Source: Klebsiella sp. RHBSTW-00484 (GTDB lineage Bacteria; Pseudomonadota; Gammaproteobacteria; Enterobacterales; Enterobacteriaceae). From it: 64,000 nt of DNA. The notes below the pieces were generated by a model, which saw nothing but the letters and a program-made list of their open reading frames with translations, had not been told where the DNA came from and did not search any database. Shown one piece after another: positions 1-64,000 of this stretch (position 1 is its first letter; each line of letters opens with the position of its first letter). Both the position numbers and the translations under genes were made by a program. The stretch lies in assembly GCF_013705725.1 (NCBI RefSeq), contig NZ_CP055481.1:1426001-1490000 (forward strand), given 5' to 3'.

Positions 1-1
1 C

Positions 2-1360
2 TTTTTTGAAAAACGCGCGCCGGGGGATGTTTTCAGCCGCTTTATTGCCTGGCAGAGCGGCATGCTGCAAAAAATTGAGCTGGATAACGGCCTGCGCTCG
101 GACTGGATTATTTGCGTTATCGCCATCGGCATCATGTTCTGGATCTCCCCGGTGCTGGCGCTGATTTCCGCCGTGGGCATTGTGGTGATGGGGTTAATTA
201 GCGTCTGGGCGATATTTCGCGACCGCTGGTATACGCAGCAGCTTCAGCTCAAGAGCGCGGTGCTAAATGACTTTTTTATGGAGACCCTTCAGGGGGTATT
301 AACCATTAAAACCGCCGGGCTGGAAACCCAGCGCAAAGCGCAGTTTGCCCGCCTGTCGCATGACCTTTTTACCTGCCTGCAACGGCAGAAAGTCTATCAA
401 CAAGTGAAAGACGGGCTGTATCAGCTGACCGGCAGCCTCGAAATGGTAGTTTTTATGCTGGTAGTGCTGCCGCTGGTGCATGCAAAACAGATCTCCCTGG
501 GCGACTTCTTTGCCTACAGCTTTTTGCGGCAAATTTTTACCTCCTACGTCACGCGGATGTTCTATGCCGTTATCCGTAAGTCGCAACTGCATGTGATTGA
601 TACCCGCGCACAGGGATTGTTTACGAAGCATGAGCTTGCTTCTCCCCTGATTTCTCCGCTCAGCGGAACAGCGGTTCCGCGACTGGCGTTCGAGCGGGTG
701 AGCTTTCATTACAACCCGCAAAGGCCAGTATTAAACGCGGTGGACCTCATACTTGAACCTGGCGATCAGATAGCCATTGTCGGCGATTCCGGTGCCGGAA
801 AAAGCACTTTGCTGCGGCTGATGACCGGGCTTTTTCCCGCACAGCAGGGGCGGATTTTGTTGAACAATGCAGAGGCAAGCGCTCCACAGCTGACGTCGCA
901 GGTGTGGTTGCAGAGTCAGGAGGACATCCTGTTTAACGCCTCGGTGCTGCAAAACATCACCCTGTTTGACCCGTGGTACAGCGACAGCGAACGTGGGCGC
1001 GTGGAAGCACTTGTCAGCAAAATGGCGCTGGGGCCGGTGGTTCAGGCGCTGCCGGGGGGAATGGAAGCGCTGATTCGCGAGAGCCACTCTGCGCTCTCTT
1101 TAGGCCAGCGCCAGCGGCTGATGCTGGCGAGGGCGCTCTACAGCACCCGACCGATTTTACTGTTCGATGAGCCTACCGCCAATCTTGATGATGAAACCGC
1201 AGAGACGGTGATCGCCGCGCTGTGTCAGCACTGCCGCGAACAGGGCAAGACGCTGATTGTCGTGACCCACAGCGAGCTGATTGTGAACCACTTTGCGCGA
1301 GTATATCGCCTGAACGAAGGCGAGCTGCGCGATATCGGGCAGGGAGCGGCGGGCCAATGA
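2..1360 (+). CDS. Peptide/bacteriocin-type ABC exporter, 5' end outside window
   Basis: The reading frame is open from base 2, so the start lies upstream. About 452 residues are visible. The first residues (FFEKRAPGDVFSRF) match the transmembrane domain of CvaB/LcnC-type exporters, and hydrophobic segments follow at visible residues about 35-75 and 145-170. The ATPase domain shows Walker A (GDSGAGKST), a signature LSLGQRQR in place of the usual LSGGQ, Walker B (ILLFDEPTANLDD) and the H-loop His (VVTHSE). Family members usually carry an N-terminal C39 peptidase that removes double-glycine leaders; whether this one does cannot be seen. The stop overlaps the next start by 4 bp, which implies translational coupling with the MacA-like gene. 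The likely role is inner-membrane export of a peptide or peptide-derived product. A general toxin or lipid ABC exporter is the alternative. Confidence 0.85.
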   Translation, partial: FFEKRAPGDVFSRFIAWQSGMLQKIELDNGLRSDWIICVIAIGIMFWISPVLALISAVGIVVMGLISVWAIFRDRWYTQQLQLKSAVLNDFFMETLQGVLTIKTAGLETQRKAQFARLSHDLFTCLQRQKVYQQVKDGLYQLTGSLEMVVFMLVVLPLVHAKQISLGDFFAYSFLRQIFTSYVTRMFYAVIRKSQLHVIDTRAQGLFTKHELASPLISPLSGTAVPRLAFERVSFHYNPQRPVLNAVDLILEPGDQIAIVGDSGAGKSTLLRLMTGLFPAQQGRILLNNAEASAPQLTSQVWLQSQEDILFNASVLQNITLFDPWYSDSERGRVEALVSKMALGPVVQALPGGMEALIRESHSALSLGQRQRLMLARALYSTRPILLFDEPTANLDDETAETVIAALCQHCREQGKTLIVVTHSELIVNHFARVYRLNEGELRDIGQGAAGQ

Positions 1361-2517
1361 TGCGAGGATTATTACGCCAACGCAAAACGTGGCTGTTTGC
1401 GCTGATCGCGATCGTAGCCATCATCGTCGCCGTTCTTTATCAGCGCGCGCTGCCGGCGCAGGCCGAATCGCTCTATACCGTCGCCCTCGATCGTGGAGAT
1501 ATCGAAAAAGTGGTGCTGGCGAGCGGCATCATCAAACCAGCCGTCCAGGTGAGCGTTGGCGCTCAGGTCAGCGGGCAGTTGCGCAAGCTGTTTGTTCGTC
1601 AAGGGGAGCGGGTGCAAAAAGGGCAACTGCTGGCCGAAATCGACCCGACTTTACAGCTTTCAGACTTACGTAACGCCACCGCACAGCTGGCCAGCGCCAG
1701 AGCGCAGAAGTTAGCCTCTGAAGCGACGCTGGTGCAGTACCGCAAAGCGCTGACCCGCGAGCAGACCATGAACCGCGATGGCTCTGGTGTGAACAGCGAC
1801 CTTGAACAGGCGCAGGCGCAATATGCCGCGCAGGTTCAGCAGATTGCGGTCAATGAGGCGCAGATTGTGCAAGCGGAAATGAGCGTGCAGACCGCCAACG
1901 CCAACCTCGGCTATACGCGCATTCTCGCCCCTATGGACGGCGAAGTACTCGGCATTGTCACCCGTGAAGGGCAAACCATCGTATCTTCACAAATTGCGCC
2001 GACTATTCTGGTGCTTGCCGACCTCGATAAAATGCAGGTGCAAACGCGTATTTCCGAAGCCGATATCCAGAAAATCCATCCCGGACAGCCGCTGTGGTTT
2101 TACGTGATTGCCGACCCGCAAACGCGTTATGAGGGGGAGCTTGGCTATGTCCAGCCCGCGCCGCAGGAGGCGCTGGAAGAGCAAAACTCAGGGGCTTCCG
2201 CCAGCAATCAGCAAAGCACTGCCATTTACTACAACGGCACCTTTGAGGTGGATAACCGCCAGCGGCTACTGAAAACCTCGATGACCGCGCAGGTGTTTAT
2301 CCGCATTGCGCAGGCCAAGGAGGCGCTGCGGGTTCCAGTTGCTGCGCTGGGGCGTTCGCTGGGCAATGAACGCTATCTGGTGGTGGTGCAGAAGGCGAAC
2401 GGCAGCGAGGAGCGCACCGTTCGTATCGGCATTAACGACCGCCAGTACGCACAGGTCCTTGAAGGCTTGCAGCCCGGTGAGCGGGTGGTGATCCCGCAGG
2501 ATGCAGGGTCAATCTGA
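1357..2517 (+). CDS. MacA-like periplasmic adaptor of a tripartite exporter
   Basis: A 386-residue protein with one N-terminal membrane anchor (residues about 10-30), then a lipoyl/barrel-sandwich half (VSVGAQVSGQLRKLFV), a long helical hairpin and the second half (LGYTRILAPMDGEVL). This is the membrane-fusion-protein architecture of MacA/HlyD adaptors, which bridge an inner-membrane ABC pump to an outer-membrane channel. The start overlaps the previous stop as ATGA at 1357; an ATG at 1360 is equally possible. MacA of E. coli is 371 residues, so the length fits. The MacB-like gene begins on the last base of its stop codon. It is named by family because it sits in a dedicated biosynthetic operon rather than the housekeeping macAB locus. 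Confidence 0.9.
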   Translation: MMRGLLRQRKTWLFALIAIVAIIVAVLYQRALPAQAESLYTVALDRGDIEKVVLASGIIKPAVQVSVGAQVSGQLRKLFVRQGERVQKGQLLAEIDPTLQLSDLRNATAQLASARAQKLASEATLVQYRKALTREQTMNRDGSGVNSDLEQAQAQYAAQVQQIAVNEAQIVQAEMSVQTANANLGYTRILAPMDGEVLGIVTREGQTIVSSQIAPTILVLADLDKMQVQTRISEADIQKIHPGQPLWFYVIADPQTRYEGELGYVQPAPQEALEEQNSGASASNQQSTAIYYNGTFEVDNRQRLLKTSMTAQVFIRIAQAKEALRVPVAALGRSLGNERYLVVVQKANGSEERTVRIGINDRQYAQVLEGLQPGERVVIPQDAGSI

Positions 2518-4460
2518 TGGTGAAGCCTTTAATCCAGCTTAATAACGTCACCCGCTCTTTTATCGCCGGAACGCAGACGATACCGGTGCTGAAATCGGTG
2601 TCCCTGACCATTATGCCCGGCGAAATGGTAGCGATTATGGGCGCTTCCGGCTCGGGTAAATCGACGCTGATGAACATTATCGGCTGCCTGGACAAACCCA
2701 GCAGCGGCGAGGTTTATATCAACGGTATTGCCACTCATCAGGCCGATAGCGCGGCGCTTGCCGAACTGCGTAGCCGCTGGCTGGGATTTATTTTTCAGCG
2801 CTATCACCTGATGCCTTATTTAACGGCGGAAGAGAACATCGCCATTCCCGCCTTATATACCGCGATGCCTGCAACTGAACGTCAGGCGCGAATCGCGCTG
2901 CTGGCGGGAAAGTTGGGCATTGATACGCGCTTAGGGCATAAACCCGCGCAGCTCTCCGGCGGGCAGCAGCAGCGGGTCAGCGTGTGCCGGGCGCTGATCA
3001 ACGGCGCGCAGATTATTCTTGCTGATGAACCCACCGGGGCGCTGGATAGCGCCAGCGGCAGGGCGCTAATGGATGTTCTGCACCAGCTGAACGCCGATGG
3101 CCACACGGTGATTATCGTGACTCACGATCGCGAGGTGGCGCAGCAGGCGCAGCGGATCGTCGAGATCAGCGATGGGCAAATTGTTGCCGTTCGCACGAAT
3201 TGCGCTCAGGACAAGCGTGATATTCAGCGGTTGCCGGCGGTGCAGGATAACGGTCGGGCGTCGCTGTCGCGCAGCGTAGGCGAGTCGGTACGAATGGCAT
3301 GGCGTGCGCTGTTGGGCCATCGGATGCGCGCCTTTTTGTCGATGCTGGGGATTATTATCGGCATCTCATCTGTGGTTTCTTCGATGGCGGTAGGAGAAGG
3401 TGCCCGACAAACCATCATGAACGAGATTGGCAAACTGGGTAATACCACGCTCGAAATTCGCCCCGGTACCGGTTGGGGCAGCAAGCGCCCGGATATGGAA
3501 CGCGCGCTGTCGCTGGAGGATATCACCAGCCTCAGCAAGCAGCCCTGGGTGCTGGGAGTGTCGCCGATTGTCTCAAGCATGACTACCGCGGTGCGCCAGG
3601 GCCTGGATTCTTCGATGATTCTCTCCGGGGTTTCCGCCGACTATTTTTCGTTGCAGGGGATTCGCTTTATTCAGGGCAACGGTTTTACCCTGCGCGACGT
3701 CAACGACCGGGAGCCGGTACTGGTGCTGGATGAGACCAGTAAAGAGACGCTGTTTCCCGGCAATGAAGATCCGCTGGATAAAATCGTGCAAATCGCCGGT
3801 GCGCCGTGGCGGGTGATCGGCGTTGCCAGCAAGCCGGGGCCGAAAGTGGTCAGCGGGTTTATGTCGGCGTGGATCCCCTACACCTCGCTATTACAGCGGA
3901 TTTCCGGCGATAAGCCGCTGGAGGCGCTAACGCTGCGCTTTCAGGAGACGCTGTCGCCGAGAGAGGCCGCGCAGCGTGCGGAAAGGCATCTTATTCGCGA
4001 GCACGGCAAAAAAGATTTCTTTGTCCAGACCGACGAACAGCTCGCCAAAGCGCTGCAAAAAACCTCCGATTCAATGTCGCTGCTGATCACCGCGATTGCC
4101 GCTATCTCACTACTGGTCGGCGGCGTTGGGGTGATGAATATCATGCTGGTTTCCGTTACCGAGCGAACCCATGAGATCGGTATCCGACTCTCGGTTGGCG
4201 CGCGTCCCTCCGACATCATGCATCAGTTTTTGATTGAGGCGGTGATGATCTGCGCGCTCGGCGGGCTGACGGGGGTCATTGGCTCCTGGGCCGCCGGGAA
4301 CCTGTTTGCTCTGCTGACGCAGGAGTTCTCGATGGTCTTTACGTGGCTCCCGGTGGCGATGGCCTGCGGCTTTTCCGCTCTGATTGGCCTGACGTTTGGC
4401 TATTTCCCGGCGCGGCGAGCGGCGCGACTCAACCCGACGGAGGCGCTGGCCCGCGAATGA
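2517..4460 (+). CDS. MacB-like ABC pump (ATPase fused to permease)
   Basis: A 647-residue protein with an N-terminal ATPase (Walker A GASGSGKST, signature LSGGQQQR, Walker B ILADEPTGALD, H-loop VTHD). A transmembrane helix at about residue 270 is followed by a large periplasmic domain (about 300-510) and three C-terminal helices of the FtsX/MacB permease fold (KTSDSMSLLITAIAAISLLV onward). This order and length match MacB, which works as a mechanotransmitter with MacA and TolC. The gene overlaps the MacA-like stop (TGATG), and its own stop overlaps the next start (ATGA). Known MacAB-TolC-type pumps export amphipathic peptides, enterotoxin STII or siderophores, so a periplasmic intermediate of the operon product is a plausible substrate. 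That substrate is inferred. Confidence 0.92.
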   Translation: MVKPLIQLNNVTRSFIAGTQTIPVLKSVSLTIMPGEMVAIMGASGSGKSTLMNIIGCLDKPSSGEVYINGIATHQADSAALAELRSRWLGFIFQRYHLMPYLTAEENIAIPALYTAMPATERQARIALLAGKLGIDTRLGHKPAQLSGGQQQRVSVCRALINGAQIILADEPTGALDSASGRALMDVLHQLNADGHTVIIVTHDREVAQQAQRIVEISDGQIVAVRTNCAQDKRDIQRLPAVQDNGRASLSRSVGESVRMAWRALLGHRMRAFLSMLGIIIGISSVVSSMAVGEGARQTIMNEIGKLGNTTLEIRPGTGWGSKRPDMERALSLEDITSLSKQPWVLGVSPIVSSMTTAVRQGLDSSMILSGVSADYFSLQGIRFIQGNGFTLRDVNDREPVLVLDETSKETLFPGNEDPLDKIVQIAGAPWRVIGVASKPGPKVVSGFMSAWIPYTSLLQRISGDKPLEALTLRFQETLSPREAAQRAERHLIREHGKKDFFVQTDEQLAKALQKTSDSMSLLITAIAAISLLVGGVGVMNIMLVSVTERTHEIGIRLSVGARPSDIMHQFLIEAVMICALGGLTGVIGSWAAGNLFALLTQEFSMVFTWLPVAMACGFSALIGLTFGYFPARRAARLNPTEALARE

Positions 4461-5854
4461 AACTAGGGACTTTTTTACCGCTGATCCTGCTGCTCACGGG
4501 CTGCGGGAACCTGACCCGCAGCGATTATCAGCGACCGCTGTTGTCGGTGCCGGAAAACTGGCAGCGAACGGAAGAGCAGAATATCGCCCCTTCGCAGGTG
4601 GAAGATGGCCGCTGGTGGGATCGATTCGGCGACGAGCGTTTGTCGCGCGTGATGGGTCAGGTACTGGAAAGCAATAACGATCTGGCCGCTGCCGCATTAA
4701 CTCTCAAGCAGGCGCGCATTTCTGCCGGACTAACCCAGACCAATATCAGTCCCGACGCGACGCTCAACGGCTCCGGCAGCAATTCGAAGCCGTTAAACAG
4801 CGGGCGTTCGCAGGAGAGCTACAGCACCTCGTTGTCGCTGAGCTATGAACTGGATCTCTGGGGCAAGCTGGCGCGTATTCGCGAACAAAGTGAGTGGGAA
4901 GCGGTTGCCAGCGAGCAGGATTATCACGCGACGATCCTGTCGACGATTGATACCACCGCGCAGCTCTACTGGAACATCGCCCTGCTAAATCAGCAAATGG
5001 CTTATCAGGAGGTGAGTTTCGATATTGCCAGGCAGACGCTAGCGCAGATTGAGTCCTGGCAGCGGGAGGGGAAAGTTGGACGACTTGATGTTCTACAGGC
5101 CCGGCAGACGGTGATCAGCCGCCAGAATCAGCTGCTCGCCCTGAAGCAGCAGCGGGCGATTTCGCGCAACGCGCTGGCGCTGCTGCTCAACCGCCCACCG
5201 TCGCAGCATACCGATGAGGCCCATACGCTGGATGTTCGCCAGCACGTCGCCATTGCCAACGCCACGCCGTTGGCCGCGCTCGCCAGTCGTCCGGATCTTC
5301 AGGCGGCGGAATCGCGCCTGCGTGCGGCGCTGGCGGGCTCAGATGCCGCGCGGCTGAGCTTCTATCCCACGCTTTCGTTGCAGGGAACGCTTAGCGCCGG
5401 AAGCCAGATTTTTCACCAATGGTTTAACGATCCGCTACGCACCGTCGGCGGCAGCGTGAGCGCGCCCTTTATCCAGTGGAACACGGTGCAGCTCACCGTG
5501 GAACAGGCCAGCGTAAAGGTGCAGCAGGAGGCAGTGAACTTCCGCCGCACGGCCTATACCGCGCTGTCGGAAGTGGACAACGCCATGGAGAAGCGGCTCA
5601 ACGCCGACGAGCAGCGAGATCGCTTGCTGCAATCTCTACAACTGGGCCAGCAGCGCCTGACGCTTACCGAGAGCCGCTATCGTGCAGGCGCGGTGGATTA
5701 TCAGACCCTGCTGAACGCCCAGGATGCGCTGCTTGATGTGCAAAACAGCCTTGCGCAAAACCAGTACGACTATCTTTATGCCACTTTGCAGCTTTGGCTG
5801 GCGCAAGGTGGCAGTAACCCGCAACAGAGGACATCCCAAAATGAGTCACAGTAA
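4457..5854 (+). CDS. TolC/NodT-type outer-membrane efflux lipoprotein
   Basis: A 465-residue protein starting at the ATG that overlaps the macB-like stop by 4 bp. The signal ends in a lipobox (LLLLTGCGN), so it should be lipidated on the Cys at about residue 17. The remainder shows the duplicated helical repeats of the outer-membrane efflux family: LSYELDLWGKLARIREQSE in the first half, and the Arg-Pro-Asp-Leu motif (ASRPDLQAAESRLRAA) and LTESRYRAGAVDYQTLLNAQ in the second. It probably forms the outer-membrane duct for the MacAB-like pump, giving the operon its own complete exporter instead of borrowing TolC. Its 3' end overlaps the ketosynthase start by 14 bp. Confidence 0.92.
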   Translation: MKLGTFLPLILLLTGCGNLTRSDYQRPLLSVPENWQRTEEQNIAPSQVEDGRWWDRFGDERLSRVMGQVLESNNDLAAAALTLKQARISAGLTQTNISPDATLNGSGSNSKPLNSGRSQESYSTSLSLSYELDLWGKLARIREQSEWEAVASEQDYHATILSTIDTTAQLYWNIALLNQQMAYQEVSFDIARQTLAQIESWQREGKVGRLDVLQARQTVISRQNQLLALKQQRAISRNALALLLNRPPSQHTDEAHTLDVRQHVAIANATPLAALASRPDLQAAESRLRAALAGSDAARLSFYPTLSLQGTLSAGSQIFHQWFNDPLRTVGGSVSAPFIQWNTVQLTVEQASVKVQQEAVNFRRTAYTALSEVDNAMEKRLNADEQRDRLLQSLQLGQQRLTLTESRYRAGAVDYQTLLNAQDALLDVQNSLAQNQYDYLYATLQLWLAQGGSNPQQRTSQNESQ

Positions 5855-7094
5855 ACCCCCTTATCGCGTGGTAATTACCGGCTATGGCGCGGTGACTCCC
5901 CTTGGCGACAGCGCCGCCGAAAGCTGGCAGGCGATCATGGATTACCGTCACGGCTATCGCTATGTGGATTTGTCGTCCTACGGTATCCACACCCATTTTA
6001 TTGGCCAGGTAGAGAACGAACCGAGCCTCAAGGGCGTTCCTGCCGCCATTCGTCGGCGTCTGCCGCGCCATGCGCGCCTGGCGCTGGCCGCCGCGCGCGA
6101 AGCCATGGCGATGGCTTTTGCCGGTGAATCGCCCGCCGCGTTCTACGATCCGCTGATGTGTGGCGCGATTATCGGTTCCGGCTGGGCGGGGCTGGATGAG
6201 AGTTACCTGGCGGTGCCGGAGTTTGAGAAAAAAGGCGTCTCTTCACCTTTTAGCTGCTTCTTTTCGATGCCGAACGTGACTACCGCAGCCTGTAGCCAGC
6301 TGTGGAATCTGCGCGGCTATCAAAATACCCCTGTCGCCGCCTGTGCTACCGGCACTATTGCTATCGGCGAGGCCTATGATGCGATTCGCTTTGGTCGCGC
6401 CAGCATGATGCTTGCCGGGGCCGGGGAGTCGTTGAACAGTACCTGCGCTATCTGGAATATCGACGTGCTTGGCGCGCTAAGCCGGGAAACGGAATCGCCG
6501 GAACGGGCCAGCTGCCCGTTCAGCCAGCAGCGCAGCGGGTTTGTGCTCTCGGAAGGGGGCGCGGTGCTGTGCCTGGAAGAGCGCGAGAGCGCCCTCGCGC
6601 GCGGGGCGACGATCCTCGCGGAAGTGACCGGCTATGCCAATTTCTCCGATGCGGTAGATTTTACCTCGCCCGCAGAAGACTGCGTGGCCCGCGAACAGAC
6701 CATTCGCTGGGCGCTGCGCAGTGCGGATCTCCAGCCCTCTGACCTCGACTACATTAATGCCCACGGCACCTCCACGCCGCTTAATGATATTAATGAAACA
6801 CAGTCGCTGAAAAAGGCGCTGGGCCACGAGGCGTATCGGATCCCGGTCTCCAGCACCAAAGCCTACTCCGGGCATTTGATAGCAGCGGCGGGAAGCTTCG
6901 AGACCATTGTCTGCCTGCAGGCGATGGCGAACGGGATCATGCCCGCGACGGCGCATTTAACCCAGCCCGACCCGCTGTGCGATCTCGACTATATTGCCGA
7001 AGGGCATCGCCAGGGAGAGATTCGCCGGGCGTTGAATCTGAGCTTTGGTTTTGGCGGCGCGAACGCCGCGCTGGTGCTGGAGAAACACGCGTGA
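5841..7094 (+). CDS. Beta-ketoacyl-ACP synthase (FabF-like)
   Basis: A 417-residue condensing enzyme. The full catalytic triad is visible: Cys168 in ACATGT, His308 in NAHGTSTPLND and His345 in STKAYSGHL, with the conserved Lys340. The spacing is almost the same as in FabF. It would condense an acyl primer with malonyl-ACP. The start ATG at 5841 lies inside the end of the TolC-like gene (14 bp overlap), and its stop overlaps the following GTG start, so it is part of the same transcript as the exporters. It is not the housekeeping fabF, which sits with the fab genes in enterobacteria. No partner chain-length factor is seen. It could make a special fatty acyl chain or a short polyene. Confidence 0.9.
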   Translation: MSHSKPPYRVVITGYGAVTPLGDSAAESWQAIMDYRHGYRYVDLSSYGIHTHFIGQVENEPSLKGVPAAIRRRLPRHARLALAAAREAMAMAFAGESPAAFYDPLMCGAIIGSGWAGLDESYLAVPEFEKKGVSSPFSCFFSMPNVTTAACSQLWNLRGYQNTPVAACATGTIAIGEAYDAIRFGRASMMLAGAGESLNSTCAIWNIDVLGALSRETESPERASCPFSQQRSGFVLSEGGAVLCLEERESALARGATILAEVTGYANFSDAVDFTSPAEDCVAREQTIRWALRSADLQPSDLDYINAHGTSTPLNDINETQSLKKALGHEAYRIPVSSTKAYSGHLIAAAGSFETIVCLQAMANGIMPATAHLTQPDPLCDLDYIAEGHRQGEIRRALNLSFGFGGANAALVLEKHA

Positions 7095-7897
7095 CGCGGC
7101 TGTACTACACCCTGGCCGATGCTCATCAGTGGGCGGCATTTTCCGGCGATGACAACCCCATTCACTTCGATCTTTCGGCAGCGCGTGCGATGGGCGGCAG
7201 TCAACTGAGCGTCCACGGGATGCGCGCGCTGCTGGATGTGAAACGTGATGTTCAGTCGCGGCTGGCGTATCCGTCATCCCGCGCTGAAGGTTATCTGAAA
7301 TGTCAGGTACGCCTGCGCAGGCCGCTGTGGTGCGAAGCCGACTGGCTGTTAACGCCGGGACCAGCAAAAAACCGCGTGTTATCCGCCGCGTCGGTCACGG
7401 ATCCGCACAATGATGAAGTCTGTTTGTCATGCCAGATGAGCCTGGCGGCTGAACCGGAATCGCTGGTGGGGAAACAGCCCAGCGAACTTGATTCTAAAAC
7501 GCTGCTTGCTCTGCAATCCCACTTCAACAGCGCCTGGCCCGACCTGGCGCAGTGGCAATTTCTTGATGCACTGCTCTTTCGTCAGCTGATTAGCGATAAA
7601 GCGCTGCTGAATCAGGAGAACATTGCGGCCCTGCTCGACCAGGGGGAAACCTCGTTACAGCAAATTTTTACCCGCTATCCGGTGTTGCAAACTCATCAGG
7701 AGGTGATTTTCGATGCCCGATTTGCGGGTAAAGGAGCACCGATCTGGCCTGAATCCCTGTCGCTCTGGCTGCTACCCTCGCTGGTGGTCGGACAGGTTGA
7801 ACAGGGTGCGCTGGTGCGTATCGCGGCAGCGGCACAGCTCAATGACCAGATTATGACCAATGTGATTACGCTGAAAGTTGGCCCAATTAATAATTGA
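7091..7897 (+). CDS. MaoC-like hot-dog dehydratase/hydratase
   Basis: A 268-residue protein starting at GTG 7091, which overlaps the ketosynthase stop by 4 bp. The N-terminus carries the hydratase-2 motif (FSGDDNPIHFD), with the Asp and His expected to act on the beta-hydroxyacyl substrate, followed by a Gly-rich VHGMRALL stretch. That is the hallmark of MaoC-type (R)-specific hydratases and dehydratases. The C-terminal half (about residues 140-268) has no motif I recognise and may be a second, degenerate hot-dog domain. In this operon it would dehydrate the 3-hydroxyacyl-ACP made by the downstream reductase. No dedicated enoyl reductase is present in the window, so the product could keep double bonds, or the cell's FabI could supply that step. 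Confidence 0.8.
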   Translation: MTRLYYTLADAHQWAAFSGDDNPIHFDLSAARAMGGSQLSVHGMRALLDVKRDVQSRLAYPSSRAEGYLKCQVRLRRPLWCEADWLLTPGPAKNRVLSAASVTDPHNDEVCLSCQMSLAAEPESLVGKQPSELDSKTLLALQSHFNSAWPDLAQWQFLDALLFRQLISDKALLNQENIAALLDQGETSLQQIFTRYPVLQTHQEVIFDARFAGKGAPIWPESLSLWLLPSLVVGQVEQGALVRIAAAAQLNDQIMTNVITLKVGPINN

Positions 7898-7914
7898 TAA
7901 TTAAGGATAATTTT

Positions 7915-8166
7915 ATGATTCAGTATGATGAAATTCTGCAAAAAGTATGTGAAATGATCTGTGATGCCAAAGACCTGGAGCCCGATGAGGTCGATGAGAA
8001 TACGCCCCTCGTGCGGCTGAAATTAGATAGCCTCGACTACGTCGAGCTGATGGTACTGGCAAAGCGTGAATTCAACATCACGCTGGAGGCGGACTGGTTT
8101 ATTCACAATCCGGGGATCACTCTCGGCGAGCTGTGCCAGCACATCAGTAAAGAGTCAGGCCACTGA
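7915..8166 (+). CDS. Acyl carrier protein
   Basis: An 83-residue acidic protein with the phosphopantetheine attachment motif LDSLDYVELM, Ser39 being the modified residue. Size and helix pattern fit a type II acyl carrier protein. The ATG at 7915 is preferred to the upstream in-frame ATG at 7894 because an AAGGA ribosome site lies about 8 bases ahead of it. It is the only gene of the operon with a real gap before it (17 bp). It would carry the chain built by the neighbouring ketosynthase, dehydratase and reductase. No phosphopantetheinyl transferase gene is visible in the window. Confidence 0.88.
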   Translation: MIQYDEILQKVCEMICDAKDLEPDEVDENTPLVRLKLDSLDYVELMVLAKREFNITLEADWFIHNPGITLGELCQHISKESGH

Positions 8167-8167
8167 T

Positions 8168-8905
8168 ATGGCGCAGAAATGGATACTGGTTACCGGTGGT
8201 AGCCGCGGCATCGGTCGGGCGCTGGTGATGGGGTTGGCGAAAAGCTGGAATGTGGTGTTTACCGGTCGCAATGAAGCGGCGATCAACGACATCCAGGCGC
8301 AGGCGAGCGGAGACGATTCATCCCATTGGGTGCGAGGTTACGCCTGCGATGGCAACGACGAAGCGTGGGTTGAACAGCTTGCGCAGTCGCTACTGGCCGA
8401 GTGGGGCGCGCCGGAGGCGATTATCCACAATGCCGGGATCGCCCGTGATGGCCTGCATATTCATCAGAATGCGGCAATCTGGCGCGAGGTGCTGGAGACT
8501 AACGTTATCGCAATGATGAACTGGAACCGGGTTCTGCTGCCGGCGATGCTGATGCAGCGACGCGGTTCTATCGTGATGATGTCATCGGTCAGCGCGCTCA
8601 AGGGTAACGTCGGTCAGACGGCCTATGCTGCGAGCAAAGCGGCGATGGGCGGTATGGCGCGTTCACTGGCGTTGGAGGTCGGGCGTTTCGGTATCCGGGT
8701 GAACTGCCTGGCGCCGGGCTTGATTCGTACTGAAATGCTTGAAGAGATCCCGGCACAAAAATTAAAAGAGATGCGCCAGTCGATACCGCTGCGCAGATTG
8801 GGTGAAACGGATGATGTGCTTCAGGCGGTGGCGTTTTTAATCGGTGAGGGGAGTCAATATATCACCGGCCAGACCCTGGTGCTGGACGGCGGACTGAGTG
8901 CCTGA
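8168..8905 (+). CDS. 3-oxoacyl-ACP reductase (FabG-like SDR)
   Basis: A 245-residue short-chain dehydrogenase. The cofactor motif TGGSRGIGR lies at residues 9-17, NAG at 88-90, and the catalytic Ser140, Tyr153 and Lys157 are in place (SSVSALKG, YAASK). The ending VLDGGL is typical of FabG. The Arg in the cofactor motif suggests NADPH. It starts one base after the acyl carrier protein stop and ends the operon; a hairpin follows at 8910-8939. It should reduce the beta-keto group of the acyl chain made by the upstream ketosynthase. Confidence 0.9.
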   Translation: MAQKWILVTGGSRGIGRALVMGLAKSWNVVFTGRNEAAINDIQAQASGDDSSHWVRGYACDGNDEAWVEQLAQSLLAEWGAPEAIIHNAGIARDGLHIHQNAAIWREVLETNVIAMMNWNRVLLPAMLMQRRGSIVMMSSVSALKGNVGQTAYAASKAAMGGMARSLALEVGRFGIRVNCLAPGLIRTEMLEEIPAQKLKEMRQSIPLRRLGETDDVLQAVAFLIGEGSQYITGQTLVLDGGLSA

Positions 8906-8909
8906 ATAT

Positions 8910-8939
8910 GATCGGGCCGGACAATCGGCTGGCCTGATC
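8910..8939. terminator. Hairpin between convergent genes
   Basis: GATCGGGCC (8910-8918) pairs with GGCCTGATC (8931-8939), with one G-T pair. It fills the gap between the ketoreductase stop and the end of the convergent HD gene, so it probably serves both. No long T tract is present. Confidence 0.5.
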
Positions 8940-10106
8940 TTAAGTGCGGGGGGCGAGTTGTTCGATACGCGTTACTAGCTCTTTTATCTCTGTTGCGGTC
9001 GCGCGATAAATTTGAATAATCTGCGAAGAGTTTTGTGCGACCAGAGATACAACCAGCTGATGTATTTCATCCCCCTGGTTATGTTTAATTAACCGAGCCA
9101 GCGATTTCTCTTCTGCCCGTGAGTTGGTTAACGCATGGACCACCTGACGACTGACTGCGATAAGTGCCGCATACGGATTGGGGCTATCTTGCAGGATACC
9201 CCACTCAGCAATATCATCAATTTCTTCAATTGGATAGAGTGAACGCAGCGCTTTATCTGGCGAAGCCGAACCCTCATGCGGCGGGCTATGATCAAGACAC
9301 GCAATATTATGCAATAACCCACCAATCTCAACTTTTAGGCTTTGCATCGCGCTCATGTCCATTTTTGTCGCCAGATAACCGGCAATATGTCCGACAGCAG
9401 AGGAGTGCCAAGGTGTCTGCTGGCTGAACTGATCGATAATAAACGAGAGCAATTCGGCAATATCACGTAGGTTGTGTAAAGAAATAGTATCGTTATGAAT
9501 TCTTGGGATTTCTTTAATGTAATCCCGATAGTCAGAGGAGGCCATCACCGACCAAAAGTGTTCATTGCTGGAGAGGGTTCTGAAGGCCTGAATGTACTCT
9601 TCTTTATAGAGAATATTTGCCCCGGCAGTCACGATTTCGAGGAGTTTCTTGCCTAAGAAGGGCACATGACTGGTGCGGTGCTGGCAATAAAGGACATCCA
9701 GCCGATCGGCAAAGAATAGCAGATGGCTTTCTTCGGGGACCAGTTCCCCTTCGATGTAATGCCCCAGGCCTTTTCGCCAGTGGGTGTGGTGATAGCGGAC
9801 AATCCTGTTCAATGGGCGAAATAGAGGAATTCTGCTGAGTAATTCGCTGCCAATAAGCGCATGGTTGTTATGTTCATCATCAATGTAACTAAGCGGTTCA
9901 AGACGCGATTTTTCATTCAATCCGCCGATATCATGGATGAGGGCCGCAAGAACGGTTTTACGACGCTGAGCCGAAGAGAAATGAACTAAATTAGCCAGGT
10001 GCGATACGATAAAAGCAGTTCTGACATGATGCAGATTCAGCTTAGGATTAATCATATCAAGGGTATTTGCGATGCTGGCTAATGTAGGAAGTAAATGTAT
10101 CTTCAT
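8940..10106 (-). CDS. Tandem HD-domain protein (HD-GYP-like)
   Basis: A 388-residue cytoplasmic protein with two HD-fold halves. The first has a nearly complete metal-binding pattern: HHVR at about residue 26, the LIHDIGG pair at about 57, HALIGSELL and VRYHHTHW further on, as in HD-GYP cyclic-di-GMP phosphodiesterases, although a GYP triad is not seen. The second half (about residues 230-350) begins HSSAVGHIAGYLA and has HNIACLDH where HD would be expected, so it is probably non-catalytic. It may degrade a cyclic nucleotide or act as a regulatory scaffold. It lies between the biosynthetic operon and a membrane-regulator pair, and its link to either is unknown. Confidence 0.65.
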   Translation of the reverse strand: MKIHLLPTLASIANTLDMINPKLNLHHVRTAFIVSHLANLVHFSSAQRRKTVLAALIHDIGGLNEKSRLEPLSYIDDEHNNHALIGSELLSRIPLFRPLNRIVRYHHTHWRKGLGHYIEGELVPEESHLLFFADRLDVLYCQHRTSHVPFLGKKLLEIVTAGANILYKEEYIQAFRTLSSNEHFWSVMASSDYRDYIKEIPRIHNDTISLHNLRDIAELLSFIIDQFSQQTPWHSSAVGHIAGYLATKMDMSAMQSLKVEIGGLLHNIACLDHSPPHEGSASPDKALRSLYPIEEIDDIAEWGILQDSPNPYAALIAVSRQVVHALTNSRAEEKSLARLIKHNQGDEIHQLVVSLVAQNSSQIIQIYRATATEIKELVTRIEQLAPRT

Positions 10107-10152
10107 GATATCGTTATAATATGCAATTTATGAGATAAATCTCAATCGATTA

Positions 10153-10626
10153 TTATTTGCGCTCGCAGCCATATTGCGGGAACGTTTGGTTGCCGAATAA
10201 AATAGTATCATCATTGACTCGATTTATATAGATGATTCTATCATTAGTTTGGCCGCCAAAGAGAGTCTGTTGTGCAATGTTTTCCGGTGTATTATCGGCG
10301 CTGTGACGAATTATCCTGGCATCAGCAATATGAAAAAGAGAGCTGCTGGCAGAATGTTTTTTTAATGTGTAGGTGATGCTGCGTGAGATGATATATTTAT
10401 CCCTATCACTGGTGAGTAATCCTTCAGCGCTGATTAAAAACCGATCGTTTGAATATTCTACAGATAGCAAGCCTTGTGAGCGTAGAATACTCTCATTTGT
10501 GTTCTCCGTCAGATCGTATTGCGACTCACAGGAAAAAGGCGGATGACTGTTGAGGCGAATATAAAAAATTAACAATGCTATTAGTGTTGGTATACAAATC
10601 GCAAATATTAAGACATATTTACGCAT
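10153..10626 (-). CDS. Small membrane-anchored protein, likely partner of the CadC-like regulator
   Basis: I do not recognise this 157-residue protein. It has one N-terminal transmembrane segment (residues about 5-24) after a short positive stretch and a polar domain that should face the periplasm. Three Cys are present (one near residue 34, one near the C-terminus and one in the membrane segment), so a disulphide is possible. Its start overlaps the end of the upstream membrane regulator by 8 bp, so the two are translated together. That arrangement resembles ToxR-ToxS and TcpP-TcpH pairs, where the small partner stabilises or tunes the regulator. The function is inferred from position only. 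Confidence 0.55.
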   Translation of the reverse strand: MRKYVLIFAICIPTLIALLIFYIRLNSHPPFSCESQYDLTENTNESILRSQGLLSVEYSNDRFLISAEGLLTSDRDKYIISRSITYTLKKHSASSSLFHIADARIIRHSADNTPENIAQQTLFGGQTNDRIIYINRVNDDTILFGNQTFPQYGCERK

Positions 10627-11359
10627 TTTTTATTTCCTTATAGTAGTAACTATGGCATTTTTGGTACTTAAGATCGCATTCCAGTATGAATATGTCCATA
10701 TAAATGCCTAAGTCCTGTTCTTCGCTCATCTGCCGATTGAAAAAGTATATTTTCTTTGGCGTAGAACAATCGAGCCCGGAGGGGAGCAGTTTTTGATTCC
10801 TGAGTATTTCTGTTGCAGATATGCTGCCTGTGCCGTAAATGGTGCATTTATCCTGAGTGAGGAAAATGCCAGATGATTGTTTTTTATGGATAAAAAAGTA
10901 AGAGAGGAGCATGAGACCGGCAGCGATCAGGATAAATAAAATGATCGTTTTGCGATGTTGCCCGATCGTCATAGGCTCAGGGGGTTCTGGGGAAAGAGTC
11001 GGGAGAGAGAAAGATGTGTGATAATCACTATCGGTGGTAATAATAATTTCATTAGAAATCTTAAAACCGATTCGCGGCACCGTAATAATCACATTTTTCT
11101 CAATTCCAAGGTCAGACAAGCTACGGCGCAGTGTGGATATATATTGATTCAGATTACTATTAGAAGGTCTGGCACCATATTGTTCAAACACCGTCTGAAA
11201 AATATCAACACGCGAGATAATATCTTCCCGATATTGCAGCAGACAGCTAAGAAGGCGAGTAGATGTGGCTGATAGTTCAATACAATCGCCAGTCAACAAG
11301 TTGACCAGAGAGGCCTCCTCAGTGTCAAAAGTAATAAATCCCTCTATATCGAACCGCAT
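10619..11359 (-). CDS. CadC/ToxR-like membrane transcription regulator
   Basis: A 246-residue protein. Residues 1-105 form a winged-helix DNA-binding domain of the OmpR/ToxR type (LLTGDCIELSATSTRLLSCLL, the recognition-helix region NSNLNQYISTLRRSL, the wing ITVPRIGFKI). A Pro-rich linker and one transmembrane helix (about residues 140-160, IILFILIAAGLMLL) follow, then a small periplasmic sensor domain of about 85 residues. The ATG at 11359 is chosen over a GTG 12 bases upstream because GGAG sits 6 bases before it. The gene is more AT-rich than its neighbours, which fits horizontally acquired regulators. Targets are unknown; the HD gene, the small partner and the PapI-like gene are the nearest candidates. 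Confidence 0.8.
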   Translation of the reverse strand: MRFDIEGFITFDTEEASLVNLLTGDCIELSATSTRLLSCLLQYREDIISRVDIFQTVFEQYGARPSNSNLNQYISTLRRSLSDLGIEKNVIITVPRIGFKISNEIIITTDSDYHTSFSLPTLSPEPPEPMTIGQHRKTIILFILIAAGLMLLSYFFIHKKQSSGIFLTQDKCTIYGTGSISATEILRNQKLLPSGLDCSTPKKIYFFNRQMSEEQDLGIYMDIFILECDLKYQKCHSYYYKEIKNA

Positions 11360-11530
11360 TTTTATCTCCACACGGAATTAAAAATTCACTCTTTATATCA
11401 GGGGTTTTATCATAAAAAAAAGTGAATTTCAGATAAATGTACTGTTTAAATTGAAATTTAAAGCTAATGTTGCCGTTTTAGTGTGGTCAATCCATACTGC
11501 AGTTCATTGAATGACAGAAGGAACTGACTC

Positions 11531-11851
11531 ATGAAGATTGTAACTTCATCCCGTATCCCTGATTTACATCATGGTTCTGGCGCTGCTGTTGAAAGCTTAA
11601 GGTCATTGATGACCGCCATGGGTATCAATAAATTCTCTGGAGTGAACGTTCCAGAGCAGGAGTATATTCTTTTTGTATTAAAAGAACATGAGCCTGAGGG
11701 GCTACTTACTCGTGAATTAGCTGACAGATGTGAAATGTCAATATATAAAGTCAGACATTTGTTGCTGCCTTTGGAGAAGTATGGTCAGGTGAACAGAATA
11801 AAAATCAAAAAACATCATAAGTGGTATATTTATAATAAACATATTGATTGA
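11531..11851 (+). CDS. PapI/FaeA-like winged-helix regulator
   Basis: A 106-residue protein. Residues about 40-103 (EYILFVLKEHEPEGLLTRELADRCEMS, then LLLPLEKYGQVNRI) form a small winged helix like PapI, FaeA and PefI, which work with Lrp in phase-variable control of fimbrial operons. AAGGA lies about 10 bases before the ATG. The gene is divergent from the CadC-like regulator and AT-rich. No fimbrial structural gene is visible in the window, so it is either an orphan or a remnant of a lost fimbrial locus. The N-terminal 35 residues are not part of the recognised fold. Confidence 0.65.
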   Translation: MKIVTSSRIPDLHHGSGAAVESLRSLMTAMGINKFSGVNVPEQEYILFVLKEHEPEGLLTRELADRCEMSIYKVRHLLLPLEKYGQVNRIKIKKHHKWYIYNKHID

Positions 11852-11865
11852 GAGTCATACTAACA

Positions 11866-11902
11866 AGAGGCCTGTAAATTTGCAATAAACACAGGTCTTT
11901 TA
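11866..11902 (+). terminator. Intrinsic terminator after the PapI-like gene
   Basis: AGGCCTGT and ACAGGTCT form an 8-bp stem with one G-T pair, followed by a short T run. It starts 15 bases after the stop codon. Confidence 0.6.
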
Positions 11903-12600
11903 GATGCTTTTTTCAATATTTTAATGTTTTTTTAGAATTAATATCTCGCAAATAATGGAGAATATTCTTAACGAAGTGATATGCCACTTCTTAAATAGAG
12001 CGTTTTGCATTTCATATGTTGATAAGTATTTATCAATAATGTTGGATAATTCTCATTTGTTGATTTTATGCGGCAAGCGATGGCAGGCGAGCGCTCGATC
12101 GTTTTGTTGATGAAATGATGCTTTTGTTTCTAAATTGTTGCTTTTGTGGCGTGGCAATCTGATTCAATCAACGTCGAGGGGGAATTTGGCTAAGAAGTCG
12201 CATAAGAAAAAGAATGCAATATTATCTAAGGCCATTGTTATTCCGTACTCACTTCAGTTCACTGACGCTATCATGTTCGCTTTAGCACTCCCTGCCTGGA
12301 GTTTTCCATAAAAGAGAAAATAGTGTGATCCAGTTCAATAATATCTTATGTGAGATAAATATTTCCCGATTGCTTATATTGGATACCGTTGCGTATGAGC
12401 ATGCGTAAAGCACGGTGATGACTGCTGTCCAGTATACTGGACTAAATTCCCATATTATGGGAGGTACGTTAGTTAACTGAGTCAGAGTGCAGGGCAATTG
12501 AGGTGTTATTTGATATGAAATAATAAAAAGTTCGTATCAGTCACGTTACTGTGGGCCAAATATTGTGGTTATCAAACACTCAGCTTGAAGGGAGCATAAA
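11903..12600. other. AT-rich intergenic region upstream of fucO
   Basis: About 700 bases with no convincing gene. Composition is clearly AT-rich up to about 12200. The part nearest fucO carries two perfect palindromes, listed separately. A GAAGGGAG ribosome site sits just before the fucO start. Confidence 0.5.
12427..12462. promoter_or_regulatory. Two adjacent perfect palindromes, candidate operators
   Basis: GTCCAGTATACTGGAC (12427-12442) is a perfect 16-bp palindrome. Seven bases later CCCATATTATGGG (12450-12462) is a perfect 13-base palindrome. They lie about 140-175 bases before fucO. The form suggests binding of dimeric regulators; I do not recognise which. Confidence 0.45.
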
Positions 12601-13752
12601 ATGGCTTACAGAATGATTTTAAACGAAACTTCTTATTTTGGTGCGGGATCGATTAGCTGCATTGTCGATGAAGTCAAAAAGCGCGGCTTTAAAAAAGCGC
12701 TGGTGGTCACTGATAAGGATCTGATTCGCTTTAAGGTCGCGACAAAAGTATTCGATATCCTCGACAGCGCTGGCCTGGCCTACAGCGTCTTTGATAGCGT
12801 GATTCCTAACCCGACCATTGAAGTTGTACAACAGGGCGTTGAAGCGTTTAAACAATCGGGTGCAGATTATCTGATCGCCATCGGCGGTGGTTCCCCGCAG
12901 GATACCTGCAAGGCAGTAGGGATTATCATTAATAACCCTGAATTCGCCGATGTTCGCAGCCTGGAGGGCGGGGCCGACACCAAAAATGCCGCAGTGCCGA
13001 TGATTGCGATCCCAACCACCGCCGGTACGGCTGCTGAAGTGACCATCAACTACGTCATCACCGACGTACAAAACCGCCGCAAGTTTGTTTGCTATGACCC
13101 GCACGATATCCCGGTTGTGGCGATTATCGATGCTGAAATGATGGCCAGCATGCCTGCCAGCCTGAAGGCGGCGACCGGCGTCGATGCGCTGACTCATGCG
13201 ATCGAAGGTTATATCACTAAAGGCGCATGGGAATTAACCGACATGCTGCATCTGAAGGCCATTGAAGTGATTGGCCGCTCGCTGCGCGCCTCAGTGCAGG
13301 GCGATGAGCAGGGCGCGGAAGGGATGGCGCTGGGGCAATATATTGCCGGAATGGGCTTCTCTAACGTCGGACTGGGCTTGGTTCACGGCATGGCGCACCC
13401 GTTGGGCGCTTTCTACGGTACGCCGCATGGTGTCGCCAACGCAGTGCTGTTGCCACATCTTATGGCTTACAACGCTGAATTTACCGGTGAGAAGTATCGC
13501 GACATTGCGGTGGCTCTGGGAAATAAACAGGCGGCGACCCTACCGATTGCCGAAGCGCGTAAGGCAGCCGTTGAGGCCGTGGCGCAGCTTAACCGCGACG
13601 TTAATATCCCGGCGCGTCTGCGTGATGTGGGTATGAAAGAGGAGGATATTGATGCCCTCGCCGCCGCCGCGCTGGCGGATGTGTGCACTGGCGGTAACCC
13701 GCGCGATACAAATCTGGAAGAGATTAAAGCGCTGTATCGGGCGATTTTCTAA
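12601..13752 (+). CDS. fucO: Lactaldehyde reductase / 1,2-propanediol oxidoreductase
   Basis: A 383-residue group III iron-dependent alcohol dehydrogenase, matching FucO along its length. Visible motifs are the NAD site GGGSPQD (about residues 97-103), PTTAGTAAEVT, and the Fe-binding His/Asp set in DALTHAIEGY, GLVHGMAHPLGA and GTPHGVAN. In the fucose and rhamnose pathways it reduces L-lactaldehyde to 1,2-propanediol under anaerobic conditions. Here it stands alone, without fucAPIK, between its own promoter region and a strong terminator, so it is a single-gene unit. A close paralogue with a different aldehyde substrate is the alternative. Confidence 0.88.
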   Translation: MAYRMILNETSYFGAGSISCIVDEVKKRGFKKALVVTDKDLIRFKVATKVFDILDSAGLAYSVFDSVIPNPTIEVVQQGVEAFKQSGADYLIAIGGGSPQDTCKAVGIIINNPEFADVRSLEGGADTKNAAVPMIAIPTTAGTAAEVTINYVITDVQNRRKFVCYDPHDIPVVAIIDAEMMASMPASLKAATGVDALTHAIEGYITKGAWELTDMLHLKAIEVIGRSLRASVQGDEQGAEGMALGQYIAGMGFSNVGLGLVHGMAHPLGAFYGTPHGVANAVLLPHLMAYNAEFTGEKYRDIAVALGNKQAATLPIAEARKAAVEAVAQLNRDVNIPARLRDVGMKEEDIDALAAAALADVCTGGNPRDTNLEEIKALYRAIF

Positions 13753-13765
13753 GGTAGCAATCTCA

Positions 13766-13799
13766 ACCGTAGCCGGTAGAACGCTCTATCGGCTACGGT
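13766..13799 (+). terminator. fucO terminator
   Basis: ACCGTAGCCGGTAG (13766-13779) pairs with CTATCGGCTACGGT (13786-13799), with one G-T pair, and GTTATTT follows. It begins 13 bases after the fucO stop. Confidence 0.75.
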
Positions 13800-13839
13800 G
13801 TTATTTAGGCTGGGCGTGTGCGCTATATCCGAACTCGTT

Positions 13840-14103
13840 TATACCCGTCATACTTCAAGTTGCTTGTGCGTTGGCTGCGTTCACTCACCCCAGTCACTTA
13901 CTTTAGTAAGCTCCTGGGGATTAATGAGAGGCTCCTGCCTCTCACCGGAGGCCAGCCTTCGGCTGGTCAAATTCGTTCCCGACGAATTTGTCGCTCTCTT
14001 GCCGCGTGATTCGTCCCTACGGGACTCACCCTTTCAGGGCCAGCGCAAGCGCTGTTCAAAACGGTTAACCGTTTTGTCCTGCAACTCGAATTATTTAGGG
14101 TAT
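13840..14103. repeat. MITE-like intergenic repeat made of serial hairpins
   Basis: The block is bounded by imperfect terminal inverted repeats: ATACCC...TTCAAGTTGC at the left, GCAACTCGAATT...GGGTAT at the right. The interior is a run of short palindromes: 13926-13943, 13951-13968, 13969-13989, 14013-14025, 14041-14054 and a perfect 18-bp one at 14058-14075 (AAAACGGTTAACCGTTTT). Related terminal sequences are common between genes of enterobacteria. Here the element lies between fucO and the end of the convergent GntR gene. No coding function is seen. Confidence 0.7.
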
Positions 14104-14114
14104 ATACCCAGTCA

Positions 14115-14828
14115 TCAATCTCTATCTGTTTTAGCTTTAATCTTGTCAATGGCGGTGACGTTTTCCGACATCGCTTCATTAAGGACCTTCACCGCCGTGT
14201 TGGCATCGCGATTTTTAATCGACATATAGACTTTGATATGGGCTTCCACGCTTTCAAGGGTAATGCCCAGCGCGCGGTTAAGTTCTTCAAGGTAGTAGTA
14301 ATAAATATCTTTGATGGAATTCATTACGTTATAAAAGACGCTATTGTGCGATGCCCTGACAATCGCCAAATGGAACGCGTAATCCGCTTCAGAATATTTT
14401 TTGTAGTCACCCTTGTTGATGAGCATATTGTTGAGCGCTTGCTCAAGCTGGAGGATATCTTCATCGGTGGCATGAGTGACGGCCAGCTCCACGCATTTGA
14501 ACTCTACGGTCTGGCGGAAGATCATCATGTCGTGAAACTCTTCGCGGCTAAGATGCATGATAGGGCGAGGATCGTTGCTCAGCATCTGCGGTGTGAAGTG
14601 ATCGCTAACGTAGCTGCCGCTCCCTTGGCGGGTGACGACAATGCCGAGATCGCGAAAGCGCTGGACCGCACTGCGCACGCTGACCCGGCTGACGTTGAAG
14701 GACGTGGTCAGCTCCGCTTCAGATGGCAGGCGGCTACCCGGCGGCCAGCTACCATCCAGCAGCTTTGCGCTGATCTGATCATAAATTTCATTTACAACAT
14801 TCTGTTTTTGAATGGATTTTATGCTCAA
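14115..14828 (-). CDS. GntR/FadR-family (FCD) transcription regulator
   Basis: A 237-residue regulator. The N-terminal winged helix (WPPGSRLPSEAELTTSFNVS, then VSVRSAVQRFRDLGIV) is followed by the all-helical FCD sensor domain (about residues 90-230), with candidate metal or ligand residues in EADYAFHLAIVRASHN. FCD regulators of this type usually sense sugar acids such as hexuronates or aldonates. The neighbouring transporter, dehydrogenase and ManD-type dehydratase fit that. A terminator (14886-14901) separates it from the transporter gene, so it is probably transcribed from its own promoter. A TTGT-N3-ACAA palindrome at 17269-17285 is its best candidate site in the window. Confidence 0.85.
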   Translation of the reverse strand: MSIKSIQKQNVVNEIYDQISAKLLDGSWPPGSRLPSEAELTTSFNVSRVSVRSAVQRFRDLGIVVTRQGSGSYVSDHFTPQMLSNDPRPIMHLSREEFHDMMIFRQTVEFKCVELAVTHATDEDILQLEQALNNMLINKGDYKKYSEADYAFHLAIVRASHNSVFYNVMNSIKDIYYYYLEELNRALGITLESVEAHIKVYMSIKNRDANTAVKVLNEAMSENVTAIDKIKAKTDRD

Positions 14829-14885
14829 GATCGCTGTCCGTGTGAGTTATAAAGCGTCAGCCAATATACCATTTTTAAAAACAAA

Positions 14886-14901
14886 GCGCCCGTTCGGGCG
14901 C
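14886..14901 (-). terminator. Terminator after the MFS transporter gene
   Basis: GCGCCCG-TT-CGGGCGC is a perfect 7-bp GC stem. On the minus strand it is followed by TTTGTTTTT, so it is a good rho-independent terminator for the transcript coming from the dehydrogenase and transporter. Confidence 0.8.
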
Positions 14902-14907
14902 CTAATA

Positions 14908-16194
14908 TTAACAGGTCTGAACTTTTGTGCTGCTGGACTCTTTACTGGTGAAAGCCGTGACTGATGTCAGTAAAACTGCCAGGACAAGCGAGCTGCCCAT
15001 AAAAATGTAAGAGGCGCCTGGACCACCGGTCAAACCATTGAGGTAGCCGACAATCCATGAACCAACGAACGAGCCAAGCGCACCGAAACTGACGATAAAC
15101 GCCATCGCTCCAGCCATCACATTCCTTGGGATCATGTCAGGTATTGCTGCAAAAAATGGACCGTATGGCGTATACATCGCCCCACCCGCAATCATCAGTA
15201 GCACATAGGATAACCAGAAGTTGGAGGTACCGATGGTAAAGGAACCGATAAAGCAGATCGCGCCAAGCCCTAAGAAGAGAAGAACAATGATTTTACGATT
15301 CAGAAATTTATCTGAATACCAGGAGGCACCCAACATCAGTGGAACGGCGAGCAGATAAGGTGCTGCGGATAACCAACCTGTTGCGACAATACTTAGCCCT
15401 GATGCTGATTTTAAAATAGACGGAAGCCACATAATGAAACCATACATTCCGATATTCCAGAAAAAATGGATAAAGGAAAGGGAAAGTACTTTACCTGAAC
15501 GAAAAGCCTCACTGTAGTTTTTAATTTCTTTTATATTAGTTTGCTCAGCGGCAAGTGCAGCTTCAATATCGATTTTTTCTTGTGGAGTTAACCATTTTGC
15601 ATCAGCAGGGCGATCAACAAAAACAAACCACCATATTGCCGCCCAAATAATTGCGGGTACGCCTTCAATGATGAACATTCCACGCCAGCCGAACGCATCA
15701 ACAAGATAACCTGACAGAACGGACATCCACAATACGGTAATAGGGTTACCAAGGAACAGAAATGTATTGGCTTTTGAACGTTCTTTCTTAGTAAACCAGT
15801 GACTTAGGAAGACAAGCATTGCGGGCATAACGACACTTTCGGCGACACCAAGAAGAAAACGTATCACCGCCAGAGTTTTTACATCATGTACCATGCCAGT
15901 TGCTGTTGCTAAAATACCCCACAGGATAAGACTCCAGAATATCAGTTTCTTCGCACTACGTTTTTCAGCGTAAATACCTCCTGGAACTTGAAAGAAAAAG
16001 TACCCCAGGAAGAATAAAGCGCCAAGTAACGATGATATCCCAGGGGTAATATTGAGGTCTTCTGCCAAACCCGATGCGGCACCAAATCCATAGTTAGCAC
16101 GATCCAGATAGGCCAGGCTGTAAGTGATAAATGCCAGGGGAATAAGTTTTTTCCAGCGTAAAGGGGCCAGTTTTCTTTGTATTTTATCAATCAT
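14908..16194 (-). CDS. MFS sugar-acid transporter (anion:cation symporter family)
   Basis: A 428-residue protein with about twelve hydrophobic segments. The early motif LAYLDRANYGFGAASGL and the later GYFFFQVPGG and LGVAESVVMPAMLVFLSHWF are typical of the ACS family (GudP, DgoT, LgoT, phthalate permeases), which imports hexonates, hexarates and similar anions with protons. It follows the dehydrogenase gene on the minus strand with a 55-bp gap and ends in a strong terminator. Together with the ManD-type dehydratase it probably imports a hexonate; the exact substrate cannot be read from sequence. Confidence 0.88.
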   Translation of the reverse strand: MIDKIQRKLAPLRWKKLIPLAFITYSLAYLDRANYGFGAASGLAEDLNITPGISSLLGALFFLGYFFFQVPGGIYAEKRSAKKLIFWSLILWGILATATGMVHDVKTLAVIRFLLGVAESVVMPAMLVFLSHWFTKKERSKANTFLFLGNPITVLWMSVLSGYLVDAFGWRGMFIIEGVPAIIWAAIWWFVFVDRPADAKWLTPQEKIDIEAALAAEQTNIKEIKNYSEAFRSGKVLSLSFIHFFWNIGMYGFIMWLPSILKSASGLSIVATGWLSAAPYLLAVPLMLGASWYSDKFLNRKIIVLLFLGLGAICFIGSFTIGTSNFWLSYVLLMIAGGAMYTPYGPFFAAIPDMIPRNVMAGAMAFIVSFGALGSFVGSWIVGYLNGLTGGPGASYIFMGSSLVLAVLLTSVTAFTSKESSSTKVQTC

Positions 16195-16249
16195 AATCTC
16201 TATTCCAGAGTAGGTTTTTTATGCATCTGCTGACGGTTATTGAATTGAA

Positions 16250-17017
16250 TCACAGCACTGCCAGCCAGCCACCATCGACGTAAATAATCTGTCCGTTGAT
16301 ATAGTCAGAGGCTTTTGATGACAGAAAGACCGCGGTGCCAATTAATTCATCCGGACGGCCCCAGCGCTGTGATGGATTGCTGCTTTTTACCCAGTTGTCG
16401 AACTGCTTATCTTCAATCAGCGCAGTATTCATGTCGGTCAGAATGTAGCCAGGTCCAATGGCGTTGCTCTGGATATTAAATTGCGCCCATTCAGCCGCCA
16501 TGGAGCAGGTGAGCATTTTGATCCCGCCTTTCGCCGCCGTATAGGGAGCCACGGTTGGTCGGGCTGCCTGACTGGTCAGCGAACCGATATTGACAATTTT
16601 GCCCCCGGAGTTGCGTGCAATCATCCGTCTTGCGGCGGCACGAGAAACGAGGAAAGCGCTGGTAAGGTTGGTATCAATCACCTTTTGCCACTTTTCCAGC
16701 TCCAGTTCCACCATCGGCTTACGATACTGAATACCGGCGTTGTTTATCAAAATGTCGATGTAGATACCCTGTGCGTCAAGCTCTGCAAAAGCTTTTTCAA
16801 TCGCCTCTTCGTTTGTCACATCAAACGCCACGCCGTGTGCGCGATACCCTTTACTTGCCAGTGCATCGACGGACTCGGCCAGCAGCGTGTCGCGAATGTC
16901 GTTCAGAACGACCCTGGCACCCGCAGCGGCGAGCCCTTCGGCATAGGCAAATCCCAACCCACGCGCCGATCCGGTGACCAGTGCCGTTTTCCCCGTTAAA
17001 TCGAATAATGCGCTCAT
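16250..17017 (-). CDS. SDR dehydrogenase, gluconate 5-dehydrogenase-like
   Basis: A 255-residue short-chain dehydrogenase with TGSARGLGFAYAEGL (cofactor), NNAGI, and the catalytic Ser in NIGSLTSQAARP followed by YTAAK. The Asp at the end of strand 2 (VVLNDIRD) suggests NAD rather than NADP. It resembles IdnO/KduD-type enzymes that interconvert a keto-sugar acid and an aldonate. It is the first gene of the minus-strand unit with the MFS transporter and is divergent from the ManD-type gene. In comparable loci such enzymes convert L-gulonate or L-idonate towards D-fructuronate or D-mannonate; here that is an inference. Confidence 0.82.
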   Translation of the reverse strand: MSALFDLTGKTALVTGSARGLGFAYAEGLAAAGARVVLNDIRDTLLAESVDALASKGYRAHGVAFDVTNEEAIEKAFAELDAQGIYIDILINNAGIQYRKPMVELELEKWQKVIDTNLTSAFLVSRAAARRMIARNSGGKIVNIGSLTSQAARPTVAPYTAAKGGIKMLTCSMAAEWAQFNIQSNAIGPGYILTDMNTALIEDKQFDNWVKSSNPSQRWGRPDELIGTAVFLSSKASDYINGQIIYVDGGWLAVL

Positions 17018-17201
17018 CTCATTTCCTCATTGGTTTAATTTGTATGACGACTGTCTTATTTAAGGTTGGTTTTTTGAATGATAAAAAGCAACACCCTAAA
17101 AATAAATTTGCAATACGGATCACGAATGCAAGGTGTCGAACATATTTTTATTTTTATATGTAATTGTATTTTACTGTTTTTATTTTACTGGATGTCGCTG
17201 A

Positions 17202-17217
17202 TTTGATCGCGATCACA
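17202..17217. promoter_or_regulatory. CRP-like site in the sugar-acid divergent promoter
   Basis: TTTGATCGCGATCACA has a perfect right CRP half (TCACA) and a weak left half (TTTGA) at the standard 6-base spacing, and sits about 150 bases before the dehydratase start. The rest of the 335-bp divergent region (17018-17352) is AT-rich and contains the operator listed next. Confidence 0.5.
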
Positions 17218-17268
17218 GAATGTAATATTCCAGAGACGCTCACGGATTAAGCGTGATATAACATCGCA

Positions 17269-17285
17269 AAGTTGTAGGACAACTT
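17269..17285. promoter_or_regulatory. Candidate operator for the GntR/FCD regulator
   Basis: AAGTTGTAGGACAACTT is a perfect 7-3-7 palindrome with a TTGT-N3-ACAA core, the usual style of FCD-family GntR sites. It lies 68 bases before the dehydratase start and on the only divergent promoter of the cluster. Confidence 0.55.
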
Positions 17286-17352
17286 ACAAATTATGTATTG
17301 TCATTCGCTTGCAGCATGGCAGGCAGTTAGTTCGCAAAACTGAGGAGTTAAA

Positions 17353-18606
17353 GTGAGTAACCTGAAAATCACTAATGTGAAAACGATTCTGACGGCGCCG
17401 GGTGGCATTGATCTGGCCGTGGTGAAGGTCGAAACCAATGAGCCAGGGCTGTACGGTCTGGGCTGTGCGACATTTACCCAGCGTATCTTCGCGGTTAAAA
17501 GTGCCATTGATGAGTACATGGCGCCTTTTCTCATTGGCAAAGATCCGACGCGTATTGAAGATATCTGGCAGTCTGGCGCGGTCAGCGGCTACTGGCGTAA
17601 CGGGCCGATTATGAACAACGCGCTATCGGGCGTTGATATGGCGCTGTGGGATATCAAAGGTAAGCTGGCGGGGATGCCGGTTTATGATTTACTGGGCGGT
17701 AAATGTCGCGACGGTATTCCTTTGTATTGCCATACCGATGGTGGCGACGAAGTGGAAGTTGAGGACAATATCCGCGCCCGAATGGAGGAGGGATACCAGT
17801 ACGTACGCTGTCAGATGGGGATGTACGGCGGTGCAGGAACTGATGATCTCAAACTGATTGCGACCCAACTGGCGCGGGCGAAGAATATCCAGCCCAAACG
17901 TTCTCCACGGAGCAAAACGCCGGGGATCTATTTTGACCCCGACGCCTATGCGAAAAGCGTTCCCCGCCTGTTTGACCATCTTCGCAACAAGCTGGGATTT
18001 GGCATTGAGTTCATTCATGACGTCCATGAACGCGTAACCCCGGTCACCGCGATTAACCTGGCCAAAACGCTTGAGCAATATCAGCTCTTTTATCTTGAAG
18101 ATCCGGTGGCACCGGAAAATATCGACTGGCTTAAAATGCTTCGCCAACAATCCTCCACGCCGATCTCCATGGGGGAACTGTTTGTGAATGTGAATGAGTG
18201 GAAACCGCTAATCGACAACAAGCTTATCGATTACATTCGCTGCCACGCCAGTACCATCGGCGGTATTACGCCAGCGAAGAAACTGGCGGTTTACAGCGAG
18301 CTGAACGGCGTGCGTACCGCATGGCATGGGCCTGGCGATATCTCACCGGTCGGCGTCTGCGCGAATATGCACCTTGACCTGAGTTCGCCAAACTTCGGTA
18401 TTCAGGAGTACACGCCGATGAATGACGCACTGTGCGACGTCTTCCCGGGTTGCCCGGAAATAGACCACGGCTATGCGTATCTGAACGATAAGCCAGGGTT
18501 GGGCATTGATATCGATGAAGCCAAAGCGGCGAAGTATCCGTGCGAAGGTGGGATCCCATCCTGGACAATGGCACGGACACCGGATGGCACCGCTTCAAGA
18601 CCGTAA
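17353..18606 (+). CDS. D-mannonate dehydratase family enzyme (ManD/RspA-like)
   Basis: A 417-residue enolase-superfamily protein. The start is GTG 17353 behind GAGGAG. Visible motifs are the N-terminal capping domain (GCATFTQR), the metal ligands in HDVHER (about residue 224), LEDP (about 250) and GELF (about 276), then HASTIGGITP and the acid/base His in WHGPGD (about 325). These identify the ManD subgroup, which dehydrates D-mannonate or D-gluconate to 2-keto-3-deoxygluconate; several members, including RspA, are slow. It is divergent from the dehydrogenase and transporter, and a BIME follows. It probably completes a small hexonate pathway. The substrate is not proven by sequence. Confidence 0.82.
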   Translation: MSNLKITNVKTILTAPGGIDLAVVKVETNEPGLYGLGCATFTQRIFAVKSAIDEYMAPFLIGKDPTRIEDIWQSGAVSGYWRNGPIMNNALSGVDMALWDIKGKLAGMPVYDLLGGKCRDGIPLYCHTDGGDEVEVEDNIRARMEEGYQYVRCQMGMYGGAGTDDLKLIATQLARAKNIQPKRSPRSKTPGIYFDPDAYAKSVPRLFDHLRNKLGFGIEFIHDVHERVTPVTAINLAKTLEQYQLFYLEDPVAPENIDWLKMLRQQSSTPISMGELFVNVNEWKPLIDNKLIDYIRCHASTIGGITPAKKLAVYSELNGVRTAWHGPGDISPVGVCANMHLDLSSPNFGIQEYTPMNDALCDVFPGCPEIDHGYAYLNDKPGLGIDIDEAKAAKYPCEGGIPSWTMARTPDGTASRP

Positions 18607-18648
18607 GTGGCGTAAACGTCTTGCTGACAACGTGCGTCCTCCTGCAAT

Positions 18649-18784
18649 CCCCGGGTCGCGGCTAACGCCTTACCCGGGCTACCTTGACGGGCATTATTCC
18701 CGGAGGTGGCGCGTTGCGCCTGTCCGGGCTACCCGATCGGATGAACCGGTAGCCCGGACAGATGCGTAGCATCGCCTCCGGGGA
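18649..18784. repeat. BIME (paired REP elements)
   Basis: Inverted copies of the REP core: CCGGGTCGCGGCTAACGCCT, CCTGTCCGGGCTACC and its inverse GGTAGCCCGGACAG, and CCTCCGGGG. It lies between the ManD-type gene and the end of the convergent hmuV, where it may stabilise the 3' ends of both mRNAs. Confidence 0.8.
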
Positions 18785-18803
18785 AATCGTCAGACCGCAC
18801 GAA

Positions 18804-19583
18804 TTATGGCACCAAATACACCTGCGGGGCGGCGGTATCCGGGTGTGCGCCCATTCTTACCTCAGCCCCGTACCAGCGGCTAATAATTGGCTGCTGAACC
18901 ACCTCCTGCGGCGTGCCCTGCGCCACCAGCTTCCCCTGATGCAACAGCAGAATGCGATCGGCCCACAGCGCCGCCAGGTTCAGGTCATGCAGCACCACGC
19001 AGACATGCAGTTGGCTGCTGCGGGTCAGGCGCTTGAGCAGGCGCAGCAGATGCTGCTGGTAATAGAGATCGAGCGCCGAAGTAGGCTCGTCGAGAAACAG
19101 CCAGCCCTCAGGCGTACCGTCGCGCCACAGCTGCGCCAGACAGCGGGCCAGCTGCACCCGCTGCTGTTCGCCGCCGGAGAGGGAAGGGTAGCGTCTCCCG
19201 GCCAGATGATCGCAGCCGGTCTCCTCCATGACCTGACGGATCATCTCCGCGTTCGGCGTGCTGCCCCACGGCGAACGGCCCATGGTGATCACCGTTTCAA
19301 TCGGCCAGTCGGCATGAAGCGAGGTGCGTTGCAGCATCACCGCCCGGCGGCGGGAGAGTGCGTCTGCCGACCAGGCTTCCAGCGGACGGCCTTCCACCAA
19401 CCGTTCGCCGCTGTCCGGCGTTAAAAAACCGGTTAACAGGCGCAGCAGGGTTGATTTACCCGCGCCGTTGGGGCCAATCAGCGCCGTCATCTCGCCGCCG
19501 CGCAACTGGAGCGAAACATCATTAATAATCTGGCGCTTGCCCATGCGCAGCGAAAGCGAACGCGCGCTATAGCGGTTATCCAT
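18804..19583 (-). CDS. hmuV: Haem ABC transporter ATPase
   Basis: A 259-residue ATPase with Walker A (GPNGAGKSTLLRLL), signature LSGGEQQRVQLARCL, Walker B (WLFLDEPTSALD) and H-loop (VVLHDLN). It powers haem import through the HmuU permease. Its start overlaps hmuU by 8 bp, and it is the last gene of the operon hmuRSTUV. The receptor and HmuS at the head of the operon set the substrate as haem rather than vitamin B12 or a ferric siderophore. Confidence 0.92.
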   Translation of the reverse strand: MDNRYSARSLSLRMGKRQIINDVSLQLRGGEMTALIGPNGAGKSTLLRLLTGFLTPDSGERLVEGRPLEAWSADALSRRRAVMLQRTSLHADWPIETVITMGRSPWGSTPNAEMIRQVMEETGCDHLAGRRYPSLSGGEQQRVQLARCLAQLWRDGTPEGWLFLDEPTSALDLYYQQHLLRLLKRLTRSSQLHVCVVLHDLNLAALWADRILLLHQGKLVAQGTPQEVVQQPIISRWYGAEVRMGAHPDTAAPQVYLVP

Positions 19584-20571
19584 GCGTTTCTCTCTCCCGG
19601 CGAAAAATTAGCCACAGGAACCACGGCGCGCCGAGGACGCTGGTCAACAGACCAACCGGCATCTCGGCAGGTGCGGCGACGGTGCGCGCCAGCGTATCGG
19701 CCAGCAGCAGCAAAATTGCGCCACACAGCAGCGAACCGGGGATCAGACCGCGATGGTCCGGCCCCAGCCACATTCGCATCAGATGCGGCACCACCAGGCC
19801 AATAAAACCAATAATGCCGCTGATCGCCACCGCCGACGCCACCAGCAGGGCGCTGCACAGCAGCAATAGCCGCTGCAGCGCACGAACGTTAACGCCGAGG
19901 TAATGTGCCTCTTCATCACCCAATTGCAGCAGATTAAGGCGTGAAGCCATCGCCCATATCAAGATAGAAGCCGGGATTATCAGCGTGGCCGCCACCAGCA
20001 GGGTGGACCACTCCGCCTGGCCGAGGCTGCCCATGCCCCACAGGGAAAGCTGGCGCAATTGGGCATCGTTGCTGATCCACGCCAGCACCCCGACCAGCGC
20101 GCTGCAAAGCGCGTTAATCGCGATGCCGACCAGCAGCAGGCGCGAGAGCGAAGCGTCACCCGCCCGGCTGAGGATAAAAATCACCACCATCACCGCCATA
20201 CTCCCGATAAACGCCGCCAGCATCGGGGCGTACAGCGCCACAAGCACCGGTACCGACAGGGGCAGCACCAGCCAGCAGGCTACCGCCAGCGCCGCACCGC
20301 TACTGATACCTAAAAGCCCAGGGTCCGCGAGCGGATTGCGAAACAGCCCCTGCATCACGCAGCCGGAGAGCGCCAGAGCAGCGCCGACCAGCAGCGCCAG
20401 CAGCACCCGCGGCAGGCGAATGGTCAGCCAGATGTTTCTCAGGATTTCATCGCCGGAAGGCAGCAGGCTGGCCAGCGGCAGGCGCATCGCCCCAAGAGTG
20501 GTGGCAAGTAGCGTCAGGATGACCAACAGCAGCGTCATTAACCACAGATGACGAGTAAGGTGGCAACGCAT
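19576..20571 (-). CDS. hmuU: Haem ABC transporter permease
   Basis: A 331-residue FecCD/BtuC-family permease with about ten hydrophobic segments. Family motifs are LVGAALALSGCVMQGLFRNPLADPGLLGIS (in pieces at about residues 60-95) and ISGIIGFIGLVVPHLMRMWLG (about 247-265). It forms the inner-membrane channel with HmuV and receives haem from HmuT. Start and stop codons overlap those of hmuT and hmuV, so the three are coupled. Confidence 0.92.
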   Translation of the reverse strand: MRCHLTRHLWLMTLLLVILTLLATTLGAMRLPLASLLPSGDEILRNIWLTIRLPRVLLALLVGAALALSGCVMQGLFRNPLADPGLLGISSGAALAVACWLVLPLSVPVLVALYAPMLAAFIGSMAVMVVIFILSRAGDASLSRLLLVGIAINALCSALVGVLAWISNDAQLRQLSLWGMGSLGQAEWSTLLVAATLIIPASILIWAMASRLNLLQLGDEEAHYLGVNVRALQRLLLLCSALLVASAVAISGIIGFIGLVVPHLMRMWLGPDHRGLIPGSLLCGAILLLLADTLARTVAAPAEMPVGLLTSVLGAPWFLWLIFRRERETHG

Positions 20572-21389
20572 CAGGGCAGCAACTCCGCTTTTTGCCGTAG
20601 CGCGAGTACCGCCTGCGGCGTGCGTGGGCCAAAGCCGAGCAGAGCCATATCATCAATAACCTGCACCTGCTTATTGCGCCCTGCGGGCGTCTGCGCCAGT
20701 CCCGGTAGCTTCCACAGTCCGGCTTCACCACCCATACCTTTCAGGCCCTCGGCGGAGATCACCACCAGATCCGGTCGGCTTGCGATAACGCCTTCCTGGG
20801 ACATGCTGCGATAATGGTCGAAGTCCTGCATCGCATTCTGCAATCCGGCGGCTCGGATGGCTCCATCCGCCGCCGTTTGCTTACCGGCCACCATGGTGTT
20901 CATGCCGCCGTGGCTGAGGATAAACAGCACTCGCTTGTTAATGGGCTGCGAAGGGATTTGCGCGATCTGCTGGTGGAGCTTCTGGCGCAGGGCTTCACCT
21001 TCACTCTGTTTGCCGAGGGCCGCGGCAATCACGCCAATCTTTTTCTCGATTGCCAGAAAGTCGTAGCCGCCCGGTACGTTGACCACCTTAACTTTGTTCT
21101 CTTCGACCTTTTTCAGCACCAGCGAAGGCTGCGCCTGGGCGCTGGCTAGCACCAGCGTCGGGCGTAGAGAAAGGATCCCTTCAGCGTTTAGCTGGCGGAT
21201 ATAGCCGACATCCGGCAGGCTCTGTGCGGTGGCAGGCCAGGTGCTGGTGCTGTCTTTCGCCACCAGTTGCTGCTGGGCATCAAGCGCATAAACCACTTCC
21301 GTGACGTCGCCGCCGAGAGAGACAATCCGCTCGGCGGCGGCGCTGGCAAACAACGGAAACGCCATGAGTAACATCAGCCAACGTTTCAT
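20571..21389 (-). CDS. hmuT: Periplasmic haem-binding protein
   Basis: A 272-residue protein starting at 21389 with a signal peptide (MKRWLMLLMAFPLFASAAA). The mature part begins ERIVSLGGDVTEVVYAL, the usual start of cluster A-II periplasmic binding proteins for haem and siderophores, and includes VGYIRQLNAEGILSLRPTLVL. It would carry haem across the periplasm to HmuU. The start overlaps the hmuS stop by 4 bp; a longer upstream start would add a non-signal extension and is rejected. Confidence 0.9.
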   Translation of the reverse strand: MKRWLMLLMAFPLFASAAAERIVSLGGDVTEVVYALDAQQQLVAKDSTSTWPATAQSLPDVGYIRQLNAEGILSLRPTLVLASAQAQPSLVLKKVEENKVKVVNVPGGYDFLAIEKKIGVIAAALGKQSEGEALRQKLHQQIAQIPSQPINKRVLFILSHGGMNTMVAGKQTAADGAIRAAGLQNAMQDFDHYRSMSQEGVIASRPDLVVISAEGLKGMGGEAGLWKLPGLAQTPAGRNKQVQVIDDMALLGFGPRTPQAVLALRQKAELLP

Positions 21390-22426
21390 GCGATCAGCCC
21401 TTCGGTGGTCAAACGTTCGACCTGCGCGCGCCACTGCGCCTGCTCCGGGTGGCCTTCGGTACGTTGACCGTACAGCTGGGCAATCTGCGTGCCGTCTTTG
21501 GCAAACAGCTCGACGCTGGTGACGTGGCCGTCGGAGGTCGGTTTACGGGTGACCCAAATCTCATCCACGCTGTCCTCGCGCAGATGCAGGGTAAAGGCGG
21601 CGTTGAAGATATTCAGCCAGCCGCGCATCGGCGCGACTTTTTCCAGCGCGCCGGTGAAGATCTGCACGCAGCCGCGGTTGCCGACGAAAATCATGATCTC
21701 GTTACCATCCTGATGAATAGTACCCAGCAGGCCCGGCAGAGCCTCTTTCTCGATACGGCAGGCGAGGTCGCCGCTGACCAGACGGAACGCCTGCTGGCGC
21801 GACAGGTTATGTTTTCTCAACAGGCCAAAGAACTGGTGGACGTCGGTCATGGCGCGCCATTCGTTTTCCAGCGTCGTGCCGTCGGCAGAATCAGCATATT
21901 TCAGCGGATCGACCGGGCGAACGGTCAGCGGAGCGGGGGTGTCTTGCGTATGTTCAGCGATCAGCGCATCCCAGGCCGCCATATTGGTCTGCGCAGTTGC
22001 GTAGACTTTCAGCAGCGCATCACCGTGCGGGTCGAAGAACTGAATGCTCTGACGACCGTTGTCGGTCAGGTGGAAAGCGCTGGCCCACTGGCTGAGGAAC
22101 AGGCGCAGGTCGAGGGCGCGCGGGTTGAGCACCAGCCCGGCGTGGCCGCTCAGATGCTGGTGGGTAAATTCGCCGACCTGTTCATGCACCGCGTATTCGT
22201 TGCGACAGATACATTTGGTTTCGCCCACGGCTTCCAGCGCAGCCAGAATGGCGCGCGCATCGTCAATCAGACGTACGGCATCGTGGCCGAGGCGAGCTTC
22301 GGTCAGCTCAGCTTCGCTAATCCCCATTTCGGCGGCGATATCGCGGGCGTATTTTGCGCAAGATTGCGCTTTAGTGGTCAGATAGCGTTGCCACAGCGGA
22401 GCATGTTGCGGTTGGGTGTTTTGCAT
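21386..22426 (-). CDS. hmuS: Cytoplasmic haem-handling/degrading protein
   Basis: A 346-residue protein of the HemS/ChuS/HmuS family, built from two similar halves (about residues 40-180 and 210-340). The halves share related pieces, for example GHAGLVLNPRALDLRLFL in the first and FVGNRGCVQIFTG with WLNIFNAAFTLHLREDSVDE in the second. Family members bind imported haem and some open the ring to release iron. It sits directly downstream of the receptor and upstream of hmuT, as in Yersinia. Confidence 0.9.
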   Translation of the reverse strand: MQNTQPQHAPLWQRYLTTKAQSCAKYARDIAAEMGISEAELTEARLGHDAVRLIDDARAILAALEAVGETKCICRNEYAVHEQVGEFTHQHLSGHAGLVLNPRALDLRLFLSQWASAFHLTDNGRQSIQFFDPHGDALLKVYATAQTNMAAWDALIAEHTQDTPAPLTVRPVDPLKYADSADGTTLENEWRAMTDVHQFFGLLRKHNLSRQQAFRLVSGDLACRIEKEALPGLLGTIHQDGNEIMIFVGNRGCVQIFTGALEKVAPMRGWLNIFNAAFTLHLREDSVDEIWVTRKPTSDGHVTSVELFAKDGTQIAQLYGQRTEGHPEQAQWRAQVERLTTEGLIA

Positions 22427-22498
22427 AATTCACATCCTTCTCGACGATGAGTATCCCCGGCGCGCGGCCGGGGAGCAGGTTTCTTATTATTTGGCCTA

Positions 22499-24856
22499 TC
22501 AGAAATCGACGTTAACGCCTAACTGCCAGGTACGCCCAGGCATCACTGACAGCGCTTTATCGTTGGCATCCTGATTGGTTGCCGTTTCGATATTACGGCT
22601 GCTCAGATAATCCCAGTATTTACGGTCGGTAATGTTGTACACGCCGCCGTTCACGCGCACATTCTTCGCCACCTGCCAGTAAGCGGTCCAGTCCAGCATG
22701 CCGTAGCCCGGAACGCGCATATATTCGCTGGTCGAATCGGTAATCGCCGAGCCGGTGTTGGTATAGCTTTCGCGGTTGGTGGTGGTTGCGCGTTTGCCCT
22801 TAACAAAAGTGGCGGTCAGCGCGGTGCCGTACACTTTGGCCGGATCGTCCCATGCCACGCCGACGATAGCCTTCATTGGCGCGACGCTATCGAGGTCGAC
22901 GTACTTGTCGCCGCTGTAGCTGGATTTCGATTGCCCTTCGCTATAGCCGTAGGCGAGGGTGGCACTCAGGCCGTTAACCTCTTCAAACCAGGTGCCAAAG
23001 TTGAATTTGGCGCTGATTTCGCCGCCGTAGATATAGGCTTTATCGCGGTTCTCCGCCTGGTAAATGGTATAGATGTTCGATGGTACGTTAGCGAACTGAA
23101 CCGGGTTATTGGCGCGGGTGTAGCGGGTATAGGCGATAAAGTTCTTATAGCTGTTGTAGAACAGCGCGGTGCGCATAGTGATGCCTTCGGTGACTTCGCC
23201 CTTCATCCCCCACTCAAAGTTATCGCTGGTTTCGGTTTTCAGATCGGTATTACCGATCAACGCATACTGTGCGCGTCCGGCGTAGCTGGAGCCGAGGTTC
23301 CAGGAGCCATACAGCTGGCTGGCGTTCGGGAACTGCGCCCCGCGCTGGTACTGCAGGTAGGTCATCAGGCGTGGAGCTATATCGTACTGGAAGGCCAGCG
23401 ACGGCAGCGCCTGGGTATCGGAGTTCTTACCGTACAGATTTGAGACGGCAGAACCGGTCAGCACGCTGCTGTTGTTGGCAAGGTCGGAGACGCTCTCCGG
23501 CCTGGTCGACTGATGCACCACGCGAATGCCCGGGATGACGGCGAAGTTATGGCTGTCGAGGTCAAAGTTAATCTTGTCCTGCATGAAGCCTGCAACGATG
23601 TAGCCTCGGCTGTCGGCGTCCGGCTGCATGATTTCGCTAAAGGCGCTCGGGGTTGGCGACTGGGTTAATGGCCGCTGGGTTTTGGTGGTGCTGGCGTTAA
23701 AACCGGCGCTCAGGTCGTGGCGGCCAATGGACTTCGCCAGCGTACTCTGAATACCCCAGGTATCGGTATCGTAGTCGGAGCTTACCGTTTGCATCGCGCG
23801 GGTGATGCTGTCCGGCATATACGTCCAGTCATGGGACTCAGTGTGCTGGTAGTAGACTTTGGTCGACACGCTGTCGATATAGTCGTTCATCGGCGTCCAG
23901 TCATCTTTCAGGCTCAGGCCCCAGCGACGGGTCTGGCTGGTCTGGTTAGAGGTGCCGATAACGCTGTTGCCGCTGGTGTCCCAGGCGTCGTAGTGGGTGT
24001 GATTAGTTTTATGGTAATAATCGAAGGTGCTGGTCAGCTTATGTTCGTCATTCGGCTGCCAGATCCCGGAGGCCAAAAAGGCGTCGGAGTGCCAGTTAGC
24101 CGGGTATGAATCCACGGTCCCGCTGTTATTTTCCGTTTCCTGGCCGTCACGGCGGCTGTAGACGAAGATCCCGCGCAGGGTTTCGTCGCCACCGGCGACG
24201 GTGACGCCGTTGTGCCAGCTGCGGTTCGAGGAATCATAGCCGCTGCGGTAGCCGAAGGCGCTGGTTTTGCCCGGGTGCAGATAGTCATCTGCGGATTTCG
24301 GACGGAAGGAGACGTTACCGCCGATAGAGCTGTTGGCGGTTTCGGTCGAGGTGGCCCCGGACTGAATATCGATGCTGCCGTACATGTAGGGATCAATGTA
24401 GTCGCGGCCCATACCGAAAGTATTGAGGCCCGCGCGACTGGCGTAGCTGCGCCCGGTGGCGTTCGGCTGAGCGATGCCGTCGACGTCGATACCGACGCGG
24501 TTGCTCTCCATGCCGCGGATGTTGTAGCCGGTATAGCCGCCCCGGTCGAAGCCGCTTTTGCCGTTGCCGGAACCGCCGCTGGCGCCAGTCGCGCCAATCA
24601 ACGGTTCGTAGCGCATGATGGAGCCAAAGTCGTTGGCCCCTTTATCCTGTAGTTCCTGAGCGCTGATGGAATGCTCGCTGCCCGCTTTCAGCACTGGGGC
24701 TGGCGCGGTCACAGTCATCTGTTCTGAACTATCGTCGGATGATGAATTATTGGTGGTATCAGCCGCCCCGGCGGAGGTCTGATAGATTGCTGCAAGCAAA
24801 GAAGTCACCAGCAGGCTTTTTTTGAACCATGCTGTTGATTGAGTGGAGTTATACAT
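22499..24856 (-). CDS. hmuR: TonB-dependent haem/haemoglobin receptor
   Basis: A 785-residue outer-membrane receptor. A signal peptide ends in TSAGAA, then a TonB box (EQMTVTAPAP), a plug domain (FGSIMRYEPLIGATGASGG, GYNIRGMESNRVGIDVDGI) and a long beta-barrel ending in WQLGVNVDF with the expected terminal Phe. It takes haem or haemoproteins across the outer membrane with energy from TonB. The ATG at 24856 is chosen; a GTG at 24865 is also in frame. The gene heads the hmuRSTUV operon behind a Fur-like box. Its barrel is closest to the HasR/HmuR type, but the exact ligand (free haem or haemoglobin) cannot be told. Confidence 0.88.
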   Translation of the reverse strand: MYNSTQSTAWFKKSLLVTSLLAAIYQTSAGAADTTNNSSSDDSSEQMTVTAPAPVLKAGSEHSISAQELQDKGANDFGSIMRYEPLIGATGASGGSGNGKSGFDRGGYTGYNIRGMESNRVGIDVDGIAQPNATGRSYASRAGLNTFGMGRDYIDPYMYGSIDIQSGATSTETANSSIGGNVSFRPKSADDYLHPGKTSAFGYRSGYDSSNRSWHNGVTVAGGDETLRGIFVYSRRDGQETENNSGTVDSYPANWHSDAFLASGIWQPNDEHKLTSTFDYYHKTNHTHYDAWDTSGNSVIGTSNQTSQTRRWGLSLKDDWTPMNDYIDSVSTKVYYQHTESHDWTYMPDSITRAMQTVSSDYDTDTWGIQSTLAKSIGRHDLSAGFNASTTKTQRPLTQSPTPSAFSEIMQPDADSRGYIVAGFMQDKINFDLDSHNFAVIPGIRVVHQSTRPESVSDLANNSSVLTGSAVSNLYGKNSDTQALPSLAFQYDIAPRLMTYLQYQRGAQFPNASQLYGSWNLGSSYAGRAQYALIGNTDLKTETSDNFEWGMKGEVTEGITMRTALFYNSYKNFIAYTRYTRANNPVQFANVPSNIYTIYQAENRDKAYIYGGEISAKFNFGTWFEEVNGLSATLAYGYSEGQSKSSYSGDKYVDLDSVAPMKAIVGVAWDDPAKVYGTALTATFVKGKRATTTNRESYTNTGSAITDSTSEYMRVPGYGMLDWTAYWQVAKNVRVNGGVYNITDRKYWDYLSSRNIETATNQDANDKALSVMPGRTWQLGVNVDF

Positions 24857-24970
24857 AGTAGCCACGCCTTGATAATTATTAGTATCGGCTCACGCGTTAC
24901 TTCCAGAGTGCAGGTGTGTCCCGTTATTCCGTTACTGGACGTTTTTTACTCCATGCTTATTGATTGCGAA

Positions 24971-24993
24971 TGGTAATGATAGGTATTATCATT
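24971..24993. promoter_or_regulatory. Fur-like box between hmuR and the SelW-like gene
   Basis: The stretch TGGTAATGATAGGTATTATC (24971-24990) continues into ATT. It matches the Fur consensus GATAATGATAATCATTATC well and is nearly symmetrical. It lies about 115 bases before hmuR and 80 before the divergent SelW-like gene, so iron could control both. Confidence 0.7.
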
Positions 24994-25072
24994 TGCAACA
25001 AAATAATCATTTATTCCTCAATTAATCTGCAAGTTGTTTACAATTTGCCCTTTGATCAACATCGAGAAACCT

Positions 25073-25357
25073 ATGAGCCACAAAGCCGCTATTACCATTA
25101 CCTACTGTTCGCAGTGCAACTGGATGCTACGCGCCAGCTGGATGGCCCAGGAACTACTGCATAGTTTCAGCACCGATATTGGCTCAGTGACCCTGGTGCC
25201 GGGAACCGGGGGGATCTTCGTGGTGACCGTTGACGATGTGCAAATCTGGGAGCGCAAGCAGGATGGTGGTTTCCCCGATGCGGCGGAGCTGAAGCGTCGG
25301 GTTCGCGACGTTTGCTTCCCGGAGAAACCTCTGGGGCACGTGGACAAGCCGGCATAA
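25073..25357 (+). CDS. SelT/SelW/SelH-family (Rdx) protein
   Basis: A 94-residue thioredoxin-like protein with the redox motif CSQC near the N-terminus (ITITYCSQCNWMLRASWMAQEL) and the family ending FPDAAELKRRVRD. Both Cys are ordinary TGC/TGT codons, not selenocysteine. The ATG at 25073 starts the conserved domain; an in-frame ATG 39 bases upstream adds an unrelated extension. Bacterial members are of unknown function and presumed redox-active. It is divergent from hmuR across the Fur-like box. Confidence 0.82.
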   Translation: MSHKAAITITYCSQCNWMLRASWMAQELLHSFSTDIGSVTLVPGTGGIFVVTVDDVQIWERKQDGGFPDAAELKRRVRDVCFPEKPLGHVDKPA

Positions 25358-25392
25358 TCCTCAGGAGGTAACCGGCTGCGCCGCACTCTTTA

Positions 25393-25415
25393 AAGGTGTA
25401 TTATTAACGCATCTT
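25393..25415. promoter_or_regulatory. NsrR-type binding site before ygbA
   Basis: AAGGTGTATT-N3-AACGCATCTT is an inverted pair close to the known NsrR consensus AAGATGCATTT and its mirror. It ends 19 bases before the ygbA start. ygbA is a recognised NsrR target in E. coli. Confidence 0.7.
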
Positions 25416-25434
25416 TATCGATGAGGAACAGGCG

Positions 25435-25779
25435 ATGGCGGGCAAACGTATTGCGCGGGAAAAAAAGACCATTAGCAGCATGATTACGCTCTACCAGCGC
25501 CGCTGCCCGGATGCCCATGAAGATGCGGAATATTATCAGGCGCTTAACGCCTACGCTGATAAGCGCCTGGATAAGTGCGTATTTGGTGAAGAAAAACCCG
25601 CCTGTAAGCAGTGCCCGGTGCACTGTTATCAGCCCGCCAAACGTGAAGAGATGAAGCAGATTATGCGCTGGGCGGGGCCACGGATGCTTTGGCGGCACCC
25701 TATTTTGACCATTCGCCATTTGATTGATGACAGGCGCCCGGTGCCGGAGTTACCGGAAAAATACCGACCCAAAAAATAG
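25435..25779 (+). CDS. ygbA: YgbA, nitric-oxide-responsive small protein
   Basis: A 114-residue protein of the nitrous oxide-stimulated promoter family. It is basic and has four close Cys (CVFGEEKPACKQCPVHC, residues about 46-62), probably binding a metal or cluster, then a conserved MRWAGPRMLWRHPILTIRHL. The biochemical role is unknown, but in E. coli it is repressed by NsrR and induced by nitric oxide, and the NsrR-type box here agrees. In E. coli it lies next to fhlA; here haem, metal and sugar genes fall around or between the two. Confidence 0.88.
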   Translation: MAGKRIAREKKTISSMITLYQRRCPDAHEDAEYYQALNAYADKRLDKCVFGEEKPACKQCPVHCYQPAKREEMKQIMRWAGPRMLWRHPILTIRHLIDDRRPVPELPEKYRPKK

Positions 25780-25790
25780 CGGCGAACGTC

Positions 25791-25879
25791 CCCCGGCTCG
25801 CGCTGCGCTTAGCCGGGCTACCGAACTGTGCGGTTTGGTGCCGTTGGTTTTCCCGGAGGCGATGCTGCGCATCTGTCCG
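25791..25879. repeat. REP/BIME, left half, interrupted by the insertion sequence
   Basis: CCCGGCTCGCGCTGCGCTTA and CCCGGAGGCGATGCTGCGCA followed by TCTGTCCG. The same string continues as GGGCTAC in the intact copy at 56940-56967. Here it stops at the insertion and resumes at 27268-27270. Confidence 0.8.
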
Positions 25880-25924
25880 TATATGGACACCTCCCGTGAT
25901 GCAAGCTATTTTTTGTGTGAGTCA

Positions 25925-26070
25925 CCAGGGTAAGTTGCGTTCGTATATCCGGCCTCTCGTTCGGTACCGTCGTACCCGGGCCATGATGTGTTCTGCGCAC
26001 CTGCTTCCTTTCGGGCTATCGGCTTTGCTTCGCAGGGAGCCTTCGGACAGGCCGGATTTCTCAGGTGCTG
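25925..26070 (-). ncRNA. Putative bridge RNA of the IS110/IS1111 element
   Basis: Given in the transposase-strand sense. Near its 5' side are CTGTCCG (26050-26044) and TAGCCCG (26018-26012). These equal the left target and the complement of the right target, each including the CG core. Near its 3' side are CACATC (25990-25985) and ATATACG (25948-25942). These equal the right end of the element and the complement of its left end. This target-loop-then-donor-loop order matches described IS110 bridge RNAs, and the position 3' of the recombinase gene matches the IS1111 group. The exact RNA ends are not known. Confidence 0.6.
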
Positions 26071-26159
26071 GTCTTACCGGTTACTCATCACGCTAAATCG
26101 CTTCGCAATCTCACGACAGGGTTACTGCTCTTTTTACTGCATGGCTCACGGGGCGTCGG

Positions 26160-27182
26160 TTAACCGGCGACCCGTGAGCCATGGTAATCTTCTCCGCGAC
26201 TCATCACCGCCCACGCTATCCGCACATTCTTGTTCGCCAGCGCCACCGTCGCGATATTCCGGTTCCGTCTTTCCGCCACCGACTGCAGCCACTGGCTCCG
26301 CCGGTCTTCTTTGCCTGCACATGTCTTCAGAACTGACCGTGCCCCGTGGATGACCAGCGTACGCAGGTAGCTGTCACCCCGCTTGCTGATATGCCCCAGC
26401 TGCTGCTTACCGCCGCTTGAGTGCTGCCGGGGAACCAGCCCCACATAAGCCGCCATCTCCCGACCGTTCTTAAACTGCGTCGCGTCACCCAACAACGCCA
26501 CCATCGCGCTGGCGGTTATCACGCCGATACCTTCTATTTTCATCAGCCGCTGGATGCAGATATCTTCCCGCGCCGCCTCTGCGAGCCGCCGGTCATGCCC
26601 CGCCACCCGGTCATCCAGCATCCGCAGCTCTTCGGCCAGCTCGCACAGCAGGCGCATAAACCGGTCATCCCACTGCTCCTGCTGTGACAGTATCTCCGGC
26701 AGCGCCTTACGCAACTGGCTGATGCCGACCGGCAGCACCACGCCGAATTCGCCCAGAAAGCCCCGTATCTCGTTGCACAGCGCCGTGCGGCTTTTTATCA
26801 CTCTGGCCCGCACGCGATGCTCCGCCTGAAGGGTCTGCTGGCGCTCTGTCTTAACCGCGACGAAGCGCATGGCGGGGCGGCTGATGGCTTCACAGATGGC
26901 TTCGGCATCGTTGGCATCATTCTTGTTGCCTTTGAGGTAAGGCTTGACGAATTTCGGGGGAATAATGCGCACGGTATGCCCCATGCGGGTGAGTTCGCGG
27001 GACCAGTAGTGGGATGATGCGCAGGCTTCAATCCCGATGGTGCAGGGAGCCAGCTGAGAGAAATAAGCGTGCATGTGGGCGCGGCGGAGAGATTTCCGCA
27101 CGACGACATGTTCATGGTGATCCACAGCATGGATCTGAAAGACATTTTTTGCCAGGTCAAGACCGATACGTTTAATATTCAT
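26160..27182 (-). CDS. IS110 family transposase (DEDD recombinase)
   Basis: A 340-residue recombinase that appears intact. The N-terminal RuvC-like domain has the DEDD residues in GLDLAKNVF, GIEACASSHYW and NDANDAEAI. The C-terminal transposase-20 domain has IEGIGVITASAMVALLG and the catalytic-Ser region VPRQHSSGGKQQLG. The ATG at 27182 has AGGAGG about 9 bases upstream; the GTG at 27191 is less likely. These enzymes use a bridge RNA to pair donor ends with a target. The gene has no frameshift, so the element may be active. Confidence 0.93.
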   Translation of the reverse strand: MNIKRIGLDLAKNVFQIHAVDHHEHVVVRKSLRRAHMHAYFSQLAPCTIGIEACASSHYWSRELTRMGHTVRIIPPKFVKPYLKGNKNDANDAEAICEAISRPAMRFVAVKTERQQTLQAEHRVRARVIKSRTALCNEIRGFLGEFGVVLPVGISQLRKALPEILSQQEQWDDRFMRLLCELAEELRMLDDRVAGHDRRLAEAAREDICIQRLMKIEGIGVITASAMVALLGDATQFKNGREMAAYVGLVPRQHSSGGKQQLGHISKRGDSYLRTLVIHGARSVLKTCAGKEDRRSQWLQSVAERRNRNIATVALANKNVRIAWAVMSRGEDYHGSRVAG

Positions 27183-27267
27183 GGTGGACACCTCCTCCTG
27201 TGGACTGCAGGTAACACTTCCAGTCTGGCACGTTCTGATGCCGTAAGGTGGGAGGTGTCCATCACAT

Positions 27268-27335
27268 CGGGCTACAAATCTTCAGCCGTCTGCAAGCCCG
27301 TAGCCCGGGTAAGGCGTTAGCCGCGACCCGGGGCC
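27268..27335. repeat. REP/BIME, right half, overlapping the end of sitD
   Basis: GGGCTAC, then CCCGTAGCCCGGGTAAGGCG and TTAGCCGCGACCCGGGG. This is the second part of the REP split by the insertion sequence. The TTA at 27317-27319 is the sitD stop codon on the minus strand, so the repeat runs into the gene. Confidence 0.75.
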
Positions 27336-28171
27336 TCGTCGGAATCGGCTTGGGTTTGACTATCGCGAACCGATGTACAGACAAACGCAATAATAAACAA
27401 CAGGGTAAACAACACTACGATGGTCGGTGCCGGGGCGCTGTCGAGATAAAACGACAGCCACACGCCGCCCAGAGAACAGCCCACCGCAATCGCCACCGCC
27501 AGCAGCAGGGCGCTGACAAACCGCCGCGTCAGCAGCAGCGCAATTGCCCCCGGGGCTATCAGCAGCGAAATCGACAAAATAATCCCCACCGCTTTTAGCG
27601 TCGCCACAATGGTCAGCGCAATCATGCACAGCAGCCCGTAATGCAGCAGCCCGCAGCGCAAACCGCTGGCTTTCGCCTGGTTCGGGTCGAAGGCGTGCAG
27701 CAGAAAATCGCGCCACTTCAGGCCGATAATCAGCGCGATCGCCAGCGCAATCAGCGACGTTTGCACAATGTCGCTGGCGGAAATACCCAGCATGTCGCCA
27801 AACAGAATATGGTCGAGATGCACCTCCGACTGAATCGACACGTACAGCACCAGCCCTGCGCCAAACATCCCGGAAAACACAATTCCCATAATCGTATCGC
27901 GCTTGATGCGGCTGTTATCGTCGAGATAACCGGTGGCGATGGCGCAGAATAACCCGGCGATAAACGCGCCGATAGCGAACGGGATGCCGATGATATATGC
28001 CATCACCACGCCCGGAAAAACCGCGTGACTCATGGCGTCGCCCATCAGCGCCCAGCCTTTTAACACCAAAAATACCGACAGCAGCGCGCAGGGAATGGCA
28101 ACGATAATCGCCACCAGCATGGCGTTAATCATAAAAGAGAACTGGAACGGTTCGAGCAGAGTGGTCAGCAT
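27317..28171 (-). CDS. sitD: Mn/Fe ABC transporter permease SitD
   Basis: A 284-residue ABC-3 family permease with about eight hydrophobic segments ([20 protein letters not shown] at the start, GWALMGDAMSHAVFPGVVMAY at about 45-65). The start at 28171 overlaps the sitC stop by 7 bp. The last few residues (APGRG) and the stop codon are encoded inside a REP element, so the native C-terminus may have been replaced. With SitC it forms the inner-membrane channel for manganese and ferrous iron. Confidence 0.9.
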   Translation of the reverse strand: MLTTLLEPFQFSFMINAMLVAIIVAIPCALLSVFLVLKGWALMGDAMSHAVFPGVVMAYIIGIPFAIGAFIAGLFCAIATGYLDDNSRIKRDTIMGIVFSGMFGAGLVLYVSIQSEVHLDHILFGDMLGISASDIVQTSLIALAIALIIGLKWRDFLLHAFDPNQAKASGLRCGLLHYGLLCMIALTIVATLKAVGIILSISLLIAPGAIALLLTRRFVSALLLAVAIAVGCSLGGVWLSFYLDSAPAPTIVVLFTLLFIIAFVCTSVRDSQTQADSDEAPGRG

Positions 28172-29013
28172 GTGGCCTCCCTGGCGCGGCGACGGCTGGC
28201 GAGCAGGCCGTGCTTCGGCGCGAAAACGAAAGCGACTAAAAACAGCAACGTCTGGGCCACAACGATAATCCCGCCGGTTGCCCCGTCCAGATAGTAACTC
28301 AGCCACGCGCCGAAAAAGCTGGTCAGGCTGCCGATAGCCACGGCGATCGCCAGCAGGCGCGGAAAGCGGTCGGTCAGCAGCCAGGCGGTGGCACCGGGCG
28401 TGACGACCAGGCAAATCACCAGAAATGCGCCGACGGTTTGCAATGCCGCGACGGTACAGGCCGCCAGCAGGGTGAAAAATAGCAGCTTCAGCCCGGTGGT
28501 GTTCAGGCCAATCGAGCGGGCGTGGTTCTCATCGAAAAAGGTCACCATCAGGTCTTTCCACTTCAACAGCAGAATCGCCATCGAAATAAAGCCAATCGCC
28601 GCCAGCTGAATAATATCCTCTGGAGCAATGGCCAAAATATTGCCGAGAATAATGGTCTGGATATTCACCGAGGTCGGGTTAAGCGACACCATAAACAGGC
28701 CGATACCGAAAAATGAAGAGAAGATCAGGCCGATAATCGCGTCTTCCTTCAGCTTCGAGCGCTGGTTAAGAAACAGCATGCTGCCCGCCGCCAGCCCGCC
28801 GGAAAGAAACGCCCCCAGCGCGAAGGGCAGGCCGAGCATATAAGCGCCCGCCACGCCGGGTACGATGGAGTGGGAGAGGGCATCGCCAATCAGCGACCAG
28901 CCCTTGAGCATCAGATAGCAGGAGAGAAATGCGCACACCCCGCCCACCAGCGCCGAAACCCACATCGCGTTGAGCATGTATTGATAACCAAACGGCTCCA
29001 GCAGCCAGCTCAT
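28165..29013 (-). CDS. sitC: Mn/Fe ABC transporter permease SitC
   Basis: A 282-residue ABC-3 family permease, similar to SitD ([41 protein letters not shown]). Eight or nine membrane segments are expected. The start overlaps sitB by 4 bp and the end overlaps sitD by 7 bp. Paired SitC and SitD permeases are the usual arrangement of sitABCD. Confidence 0.9.
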
Positions 29014-29831
29014 CTTTCGCCTCCCGCCGCCCGGCGGCTGATAAACGGGCGCTCATCGTCGGTAATGATCCTCTCTTCCGCCCCGCTCAGCACCACGTGG
29101 CGCAGCACGCCGCTAAAGGCGAGTTCGAGGTTTTCCGCGGTAAAGGTGGTTTCCGTCGGGCCGCTAGCCAGCACGGTGCCTTTTACCATCACTGTGTAGT
29201 CGCAGAACTCGCTTACCGAACCGAGGTTATGCGTTGAAACCAGCATGGTGCAACCTTCGTCGCGCAGCTCCCGCAGCAGGGTGATAATGCGCGCTTCGGT
29301 CTGCACATCGACGCCGGTAAAGGGTTCATCCAGCAGAATGACTTTCCCCTGCTGGGCGATAGCGCGGGCGAGAAACACGCGCTTTTTCTGCCCTCCGGAG
29401 AGTTCGCCTATCTGCCGATGGCGATACTCGCTCATGCCGACCCGCTCCAGCGCGGCGTCGACAATCTCATGGTCGCGTGATTTTGCCCGCCGCAGCCAGC
29501 CCATATGGCCGTAGCGGCCCATCATCACCACATCTTCCACCAGCACCGGGAAGGACCAGTCCACCTCTTCCGACTGCGGAACATAGGCCACGAGGTTCTG
29601 GCGCAGAGCGCGGTTAACCGTTTGACCAAGAATGGCGATATCGCCCCGGCCCACGCGCACGAAGCCCATCAGCGCTTTAAACAGCGTCGATTTTCCCGAA
29701 CCGTTCACCCCGACCAGCGCGGCAATTGAGCTGCGCGGGACGCTAAATGAAGCATCGCGCAGGGCGGTATGCCCGTTGCGATAGGTTACGCTGACGTTGT
29801 TGACCGCGAGGCCCGGCAGCTCGTGACTCAT
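29010..29831 (-). CDS. sitB: Mn/Fe ABC transporter ATPase SitB
   Basis: A 273-residue ATPase with Walker A ([14 protein letters not shown]), Q-loop ([10 protein letters not shown]), signature [15 protein letters not shown], Walker B ([12 protein letters not shown]) and H-loop (VSTHNLG). The QSEEVDW stretch is characteristic of manganese/zinc-type ABC ATPases. It overlaps sitA and sitC by 4 bp each. Confidence 0.92.
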
Positions 29832-30745
29832 GCCTGTTTCCTTAGTCCGTCGTTGATACCCTGGACGATGGTTTCGGTGGTGACGCGCAGCAGGTCGAGG
29901 TAGGTCGGAACCGGACCGTCGGCGGCGCTCAGGGAGTCGACGTACAGGACGCCGCCATAGTGGGCACCCGCTTCCCGTGCTACTTGACGCGCGGGTTTAT
30001 CGGAGATAGTGCTTTCGCTAAAGATAGTCGGGATACGCTCTTTCTTCATGGTGTCGATGGTTTTGCGCACCTGCTGCGGCGTGCCCTGCTGGTCGGCGTT
30101 GATCGGCCACAGATAGAGTTCCTGCAGGCCGTTATCGCGGGCCAGATAGGAGAACGCACCTTCGCTAGTCACCAGCCAGCGCTTATCCTGCGGCAGCTTC
30201 GCCAGTTCCGCCTTCAGCGGCGCCATGGTCTGGCGGATCTTCTCTTTGTAGGCTTCGGCGTTCTGGCGATAGGTATCGGCATTGACAGGATCGTATTTCA
30301 CCAGCGCGTCACGAATATTATCGACATAGATCAGCGCGTTATCCGCCGACATCCAGGCGTGCGGGTTAGGCTTGCCGTTATACGGACCATCACTGATGCC
30401 CATCGGCTGAATCCCGTTGCTGACCACCACTTCCGGCACGTCGTTCAGGTGCTGATAAAAACGGGCAAACCACAGCTCAAGGTTCAGGCCGTTGGTGAGG
30501 ATCAACTGAGCGCCCTGTGCGCGTTTAATATCGCCGGGAGTAGGCTGATATTCATGAATCTCGGCTCCCGGTTTAGTAATTGAGCTGACGTCGGCGGCGT
30601 CACCCGCGATGTTCTGCGCCATATCGGCGATCACGGTGAAGGTGGTGATGACTTTGAATTTGTCTTTCGCCTGCGCCGGAGTGATGGCAAAGAGCGCCAG
30701 AGTCGCAGCAAACATCAGGTGCTTCAGAGGTGGCAGATGCAGCAT
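29828..30745 (-). CDS. sitA: Periplasmic Mn/Fe-binding protein SitA
   Basis: A 305-residue cluster A-I binding protein. The signal peptide is [20 protein letters not shown] then ITPAQA. The expected metal ligands are His in [13 protein letters not shown], His in [10 protein letters not shown], Glu in [11 protein letters not shown] and Asp in VLYVDSLS. The start at 30745 is chosen because AGGGA lies 6 bases before it; the ATG four codons upstream lacks a ribosome site. It is the first gene of sitABCD and follows a promoter with two MntR-like palindromes. Confidence 0.9.
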
Positions 30746-30781
30746 AAGGTCCCTCATAATATTGTGGTTAATTAATCATCA

Positions 30782-30820
30782 TTTATAGCCGTTGCTATGT
30801 TATATAGCACAAGCTATTTA
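30782..30820. promoter_or_regulatory. Two adjacent MntR-like palindromes in the sit promoter
   Basis: The first (30782-30801) has the halves TTTATAGC and GCTATGTT around CGTT. The second (30801-30820) has ATAGC and GCTAT around ACAA. Both follow the E. coli MntR pattern ATAGC-N4-GCTAT; the first also matches the outer bases on its right side. They lie 37-76 bases before the sitA start. Confidence 0.65.
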
Positions 30821-30822
30821 TA

Positions 30823-30841
30823 AATGAAAATAATTCTTATT
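30823..30841. promoter_or_regulatory. Fur-like site in the sit promoter
   Basis: AATGAAAATAATTCTTATT matches the core Fur consensus TGATAATNATTATCA at 11 of 15 positions. Dual Fur and MntR control is established for sit operons. Confidence 0.5.
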
Positions 30842-30921
30842 TAGATGTAAGGGAAATGATTAGCATGGGAATAAAGCGATATAGGAGGAAGACCCGGTCA
30901 GAAGAGAGACCGGGGCAAAGA

Positions 30922-31884
30922 TTAAGATAAATCAGCCACCGACTGGCGTGGGATCAGGCGACCCGTCAGCGTGCGTCCTTCGAAGGAGAAGGTAGGGCGC
31001 TCGTCGATCAGGCTGCGGATGCGCTGAATACAGTTTTCCATCAACTGCTCCAGCGGCCAGGAAATGCACGTCAGCGGCGGATTCAGCAGCGAGGCGAGGG
31101 GAGAATCCTCAAGGCTTAGCAGCGAGACCTCCTGCGGCACGGCGACGTTAAATTCGCGCAGCAGACGCATCGCTTCCGCAGCGTAGCGGTCGCGTTTAAC
31201 GATAATCACCGAATATTTGCTGAAGCTATTAATCAGCGTCAGCAGCGCCTGCTCGACGTTGTCGTTGGCCGCCAGCATCAGCTGTCGGTTAAACGGGATA
31301 GAGTAGTTTTGCAGAACGTTGCGATAGCCTTCGAGCATCTGGCGGCTGGCGTCATCGCTGTCGTTATCGGTCAGCAGGGCAATATTGCGGTGGCCTTTGC
31401 CAATCACGTAGCGGCAGGCGCTCTCGGTGGCAAATGCATAGTCGTAGCCCTGATTATTGACCCCGGCGACGCTAAACCTGTCGAAGGAGATAACGTTGCG
31501 TGGGGTATCGGCAGCGACGGCACCGAGCACCACCACCGCGACGCACTGGCGCTGTAAATCGTCAACCACCGCCGCCTGTTCAGCCGCATCCGTCACGTAT
31601 TGCACAATCAGGTTTTTATTCAGCCCCTTCAGCGCTAATGACAGCATCGGCAGCAGGCGTGCGCCGCTGCTTTCGTCGTTCGCCGGAATCACCAGCCCCA
31701 CGTGATTGGATGTCTGACTGGCGAGGTTTTGCGCGGCAAAGCTTGGGCGGTAGTTGAGTTCTTCTACTGCCCGTAAAACGGCCTCGCGGCTCTCTTCGCG
31801 CACGCCACGTGTGCCGGTCAGCACGCGGGATACCGTCGCCCGGGAGACATTCGCTAATCTTGAAACATCATCAATGGTTGGCAT
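30922..31884 (-). CDS. LacI-family regulator of the sugar-polymer locus
   Basis: A 320-residue LacI/GalR protein: N-terminal HTH (TIDDVSRLANVSRATVSRVL) with hinge helix (YRPSFAAQNLAS), then a periplasmic-binding-like sensor domain. It is distinct from AscG, which is encoded at 60227-61240. It lies downstream of the EIIB-EIIC-EIIA genes on the same strand, separated by a tandem repeat. Its likely operators are the two palindromes with core CGGAAAGCGCTTTCCG at 34226 and 35742, both of classic LacI form. The sugar it senses is unknown. Confidence 0.88.
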   Translation of the reverse strand: MPTIDDVSRLANVSRATVSRVLTGTRGVREESREAVLRAVEELNYRPSFAAQNLASQTSNHVGLVIPANDESSGARLLPMLSLALKGLNKNLIVQYVTDAAEQAAVVDDLQRQCVAVVVLGAVAADTPRNVISFDRFSVAGVNNQGYDYAFATESACRYVIGKGHRNIALLTDNDSDDASRQMLEGYRNVLQNYSIPFNRQLMLAANDNVEQALLTLINSFSKYSVIIVKRDRYAAEAMRLLREFNVAVPQEVSLLSLEDSPLASLLNPPLTCISWPLEQLMENCIQRIRSLIDERPTFSFEGRTLTGRLIPRQSVADLS

Positions 31885-31998
31885 GGCATTTTCTGTCTGA
31901 ATATTTTCGCCTAGCTTAGCATACCTGCTGAAAAAAGTGTCTATCGCCAGCGGCCTTCAGCGCTTGCCTGAACTGGCAATCAGCCCGCGCCACCGCCC

Positions 31999-32209
31999 GG
32001 TTTTCCCCCTCTCCCTTTTGGGGAGAGGGCCGGGGTGAGGGGCAGCCCTACGCGTGCAACGGTCGCCCGGTTTTCTCCCTCTCCCTTTTGGGGAGAGGGC
32101 CGGGGTGAGGGGGTAAACCTACGCGTGCAGCGGTCGCCCGGTTTTCTCCCTCTCCCTTTTGGGGAGAGGGCCGGGGTGAGGGGGCAGCCCTACGCGTGCA
32201 GCGGTCGCG
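31999..32209. repeat. Three tandem 70-71 bp units containing a palindromic repeat
   Basis: Units begin at 31999, 32069 and 32140. Each carries CCCTCTCCCTTTTGGGGAGA plus GGGCCGGGGTGAGG, a palindromic REP-like unit found elsewhere in the window, and a tail CCTACGCGTGCA(A/G)CGGTCG. In the third unit the tail is the real 3' end of the EIIA gene, so the earlier tails are copies of coding sequence. With 31885-31998 this fills the 305-bp gap between the LacI gene and the EIIA gene; nothing else is seen there. Confidence 0.85.
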
Positions 32210-32504
32210 AGCGGTAAATCGCAATCAGCTCGCCGATCAGCTCTTTCGCCAGAATCGAAGTCATCAAATGATCCTGGGCGTGAACCATCACCAGCGTCAT
32301 TTTGGTCTTTCCCTCGCCTTCGTCGGCTTCAATCAGCTGCGTCTGCACCAGATGCGCCTCGCGGGCAAAATGCGCCGCTTCTTTCATCTTCTCGTCGGCT
32401 GCGGCGAAATCGCCCTCTTTAGCGCAGCTCAGCGCTTCGTAGCACAGGCTACGCGACTGCCCGGCGTTGATGATGATACCCATCACCTGTTCTTCTAATT
32501 CCAT
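32190..32504 (-). CDS. PTS EIIA, lactose/chitobiose family
   Basis: A 104-residue helical protein of the EIIA-Lac family. The phosphorylated residue is His75 in VMVHAQDHLMTS; Asp78 and His79 follow as usual. It takes phosphate from HPr and passes it to the EIIB encoded upstream. The stop codon lies in the last unit of the tandem repeat. It is the third gene of an EIIB-EIIC-EIIA unit, the same subunits as ChbBCA and the B. subtilis gmu system. Confidence 0.92.
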   Translation of the reverse strand: MELEEQVMGIIINAGQSRSLCYEALSCAKEGDFAAADEKMKEAAHFAREAHLVQTQLIEADEGEGKTKMTLVMVHAQDHLMTSILAKELIGELIAIYRSRPLHA

Positions 32505-32527
32505 GACAAACCTCTGAATAGTATGAA

Positions 32528-33850
32528 TTATGCGGATTGCGGCGCGCCTTCGGCCTGCGCAACGGCGTTAGCGTGTTCTTGCTCCAGCAGCTGTTTTTCG
32601 TAGGCTTTGAGGAACGGCAGATACATCACCATCGCTGTCGCCATACAAATCAGGCACATGATCACCGGGCTAAAGCTCCAGTTCGCCGCCCAGGAGGCAC
32701 CGATAGGGGCCGGAGTCGTCCACGGCGTCATCGACACCACGCGGCTCACCAGGTCCAGCTTCAGCGCGAAGTACGCCAGCGTTGCGTTGATCATCGGTAC
32801 CAGCACAAACGGCAGGAAGAACAGCGGATTCATAATGATTGGCGCGCCGAACAGAATCGGTTCGTTGATGTTAAATACGCCCGGCACCACGCCCATACGG
32901 CCAATAGTACGCAGATGAATAGCCTTGCTGCGCATCAGCATCAGCGCCAGCGGCAGCGTGGAACCAACGCCGCCAATCAGCAGATAGTGATCCCAGAAAC
33001 CTTGCACGTAGATATGCGGGATCGCCGTCCCTGCGGCCATCGCCGCCTGGTTGATCGACAGGTTGGCCATCCAGAACGGGTTCATAATCCCGGTAACGAT
33101 CAGCGCTCCGTGGATCCCGGCAAACCACAATACCTGGCACACCAGTACCGACAGCAGGATCGCTGGTAAGGTATCGGAGGCCGCCACCAGCGGTTTTACC
33201 AGCGACATGATCGCTTCCGGAATGATCATCCCCAGCTGAGCTTCGATAAACAGGTTCAGCGGATGCAGCGTCAGCACGATCGCCAACACCGGGATCAGGA
33301 TTTCAAACGAGCGCGCCACGCCAGCCGGCACTTCCGGCGGCAGACGAATGGTAATGTTGTGACGCTTGAGGAAGGCGTACAGCTCGGTGGAGTAAATCGC
33401 CACCAGAATGGCGGTGAAGATCCCCTGACCGGAGAAATAGGCGGTGGAGATCTGCCCATCTTTCAACGGCGCGGCCACCAACAGAAACGACATCAGCGAT
33501 AGCATCCCGGCGGTTAGAGGGTCCAGATTGTGGTGCTTCGCCAGGCTCGCGGCGATCCCGACGGCGATAAACAGCGTCATCACCCCCATGCTGAAGTTAA
33601 ACGGCAGCATCAGCGCGTCGCGATGATCGAGAGAAAATTGCAGCCAGGCGCGGGCAAAGCCCCAGCTGGTATCCGGTGAAAACGGCGGGAATATAAATAC
33701 CAGTAAAAACGAGCCGACGATCATAAAGGGCAGGGCGGTAATAAAGCCGTCGCGGATCGAGGTGACATATTTTTGCTGGCCGATCGCCCCCGCCATGGGG
33801 GTGATCTTCTGTTCAATCACGGTGATCAACTTAGCGTACAGAGAGCTCAT
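32528..33850 (-). CDS. PTS EIIC, lactose/cellobiose family
   Basis: A 440-residue permease with about ten membrane segments. Family motifs are LVCQVLWFAGIHGALIVTGIMNPFW (in part at about residues 235-260), the periplasmic-gate region YLLIGGVGSTLPL and the substrate-site motif FNINEPILFGAPIIMNP near residues 310-326. It imports and phosphorylates beta-linked disaccharides or oligosaccharides together with EIIB and EIIA. EIIC proteins of this family act on cellobiose, chitobiose or mannobiose; the locus suggests manno- or cello-oligosaccharides. Confidence 0.93.
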   Translation of the reverse strand: MSSLYAKLITVIEQKITPMAGAIGQQKYVTSIRDGFITALPFMIVGSFLLVFIFPPFSPDTSWGFARAWLQFSLDHRDALMLPFNFSMGVMTLFIAVGIAASLAKHHNLDPLTAGMLSLMSFLLVAAPLKDGQISTAYFSGQGIFTAILVAIYSTELYAFLKRHNITIRLPPEVPAGVARSFEILIPVLAIVLTLHPLNLFIEAQLGMIIPEAIMSLVKPLVAASDTLPAILLSVLVCQVLWFAGIHGALIVTGIMNPFWMANLSINQAAMAAGTAIPHIYVQGFWDHYLLIGGVGSTLPLALMLMRSKAIHLRTIGRMGVVPGVFNINEPILFGAPIIMNPLFFLPFVLVPMINATLAYFALKLDLVSRVVSMTPWTTPAPIGASWAANWSFSPVIMCLICMATAMVMYLPFLKAYEKQLLEQEHANAVAQAEGAPQSA

Positions 33851-33859
33851 GATCTTTCC

Positions 33860-34174
33860 TTAGTTTTTGTTATCAATAAGGGAAAGCGCGAAATCCAGTA
33901 CGGCACCGCCTTTTTGCATGCCGTAGTCCATCATGTTGATGGGTTCCACGCGGATCCCGTATTTATCGGCCTGTTTTTGCAGGTCTTTCTGCATGTATTT
34001 CACCTGCGGTCCCAGCAGTACCACCTGGTAATGACCGACCTGCTGATCGAATTCCGCGACGCCAAAGGCATTGATCTCTACCGGCAGCCTGCGCTGCTCG
34101 GCTTCGGCGACCATTTTTTTCACCAGCAGGCTGGTGGACATGCCCGCAGAACAACACAACATTATCTTTTTCAT
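33860..34174 (-). CDS. PTS EIIB, lactose/cellobiose family
   Basis: A 104-residue EIIB with the phosphocysteine motif LCCSAGMSTS close to the N-terminus (Cys8). It also has YQVVLLGPQVKYM, the usual contact region. It is the first gene of the EIIB-EIIC-EIIA unit and lies 9 bp before the EIIC gene. The upstream divergent promoter carries a LacI-type palindrome and a CRP-like site shared with the second EIIC gene. Confidence 0.93.
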   Translation of the reverse strand: MKKIMLCCSAGMSTSLLVKKMVAEAEQRRLPVEINAFGVAEFDQQVGHYQVVLLGPQVKYMQKDLQKQADKYGIRVEPINMMDYGMQKGGAVLDFALSLIDNKN

Positions 34175-34225
34175 AAACCGCTCCTGATGAGTTGGATGTG
34201 CCGACTATAGTCATAATGGATATAA

Positions 34226-34245
34226 AACGGAAAGCGCTTTCCGTT
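34226..34245. promoter_or_regulatory. LacI-type operator 1 (divergent promoter)
   Basis: AACGGAAAGCGCTTTCCGTT is a perfect 20-bp palindrome between the EIIB gene (51 bases away) and the second EIIC gene. It is followed by CGTGGAT, nearly the same as after operator 2 (TGTGGAT). Confidence 0.8.
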
Positions 34246-34260
34246 CGTGGATTTATTTAT

Positions 34261-34276
34261 TGTGACCACGATCACC
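34261..34276. promoter_or_regulatory. CRP-like site in the divergent promoter
   Basis: TGTGACCACGATCACC matches TGTGA-N6-TCACA at 9 of 10 conserved positions. It lies 15 bases from operator 1. Confidence 0.65.
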
Positions 34277-34349
34277 TATGGCGGGCTTTTACTTTACTCA
34301 GGAGTGCGCGATCATCCCGGCGATAAAACTATTCCTATAAGGCAGGACT

Positions 34350-35621
34350 ATGAACATTCAGTTGATGAATGTTGTCGTCGATATTATCGAACAGCGGCTG
34401 GCACCGCTGGCCAACGTTCTGACGCGCAATAACCACATTACGGCGATGCGCGACAGCTTTGCGCTGGCGATGCCGTTTGTGATTGTCGGAAGTTTGCTGG
34501 TGCCAATTTTGTTTCCGCCCGTTTCCATCGATGGCGCATCGGCTTTCGGCCAGTTCTATCTCCAGCTGCGGCCCATTCTGCTGCCGACCTTCGAACTCAC
34601 CATCGGGCTGGTGGCGCTGATTGTGGCCTTTGGCGCCAGCGCCAGCCTCGCCAAGCAGTACCGGTTGCCGGAGCGGCTCTGCGGGCTAACCGGCTGTCTG
34701 GCGTTTTTGCTGTTTATCGGCTTTCGCGATAACGGGGCGACCAATATTTTTCTCGGCGGGATGGGGATTTTTACCGCGCTGATTTCAAGCACCTACTCGA
34801 TTGAAATTATCCGTTTTTTCTACAAGAAAGGCTGGTGTATCCGTCTGCCGGAAGAAGTGCCGGTGATGACCCGCAATGGTTTTCAACTGCTGATCCCGTT
34901 GCTGGTGGTGATGCTCTCTATCAGCGTTATCAATGCGTTACTGTTGCAAAGCACCGGACGCATTTTACCAGAGCTGATTAGCGAAGCGGTACGCCCGCTG
35001 GTGGTGGCCTCCGATACGCTAACTGCGGTATTAATCTCGTTATTTATCTGTAATTTACTTTGGTTTGTCGGGATTCACGGCGCGCTGATTATCACCGGGA
35101 TTATGAACCCGTTCTGGATGACCTATCTGTTTGAAAACCAGCAGGCGCTGGCCGCCGGTTCCGCCACTCTGCCGCATATCTACCTCCAGGGATTCTGGGA
35201 TTTTTACTTGCTGATTGGTGGTATCGGCTCCACCCTGCCGCTGGTCTTTATGGCGATGCGTAGTCGTTCGCGGCAGTTGAAAAGCGTTGGTAAAATCGGC
35301 CTGTTACCCTCGTTGTTCAACATCAACGAGCCGATATTATTTGGCTTCCCCATCATCATGAACCCGGTTTTCCTGCTGCCGTTTATCTTTGTACCGCTGA
35401 TAAATGCCTGTATCGCCTGGTATTTAACTCAGCTGGGAATTCTCGATCGGGCGGTGGCGATGCTGCCGTGGTCGATGCCGTCGCCGCTCGGTGCGGCCTG
35501 GTCAGCCAACGGTAGCTGGAAAAATTTATGTATGTGCCTGTTCGCTATTTTTAACGCGTGGATGCTCTATCGTCCGTTCTTCAAAGTCTACGAGCGCCAG
35601 CTCGCCGACGCCGAACGCTAA
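34350..35621 (+). CDS. Second PTS EIIC, lactose/cellobiose family
   Basis: A 423-residue EIIC similar to the one at 32528-33850, sharing LLWFVGIHGALIITGIMNPFWM in segments and the motif FNINEPILFGFPIIMNP. AAGGCAGG precedes the ATG. There is no second EIIB or EIIA nearby, so it must use the partners encoded divergently. A terminator follows at 35643-35666. Two EIIC genes for one EIIB/EIIA pair suggest two substrates of related structure, such as gluco- and manno-disaccharides; that is inferred. Confidence 0.9.
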   Translation: MNIQLMNVVVDIIEQRLAPLANVLTRNNHITAMRDSFALAMPFVIVGSLLVPILFPPVSIDGASAFGQFYLQLRPILLPTFELTIGLVALIVAFGASASLAKQYRLPERLCGLTGCLAFLLFIGFRDNGATNIFLGGMGIFTALISSTYSIEIIRFFYKKGWCIRLPEEVPVMTRNGFQLLIPLLVVMLSISVINALLLQSTGRILPELISEAVRPLVVASDTLTAVLISLFICNLLWFVGIHGALIITGIMNPFWMTYLFENQQALAAGSATLPHIYLQGFWDFYLLIGGIGSTLPLVFMAMRSRSRQLKSVGKIGLLPSLFNINEPILFGFPIIMNPVFLLPFIFVPLINACIAWYLTQLGILDRAVAMLPWSMPSPLGAAWSANGSWKNLCMCLFAIFNAWMLYRPFFKVYERQLADAER

Positions 35622-35642
35622 GCTTTTCCCCTGCCTGAATCG

Positions 35643-35666
35643 GCCCGCCGCGTGCGGGCTTTTTTA
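35643..35666 (+). terminator. Terminator after the second EIIC gene
   Basis: GCCCGC and GCGGGC form a 6-bp GC stem with loop CGCGT, followed by six T. It begins 22 bases after the stop. Confidence 0.85.
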
Positions 35667-35680
35667 TTTCCGCCTGGTTA

Positions 35681-35696
35681 TGTGAACCTCATCACG
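35681..35696. promoter_or_regulatory. CRP-like site before the porin gene
   Basis: TGTGAACCTCATCACG has both CRP half-sites at the standard spacing with one mismatch. It is 46 bases from operator 2. A weaker similar string (TTGTGAACTCATCC) lies at about 35720. Confidence 0.6.
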
Positions 35697-35741
35697 AATA
35701 TTTGTCATCTATCGTCAAATTTGTGAACTCATCCGGCAATT

Positions 35742-35759
35742 ACGGAAAGCGCTTTCCGT
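35742..35759. promoter_or_regulatory. LacI-type operator 2 (porin promoter)
   Basis: ACGGAAAGCGCTTTCCGT, the same 18-bp core as operator 1, lies 85 bases before the porin start. It puts porin, GH5 and GH1 genes under the same regulator as the two PTS units. Confidence 0.8.
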
Positions 35760-35843
35760 TTGTGGATGTACATTTCCATTTTTGATCCGTAAATTTCCTT
35801 CCGTTCTCAGGCAGTGTTAATAAAAAATAACCAAGGAAAAAAA

Positions 35844-37181
35844 ATGATCAGGCTAAATCATTCAATACCTCTGTCTTTACTCGCCCTCGTGGTCATGAGC
35901 GACTGCGCGAGCGCCGAGCAGAAATACGATTTTATGCTCCATGGCTATATCCGTTCGGGGATCCTCGCTAACTCTGATGGCAACCGCGCCGACTCCGTTG
36001 GCCTGATGCCGGACGGCAAATGGCGTTTGGGCAACGAAGAGGACACCAAGATCGAACTGATCCCGACGGTGACGTTAACCTCGGATACCGGCGTGGTGGC
36101 TAAGATTCAAGCCAACATCACCCACCAGTCAAAATGTACCTCTGACTGGAACTGTCAGGATGATGACGGGCATGATGTTCAGTTCCGCGAAGGCTTTGCC
36201 GAGCTGTCGAACCTCGACTTCGCCCCGGAAATGACCTTCTGGGCCGGTAAGCGCTACAGCAGTTCCAACACCTCCAGCCACCAGTTTGACTGGGAGTACA
36301 TTCAGTACAACGGTACCGGCGGCGGCTTCGATAACATGGATCTCGGCTTCGCCCGCTTCGACGCCGGGGTTTACGCCTTCTCGCCAACCGACGAAACCAA
36401 AGCTTATCCCGTTGATAAAGGCGATCAGGGCTATCCGGATGACTACTCGCTCAACCTGTGGCTGAAAAAGATTGGTGGCACGGGCTTCGATCTGGAGCTG
36501 ATTGGTCACCATATGAACCGCAATGAGAAGCACCCGACCTCGGCGGAAAAGGGCTACGGCGTGACCGGGGTCTACAACTTTGACAGTTTTTACGGCCTGA
36601 CCGGCGGCTACTCTCGCGTGGTCTTCCAGTACGGGCGCGGCCTGGCGGCAGGGGATTCGCTGGGTAAAAACGGCTGGGGTTGGGCTAACCTCGAAGACAC
36701 CCAGTCCTGGCGCGTGGTGCTGGACAACATGGCTTCCCTGGGCGACTGGGAAATATCGACTTTCGCTTATTACCAGAAAGACAAGAACTACCGCTGGTGG
36801 ACGGAAGATGCCGACGGCTGGGGACGCTCCAGCTGGGTGGCCGGGATCCGTCCGTACCAGCAGATCACCAAAAACTTCGCCATGCAGTATGAGCTGGGCT
36901 ACGAATATCTCGACGACAAAAACTACAAAGGTGTGGACGGCAAAGGCAAAGGCGGTCTGACCAAAGTGACCATCGCGCCGACCCTGACCTTTGACTCCGG
37001 CTTCTGGACCCGCCCACAGCTGCGCTTCTTCGTCACCTACGCCAAATGGGATAAAGGGGTGTCTGACGCGCTGGACGGCAACTACGACTGGAGCACTAAC
37101 ACCATTTCCGCAGGTGGCTACTCGCGCAGCGGCGACACCGACACGCTGAACTTTGGCGTGCAGGCTGAAGTCTGGTTCTAA
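35844..37181 (+). CDS. LamB/BglH-like sugar porin
   Basis: A 445-residue outer-membrane porin with a signal peptide (MIRLNHSIPLSLLALVVMSD, cleaved near ASA). The mature start YDFMLHGYIRSGILANSDG is typical of maltoporin-family proteins, and the last residue is Phe (VQAEVWF), as needed for barrel assembly. The family member BglH carries aryl-beta-glucosides. The AAGGA site supports the ATG at 35844. It lies 12 bp before the GH5 gene and behind operator 2. It probably admits the oligosaccharides released by the GH5 enzyme. Confidence 0.9.
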   Translation: MIRLNHSIPLSLLALVVMSDCASAEQKYDFMLHGYIRSGILANSDGNRADSVGLMPDGKWRLGNEEDTKIELIPTVTLTSDTGVVAKIQANITHQSKCTSDWNCQDDDGHDVQFREGFAELSNLDFAPEMTFWAGKRYSSSNTSSHQFDWEYIQYNGTGGGFDNMDLGFARFDAGVYAFSPTDETKAYPVDKGDQGYPDDYSLNLWLKKIGGTGFDLELIGHHMNRNEKHPTSAEKGYGVTGVYNFDSFYGLTGGYSRVVFQYGRGLAAGDSLGKNGWGWANLEDTQSWRVVLDNMASLGDWEISTFAYYQKDKNYRWWTEDADGWGRSSWVAGIRPYQQITKNFAMQYELGYEYLDDKNYKGVDGKGKGGLTKVTIAPTLTFDSGFWTRPQLRFFVTYAKWDKGVSDALDGNYDWSTNTISAGGYSRSGDTDTLNFGVQAEVWF

Positions 37182-37193
37182 GGAGAGATAACG

Positions 37194-39389
37194 ATGATCA
37201 AGCCGGTAAAAAAATTAATGCTCGTGGCGCTGCTTTCGGCGCTGGGAAGCGCAGGGGCGATGGCCGCAGAGCAGTCGCACTTTGAACACTTTATTACCCG
37301 CGACGGCGCAACGCTAAAAGACGGCGACAAGGTCTTCCGCTTTGCGGGTATCCACGCGCCGGAGCTGCACCGTATTGAAGACGATGCGCGCGGTACCTGC
37401 AAAGCCGACTCGCGCGGCTGGGGGCAATATTTTCGCTGGCCGACGGCGGACGAACAGGAAAACTGGATTAAGGCGCAGGTGCAAACCGGAGCCAAAGCGC
37501 AGCGAGTGTATGTGCTCTCGGTGCAGCAGGAGTTTGACCAGGCCTGCGGTCGCGAAACCCATATCTTGGCTCCGGAAAGCGCCGACGGCATGCCGCGCCT
37601 CAACGAAAAGGCGATGCGGGTTTACGACAATATGATCGCCGAGGCGGACAAACAGGGACTGCGCCTGATCCTGCCGTTTATCGATCACTGGTGGTGGTGG
37701 GGTGGCCGCGAGCAGCTGGCGGCGTTCTATCATGAAAAGCCGGAGGATTTTTATCGGACCGACAGCAAAACCTTCAAGGCCTATCTTGACGTGATTCGCC
37801 AGGTGATCACCCGCACCAACAGCGTGACCGGTCGCCCGTATTATGACGAAAAAGCGATTATGGCCTGGGAGACCGGCAACGAGCTGGAGGACACCAATGC
37901 CGCATTCCTCCAGCAGACCGCCGCGTGGATCAAAAAGTGGGCGCCGCATCAGCTGGTGATTGACGGCACCTACAAGAAAATTAATGCGTTTGCGCTTAAC
38001 GATCCGAACGTCGATATCGTCAGCAACCACTACTACACCAATGCCGACAACAACCATCCCGATCAGGTGAAAAAAGATCTGACGGCGACTGCGGGCAAGA
38101 AAGTGTACATGGTGGGCGAATTTGGCCTGCTGGACGCGCAGCAGCTCAACGCCATTATGCAGTCGATCGTGCATAGCGACGTCAACGGCGCGCAGGCGGC
38201 AGGCGGACTGATTTGGGGCTTCCGTGGCCATCGTCACGAGGGGGGGTTCTACTGGCATAAAGAGTCCACTGGTCACTACAGCTACCACTTGCCGGGCTTC
38301 CCGGTAGAGGGTAAAGCCAACCAGGAAATAGACGTGGTCGACCTGGTGCGGACCGCGGCGGCGCAGATGAGCGGGCAGGAGAAAGCGCCGCCGCTGCTGA
38401 AGCCGGACGCGCCGAAACTGCGGGCGACGGATTCGCCGTTTGCCATCAACTGGCTGGGGGCGGCGGTAGGACGCACTTATGACGTGGAGCGCGCTGATTC
38501 GGCAAAAGGGCCGTGGAAAGTGGTGGGGCGCGATATTTCCGATGGCGTTAACGAGTGGAATCCGCTGACGATGGATCTGTTCCGCGATGACTATCGCAGT
38601 CTGCAACTGGGGAATACGTATTATTACCGCGCCATCGCCAAAAACGAGAGCGGTAGTTCGGTGCCTTCGAACGTGATTAGCGTCAAGCACACCCAGCAGA
38701 ATCAGGCTCCGGTGGTAACGCTGGTCGATAAGCTCACCACGACTCAGGATCAGGGCGTGCAATTAACCGCGAGCTGGCGCGATGATGCGTTACCGGACCG
38801 TAACGTGAAGGTGGGCTGGAGCAACGGCAGCAACGCGCAGGCCCATTTTTGTGCCACGGATAAAGCCGAAACCCGCGCCTGGTTTAGCGCGCCCGGTGAA
38901 TATGACCTGACCTTTACAGCCGATGACGGCCTGCTGAAAAGCAGCAAAACCGTTAAGGTGACGGTGACGCAAGCCGTTGGTAAAGCGCCTGCCGATTACT
39001 GCCGCTTTGGCGGTGGGGTGTTTAACGTTATCCAGGGCAAGATTGAGGCGGCTAAAAGCGAGAAAGATGCGCTGACGTTGGGCGACGATGGCTTCCTCGG
39101 ACCGTTCGCCAACGATGGCGATAAGGTGAGCTGGCAGGTTGCGGCGCCGTGGGCTGGAAAGTATCAGCTGCGGGTGACGTTCAACGGCAAATGGGGTGGT
39201 AAGAAAAACTCGTTTATCGTTAACGGCGGTGCGCCAATCGCGGTGGAATTCCCGCAGACCGATGAGCAGGGCCAGCAGCTGCTGGTGCCCGTTGAGCTGA
39301 AGGCCGGTGATAACCGTGTCGACTTCGGTAAATTCGCCGGTGACTGGGGCTATATGTTTATCAAGTCAATTGAAGTGGTTGCAGAGTAG
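37194..39389 (+). CDS. Secreted GH5 glycoside hydrolase, mannanase-like, multi-domain
   Basis: A 731-residue protein with a signal peptide (cleavage after AGAMA, about residue 24). Residues about 30-390 form a GH5 barrel: FAGIHAPELHR at the start, FIDHWWWWGG, acid/base Glu230 in AWETGNELED, and nucleophile Glu309 in VGEFGLLD. The stretch around FYRTDSKTFKAYLDVIRQV and NSVTGRPYYDEKAIMAWE closely follows GH5_7 beta-mannanases, although GNELE replaces the usual ANEPR. Then come a fibronectin-like domain (about 395-500), an Ig-like domain (about 505-595) and a C-terminal carbohydrate-binding-like module (about 600-731, QVAAPWAGKYQLRVTFNG). Mannan or glucomannan is the favoured substrate; a beta-glucan is possible. 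Confidence 0.85.
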   Translation: MIKPVKKLMLVALLSALGSAGAMAAEQSHFEHFITRDGATLKDGDKVFRFAGIHAPELHRIEDDARGTCKADSRGWGQYFRWPTADEQENWIKAQVQTGAKAQRVYVLSVQQEFDQACGRETHILAPESADGMPRLNEKAMRVYDNMIAEADKQGLRLILPFIDHWWWWGGREQLAAFYHEKPEDFYRTDSKTFKAYLDVIRQVITRTNSVTGRPYYDEKAIMAWETGNELEDTNAAFLQQTAAWIKKWAPHQLVIDGTYKKINAFALNDPNVDIVSNHYYTNADNNHPDQVKKDLTATAGKKVYMVGEFGLLDAQQLNAIMQSIVHSDVNGAQAAGGLIWGFRGHRHEGGFYWHKESTGHYSYHLPGFPVEGKANQEIDVVDLVRTAAAQMSGQEKAPPLLKPDAPKLRATDSPFAINWLGAAVGRTYDVERADSAKGPWKVVGRDISDGVNEWNPLTMDLFRDDYRSLQLGNTYYYRAIAKNESGSSVPSNVISVKHTQQNQAPVVTLVDKLTTTQDQGVQLTASWRDDALPDRNVKVGWSNGSNAQAHFCATDKAETRAWFSAPGEYDLTFTADDGLLKSSKTVKVTVTQAVGKAPADYCRFGGGVFNVIQGKIEAAKSEKDALTLGDDGFLGPFANDGDKVSWQVAAPWAGKYQLRVTFNGKWGGKKNSFIVNGGAPIAVEFPQTDEQGQQLLVPVELKAGDNRVDFGKFAGDWGYMFIKSIEVVAE

Positions 39390-39397
39390 TGCTTATT

Positions 39398-39426
39398 GGC
39401 TGCGCTCGTTGGGTGCAGCCTTTTTT
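39398..39426 (+). terminator. Intrinsic terminator between GH5 and GH1 genes
   Basis: GGCTGC and GCAGCC form the stem, followed by six T. It starts 9 bases after the GH5 stop and ends 18 bases before the GH1 start, so it may lower GH1 expression relative to the upstream genes. Confidence 0.75.
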
Positions 39427-39443
39427 AACTTACAGGAGGCGTT

Positions 39444-40844
39444 ATGACCCGGTATCAGTTTCCGGAAGGCTTTTTTTGGGGCGCGGCGGCATCAGGCCCG
39501 CAAACGGAGGGCATAAGCAACAAGCCGCACCGTTCGATTTGGGATAGCTGGTTTGCCGAGCAGCCGGAGCGTTTTTATCAGCAGATTGGGCCGCAAACCG
39601 TCTGCGACACTTATCATCAATATCCGCAGGACGTGGCGTTGATGAAGCAGACCGGCTTCAACTCCTTTCGGACATCGATTCAATGGTCGCGGCTCATTGA
39701 CGACTTCGAAACCGGCGCGCCCAATGCGGACGCGGTGCGTTTCTATAACGATTACCTGGATGAAATGATTGAAAACGGCATTGAGCCGATGATCAACCTC
39801 TATCATTTCGACATGCCGGAAGTCCTGCAAAAGCAGTACGGCGGCTTTGAGTCGGCGCATGTGACGGATCTTTTCGCTCGTTTCGCCCGCACCGCTTTTG
39901 AGCTATTTGGCCACAAGGTTAAATACTGGATTACCTTCAACGAGCCGATTGTGCCGGTTGAGGGCGGCTATCTGTATGACTTCCACTATCCGTGTAAAAA
40001 AGACGGCAAGCTGGCGGCGCAGGTGGCTTTCAACATTATGCTGGCCCACGCCAAAGCGGTCCGCGAGTTTCGCACATTGGCGCTGAAAAGCGAGATTGGC
40101 GTGGTGCTGAACCTGACGCCGTCCTATACCCGCAACGACAGCGCGGAGGACAAAAAGGCGGCGTGGTATGCGGATCTGTTTTTTAACCGCAGCTTCCTCG
40201 ACCCGCTGGTGAAGCATCAGTTCCCGAAAGAGCTGTGCGAAATTCTGGTCGTTCACGATTGCCTGCCGGTGGTGACGAAAGCCGATGTTGAGCTCATTTC
40301 CAGCTCGCACGTCGATTTTCTCGGCGTCAACTACTACGTGCCGCGGCGGGTGAAGGCGCGCGAAAGCGACTATGCGCTGGACTATTTCACGCCGGAGTTT
40401 TACTTCGAAAACTACGTGAATCCAGAAGGGCGCTTTAACCCGTATCGCGATAATAATGAAATTCTGCCGCAGGCGATTTACGACATTGCCGCCAATATTC
40501 GCGATAACTACGGCAATATAAAGTGGTTCCTCGCCGAGATTGGTATCGCGATGGATATTGAGTCGGAAGGCGAGCCGGGTGAAGACGGAGTGATTGATGA
40601 TTCGTTCCGTATCAGCCTGATGGAGGAGCATCTAGTGCAGCTGCATCGCGCCATTGCCGACGGTGCCAACTGCTTTGGCGTGCACCAGTGGACCTTTATC
40701 GATAACTGGTCGTGGATTAACTCGTTCAAGCGGCGCTATGGTTTCTGGCGGCTCAACCTGCAAACCGGAGAGCGGCAGATAAAACGCAACACGCTGTGGT
40801 TTGCCGAACTGGCGGCCAGCAACGGCTTCAGTTCTGATAAATAG
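39444..40844 (+). CDS. GH1 6-phospho-beta-glycosidase
   Basis: A 466-residue GH1 enzyme. The N-terminus FPEGFFWGAAASGPQTEG and the acid/base Glu in ITFNEP (about residue 173) are standard. The nucleophile Glu lies in FLAEIGIAMD (about residue 365), where most family members have TENG, so the Asn after Glu is replaced by Ile. GGAGG precedes the ATG. Located behind a PTS, it should cleave phosphorylated beta-linked disaccharides in the cytoplasm, like GmuD of B. subtilis. It is clearly different from AscB at 57078-58502, which has the normal ENG. Confidence 0.88.
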   Translation: MTRYQFPEGFFWGAAASGPQTEGISNKPHRSIWDSWFAEQPERFYQQIGPQTVCDTYHQYPQDVALMKQTGFNSFRTSIQWSRLIDDFETGAPNADAVRFYNDYLDEMIENGIEPMINLYHFDMPEVLQKQYGGFESAHVTDLFARFARTAFELFGHKVKYWITFNEPIVPVEGGYLYDFHYPCKKDGKLAAQVAFNIMLAHAKAVREFRTLALKSEIGVVLNLTPSYTRNDSAEDKKAAWYADLFFNRSFLDPLVKHQFPKELCEILVVHDCLPVVTKADVELISSSHVDFLGVNYYVPRRVKARESDYALDYFTPEFYFENYVNPEGRFNPYRDNNEILPQAIYDIAANIRDNYGNIKWFLAEIGIAMDIESEGEPGEDGVIDDSFRISLMEEHLVQLHRAIADGANCFGVHQWTFIDNWSWINSFKRRYGFWRLNLQTGERQIKRNTLWFAELAASNGFSSDK

Positions 40845-40880
40845 CTTCGCAAAATCCCCCGGGTAAGGGGGGGCGCATTT

Positions 40881-41020
40881 CCCCTCACCCTAACCCTCTC
40901 CCCAAAGGGGCGAGGGGATCGTTCCTCTGCGCTGTTTCATTGCATCACACGCATCATCGTGCAGTCCCGGCTCGGGCGGGTTTTCTCCCTCTCCCTGTGG
41001 GAGAGGGCCGGGGTGAGGGC
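40881..41020. repeat. Pair of palindromic repeats (CCCTCACC/CCCTCTCCC type)
   Basis: CCCCTCACCCTAACCCTCTC (from 40881) with CCCCAAAGGGGCGAGGGG, and in the other orientation CCCTCTCCCTGTGGGAGAGG (from 40987) continuing into GCCGGGGTGAGGG. These are the same family as at 31999-32209 and 53898-54013. They fill the gap between the GH1 gene and the convergent esterase gene. Confidence 0.75.
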
Positions 41021-41056
41021 ATTAGTGCGCACATTTCACCCCCCTCTTCGCTGGCA

Positions 41057-42004
41057 CTACTTTTTCATCTCCGGCAGCGAGGCAATCCAGTTCATTGCCA
41101 GCTGCGGCCATTCGGCAGCGGGCAGGCCTTTAGCTCCACGAATCCCAAACCCGTGCTTGCCCTCAGCGAACAGATGCAGCTCCGTCGGCACGTTATGAGC
41201 GCGCAGAGCGTTGAACATCACCAGCGCGTTATCCACCGGTACCGAAGGATCGTCTACCGCGTGCAGAATAAAGGTTGGCGGCGTCACGGAAGCCACGTTT
41301 TGCTCCGGTGAATAACGACGCTGCTGCTCCGCCGTTGGCGCATCGCCAATCAGCGCTTTACGCGAACCGGGGTGGGCGATTGCCGGATCCATAGAAATCA
41401 CCGGATAGCCGAGTACCACAAAGTCTGGTCGCGCGCTCTGCTGGTCGATAGTATCCACAGCGCTGTAAACCTGCTCATCGTAGCGGGTCTCCAGGCTGGC
41501 GGCCACATGCCCCCCGGCAGAAAAACCCATGATGCCGATTTTCTGTGGGTCAATATGCCACTCAGCGGCACGCGCCCGCAGGCTACGTAGCGCACGCTGC
41601 GCATCGGCAAGCGGCGCATCGCTGCCTTCCGCATGACCATCCCCCGGCATCCGGTAGGTCATCACAAACAGGGTATAGCCCTGCGCGTTAAATACCGGGG
41701 CGAGATCGCTGCCCTCTTTATCCAGCACCACCCGTTGATAAGAACCGCCCGGCGTCACCAGCAGCGCAATACCGTTGGGTTTCTCCGGCGTATAAACGGT
41801 GATTTGTGGGGCGCGAATACCGGTTACCGCACGGTCGGGCAAAGAGGGGTCTTTGCTACGCTCCACAAGTGACTCGCTTGCAGGGCTGTTTTTCGCCCCG
41901 GGCGCTTCACCGCCGGGCCAGACAGAAAAAGTGGGCAGAGCCGCGAAGGCGACCTGAGAAGATAAAAGCAGAGTGATAGTCGCCGCCAGAGGTAAACGCG
42001 TCAT
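41057..42004 (-). CDS. Secreted alpha/beta-hydrolase, carbohydrate esterase-like
   Basis: A 315-residue protein with a signal peptide (MTRLPLAATITLLLSSQVAF, then A). The nucleophile elbow is GFSAGGH (about residue 168), and the likely Asp and His lie in VDDPSVPVDNAL and GKHGFGI. An early LLVTPGGSYQRVV stretch forms the oxyanion region. Proteins of this type include acetyl-xylan and acetyl-mannan esterases. The start at 42004 has GGAG 7 bases upstream; the ATG four codons earlier does not. Because plant glucomannan is acetylated, an esterase beside the GH5 locus would fit, but it is transcribed on the other strand and the link is inferred. Confidence 0.72.
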   Translation of the reverse strand: MTRLPLAATITLLLSSQVAFAALPTFSVWPGGEAPGAKNSPASESLVERSKDPSLPDRAVTGIRAPQITVYTPEKPNGIALLVTPGGSYQRVVLDKEGSDLAPVFNAQGYTLFVMTYRMPGDGHAEGSDAPLADAQRALRSLRARAAEWHIDPQKIGIMGFSAGGHVAASLETRYDEQVYSAVDTIDQQSARPDFVVLGYPVISMDPAIAHPGSRKALIGDAPTAEQQRRYSPEQNVASVTPPTFILHAVDDPSVPVDNALVMFNALRAHNVPTELHLFAEGKHGFGIRGAKGLPAAEWPQLAMNWIASLPEMKK

Positions 42005-42075
42005 AAGCATCTCCATGAGGAAAAAGCTTATTTATCATTGATTAGCGGCGGGTAACGCGAGTTGTCTCACAGAAC

Positions 42076-42105
42076 GCTGTTTCATTTAAATCGAAATGAA
42101 ACAGC
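42076..42105. terminator. Strong hairpin after fhlA
   Basis: GCTGTTTCATTT and AAATGAAACAGC form a perfect 12-bp stem with a 6-base loop. It lies 14 bases past the fhlA stop and is flanked by short A/T runs. Confidence 0.75.
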
Positions 42106-42118
42106 ATTTTGGAAATGG

Positions 42119-44191
42119 TTATAGCAGATCGTCTTTGTTGATGCCCAGCCGTTTCATTCTTGAAAGCAATGTTGTGCGCTTTAGCCCCAGGCGCTGAGCC
42201 GCGCCTTTCGGTCCGGCGACCACACCGTTGCTCTCTTTCAGTACCCGAATAATCAGCTGGTATTCATCTTCGCCGTCTTCCGGCAGTACTTCTGCCGCCA
42301 GCGGCTCCTGCTCGATACTCATTTCTGGTAATGATAGTTGCAGCACGCTGCCGCGGGTCAGCAGCACCGCACGCTCAATCACGTTCTCCAGTTCGCGCAC
42401 GTTTCCCGGCCACTCCATGCGGCTGAGGGTGCGCAGGGTTTCTGCCGGAATGCTGTCGATATTGCGTCCCAGACGACGGGCGATTTTAAAGGTGAAAGCT
42501 TTTACCAGCAGCGGGATATCGTCCGGGCGCTCGCGCAGCGGCGGCAGGTGGATCGGGAAGACGTTCAGGCGGTAGTAGAGATCGCTACGGAATTCGCGAT
42601 CGGCGACCATCTGCTTAAGATCGCGGTTGGTCGCGGCGATCAGCCGCACGTCGGTGTGAATCAACTTATTGCTGCCGAGGCGCTCGAACTCCTGCTCCTG
42701 CAACACGCGCAGCAGCTTCGGCTGAAGCTCCACCGGCATATCGCCCACTTCATCAAGGAACAGCGAGCTTTTATCCGCGAGTTCGAAGCGGCCGATGCGC
42801 TGGGCGCTGGCGCCGGTAAAGGCTCCGCGTTCGTGACCAAAGAGGTCACTTTCCAGCAGTCCGGCGGGCATGGCTGCGCAGTTCATTTTGACCATCCGGC
42901 GACCGTTGCGCCCGCTCAGGTTATGAATGGCGCGGGCAATCAGTTCTTTTCCGGTGCCGGTTTCGCCGAGGATCAGCACCGTGCTGTCGCTGTGCGCCAC
43001 CATTTCGACCTGCTTGAGCACGCTGTTCATCGCTTCGCTGCGTCCGATGATTTCGCCAAACTCGCTTTCAACGTTATTGAGCTGTTCGGTCAGCGCGAGG
43101 TTTTCATCGACCAGTCGCTCCTTCAGACGCTGAATTTCGCGATAGGCGAGGGCATTATCGACTGCAATCGACACGCGCTCGGCGATTTGCCGCAGCAGCT
43201 TAAGGTTGGTGGTGGTGAAAACCTTTTCATCGCACTGCGCCAGCTTCAGCACGCCAAGCAGGGTATTGCCGGACATCAACGGCAGCAGGCACAGGGTCTG
43301 AATTTTGTTATCCCACATCTCGAAGAGCATTTTTTCGTACGGCGCCAGCGGGTCGTGCTCATGCAGGTTAAGCAGCAGCATCTCTTTGCTTTTGAACACC
43401 CGCTCGGTCAGGGTGCCGGCCTCGTCCACTTCGCTTTGATCGTGCACCGGATGGCTGGCGTCGAGATAGTGGGTGGAATAGATATTGAGCTTGCCCTTGC
43501 GGTTGCTGCGCAGCACCACGCTGATGGCGTCAATGCGGAAGTAGCGGTGGATCTCTTTTGCCACTTCGCTGACCAGCTCGTCGATATCCAGCCGCGAGAG
43601 TACGGCGTTGGTGATCGCCACCAGAATACGGAAATTATCGCGCTCGTGGCACAGCAGGTCGTAGTCAACGTTATTGCTGACCCGGCTTTGGATCTGCTCG
43701 GTCACCACGGCGATGATTTGCGTAAAGGTATGCAGCCGCTGGTACTCTTTTTCTGTCCACGGACGGTTGTCGTCGCGAATAAACTCGCAGCCGCCGAAGA
43801 TGCGGCCTTCTGCCGCCAGCGGCAGAAGGCAGTAGTAGCCAAAAGCGGGATAGAGTCCGCTTTTGGCGAGCTGTGGCCAGGTTTCGGCGAAAGTGGTGCT
43901 ATCGCAATGCAGCGCGTCCGGGCGCGACAGCAGGCGTCGTACCGGGCCGTTAGCGAGGACGGTCTCATCTTCGTAACTGACCGGATGGCCTGTGTCATCG
44001 CAGGCGTGGCGGACTGCGCGATGGTTACCCGCTTGCCACAGAATAATTGCTGCCCGGTCGGCGAGCGCAGACTGCTGCACCAGGCGGGTCAGCGTTTCGC
44101 TCAGCGCGGCCAGGTCCGGCTGCTGTAATAAAATACGGGTGATATCGAACAGACCCTGCTGCCCAAGATCGCCCATCGGTGTATACGACAT
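42119..44191 (-). CDS. fhlA: FhlA, formate-sensing sigma-54 activator
   Basis: A 690-residue enhancer-binding protein. The N-terminal half has two GAF-type sensor domains (about residues 20-170 and 195-345) that detect formate. The AAA+ domain has Walker A GETGTGKE, the sigma-54 contact loop GAFTGA and the Walker B region LFLDEVGDMP. The C-terminal HTH is GAAQRLGLKRTTLLSRMKRL. It switches on hyp, hyc and hydN-hypF when formate accumulates without oxygen. It lies downstream of hypE on the same strand, as in E. coli, but a BIME separates the two. Confidence 0.97.
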   Translation of the reverse strand: MSYTPMGDLGQQGLFDITRILLQQPDLAALSETLTRLVQQSALADRAAIILWQAGNHRAVRHACDDTGHPVSYEDETVLANGPVRRLLSRPDALHCDSTTFAETWPQLAKSGLYPAFGYYCLLPLAAEGRIFGGCEFIRDDNRPWTEKEYQRLHTFTQIIAVVTEQIQSRVSNNVDYDLLCHERDNFRILVAITNAVLSRLDIDELVSEVAKEIHRYFRIDAISVVLRSNRKGKLNIYSTHYLDASHPVHDQSEVDEAGTLTERVFKSKEMLLLNLHEHDPLAPYEKMLFEMWDNKIQTLCLLPLMSGNTLLGVLKLAQCDEKVFTTTNLKLLRQIAERVSIAVDNALAYREIQRLKERLVDENLALTEQLNNVESEFGEIIGRSEAMNSVLKQVEMVAHSDSTVLILGETGTGKELIARAIHNLSGRNGRRMVKMNCAAMPAGLLESDLFGHERGAFTGASAQRIGRFELADKSSLFLDEVGDMPVELQPKLLRVLQEQEFERLGSNKLIHTDVRLIAATNRDLKQMVADREFRSDLYYRLNVFPIHLPPLRERPDDIPLLVKAFTFKIARRLGRNIDSIPAETLRTLSRMEWPGNVRELENVIERAVLLTRGSVLQLSLPEMSIEQEPLAAEVLPEDGEDEYQLIIRVLKESNGVVAGPKGAAQRLGLKRTTLLSRMKRLGINKDDLL

Positions 44192-44340
44192 TGCTTAAGT
44201 CCAAAAAGCACCACAACGCGGCGCAGAAGAAAGTGATGACACAAATAATAGTATGTTAATAAAGCGGTTGTTGCCGCCGTTAACCCATCCGTGGGTGCCC
44301 GATGATTTGGGCTGGATAATGATGCTGTCGTCCTGTCGCT

Positions 44341-44431
44341 TTCCCGGCTCGCGCTGCGCTTAGCCGGGCTACAGGTGTGCGCAGTTTTGTAGCCCGGATA
44401 AGGCGTTAGCCGCAATCCGGGATCCCGCACT
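44341..44431. repeat. BIME between hypE and fhlA
   Basis: CCCGGCTCGCGCTGCGCTTA with AGCCGGGCTAC, and inverted TAGCCCGGATAAGGCGTTAG with CCGCAATCCGGG. It occupies most of the 241-bp gap. Such elements can pause degradation or transcription inside an operon. Confidence 0.8.
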
Positions 44432-44432
44432 A

Positions 44433-45443
44433 TTAACAAATTCTTGGCAGCGGCTCGGCGTGGGGAAGATCGAGCGTGCGCTTCACGCCGTACAGGCCAA
44501 TGGATCGCACTCCCCGGCGCTCAACAACGTCGCCAATTATCGCCGCATCTCGCCCTAATGGGTGAGACCGTAAATGCGCAAGTACGCTTTCCGCCGCCTC
44601 GCGGGCGACGACAATCACCAGCTTACCTTCATTGGCAAAATTTAGCGCGTCCAGCCCGAGCAGCTCGCACACCCCGCGCACGGTATCGTTCACCGGCAGC
44701 TTTTGTTCGTGCAGCTCAATCCCGCAGCCGCTGGCGGCGGCGAACTCATGGGCCACCGCGTTTACTCCGCCGCGGGTCGCATCGCGCAGTGCTTTGACGC
44801 CAGCGACGTCGCGCAGGGGCTGAATTAAGGGCGTCAGCACCGCGCAGTCGCTGGACAGCGCGCCGTCCAGCCCCATCTGCTCGCGCAGGTTGAGAATCGT
44901 CGCGCCATGATCGCCAAGCGTACCGCTGACCAGCAGGACATCGCCGGCGCTAATCTGTTGCACACCCCAGCGAATATCGGTGGGGATGACGCCGATCCCG
45001 GCGGTATTAATAAACAGCTTATCCGCCGCACCGCGCGGCACCACTTTGGTATCGCCAGTGACAATGGCGATACCCGCTTCCCGCGCGGTCTGCGCCATGC
45101 TGCTCACCACCGCTTCGAGAGTGGCCATCTCCAGCCCCTCTTCAAGAATAAATCCACAGGAGAGGTAGCGTGGGATCGCACCGCTCACCGCTACATCGTT
45201 GGCGGTGCCGCAGACCGCCAGCTTGCCGATATTGCCGCCGGGGAAAAACAGCGGATCGATGACGTAGCTATCGGTGGAGAAAGCGAGTCTGTCGCCCTGA
45301 GCGGTAAGCTGAGCGAGATCGAGACGCGCCTGATCCTCCTGCTCCGCCAGCCAGGGATTGGCGAAAGCTTGCATAAACAGGGAGGCGATCAGCTGTTGCA
45401 TCGCCTGACCGCCGCTACCGTGGGCTAACTGGACGCTTTTCAT
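44433..45443 (-). CDS. hypE: HypE, hydrogenase maturation (cyanide ligand synthesis)
   Basis: A 336-residue PurM-like ATPase. The start is set by MKSVQLAHGSGGQAMQQLI, and the 4-bp overlap with hypD supports it. The C-terminus is PRIC, whose terminal Cys receives the carbamoyl group from HypF and is dehydrated to a thiocyanate. Motifs include STDSYVIDPLFFPGGNIGKL and VVTGDTKVV-like IVTGDTKVV. It passes the cyanide to the HypC-HypD complex for the NiFe site. Confidence 0.96.
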   Translation of the reverse strand: MKSVQLAHGSGGQAMQQLIASLFMQAFANPWLAEQEDQARLDLAQLTAQGDRLAFSTDSYVIDPLFFPGGNIGKLAVCGTANDVAVSGAIPRYLSCGFILEEGLEMATLEAVVSSMAQTAREAGIAIVTGDTKVVPRGAADKLFINTAGIGVIPTDIRWGVQQISAGDVLLVSGTLGDHGATILNLREQMGLDGALSSDCAVLTPLIQPLRDVAGVKALRDATRGGVNAVAHEFAAASGCGIELHEQKLPVNDTVRGVCELLGLDALNFANEGKLVIVVAREAAESVLAHLRSHPLGRDAAIIGDVVERRGVRSIGLYGVKRTLDLPHAEPLPRIC

Positions 45444-46561
45444 GCTTCGATTTCCTGACTGCGATATTGATACCAGGCGGCGCAAGCGCCTTCCGATGAG
45501 ACCATCAGCGCGCCGAACGCGCTTTGCGGGTTGCAGGTATTGCCGAACAGCGGGCACTGATGAGGTTTACAACGACCGGTCAGCACCTCGCCGCAGCGGG
45601 CGCGCGGATCGTCGCAAACGCGCTGCGGTGCCGGACGGAAATGCGCCTCGGCGTCAAAGTGTTGATAAGCGAGCGTCAGATGCACGCCGGAATCGCTAAT
45701 CACCCCCAGACCGCGCCACTCGCTGTCGCCGCTGAGGCAGAAAACGTCGGCGATGGCTGACTGCGCCAGCGGGTTGCCTTCATCAGGCACCACCCGGCGG
45801 TACTGGTTTTCCACCTCGCTGTGCCGCGCTATTGTCTGCTCAACCAGCATCACTGCGCCTTGCAGTAGATCAAGCGGTTCGAATCCTGCCACCACTAATG
45901 GACGATGATAGTCGCTGGCGATAAATCCGTAGGCTTCGGTACCAATCACCATGCTGACGTGACCGGGGGCGAGAAAGGCGTCGATCCCGTTATCCGGCTG
46001 ATCGAGCAGGCTGCGCAGGGTCGGCAGCAGGGTGATGTGCTGGCAGAAAAAGTAGAAGTTTGATACGCCGCGCTCGCGGGCCTGACGCAAGGTCAGGGCG
46101 GTGGCGGGCATGGTGGTTTCGAAGCCGAGACCGAAGAATACCACTTCACGCTCAGGGTTCTGCTGCGCCAGCTTCAGGGCGTCCATTGGTGAATAGACAA
46201 TGCGCACATCGGCCCCGCGCGATTTTGCCTGCAGCAGCGAACCGTTTTTTCCCGGCACGCGCATGGCGTCGCCGAAGGTACAGAAAATCACCCCCGGGCG
46301 GCTGGCGATATCGATGCAGGCGTCGATGCGCCCCATCGGCAGTACGCACACCGGGCAGCCGGGGCCGTGAATAAACTCGATGTTTTCCGGCAGCAGCTGG
46401 TCGAGGCCAAACTTAAAAATGGCGTGAGTATGGCCGCCGCACACTTCCATTATGCGCAGCGGACGTTCGGCGGTATGCGGCAGCAGGTGCGCGCGCTGCT
46501 GGAGATGTTCCACCAGCTGCATCACCTGTTCCGGGGCGCGGTATTCATCAACAAAACGCAT
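45440..46561 (-). CDS. hypD: HypD, scaffold for Fe(CN)2CO assembly
   Basis: A 373-residue iron-sulphur protein. Conserved motifs are EVCGGHTHAIFK (about residue 40), GPGCPVCVLP (about 68) and the C-terminal cluster-binding Cys in CGEVLTGRCKPHQCPLFGNTC (seen in pieces at about 335-355). It assembles the iron with its CN and CO ligands together with HypC. The gene starts immediately after the hypC stop and overlaps hypE. Confidence 0.96.
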   Translation of the reverse strand: MRFVDEYRAPEQVMQLVEHLQQRAHLLPHTAERPLRIMEVCGGHTHAIFKFGLDQLLPENIEFIHGPGCPVCVLPMGRIDACIDIASRPGVIFCTFGDAMRVPGKNGSLLQAKSRGADVRIVYSPMDALKLAQQNPEREVVFFGLGFETTMPATALTLRQARERGVSNFYFFCQHITLLPTLRSLLDQPDNGIDAFLAPGHVSMVIGTEAYGFIASDYHRPLVVAGFEPLDLLQGAVMLVEQTIARHSEVENQYRRVVPDEGNPLAQSAIADVFCLSGDSEWRGLGVISDSGVHLTLAYQHFDAEAHFRPAPQRVCDDPRARCGEVLTGRCKPHQCPLFGNTCNPQSAFGALMVSSEGACAAWYQYRSQEIEA

Positions 46562-46834
46562 TTACCGCTCCTCGCCGTACAGCAGCGCGCCGACGTCCGG
46601 CTCCACTTCAAACATATTTTGCAGCGCTTCCAGGGTGTCGCGGGCTTCCGCTTCATTAATGATGCTCATGGCGAAGCCGACGTGCACCAGCACCCACTGG
46701 CCCAGGCGCGGCTGGCCCTGGTCGTCAACCGCGCCGACTAAGGTGAGATCGACTTCGCGCTGAATACCGCACACTTCAACCTTCGCCAGATTGCCGTCAA
46801 TAGCGCAGATTTGTCCCGGAATGCCTATGCACAT
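46562..46834 (-). CDS. hypC: HypC, hydrogenase maturation chaperone
   Basis: A 90-residue protein starting MCIGIPGQ. Cys2, exposed after Met removal, binds the iron group and the hydrogenase large-subunit precursor. It overlaps hypB by 10 bp and directly abuts hypD. It serves HycE here. Confidence 0.96.
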
Positions 46835-47697
46835 TGCTGCGCCTCCAGCCAGTTAAGCCACTGGTCCATGCCTTCGCCACTGGTGGCGGAAAGCAGGATG
46901 ATTTCAATATTCGGGTTCACCTCGCGGGCGCAGGCGAGGCACTGTTCAACGTCAAAGTTGAGATACGGCAGCAGGTCAACTTTGTTGAGTAGCATCAGGC
47001 TGGCGGCGGCGAACATGTGCGGGTACTTCAGTGGTTTGTCTTCGCCTTCGGTCACCGACAGCACCGCCACTTTATGGCGTTCGCCGAGGTCGAAGCTTGC
47101 CGGGCACACCAGGTTGCCGACGTTTTCAATAAACAGAATGCCGTTGTCGGCAAGCGGCAGGCGCGGGGCGGCGTCGGCAATCATCTGCGCGTCAAGGTGG
47201 CAACCCTTACCGGTGTTGACCTGAATCGCCGGGGTACCGGTGGCGCGAATGCGCGCGGCATCGTTCACCGTCTGCTGATCGCCTTCGATCACCGCGCAGG
47301 CAGTTTTCTCTTTCAGCCGCAGCAGGGTTTCGGTTAACAGGGTGGTTTTGCCGGAGCCGGGGCTGGAGACCAGGTTGAGTACCAGCTGGCCTTTGGCGGT
47401 GAAGCGCGCGCGGTTGCGGGCGGCCAGACGGTTGTTTTTATCCAGCACGTCGATTTCGACTTCTAACATCCGCCGCTGGCTCTGGCCCGGCGCGTGGGTT
47501 CCCGCTTCGCCGTGACCGTAGTGCAGGTCGCCAGCATCCGAGCGGGTGGGGGCGAAGTTATCGGTTTTGACGCCGGTAATGTTCATCATCGGGCGCGGGG
47601 CAGGCGCGAAGGGGGCGCTGCGAAACGCCGAGTGTGGGTTATGTTCGTCGCCTTCTATATAAAGGTTGCCTTCACCGCAGCCGCAGGTTGTACACAT
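46825..47697 (-). CDS. hypB: HypB, nickel-insertion GTPase
   Basis: A 290-residue G3E-type GTPase. The N-terminal high-affinity nickel motif CTTCGCGEG, a short spacer with a few His, the P-loop [11 protein letters not shown] and the later NKVDLLPYL specificity motif are all present. It lacks the long His tract of some HypB proteins. It hands nickel to HycE together with HypA; the two genes are 3 bp apart. Confidence 0.96.
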
Positions 47698-47700
47698 AAT

Positions 47701-48051
47701 TTACTCCTGATCTACTTCTATTCGCTGAATCTGTAAGCCATCGTCCGCCACGATCTGTAACTGGTCGCTCTGACACTGCGGGCAGCGGCGCACGTGCTGT
47801 GAGATAAGGTGCACGTACTGCTGGCAGGTTTCACACCAGCATTCAGCCTGTTGTTCGGCGATATGCAGTTTGCAGCCTTCCGCCAGCGTGCCGCGGCACA
47901 CCAGTTCAAAGCAGAAGGTCAACGCACTGGCTTCCACGCAGGAAAACGCTCCCACCTTCAACCACACGCCGGTGACCCGACGCGCGCCGGCCTGCTGCGC
48001 CTGCTGTTCGATAATTTCCAGCGCCCGCTGGCTAAGAGTGATTTCGTGCAT
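47701..48051 (-). CDS. hypA: HypA, nickel metallochaperone
   Basis: A 116-residue protein starting MHEITLSQRAL, whose N-terminal Met-His-Glu binds nickel. The zinc-binding pairs are CETC and CPQC (about residues 73-76 and 89-92). The start at 48051 is preferred to one 17 codons upstream because it begins the conserved MHE motif. It heads the hypABCDE unit behind a sigma-54 promoter at 48081-48096. Confidence 0.96.
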   Translation of the reverse strand: MHEITLSQRALEIIEQQAQQAGARRVTGVWLKVGAFSCVEASALTFCFELVCRGTLAEGCKLHIAEQQAECWCETCQQYVHLISQHVRRCPQCQSDQLQIVADDGLQIQRIEVDQE

Positions 48052-48080
48052 GGTGCCTCCGTATCGCGATGGCCCATAGA

Positions 48081-48096
48081 TGCAATAACGATGCCA
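48081..48096 (-). promoter_or_regulatory. Sigma-54 promoter for hypA
   Basis: On the minus strand TGGCATCGTTATTGCA matches TGGCAC-N5-TTGCA with GG and GC 12 bases apart. The predicted start of transcription is about 20 bases before the hypA ATG. Confidence 0.75.
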
Positions 48097-48108
48097 GGTC
48101 ATAGCTAA

Positions 48109-48158
48109 TGTCGGATAAATGTCGATGACAGCCGTCTGACATCGTCATCGACATGTCA
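48109..48158. promoter_or_regulatory. Candidate FhlA activating region between hypA and hycA
   Basis: The region repeats TGTCG and TGACA several times: TGTCGATGACA at 48120-48130 and TGACATCGTCATCGACATGT (with CA following) from 48137. It lies between the two divergent sigma-54 promoters, where FhlA binds in E. coli. Confidence 0.6.
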
Positions 48159-48209
48159 TTTTAACGGTTTGTTTATATTAAATTCGTTAAATATCAATAA
48201 ATTAAAATA

Positions 48210-48225
48210 TGGCACGGAAAATGCT
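48210..48225 (+). promoter_or_regulatory. Sigma-54 promoter for hycA
   Basis: TGGCACGGAAAATGCT fits the -24/-12 consensus, with GG at 48211 and GC at 48223. It is about 35 bases before the hycA start. Confidence 0.8.
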
Positions 48226-48259
48226 TAAACGGTGCATCTCATACAACGGGGGAGCCGGG

Positions 48260-48709
48260 ATGACTATTTGGGAATTAAGTGAAAAGGCGGACTACATCGC
48301 CGATCGTCACCGCCAGCATCAGGAGCAGTGGCACACCTACTGCAACTCGCTGGTTCAGGGGATAACGCTGTCGAAAGCGCGTCTGCATCACGCCATGAGC
48401 TGTGCGCCGGACAAAGAGCTGTGCTTCGTCCTGTTTGGCCATTTTCAGGTCTACGTCGCGCTGGCGGAAGGCTTTAACAGCCACACCATCGAATATTACG
48501 TCGAAACCAAAACCGGTGACGATAAGCGCTTGATTGCACAGGCAACGCTGGGTTCAGACGGCACCATTGATGGCCGTATTAGCAACCGCGACCGCGAGCA
48601 GGTTCTCGAGCACTATCTGGCGGCCATCGCCACCGTATACGACCGCCTGTATGAAGCTATGGAACAAGGCCTGCCGGTGGATTTAAACCACCTGACGCAG
48701 GCCCGTTAA
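48260..48709 (+). CDS. hycA: HycA, negative regulator of the formate regulon
   Basis: A 149-residue soluble protein starting MTIWELSEKADYIADRHRQ behind GGGGGAG. HycA of E. coli (153 residues) reduces FhlA-dependent transcription, and the position as first hyc gene is conserved. No catalytic motif is seen, as expected. A gap with further FhlA-type repeats separates it from hycB. Confidence 0.93.
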   Translation: MTIWELSEKADYIADRHRQHQEQWHTYCNSLVQGITLSKARLHHAMSCAPDKELCFVLFGHFQVYVALAEGFNSHTIEYYVETKTGDDKRLIAQATLGSDGTIDGRISNRDREQVLEHYLAAIATVYDRLYEAMEQGLPVDLNHLTQAR

Positions 48710-48710
48710 T

Positions 48711-48744
48711 CGTCAGGTGTCGACAAGTGTCGAAGCTGACACCT
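48711..48744. promoter_or_regulatory. Candidate FhlA site between hycA and hycB
   Basis: GGTGTCGACAAGTGTCGAAG followed by CTGACACC repeats the TGTCG/GACA words seen before hypA and hydN. An FhlA-binding region at this position is known in E. coli. Confidence 0.55.
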
Positions 48745-48791
48745 GCGCAACCTGTTTTCGTCAAAAATGACTTTCACCCGAGGATGACCCG

Positions 48792-49400
48792 GTGAACCGT
48801 TTTGTAATTGCTGACTCCACCGTCTGTATCGGCTGTCGCACCTGCGAAGCCGCCTGCGCTGAGACTCACCGCCAGCAGGGCCTGCAATCCATGCCCCGGC
48901 TGCAATTAATGCGCAATGAAAAAGAATCCGCGCCGCAGATGTGCCACCACTGCGAAGACGCCCCCTGCGCCGCCGTCTGCCCGGTTAATGCGATTAATCG
49001 CGTCGATGGCGCGGTGCAGCTCAACGAGAGCCTGTGCGTAAGCTGCAAATTGTGCGGCATCGCCTGTCCGTTCGGCGCGATTGAGTTTTCCGGCAGCCGT
49101 CCGCTGGATATTCCGGCCAACGCCAATACGCCGCTGGCACCCGCTGCGCCACCGGCTCCGGCCCGCGTCAGTTCACTGCTCGACTGGGTACCCGGCGTGC
49201 GCGCTATCGCCGTCAAATGCGACCTGTGTTATTTCGACGAACAGGGGCCGGCGTGCGTGCGTACCTGCCCGACAAAAGCGCTGCTGCTGGTGGATATCCG
49301 TGATATCGCCCAGGCCAGCAAGCGTAAGCGACAGCTGACTTTTAATACCGACCTCGGCGATCTGTCGCTGTTTCAGGCGCAACAAGGGGACGTGAAATGA
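48792..49400 (+). CDS. hycB: HycB, iron-sulphur electron carrier of formate hydrogenlyase
   Basis: A 202-residue ferredoxin-like protein with a GTG start. Four 4Fe-4S cluster motifs can be traced: CIGCRTCEAAC, CHHCEDAPCAAVCP, CVSCKLCGIACP and CDLCYFDEQGPACVRTCP. It links formate dehydrogenase H (FdhF, encoded elsewhere) to the hydrogenase. It overlaps hycC by 4 bp and resembles HydN at 61375-61902. Confidence 0.96.
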   Translation: MNRFVIADSTVCIGCRTCEAACAETHRQQGLQSMPRLQLMRNEKESAPQMCHHCEDAPCAAVCPVNAINRVDGAVQLNESLCVSCKLCGIACPFGAIEFSGSRPLDIPANANTPLAPAAPPAPARVSSLLDWVPGVRAIAVKCDLCYFDEQGPACVRTCPTKALLLVDIRDIAQASKRKRQLTFNTDLGDLSLFQAQQGDVK

Positions 49401-51223
49401 GTGTGATTTCATTAGTGAATCAGGCGGTGACCTGGTACGCCGCCAGCGCGGTACTGGCATTTCTGTTCACCATGCGTAAACCGCTGAGCGGGGCGATTGC
49501 CGGGATTGGCGGGGCGGTAGCCAGCGCGATGCTGGTGCTGGCGGGCGGAACGGCGCTGCTGATGCCGGAGCGAGTAAGCGGTGGCATGTTGCAGATGCTG
49601 CATCTGACCATACGGGTTGGCGGCGTTAACGCGCTGTGGCTGCTGGCGATTGGCCTGTCGGCGCTGTCGATTTCACTGTTCAATATCTCCTGGCATCGCC
49701 ATCCGCAGGTCAAAGCGAACGGCCTGCTGGTGAACCTGTTGCTGGCCGCTGCAACCTGCGCGGTGGTGGTGACGAACTTCGGCGCGCTGGTGGTGATGGC
49801 GGAGATTATGGCGCTCTGCGCCGCCTTTCTTACCGGCTGCGCGCAGTCCGGCAAGCTGTGGTTTGCGCTGGGACGTCTCGGCACGCTGCTGATGGCGTGG
49901 AGCTGCTGGCTGGTGTGGTCGTTCTACGGCACGCTTGAACTGGCACAGATTACCCAACTGGCGATGGCTGCGCCGCAAAACGCGCTGTTGTGGCTGCCGG
50001 GGCTGGTCGGTTTTGCGCTGCTGGCCGGGGTTATCCCGCTGCACGGCTGGGCACCGCAGGCCCACGCGGGCGCGAGTGCTCCGGCTGCCGCGCTGTTCTC
50101 GACGGTGGTGATGAAGGTTGGTCTCTACGGCATCCTGACGGTGTCGCTGGCCGGGAGCGTACCGCCGCTGTGGTGGGGCGTGATGCTGCTGGTGCTGGGG
50201 ATGATCACTGCGTTTATCGGCGGATTGTACGCGCTGATGGAGCACAACATTCAGCGTCTTCTGGCGTACCACACCCTGGAAAATATCGGCATTATTCTGC
50301 TCGGCCTCGGGGCGTTTGTCACCGGCGTCGCTACCCATAACCCGACCCTGATGGTGCTGGGATTTATCGGCGGCATGTATCACCTGATCAACCATAGCCT
50401 GTTTAAAACCACGCTGTTTCTCGGCGCGGGGGCGGTGTGGTTCCGCACCGGTCATCGCGATATCGAGAAGCTCGGCGGAATAGGTAAGAGAATGCCGCTG
50501 ATTTCGCTCTCCATGCTGGTGGGGCTGATGGCGATGGCCGCGCTGCCGCCGCTGAACGGTTTTGCCGGGGAGTGGGTTATCTATCAATCCTTCTTCAAGC
50601 TAAGTACCGGCGATGCCTTTATTGGTCGTCTGCTGGGGCCGCTGCTGGCGGTGGGCCTGGCGATCACCGGCGCGCTGGCAGTGATGTGTATGGCGAAAGT
50701 CTACGGCGTCACCTTCCTTGGCGCACCGCGCAGTAAAGAGGCGGAAAATGCCACCTGCGCGCCGTGGCTGATGACCTTTAGCGTGGTGCTTTCTGCCGTT
50801 TGCTGCGTGATTGGCGGGGTTGCAGCGCCGTGGCTGCTGCCGCTGGTGAGCGGGGCGTTCCCGGTTCAGGCGGAAGTTTCCAGCGTTGTCTCCCAGCCGC
50901 TGATCGCCATCCTGCTGATTGCCTGCCCGCTGCTGCCGCTGCTGCTGATGATCTTCTTCAAAGGCGACCGCCTGCCAGCGCGCTCTCGCGGCGCGGCCTG
51001 GGTCTGTGGCTACGACCATGAAAAATCAATGGTCATCACCGCCCACGGTTTCGCCATGCCGGTGAAAGAAGCCTTTGCGCCGATGCTGAAGCTGCGCCAC
51101 TGGCTGAATCCGGTGCGCCTGGTCCCCGGCTGGCAGAGCGCCTCTGCGCCCGCGCTGTTTCGCGGCGTGGCGCTGGTTGAGCTGGCGGTACTGGTGGTGA
51201 TTGTGATTTCGCGAGGAGCCTGA
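49397..51223 (+). CDS. hycC: HycC, large membrane subunit of formate hydrogenlyase
   Basis: A 608-residue integral membrane protein with about fourteen or more hydrophobic segments. It is related to NuoL/Mrp antiporter subunits; the proton-channel-like core is PLHGWAPQAHAGASAPAAAL (about 215-235) and HTLENIGIILLGLG. It anchors the complex and may couple hydrogen production to ion movement. It is followed after 2 bp by hycD. Confidence 0.96.
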   Translation: MSVISLVNQAVTWYAASAVLAFLFTMRKPLSGAIAGIGGAVASAMLVLAGGTALLMPERVSGGMLQMLHLTIRVGGVNALWLLAIGLSALSISLFNISWHRHPQVKANGLLVNLLLAAATCAVVVTNFGALVVMAEIMALCAAFLTGCAQSGKLWFALGRLGTLLMAWSCWLVWSFYGTLELAQITQLAMAAPQNALLWLPGLVGFALLAGVIPLHGWAPQAHAGASAPAAALFSTVVMKVGLYGILTVSLAGSVPPLWWGVMLLVLGMITAFIGGLYALMEHNIQRLLAYHTLENIGIILLGLGAFVTGVATHNPTLMVLGFIGGMYHLINHSLFKTTLFLGAGAVWFRTGHRDIEKLGGIGKRMPLISLSMLVGLMAMAALPPLNGFAGEWVIYQSFFKLSTGDAFIGRLLGPLLAVGLAITGALAVMCMAKVYGVTFLGAPRSKEAENATCAPWLMTFSVVLSAVCCVIGGVAAPWLLPLVSGAFPVQAEVSSVVSQPLIAILLIACPLLPLLLMIFFKGDRLPARSRGAAWVCGYDHEKSMVITAHGFAMPVKEAFAPMLKLRHWLNPVRLVPGWQSASAPALFRGVALVELAVLVVIVISRGA

Positions 51224-51225
51224 GA

Positions 51226-52149
51226 ATGAGCGTATTAATTGCATTGTTGCAGGCGCTGGTGTTGTTTGCCGCCGCGCCGCTGTTGTCCGGGATCACTCGC
51301 GTTGCGCGTGCGCGTCTGCATAACCGCCGTGGTCCCGGCGTGTTGCAGGAGTATCGCGACATCATCAAACTGCTGGGCCGTCAGAGTATTGGCCCTGATG
51401 CCTCCGGCTGGGTGTTCCGCCTGACGCCGTACGTGATGGTCGGCGTGATGCTGACCATCGCCACCGCGCTGCCGGTGGTCACCGTTGACTCGCCAATGAC
51501 GGGGTTGGGTGACCTGATTACCCTGATCTACCTGTTCGCTATCGCCCGCTTCTTCTTTGCCATTTCCGGCCTGGATACCGGCAGCCCGTTTACCGCTATC
51601 GGAGCCAGCCGCGAAGCGATGCTCGGCGTGCTGGTGGAGCCGATTCTTTTGCTCGGCCTGTGGGTTGCGGCGCAGGTTGCGGGTTCTACCCATATCAGCA
51701 GCATCACCGACACCATTTACCACTGGCCTGCCGCGCGCAGCATTCCGCTGATTCTGGCGCTGTGCGCCTGCGCCTTCGCCACCTTTATCGAAATGGGCAA
51801 GCTGCCGTTCGACCTGGCGGAAGCGGAGCAGGAGCTCCAGGAAGGTCCGCTCTCAGAATACAGCGGAAGCGGCTTCGGCGTGCTGAAGTGGGGCATCAGC
51901 CTTAAACAGCTGGTGGTGTTGCAGATGTTTGTCGGCGTGTTTATCCCGTGGGGGCAGATGACCAGTTTTAGCGTCGGCGGTCTGCTGCTGGCGTTGGTGG
52001 TTGCCGTCGTCAAGCTGGTGGGTGGCGTACTGATTATCGCCCTGTTCGAAAACAGCATGGCGCGTCTGCGCCTGGATATCACCGGGCGCATTACCTGGAC
52101 CGGGTTCGGTTTAGCCTTTTTAGCCTTCGTCTCCTTGCTGGTGGCGTGA
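51226..52149 (+). CDS. hycD: HycD, NuoH-like membrane subunit
   Basis: A 307-residue membrane protein of the NuoH/HyfC family with about eight membrane segments. Family signatures are RRGPGVLQEYRDIIKLLGR (about 25-45) and MGKLPFDLAEAEQELQEGPL near residues 190-210. It contacts HycG and the hydrogenase arm at the membrane. Confidence 0.96.
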   Translation: MSVLIALLQALVLFAAAPLLSGITRVARARLHNRRGPGVLQEYRDIIKLLGRQSIGPDASGWVFRLTPYVMVGVMLTIATALPVVTVDSPMTGLGDLITLIYLFAIARFFFAISGLDTGSPFTAIGASREAMLGVLVEPILLLGLWVAAQVAGSTHISSITDTIYHWPAARSIPLILALCACAFATFIEMGKLPFDLAEAEQELQEGPLSEYSGSGFGVLKWGISLKQLVVLQMFVGVFIPWGQMTSFSVGGLLLALVVAVVKLVGGVLIIALFENSMARLRLDITGRITWTGFGLAFLAFVSLLVA

Positions 52150-52166
52150 TTTAAGAGAGTTTGAGC

Positions 52167-53876
52167 ATGTCTGAAGAAAAAATCGGTCAACACTATCTCG
52201 CCGCACTGCATCAGGCCTTTCCGGGCGTGGTGCTGGATGAAGCCTGGCAGACCAAAGACCAGCTTACCGTGACGGTGAAGGTCAACTATTTACCGGAAGT
52301 GGTCGAGTTTCTTTACTACAAGCAGGGCGGCTGGCTGTCGGTGCTGTTTGGCAACGACGAACGCAAGCTGAACGGCCACTACGCTGTCTACTACGTGCTG
52401 TCGATGGAGCAGGGGACGAAGTGCTGGATCACCGTGCGCGTAGAAGTAGATGCCAATAAGCCGGAATATCCGTCCGTCACGCCGCGCGTGCCCGCCGCCG
52501 TTTGGGGCGAGCGCGAAGTGCGCGATATGTACGGCCTGGTGCCGGTAGGGCTGCCGGACGAACGTCGCCTGGTGCTGCCGGACGATTGGCCGGATGAGCT
52601 GTATCCGCTGCGTAAAGACAGCATGGATTACCGTCAGCGCCCGGCACCGACCACCGATGCTGAAACCTATGAATTCATTAATGAACTGGGTACGAAAAAG
52701 AACAACGTGGTGCCGATTGGCCCGCTGCACGTGACTTCCGATGAACCGGGCCACTTCCGCCTGTTCGTTGACGGCGAAAACATTATCGACGCCGACTACC
52801 GCCTGTTCTACGTCCATCGCGGCATGGAAAAGCTGGCGGAAACCCGCATGGGCTACAACGAAGTCACTTTCCTGTCGGATCGCGTGTGCGGCATCTGCGG
52901 TTTTGCCCACAGCACTGCCTACACCACCTCCGTCGAGAACGCGATGGGCATCGTGGTGCCGGAACGTGCGCAGATGATCCGCGCCATTCTGCTGGAAGTT
53001 GAGCGTCTGCACTCGCACCTGCTCAACCTCGGCCTGGCCTGCCACTTCACCGGCTTCGACTCCGGGTTTATGCAGTTCTTCCGCGTTCGCGAAACGTCGA
53101 TGAAGATGGCGGAAATTCTCACCGGGGCGCGCAAAACCTACGGCCTGAACCTGATTGGCGGCATCCGTCGCGACCTGCTGAAAGACGACATGATCCAGAC
53201 CCGTCAGCTGGCGCAGCAGATGCGCCGCGACGTGCAGGATCTGGTGGATATGCTGCTCAGCACGCCGAATATGGAGCAGCGTACCGTGGGCATTGGTCGT
53301 CTCGACCCGCAGATCGCCCGCGACTTCAGCAACGTCGGCCCGATGGTGCGCGCCAGCGGCCATGCCCGCGACACCCGCGCCGATCACCCGTTTGTCGGCT
53401 ACGGCCTGCTGCCGATGATCGTGCACAGCGAGCAGGGCTGCGATGTGATTTCGCGCCTGAAGGTGCGTATCAACGAAGTCTATACCGCGCTAAACATGAT
53501 CGACTTCGGCCTCGATAACTTGCCGGGCGGCCCACTAGCGGTAGAAGGTTTCACCTATATTCCTAACCGCTTTGCGCTGGGCTTCTCTGAAGCGCCACGC
53601 GGGGATGATATCCACTGGAGCATGACCGGCGACAACCAGAAGCTATACCGCTGGCGTTGCCGGGCGGCGACCTACGCCAACTGGCCGACTCTGCGCTATA
53701 TGCTGCGTGGCAACACCGTGTCCGATGCGCCGCTGATTATCGGTAGCCTCGACCCTTGCTACTCCTGTACCGACCGCATGACCGTGGTCGATGTGCGCAA
53801 GAAGAAGAGCAAAGTGGTGCCGTACAAAGAGCTGGAGCGCTACAGCATCGAGCGTAAGAACTCGCCGCTGAAATAA
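52167..53876 (+). CDS. hycE: HycE, large subunit of hydrogenase 3
   Basis: A 569-residue protein fusing a NuoC-like N-terminal domain (about 1-160) to a NuoD-like NiFe catalytic domain. The nickel ligands are in RVCGICGFAHS (about 240) and DPCYSCTDRM near residue 531-540. HycI cuts after the Arg of the second motif, leaving about 32 residues to be removed. The ATG at 52167 gives the same length as E. coli HycE. It evolves hydrogen from formate-derived electrons. A 173-bp repeat-bearing gap follows, which is unusual in this operon. Confidence 0.97.
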   Translation: MSEEKIGQHYLAALHQAFPGVVLDEAWQTKDQLTVTVKVNYLPEVVEFLYYKQGGWLSVLFGNDERKLNGHYAVYYVLSMEQGTKCWITVRVEVDANKPEYPSVTPRVPAAVWGEREVRDMYGLVPVGLPDERRLVLPDDWPDELYPLRKDSMDYRQRPAPTTDAETYEFINELGTKKNNVVPIGPLHVTSDEPGHFRLFVDGENIIDADYRLFYVHRGMEKLAETRMGYNEVTFLSDRVCGICGFAHSTAYTTSVENAMGIVVPERAQMIRAILLEVERLHSHLLNLGLACHFTGFDSGFMQFFRVRETSMKMAEILTGARKTYGLNLIGGIRRDLLKDDMIQTRQLAQQMRRDVQDLVDMLLSTPNMEQRTVGIGRLDPQIARDFSNVGPMVRASGHARDTRADHPFVGYGLLPMIVHSEQGCDVISRLKVRINEVYTALNMIDFGLDNLPGGPLAVEGFTYIPNRFALGFSEAPRGDDIHWSMTGDNQKLYRWRCRAATYANWPTLRYMLRGNTVSDAPLIIGSLDPCYSCTDRMTVVDVRKKKSKVVPYKELERYSIERKNSPLK

Positions 53877-53897
53877 TTGAGCCATTGCGTGGGGATT

Positions 53898-54013
53898 CCC
53901 CTCACCCCGACCCTCTCCCCATGGGGGCGAGGGGGAAGGGCAGATCGAGTGCGAACTTACTGACCGTGCAGATCTGTCCCCTCTCCCTTTCAGGGAGAGG
54001 GCTAGGGTGAGGG
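53898..54013. repeat. Pair of palindromic repeats inside the hyc operon
   Basis: CCCCTCACCCCGACCCTCTC with CCCATGGGGGCGAGGGGG at 53898-53936, and CCCCTCTCCCTTTCAGGGAG with AGGGCTAGGGTGAGGG at 53978-54013. Same family as 31999-32209 and 40881-41020. They occupy the hycE-hycF gap and can fold into strong hairpins in the mRNA. Confidence 0.8.
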
Positions 54014-54049
54014 TAAAAACACCGCACGTAAGCTGGGAGCAACTAATTA

Positions 54050-54592
54050 ATGTTTACCTTTATTAAAAAAGTCATTAAAACCGGCACCGCGACGCATTCA
54101 TACCCGCTGGAGCCTATGCCGGTGGATAAAAATTTCCGTGGCAAGCCGGAGCACAATCCGCAGCAGTGCATTGGCTGTGCGGCCTGCGTGAACGCCTGCC
54201 CGTCTAACGCCTTGACGGTCGAAACCTGTCTCGCCACCAACCAGCTGGCGTGGCAGTTCAACCTTGGGCGCTGCATCTTCTGCGGACGCTGTGAAGAAGT
54301 TTGCCCGACGGCGGCAATCAAGCTCTCTCAGGAGTACGAGCTGGCGGTGTGGAAGAAAGAGGATTTTCTCCAGCAATCCCGTTTCGACATCTGCCACTGC
54401 CGGGTGTGCGAACGCCCGTTCGCCGTGCAAAAAGAGATCGACTACGCCATCGCGCTGCTTAAGCACAACGGCGATACCCGTGCCGAGCTGCATCGCGAAA
54501 GCTTTGAGACCTGCCCGGAGTGCAAACGCCAGAAATGTCTGGTGCCGTCCGACCGTATTGAACTGACTCGCCATATGAGAGAGGCCAGCTGA
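54050..54592 (+). CDS. hycF: HycF, iron-sulphur subunit of formate hydrogenlyase
   Basis: A 180-residue NuoI-like protein with two 4Fe-4S motifs, [12 protein letters not shown] and [12 protein letters not shown]. The C-terminal extension has more Cys pairs (CHCRVC and CPECKRQKC) that could bind another metal. It passes electrons between HycB and HycG. Its stop overlaps the hycG start by one base. Confidence 0.95.
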
Positions 54593-55359
54593 TGAGCAAT
54601 TTATTAGGCCCGCGCGACGACAACGGCATCCCGGTGCCGATGACGGTGGATGAATCCATCGCCAGCATGAAAACCGCGTTGCTGAAGAAAATTAAGCGCT
54701 CCGCCTACGTCTACCGCGTGGACTGCGGCGGCTGCAACGGCTGCGAAATCGAGATTTTCGCCACCCTGTCGCCGCTGTTTGATGCCGAGCGTTTTGGGAT
54801 CAAAGTGGTCCCTTCGCCGCGCCATGCCGATATTCTGCTGTTTACCGGAGCGGTGACCCGCGCGATGCGTTCGCCTGCATTACGCGCCTGGCAGTCTGCG
54901 CCGGACCCGAAAATTTGTATCTCCTACGGCGCATGCGGCAACAGCGGCGGCATCTTCCATGACCTCTACTGCGTGTGGGGCGGGACCGACAAAATCGTGC
55001 CGGTAGATGTTTATATTCCCGGCTGCCCGCCGACGCCAGCCGCGACGCTGTACGGCTTCGCCATGGCGCTGGGGCTGCTGGAGCAGAAAATCCACGCCCG
55101 TCTGCCGGGCGAGCAGGACGAACAAGCGGCTGAGATTCTTCACCCGGACATGGTGCAGCCGCTGCGCGTACGTATCGACCGCGAAGCGCGCCGCCTGGCG
55201 GGCTATCGCTACGGCCGCCAGATTGCCGACGACTATATGCGCCTGCTCGGACAGGGCGATAATCAGGTGGTACGCTGGCTGGAGGCGGAGAAAGATCCGC
55301 GTCTGACCGAGATCGTCACCCATCTTAACTTGGTGGTAGAGGGAGCGCGTATCCGATGA
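54592..55359 (+). CDS. hycG: HycG, small subunit of hydrogenase 3
   Basis: A 255-residue NuoB-like protein. The cluster ligands are in [12 protein letters not shown], the YGACGNSGG stretch and GCPPTP (about residues 43-50, 107-115 and 140-146). It carries the 4Fe-4S cluster nearest the NiFe site of HycE. It overlaps hycH by 4 bp. Confidence 0.96.
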
Positions 55360-55766
55360 GCGAAACGGTGGTGTTCAGTCAGTTGAGCCGTAAATTTATT
55401 GATGAGAACGATGCCACGCCCGATCAGGCGCAGCAGGTGGTCTATTACAGCCTGGCGATTGGCCACCACCTCGGCGTGATCGATTGCCTGGAAGCGGCGC
55501 TGAGCTGCCCGTGGGAAGCGTACCTGGCGTGGGTTGCTACGCTTGAAGAGGGCAGCACCGCGCGGCGCAAAATGGAAGGCGTGCCGAAATACGGCGAGAT
55601 TGTCATCGACAGCAATCATGTGGCCATGCTCGCCAACGCCTTCGATAAAGCGCAGGCCGGGCAAACCCCTGAGCAGCAGGCGTGGAGTAAAATTATGCTC
55701 AGCATGCTGCATGATATTCACCAGGAAAGCGCCATCTACCTGATGGTAAGGAGACTCCGTGACTGA
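55356..55766 (+). CDS. hycH: HycH, accessory protein for hydrogenase 3
   Basis: A 136-residue soluble protein conserved in hyc and hyf operons. It has no catalytic motif; in E. coli it is needed for hydrogenase 3 maturation and binds HycE precursor. It overlaps hycG by 4 bp and hycI by 8 bp. Confidence 0.94.
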
Positions 55767-56229
55767 CGTTTTACTCTGTGTCGGCAACAGCATGATGGGT
55801 GACGACGGCGCAGGCCCGCTGCTGACGGAGATGTGCGCCGCTAATCCGGTTGGCGATTGGGTAGTGATTGACGGCGGCAGCGCCCCGGAAAACGACATTG
55901 TCGCTATTCGTGAACTGCGCCCCGACCGGCTGCTGATCGTCGATGCCACCGATATGGGGCTCAATCCAGGCGAAATCCGCATCGTCGACCCGGACGATAT
56001 CGCCGAGATGTTTATGATGACCACCCACAATATGCCACTTAACTATCTTATCGATCAGCTGAAAGAGGATATCGGCGAGGTGATCTTCTTAGGCATTCAG
56101 CCGGATATCGTCGGCTTCTATTACCCGATGACCCAGCCGATTAAGGATGCGGTCGAGGTGGTGTATCACAAGCTGAACGGCTGGCAGGGGAACGGTGGGT
56201 TTTCGCAGCTTGAGGCGGCGGAAGAGTAG
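55759..56229 (+). CDS. hycI: HycI, HycE maturation endopeptidase
   Basis: A 156-residue M52-family protease with a GTG start (GTGACTGACG). Metal-sensing residues are Asp in GNSMMGDDGAG, Asp in VDATDMG and His in TTHNMPLNYLI. It removes the C-terminal peptide of HycE after nickel insertion. It ends the hyc operon before a hairpin at 56237-56261. Confidence 0.96.
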   Translation: MTDVLLCVGNSMMGDDGAGPLLTEMCAANPVGDWVVIDGGSAPENDIVAIRELRPDRLLIVDATDMGLNPGEIRIVDPDDIAEMFMMTTHNMPLNYLIDQLKEDIGEVIFLGIQPDIVGFYYPMTQPIKDAVEVVYHKLNGWQGNGGFSQLEAAEE

Positions 56230-56236
56230 GGTTAAT

Positions 56237-56261
56237 GCCGGAGAGTGTGAGACTCTCCGGC
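56237..56261 (+). terminator. Hairpin after hycI
   Basis: GCCGGAGAGT-GTGAG-ACTCTCCGGC is a perfect 10-bp stem just after the hycI stop. No T run follows, so it may act as an mRNA end stabiliser or a rho-aided stop. Confidence 0.6.
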
Positions 56262-56418
56262 AAGATTCGCTTCAAAAGGCACGGCTGGTAAATATTAATG
56301 AAACCGCCATGGCTGGTTTGTTTTGGAAACGGAAATGTATCGTTATTTTTATTTGTGTGAAACGTATATTAATACGCTGACGCTTTATCTTAATAAAGCA
56401 AAAGCGTCGCAGAATGTA

Positions 56419-56643
56419 TTATTCATTAACCTGTTCGATAATTAACTTCCCTTGCATCACCAATACTTTTACCGTCGTACCTATAGGAAATCCCGCCGCT
56501 TCCAGCCAGTCTCCATTGAGATTCAACGATGAATGCTGCTGACCGCGTTGGCTTTGCCGGGTTTTGCGCCTGATATAACCCACTTTTAAATGACGAAAGG
56601 GCCTGGTAATAAGCGACTCCGTTTTATTGTTTTCTTCTGTCAT
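56419..56643 (-). CDS. SymE-family type I toxin
   Basis: A 74-residue basic protein. The core LNLNGDWLEAAGFPIGTTVK followed by VMQGKLIIEQ matches the SymE fold, a relative of AbrB, which cleaves or binds RNA and is induced by DNA damage in E. coli. GGAG lies 6 bases before the ATG at 56643; an ATG four codons upstream has no ribosome site. SymE is controlled by the antisense RNA SymR; I cannot confirm such an RNA or a LexA box here. It is convergent with hycI and absent from this position in E. coli. Confidence 0.72.
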   Translation of the reverse strand: MTEENNKTESLITRPFRHLKVGYIRRKTRQSQRGQQHSSLNLNGDWLEAAGFPIGTTVKVLVMQGKLIIEQVNE

Positions 56644-56921
56644 GGTTTTCTCCATACTTTATTTATTTGTCGCTGGGCAAGCGATATGCGGTGAAACTCT
56701 ATTTTGCGTTTAAAAACTACTGAATAAAATGCCAGTAAAAAAACAGAATGGCAAACCTGAAACTGGAAGCAAGCTCGACAAAATAAAATGCAAAAAATGA
56801 AACTGGAAATATTAGGTTGTGATTGGCTTGAATAAGATTTTTCAGGTTATTTTATTTAGGGTAATAATAGTGGCGTGAAATGAATAGTGTAAAATATTAT
56901 GTATGGAATATTGGGGCTGCC
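56644..56921. other. AT-rich region upstream of the symE-like gene
   Basis: About 280 bases with no gene. It is much more AT-rich than the surroundings. The string TGAAACTGGAA occurs twice (about 56757 and 56797). The symE promoter and any antisense RNA should lie here. Confidence 0.4.
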
Positions 56922-57022
56922 GGGTGCCATTCCCGGAGGCGATGCTGCGCATCTGTCCGGGCTACCGGCCCGCAGGCGTTGATGAACTCGTAGCCCGGCT
57001 AAGCGCAGCGCGAGCCGGGAAA
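56922..57022. repeat. BIME between symE and ascB
   Basis: CCCGGAGGCGATGCTGCGCA, TCTGTCCGGGCTACC and inverted TAGCCCGGCTAAGCGCAGCG with CGAGCCGGG. This copy shows the intact version of the sequence that is split by the insertion sequence at 25880-27269. Confidence 0.82.
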
Positions 57023-57046
57023 AATTCCGTGCTACAGGTGTTTGTG

Positions 57047-57067
57047 AGGCTGAGGATCCCTCAGCCT
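57047..57067 (-). terminator. Hairpin after ascB
   Basis: AGGCTGAG and CTCAGCCT form an 8-bp stem with a 5-base loop, about 10 bases past the ascB stop on the minus strand. No T run follows. Confidence 0.5.
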
Positions 57068-57077
57068 GCGGGGCAAA

Positions 57078-58505
<1,428 letters not shown>

Positions 58506-58528
58506 TTACCTCATTATCAAAATTGTGT

Positions 58529-59971
58529 TCAGGCGTGTGATGTTTGAGCCGTGGCCTGGCGTTGTCTGGCGTCAGCAGCGGCCTCTTCAACTGGAATATC
58601 TTCGAAGCCGAGCAGTAGGGTCAGGATAAACGACAGCACTACCGCCAGCGCCATGACGCCAAAGACCCAGACGATAGTCATCGGATTAGCCGGGTCGAAG
58701 AACTGGACGCTGGTAAACAGGCCCGGTGCCGCCATCGAGTGGCTGGCGAGCCCGGCAATCCCGGCCACCGCGCCGCAGATAAAGCCGCTGATCAGGCTGG
58801 CAATCAGCGGTCGCTTCAGGCGCACCGCCACGCCGTACAGCGCGGGTTCGGAAATCCCCGCCAGAATGGCAGAAGCCGCGGCCGCCAGCGCCGTCTGGCG
58901 CAATTCCGGGTTTTTGGTTTTCCACGCCACCGCCAGCGATGAGCCACCCAGCGACAGGTTCGCGCCGATTTCAGACGGCATGACCATGCCCTCTTTACCG
59001 GTTTCGGCAATGGTTTGAATGATGGTCGGGGTAAAGACGCGGTGCATCCCGGTCATCACCAGCAGCGGCCACAGTGCGCCCATAATCGCCACCGACAGCC
59101 AGCCCAGATAGCTATGAATGGTATAAACCAGCGCGGAAATGGCGCTACCAATCCAGATGCCGAGCGGGCCAATCAGCAGAATCGACAGCGGGGCGGCAAT
59201 CAGTACGATCAGCATCGGTTTAAGGAAGTTTTTGGTGACCGCTGGGGTAATACGGTCAACCCAGCGTTCGATATAAGAGAGGCACCAGGTCATCACCAGC
59301 GCCGGGATCACGGTATAGGTGTATTTCACCGCCGTCACCGGAATAAAGGCGAACTCAACGTACTCGCCCTGGGCGGCTTTCGCCATCAGTTCGATAAAGC
59401 TCGGGTGTACCAGCACCCCGGCAATTGCAATCGCCAGCGACATATTGGTTTTGAATTTCACCGCCGCAGAAGCCGCTACCATCAGTGGCAGGAAGAAGAA
59501 CGCGCCGTCGCCGATCACCGTCAAAATGGTCAGCGTTGGCGCCCCTTTTGGCAGCACGCCGGTCATCTCCAGGATCATCGCCAGCAGCTTAACCATCGAT
59601 CCGCCGATAATCGCCGGGATCAGCGGCGACATGGTGCCGATCAGCGCATCAAGGATCCCCGCTCCGATGCGTTTTAAGGTGATAGGCGGTTTCCCCTGCG
59701 GTTCGGCAGGGCGCAGATCCCCCGGTAGCAGGGCCACCACCTCGCGATACGCCTGGGAGACGGTATTACCGATGATCACCTGACACTGGTTGTCGCTACG
59801 CACCACGCCGAGTACGCCTTTTAGCCCTTTCAAGGTGGCGCTATCAACCTGCTCGCTGTCTTTGACCACGAAACGCAGGCGCGTCATGCAGTGAGTAACG
59901 GCAGCGACGTTATCTACGCCACCTATCGCCGTGATGATCTGCTGCGCCAGGGCTGCATAATTTTTAGACAT
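58529..59971 (-). CDS. ascF: AscF, PTS EIIBC for beta-glucosides
   Basis: A 480-residue fusion. The EIIB domain (about 1-80) has the phosphocysteine in VTHCMTRLRF (Cys28). The EIIC domain (about 100-465) has about ten membrane segments. No EIIA domain is attached, so a separate glucose-type EIIA (Crr) must supply phosphate, as known for AscF. It is divergent from ascG. Confidence 0.95.
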   Translation of the reverse strand: MSKNYAALAQQIITAIGGVDNVAAVTHCMTRLRFVVKDSEQVDSATLKGLKGVLGVVRSDNQCQVIIGNTVSQAYREVVALLPGDLRPAEPQGKPPITLKRIGAGILDALIGTMSPLIPAIIGGSMVKLLAMILEMTGVLPKGAPTLTILTVIGDGAFFFLPLMVAASAAVKFKTNMSLAIAIAGVLVHPSFIELMAKAAQGEYVEFAFIPVTAVKYTYTVIPALVMTWCLSYIERWVDRITPAVTKNFLKPMLIVLIAAPLSILLIGPLGIWIGSAISALVYTIHSYLGWLSVAIMGALWPLLVMTGMHRVFTPTIIQTIAETGKEGMVMPSEIGANLSLGGSSLAVAWKTKNPELRQTALAAAASAILAGISEPALYGVAVRLKRPLIASLISGFICGAVAGIAGLASHSMAAPGLFTSVQFFDPANPMTIVWVFGVMALAVVLSFILTLLLGFEDIPVEEAAADARQRQATAQTSHA

Positions 59972-60047
59972 CGGATTTTATCCTGTTTATCAATGGGGTA
60001 CTGGCTTGTCATCGCGCCGTAAAACGGAGCGGTATCATGCATACATA

Positions 60048-60060
60048 GGAAACCGGTTCC
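60048..60060. promoter_or_regulatory. AscG operator
   Basis: GGAAACCGGTTCC is close to the known AscG site TGAAACCGGTTTCA. It lies in the ascF-ascG divergent region, 77 bases before ascF. A weak CRP-like string (TGTGATTTTGATCGCT) is at 60121-60136. Confidence 0.7.
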
Positions 60061-60226
60061 ACATAATCATCAATAGTTTCATTTGTAGTTACAAGATATA
60101 AAAAATTAAGATCTGAATTTTGTGATTTTGATCGCTTTTTCAGCAAAGGGAGAGATGTGTGCAAATGCTGAAAAAGCGCCGCGCGTGCAGTACACTGCGG
60201 GCAACATTGGCAACAGGAATAACCAC

Positions 60227-61240
60227 ATGGCAACAATGCTGGAGGTCGCGAAGCGCGCGGGGGTGTCGAAAGCCACCGTTTCGCGGGTGCTGTCGGGTAA
60301 CGGCTATGTCAGTCAGGAGACCAAAGACCGCGTGTTCCAGGCGGTGGCTGAAAGCGGCTATCGGCCTAATCTGCTGGCGCGTAACCTGGCGACCAAAAAG
60401 ACGCAGACCCTCGGACTGGTGGTGACCAATACCCTCTATCATGGCGTCTACTTCAGCGAGTTGCTCTATCACGTGGCGCGGATGACCGAAGACAAAGGGC
60501 GGCAGCTGATCCTCGCCGACGGCAAGCACAGCGCGGAGGAAGAGCGCGAGGCGATTCAGTATCTGCTCGACCTGCGTTGCGACGCGATTATTATCTATCC
60601 GCGCTTTCTTAGCGTTGATGAGATGGATGAGATTATCGAGAGCCATGAGCAGCCGATTATGGTGCTCAACCGCCGCCTGCGCCGCAACGCCAGCCATTGC
60701 GTCTGGTCCGATCAAAAGGCCTCGGCGATGATGACGGTGGAAAAGCTCATTGAACTAGGTCATCGCGACATCGCTTTTATCACCGGTTCGCTGGATTCGC
60801 CAACCGGCGTTGAGCGTCTCTCGGGCTATAAAGATGCGTTGTCTCGCCACGGCATCGACCTGAACAACGATTTGATTGTTGAAGGAAGATGGACGCCGGA
60901 AACCGGTGCCGCCGGGGTGGAGACGCTGCGCCAGCGTAACGCCCGCTATAGCGCGCTGGTAGCGAGCAACGACGATATGGCGATCGGTGCGATGAAGCAG
61001 CTACATCTGCACGGTGTTAAGGTGCCAGAGCAGGTATCGGTAGTCGGTTTTGATGATATCGTGCTGGCACCGTATATGGTGCCATCGCTCTCCAGCGTGA
61101 AAGTACCGGTCACAGAGATGATCAAAGAGAGCATTAACCGACTGATTTTTATGCTCGACGGCGGTGATTTAAAATATCAGCAAACCTTCCCCGGTGAGCT
61201 GATTGAACGCGACTCGATGGTTCCCGGCCCGCATGCCTGA
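60227..61240 (+). CDS. ascG: AscG, LacI-family repressor of ascFB
   Basis: A 337-residue LacI/GalR protein. The HTH is TMLEVAKRAGVSKATVSRVL, the hinge YRPNLLARNLAT, then the sugar-binding domain. The start at 60227 begins the HTH; the longer open frame upstream has no family match. It represses ascFB and, in E. coli, partly other genes. Divergent arrangement with ascF and the site AACCGGTT agree. Confidence 0.95.
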   Translation: MATMLEVAKRAGVSKATVSRVLSGNGYVSQETKDRVFQAVAESGYRPNLLARNLATKKTQTLGLVVTNTLYHGVYFSELLYHVARMTEDKGRQLILADGKHSAEEEREAIQYLLDLRCDAIIIYPRFLSVDEMDEIIESHEQPIMVLNRRLRRNASHCVWSDQKASAMMTVEKLIELGHRDIAFITGSLDSPTGVERLSGYKDALSRHGIDLNNDLIVEGRWTPETGAAGVETLRQRNARYSALVASNDDMAIGAMKQLHLHGVKVPEQVSVVGFDDIVLAPYMVPSLSSVKVPVTEMIKESINRLIFMLDGGDLKYQQTFPGELIERDSMVPGPHA

Positions 61241-61280
61241 CGTCGTCATCTGTCATCGTCAGTTGTGACGATGACACTGT
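61241..61280. promoter_or_regulatory. Candidate FhlA activating region before hydN
   Basis: CGTCGTCATCTGTCATCGTC followed by AGTTGTGACGATGACACTGT repeats TGTCA/GATGACA words shared with the hypA-hycA and hycA-hycB gaps. It lies about 40-80 bases upstream of the sigma-54 promoter. Confidence 0.55.
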
Positions 61281-61320
61281 TCCTGTTATTTATTCCCTTT
61301 ATTATCAATGCAATAAAAAT

Positions 61321-61336
61321 TGGAACGTATTATGCA
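61321..61336 (+). promoter_or_regulatory. Sigma-54 promoter for hydN-hypF
   Basis: TGGAACGTATTATGCA has GG at 61322 and GC at 61334, the required 12-base spacing. hydN-hypF is sigma-54 and FhlA dependent in E. coli. Confidence 0.75.
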
Positions 61337-61374
61337 TACTCCGGCGCATCACCTTCTTACAGCTGGAGAAATGG

Positions 61375-61902
61375 ATGAACCGTTTCATTATCGCCGACGC
61401 GAGCAAATGCATCGGCTGCCGCACCTGTGAAGTGGCCTGCGTGGTCTCTCATCAGGAACATCAGGACTGCGCCGCGCTGACGCCAAAAAACTTTTTACCG
61501 CGTATTCACGTGATTAAAGGCGTCAATGTGTCGACGGCCACCGCCTGTCGTCAGTGCGAAGACGCGCCGTGCGCTAACGTCTGCCCGAACGGCGCAATCA
61601 GCCGCGAAAAGGGTTTTGTCCACGTGATGCAGGAGCGCTGTATTGGCTGCAAAACCTGCGTGGTGGCCTGCCCGTATGGCGCGATGGAAGTGGTAGTGCG
61701 CCCGGTTATCCGCAACAGCGGCGCGGGTCTGAACGTGCTGGCGGAAAAAGCCGAAGCTAATAAGTGCGACCTGTGCTATCACCGCGAGGAAGGCCCGGCC
61801 TGTATGGATGCCTGCCCAACTCACGCGCTGATTTGCGTCGACCGCAACAAGCTCGAACAGATGAATATCGAAAAACGCCGCCGCACGGCGCTGGCCTGGT
61901 AA
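61375..61902 (+). CDS. hydN: HydN, ferredoxin-like electron carrier
   Basis: A 175-residue protein with four 4Fe-4S motifs: CIGCRTCEVAC, CRQCEDAPCANVCP, CIGCKTCVVACP and CDLCYHREEGPACMDACP. It is similar to HycB and linked to formate dehydrogenase H activity. It starts 39 bases after the sigma-54 promoter and lies 12 bp before hypF. Confidence 0.95.
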   Translation: MNRFIIADASKCIGCRTCEVACVVSHQEHQDCAALTPKNFLPRIHVIKGVNVSTATACRQCEDAPCANVCPNGAISREKGFVHVMQERCIGCKTCVVACPYGAMEVVVRPVIRNSGAGLNVLAEKAEANKCDLCYHREEGPACMDACPTHALICVDRNKLEQMNIEKRRRTALAW

Positions 61903-61914
61903 TTTGGCCGCGCG

Positions 61915-64000
61915 ATGAACGGGGTGCAAATTCGCATTCGCGGTAAAGTGCAGGGGGTGGGATTCCGCCCCTTTGTCTGGCAGCTGGCGCAGGAGCTTGG
62001 GCTATGCGGCGACGTATGCAACGACGGCGATGGCGTACTGGTGCGGCTTGGCGGCGGTGATGCGGCGTTTCTGGCCGGATTAACCCAGAACTGCCCGCCG
62101 CTGGCGCGGATCGACAGCACGCAAGTTCAGTCGTTTGTATGGGCCATCGCGCCGTCGGGTTTCATTATCCGTCAAAGCGGGACCGGGAGCATGCGTACGC
62201 AGATCGTGCCCGATGCCGCCACCTGCCCGGAGTGCCTTGCGGAGATGAATAATCCGCAGGAGCGCCGCTACCGCTATCCGTTTATCAACTGCACCCACTG
62301 CGGGCCGCGCTTTACCATTATTCGCGCCATGCCTTATGACCGCCCGCTGACCTCCATGTCTCCGTTCCCTCTTTGTCCGTCCTGTGCGGCGGATTACGGT
62401 AATCCTGCCGATCGCCGCTTTCATGCTCAACCGGTTGCCTGCGCCGAGTGCGGGCCGCAGCTGGAATGGCGCGGCGCGGTGGAGAACCTGCTTGGCGATG
62501 CCGCTTTAGAAACGGCAATTGCCCGTCTGATGGCGGGTGACATCGTGGCGGTGAAGGGGCTGGGCGGTTTTCATCTGGTATGCGATGCCGGAAATCGTGA
62601 TGCGGTGGCGACGCTGCGGGCGCGCAAGCATCGTCCGGCAAAACCGCTGGCGGTGATGCTGGCGACAACGACGGGACTGCCCGAACAGGCGCTTAAGCTG
62701 CTGACATCCCCCGCCGCGCCGATCGTGCTGCTGAATAAAGCGCAGGTTGCTGGCCTGGGCGACCAAATTGCGCCAGGGCTTGCGGAAGTAGGGGGGATGT
62801 TGCCGTCTAATCCATTGCAGCATTTACTTTCGCAGGCGCTGGCGCGCCCTTTAGTGATGACCTCCGGCAACCTTAGCGGCCGCCCGCCCGCGTTGACCAA
62901 CGACCAGGCGCTGGCGGATCTCGTCGGGATTGCCGACGGTTTTCTGCTGCATAATCGCGAGATTGTGCAGCGGATGGACGATTCCGTGGTGCGGCAAAGC
63001 GGCGAGATGCTGCGCCGCGCTCGCGGCTATGTGCCGGACGCGCTGCCGCTGCCGCCGGGATTCCACGACGTACCGCCGCTGCTGGCCCTCGGCTCGGATA
63101 TGAAAAATACCTTTTGCCTGCTGCGCGGCGATGAAGCGGTGCTCAGTCAGCATTTTGGCGACCTCGGTGACGAGGGCGTAGAAGGGCAGTGGCGGCAAGC
63201 GCTGCATTTGATGCAGGAGATCTACGCTTTTACGCCGCAGCGGGTGGTGGTTGATGCCCATCCCGGCTATCGCGCCTCGCAGTGGGCGGCGTCGCTATTG
63301 CTGCCGGTGGAGCGCGTTTTACATCACCATGCCCATGCAGCCGCCTGCCTGGCTGAACATCGCTGGCCGCTGGACGGCGGCGATGTCATCGCCCTGACGC
63401 TCGACGGCATTGGAATGGGGGAAAACGGCGAGCTATGGGGCGGCGAGTGCCTGCGGGTTAACTATCACGAGTGCGAACGGCTTGGCGGCTTGCCCGCGGT
63501 GGCGCTGCCCGGCGGTGACCTCGCCGCCCGTCAGCCGTGGCGCAATCTGCTCGCTCAGTGCCTGGCGTTTGTGCCTGACTGGCAGAACTATGCTGAAACC
63601 GCCGCGCTGTGTCAGCAAAACTGGCCGCTGCTGGCGCGGGCCATTGAGCGCGGCATTAATGCGCCTAAAGCGTCGTCGTGTGGACGTCTGTTTGACGCCG
63701 TCGCCTGCGCGTTGGGCTGCGCGCCGCAAACCCTGAGCTATGAGGGCGAGGCGGCCTGTCGACTGGAGGCGCTGGCGGCAACCTGCGAAAGCGTTGATCA
63801 CCCGATGACGTTACCGTGGCGCGACGGCGTGCTGGACCTGGCGAGGTTCTGGCAGCAGTGGCTCGGCTGGCAGGCCAATCCGGCGCAAAAAGCCTGGGCT
63901 TTTCACGATGCTCTGGCCTGTGGGCTGGCGGCAATGATGCGTGATTGTGCGAACGCGCGGGACATTCACACCCTGGCTTTTGGCGGCGGAGTACTGCATA
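61915..64000 (+). CDS. hypF: HypF, carbamoyltransferase for the CN ligand (3' end outside window)
   Basis: The frame is open from ATG 61915 to the window edge, giving 695 codons. Domains in order: acylphosphatase (residues 1-90, [15 protein letters not shown]), two zinc-finger repeats ([36 protein letters not shown] at about 103-184), a YrdC-like domain (about 195-380, [14 protein letters not shown]) and a Kae1-like domain ([13 protein letters not shown] at about 463). The visible part ends FGGGVLH. It makes the carbamoyl adduct from carbamoyl phosphate and loads HypE. About 50 residues are probably missing. Confidence 0.96.

Follow-up and report, generated by a model that had tools for sequence, protein, structure and literature searches.

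What is produced by a locus that sets a peptide exporter, a MacAB-type pump and fatty-acid enzymes in a single row of genes, and where does the product go? The window, i.e., the whole stretch of 64,000 nucleotides of Klebsiella sp. RHBSTW-00484 analysed here, opens with eight genes on the forward strand: a C39-peptidase ABC exporter, of which the C-terminal 452 aa are encoded at 2..1360 (whole gene L009:15249-17360, 703 aa), a MacA-like periplasmic adaptor (1357..2517), a MacB-like ABC transporter (2517..4460), a NodT-type (NodT/OEP) outer membrane channel lipoprotein (4457..5854), a FabF-like ketosynthase (KS; 5841..7094), a MaoC-like dehydratase with a GTG start (DH; 7091..7897), an acyl carrier protein (ACP; 7915..8166) and a FabG-like ketoreductase (KR; 8168..8905). 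L009 is the record with the window's locus, in which window base x lies at x+16000. ORF calls and family profile matches confirmed the eight genes and the family assignments given in a preliminary description of the window, and the start-stop overlaps reported there were borne out by the intergene spacing from exporter through KR (-4, -1, -4, -14, -4, +17 and +1 bases). The same description placed the maturation and precursor genes upstream of base 1, and most of the predicted parts are present there, outside the window: an LpxM/PatA-fold acyltransferase (L009:14289-15239), a DsbA-like protein (L009:13618-14286) and a DUF4762 precursor (L009:13138-13347), further upstream of which lie a LuxR-type regulator (L009:12363-13034) and a fimbrial operon (L009:5591-12340). 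The full set is ordered precursor-DsbA-acyltransferase-C39 ABC-MacA-MacB-channel-ketosynthase-dehydratase-ACP-ketoreductase. When this order was sought in other genomes, 60 other Enterobacterales loci were found, complete or with few genes missing, and since order and strand repeat across many genera, the gene set is not a product of chance. These loci were anchored on the acyltransferase, so that its own count is given by construction and acyltransferase-free loci are invisible. Promoter and terminator scans across the precursor and DsbA genes gave counts close to those of shuffles, and an Rfam search gave no match.

The peptide at the head of this set is a protein of 69 aa with a 15-residue double-glycine leader, which matches Pfam DUF4762 (PF15959) with E 4.4e-23 and 81.4 bits against a curated cut-off of 27. 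A short ORF of this kind had been anticipated upstream of base 1, together with a C39 peptidase domain, which is likewise present (E 4.9e-23). The Gly-Gly of the leader is invariant (54/54), and 99 of 100 homologues retain [DN]-Lys-x-Gly within an otherwise highly variable core. D-K-x-G is a frequent hairpin turn, thus the invariance of Lys-x-Gly could be structural. The structure model of the precursor is weak (mean pLDDT 64.5), which counts against reading the product as an acylated peptide, as does the third catalytic position of the C39 domain, usually Asp and here Asn in 55/55 sequences. A phmmer count put the precursor at 54 of 61 loci; this was too low, and became 58 of 61 after the loci were read, the precursors of L087, L088, L093 and L099 having been missed by phmmer. 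In L089 the precursor is absent beside the cluster and one is present in the other cluster of the same genome, while L072 is cut by its contig. Neither a description of DUF4762 nor of this gene set was found in the literature searched; for this family, without a paper there, the cluster gives a function to look for.

Does the precursor mature into a plain microcin-like peptide? The double-glycine leader of ~15 residues, the C39 ABC exporter and the small core are shared with class II microcins such as MccV and MccPDI, and the first two are hallmarks of that class in the portion of PMC5311971 drawn on here. An unacylated disulfide peptide of this type, with the fatty-acid genes and the acyltransferase serving a separate lipid (tolerance or envelope repair), could also leave the cell in the manner of STII, a two-disulfide periplasmic peptide that is oxidised by DsbA and then expelled by MacAB-TolC (PMC5985334, in excerpt), although STII enters the periplasm by Sec, whereas the peptide of the cluster would use the C39 exporter and acylation is proposed for it. 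Class II microcins rely on a CvaA-type adaptor and host TolC; in their place the cluster has a DsbA-like gene and a MacA-MacB-channel pump of its own, and it adds the fatty-acid set and the acyltransferase to the microcin plan. The adaptor is MacA-like (NF008606, 298.8 bits, cut-off 342) and not HlyD (TIGR01843, 56.4 bits, cut-off 208.65), its partner carries ABC_tran, MacB_PCD and FtsX domains (NF007826, 709.4 bits, cut-off 966) and the lipobox Cys of the channel is present in 60/60 sequences; thus leader and C39 exporter were found, and a CvaA/HlyD-type adaptor working with host TolC was not. Against an unacylated peptide, KS, ACP and exporter occur together with the acyltransferase in 61 of 61 loci of the acyltransferase-anchored set, the acyltransferase gene is tightly packed (2 bases past DsbA, 9 bases ahead of the exporter), and a plain peptide would have no evident use for the invariant Lys-x-Gly. 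We regard an unacylated microcin-like peptide as unlikely. Production of MccPDI was found to be independent of the producer's dsbA, dsbB and dsbD, as stated in part of PMC5311971. A conserved immunity gene was also sought in the precursor-DsbA gap: the 54 loci in which phmmer detected both precursor and DsbA contain 15 candidate ORFs there, none common to more than three other loci, and the longest gap ORF in the window's genome has matching ORFs in just three other loci. In that genome the stretch from DsbA to KR leaves no space for such a gene, although one may lie elsewhere; its absence from the gap is odd for a bacteriocin and also counts against the acylated-peptide reading.

Catalytic residues are conserved in the fatty-acid enzymes. 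Cys168, His308 and His345 of KS stand at the positions given in the preliminary description and are each invariant in 61/61 sequences. DH matches Pfam MaoC-like weakly (E 6.9e-5, 22.9 bits, under the cut-off of 27), with D, N and H of its D-x-N-P-x-H motif kept in 56/56 sequences; the Ser of the D-S-L phosphopantetheine site of ACP is kept in 61/61, and Tyr and Lys of the YxxxK motif of KR in 54/54. The operon encodes neither enoyl reductase nor malonyl transferase, so that the chain would be partly unsaturated or completed by fatty-acid enzymes of the host. The acyltransferase, whose presence upstream had also been foreseen, matches LpxM and PatA in fold, while a PDB search with its sequence profile found no more than two weak matches, to proteins of other kinds; a radical SAM gene, suggested as an alternative tailoring function, had no match among the upstream proteins run against Pfam. 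The LpxL/LpxM/PatA family carries the catalytic motif H-x4-D/E. In place of it the cluster's enzyme has H140-x3-D144 in 60/60 sequences, which speaks against peptide acylation, and because lipids and sugars are acylated by LpxM/PatA-fold enzymes too, acceptors other than the peptide are possible.

Could the product then be an aryl-polyene-like or lipid-A-like lipid pumped by MacAB, with the peptide as regulator, carrier or accessory? KS, a hotdog-type DH, ACP, KR and an LPLAT-type acyltransferase form part of the aryl-polyene gene set, and the cluster holds this subset (its DH match being under the Pfam cut-off); the nearest folds of the acyltransferase are lipid and sugar acylators. Aryl-polyene clusters also hold an ammonia lyase, an AMP ligase, a second KS/CLF and an MMPL exporter, yet none of these was found by Pfam among the ten operon proteins; the cluster has a peptide precursor and peptide exporters instead. 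KS is closer to FabF structures (best 260.7 bits) than to 6smo (220.7 bits), which we take to be an aryl-polyene KS. All 61 loci retain the C39 exporter and 58 of 61 an adjoining precursor, while five loci, all Serratia, lack both DH and KR. Since head-group genes and MMPL exporter are missing among the operon proteins and the KS scores are FabF-like, the aryl-polyene cluster is ruled out as the family, and no other known cluster was seen upstream; a lipid as the product seems highly improbable. The Serratia losses also tell against an acylated peptide.

The preliminary proposal of a secreted acylated peptide agrees with the gene anatomy and is thereby supported in part, with the acylation itself inferred; a polyene chain, the other product named there, is possible. 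In our reading, which we consider rather probable, the product is a small, cysteine-rich, disulfide-bonded and fatty-acylated peptide acting with the adjoining fimbria. After synthesis of the precursor, KS, KR and DH would build or lengthen an acyl chain on the dedicated ACP, and the acyltransferase would transfer it onto the peptide; the likeliest site, a candidate on sequence grounds, is the Lys45 side chain in the invariant D-K-x-G turn. The C39 exporter would then cut the leader and pass the core to the periplasm, where the DsbA-like protein may form disulfides C21-C42 and C36-C61, and MacA-MacB with the private outer membrane lipoprotein channel would expel the peptide, which might finally work jointly with the neighbouring chaperone-usher fimbria. 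Loci without an adjoining DsbA gene have mostly 2-Cys precursors. In Chimaeribacter (L091) the DsbA gene is absent beside the cluster and three precursors, of the 4-Cys type, lie elsewhere in the genome and none adjoins the cluster; a strict pairing of DsbA with 4-Cys precursors is broken by this locus, a mismatch that weighs against the reading. A passage of PMC9125672 mentions an incomplete 'bacteriocin' of Klebsiella that includes dsbA and TIGR03651; TIGR03651 is not among the family matches of the DsbA-like protein of the window's genome.

Selidamides, goadvionins and lipolanthines resemble the cluster in joining a ribosomal peptide to an acyl chain, which for the cluster is proposed. The PvdRT pump of the pyoverdine pathway is MacAB-like. 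In selidamides the acyl group sits on the side chain of Lys or (hydroxy)ornithine and the transferases are GNAT-type, according to the sections of PMC9505594 used here, whereas the cluster combines an LpxM/PatA-fold enzyme with a dedicated ACP and KS; Pfam found no GNAT and no lanthionine synthetase among the ten operon proteins. Pyoverdine (PvdE, then PvdRT-OpmQ) reaches the periplasm as an acylated peptide, most likely by one ABC exporter, is finished there and is partly expelled by the tripartite pump, as outlined in part of PMC6206403, but it is not made by ribosomes and loses its acyl chain in the periplasm. Class II microcins, aryl-polyene clusters and selidamides each have a tested feature that the cluster lacks. 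What the cluster predicts is that ribosomal peptides can be lipidated by a new route, with a lipid-A-type acyltransferase in place of GNAT.

The pairing with fimbriae is the strongest contextual signal, and lay outside the stretch covered by the preliminary description. In 54 of 61 loci a chaperone-usher operon of the same strand stands no more than 20 kb away, and the neighbouring ushers fall into separate clades, which indicates that the pairing arose more than once. The cluster is paired with F4/K88-like fae genes on a Salmonella plasmid and with SEF14/CS22-type fimbriae on an E. coli plasmid. Against a joint role, no usher lies near L059, whose precursor and DsbA are standard, and one E. 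coli plasmid carrying the set has no fimbrial gene annotated within 14 kb. Does the peptide, made by the same machinery, act on animal, insect or plant host cells instead of bacteria, forming an adhere-and-deliver pair together with the fimbria? This is compatible with an acylated peptide, and we hold it possible at somewhat less than an even chance: the repeated pairing with separate-clade ushers and plasmid fimbriae, the lack of a conserved immunity-like ORF in the precursor-DsbA gap, and several carrier names that refer to insect hosts or guts argue for it, while carriers also include genera such as Rahnella and Pantoea that commonly live in water and on plants, and the variable core fits bacteriocins too, of which such cores are typical.

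The recurrence of the set beside fimbriae points to a family of secreted lipopeptides that is so far undescribed, and suggests that in common gut bacteria, as on plasmids, adhesive fimbriae and a secreted peptide act as a single unit. More tentatively, and with somewhat less than even confidence, we propose that Enterobacterales have a class of ribosomal lipopeptides not yet described, in which an LpxM/PatA-fold enzyme would serve as peptide lysine acyltransferase on the K-x-G Lys, with a custom KS-ACP chain and a private MacAB exit, wired repeatedly to separate fimbrial lineages as an attach-and-deliver device. The cluster is a conserved gene set of gut and plant bacteria. Among 295 genomes sampled, a DUF4762 match occurs in 29, every one of which carries the acyltransferase, and in 0 of 261 acyltransferase-free genomes. 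A DNA query with the acyltransferase gene at the 'distant' setting gave no match in E. coli genomes; the protein search found the gene set on E. coli and Salmonella plasmids, and nine of the 14 plasmid records carrying it are typed conjugative.

The eight genes named in the preliminary description are all there on a single strand and belong to the families expected, with neighbours spaced from -14 (overlap) to +17 bases; the ketosynthase triad Cys168-His308-His345 could likewise be read in the sequence as claimed. The window covers bases 1,426,001-1,490,000 of contig 1 in a genome of 6.9 Mb, whose host, judged from its best relatives, lies near the K. oxytoca group within Klebsiella. The same description looked to the DNA upstream for a C39 peptidase domain and a short ORF with a double-glycine leader, and both are present in L009, a stretch that reaches 16 kb upstream of the window and whose genes listed here run on the operon strand. 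A chaperone-usher fimbrial operon (L009:5591-12340) is followed by a LuxR-type regulator (L009:12363-13034; GerE score slightly under the cut-off), the 69-aa precursor ORF (L009:13138-13347; DUF4762, E 4.4e-23), a DsbA-like protein with CxxC (L009:13618-14286), a 316-aa acyltransferase without Pfam or NCBIfam match (L009:14289-15239) and the full-length, 703-aa exporter (L009:15249-17360), which carries the C39 peptidase at its N-terminus (E 4.9e-23). Asp is the usual residue at one position of this peptidase; Asn occupies it in all 55 sequences. No conserved gene was found in the 270-base gap between precursor and DsbA. Further 5′ of the fimbrial operon, a MobA/VirD2-type relaxase and an HNH endonuclease (L009:1536-2699 and 3310-4653) hint at an integrated mobile element. 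On the 3′ side of the operon lies a small FaeA-like (PF04703) regulator (window 11531-11851), preceded by an HD-domain gene (8940-10106, minus) and a winged-helix Trans_reg_C gene (10619-11371, minus).

In the precursor belonging to the window's operon, a 15-residue leader with Gly-Gly at its end precedes a core with five cysteines. Among 54 chosen precursors, with a mean column identity of 40%, strict invariance is limited to G14, G15, C36, K45 and G47; nearly invariant are M1, K3, A9, C21, C42, D44 and C61. A low-confidence predicted structure has strands at 20-30, 33-43 and 49-55, in which C21 would stand opposite C42 and K45 would lie in the turn after the second strand. The joint loss of C21 and C42 in the two Rahnella 2-Cys precursors would suit disulfide pairs C21-C42 and C36-C61. 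The motif [DN]-K-x-G is kept in 99 of 100 database homologues, the lone exception being a 48-aa form without that region; K45 is a candidate acyl site, the alternative being that its region is conserved as a structural turn.

Scanning genome contigs with the acyltransferase alignment gave 60 further loci from many genera (Klebsiella, Cedecea, Citrobacter, Enterobacter, Trabulsiella, Hafnia, Providencia, Erwinia, Pantoea, Yersinia, Serratia, Rahnella and others). The C39 ABC exporter, MacA, MacB, channel, ketosynthase and ACP are found at 61/61 loci, the window's included, the dehydratase at 56, DsbA and the ketoreductase at 55 each, and the precursor at 54 by phmmer, with four more recognised by reading; genes are broken into pieces at some loci, and contig ends truncate L072 at both sides. 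Five Serratia loci (L090, L092-L095) keep the acyltransferase and have ketosynthase then ACP in an operon without dehydratase or ketoreductase, which bears on the chain that is made. Loci L099 and L101 have a different gene order and a different, 2-Cys precursor type, as does L114 from a Serratia plasmid, and no DsbA was found adjoining the cluster in L099 and L101; K-[DNS]-G lies close to the C-terminus in seven of the eight precursors of this type.

By tblastn, the acyltransferase occurs on 14 of 72,556 plasmid records (Escherichia 10, Salmonella 2, Chimaeribacter 1, Serratia 1), four of which were inspected for gene order. Two E. coli records are ordered like the window from DsbA through the ketoreductase, one Salmonella record runs from acyltransferase through ketoreductase with DsbA absent from the annotation, and the Serratia record has the alternative order. 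The precursor does not adjoin DsbA on the inspected E. coli and Salmonella plasmids, each of which carries, at another place, a precursor bearing Gly-Gly and D-K-x-G.

Precursor and acyltransferase also go together by genome. Within 295 family genomes, DUF4762 was detected in 29 and the acyltransferase in 34, all 29 falling within the 34, and the remaining five (G035, G253, G267, G270, G286) also have a precursor; G286 and G683 are identical in contig and coordinates. In a class sample of 369 genomes, neither was found outside the window's own genome. Orphan DUF4762-type precursors, some paired, were seen at L107:5445-6322, L108:6512-7378, L106:6291-6533 and L109:6366-6644. No acyltransferase lies on the retrieved DNA around them; it is present elsewhere in all four genomes concerned (G016, G070, G078, G162), and the orphans are possible additional substrates in trans.

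Two parts of the proposed route have published precedents. DsbA-oxidised STII is expelled from the periplasm by MacAB-TolC (PMC5985334), and acylated ferribactin is most likely carried to the periplasm by PvdE, the finished product being expelled partly through PvdRT-OpmQ (PMC6206403). GNAT enzymes are known to attach fatty acyl groups to Lys or ornithine in ribosomal peptides (PMC9505594). Each of the three closest families, i.e., class II microcins, aryl-polyene clusters and selidamides, has at least one tested feature that the system fails. No paper on DUF4762 or the gene set was found in a literature coverage that leaves out most subscription papers, so that this absence is not proof. The system is filed within the known kind of leader-processed, exported peptides, and would be categorically new only if the acyltransferase, an enzyme of LpxM/PatA fold, proves to acylate the peptide.

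An usher lies within 10 kb upstream at 36 of the 61 loci. Eighteen of the other 25 have a same-strand usher no more than 20 kb from the acyltransferase, lying upstream in L078 and downstream in the other 17. The seven left over are L072 and L083 (short contigs), L088 (no usher within 10 kb upstream, contig stopping shortly past the cluster), L099 (usher 26 kb away) and L059, L089 and L091, with no usher nearby. From usher density in 24 genomes, 0.047 ushers per locus would be expected. The loci share descent and are not independent, therefore the ushers' own relationships are the stronger argument. Against the usher next to the window's operon, unbroken upstream ushers score at least 572 bits; the 18 range from 219 to 270 bits, on a par with 19 chosen unassociated ushers (200-266). 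In a tree built by a quick method, 22 upstream ushers form a single clade (SH-aLRT 100), while 16 of the 18 form a separate one; of the remaining two, one falls among unassociated ushers and the other is a long branch. On a Salmonella plasmid, F4/K88-like fae genes lie 4-12 kb past the ketoreductase gene, and genes of SEF14/CS22 type are found 12-16 kb ahead of the acyltransferase on one E. coli plasmid; another E. coli plasmid, with an incomplete gene table, has no annotated fimbrial gene within 14 kb. Because usher scores, tree and plasmid fimbriae differ in this way, the pairing of cluster and fimbria originated at least twice, and probably more often.

The usher of the window's genome (L009:6840-9314, about 6.7-9.2 kb upstream of base 1) has an in-frame stop past codon 607, its ORF exceeding 700 aa in 22 relatives, and fimbriae may not be produced in this strain. 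At all three loci examined, a tyrosine recombinase of 182 aa, similar in size to FimB/FimE, and then inverted repeats (L115:1398-1740, L126:3205-3534, L128:9585-9939) precede the fimbrial genes; the arms of 27-36 nt are 75-85% complementary and spaced by 271-283 nt, possibly forming, with the recombinase, a fimS-like phase switch.
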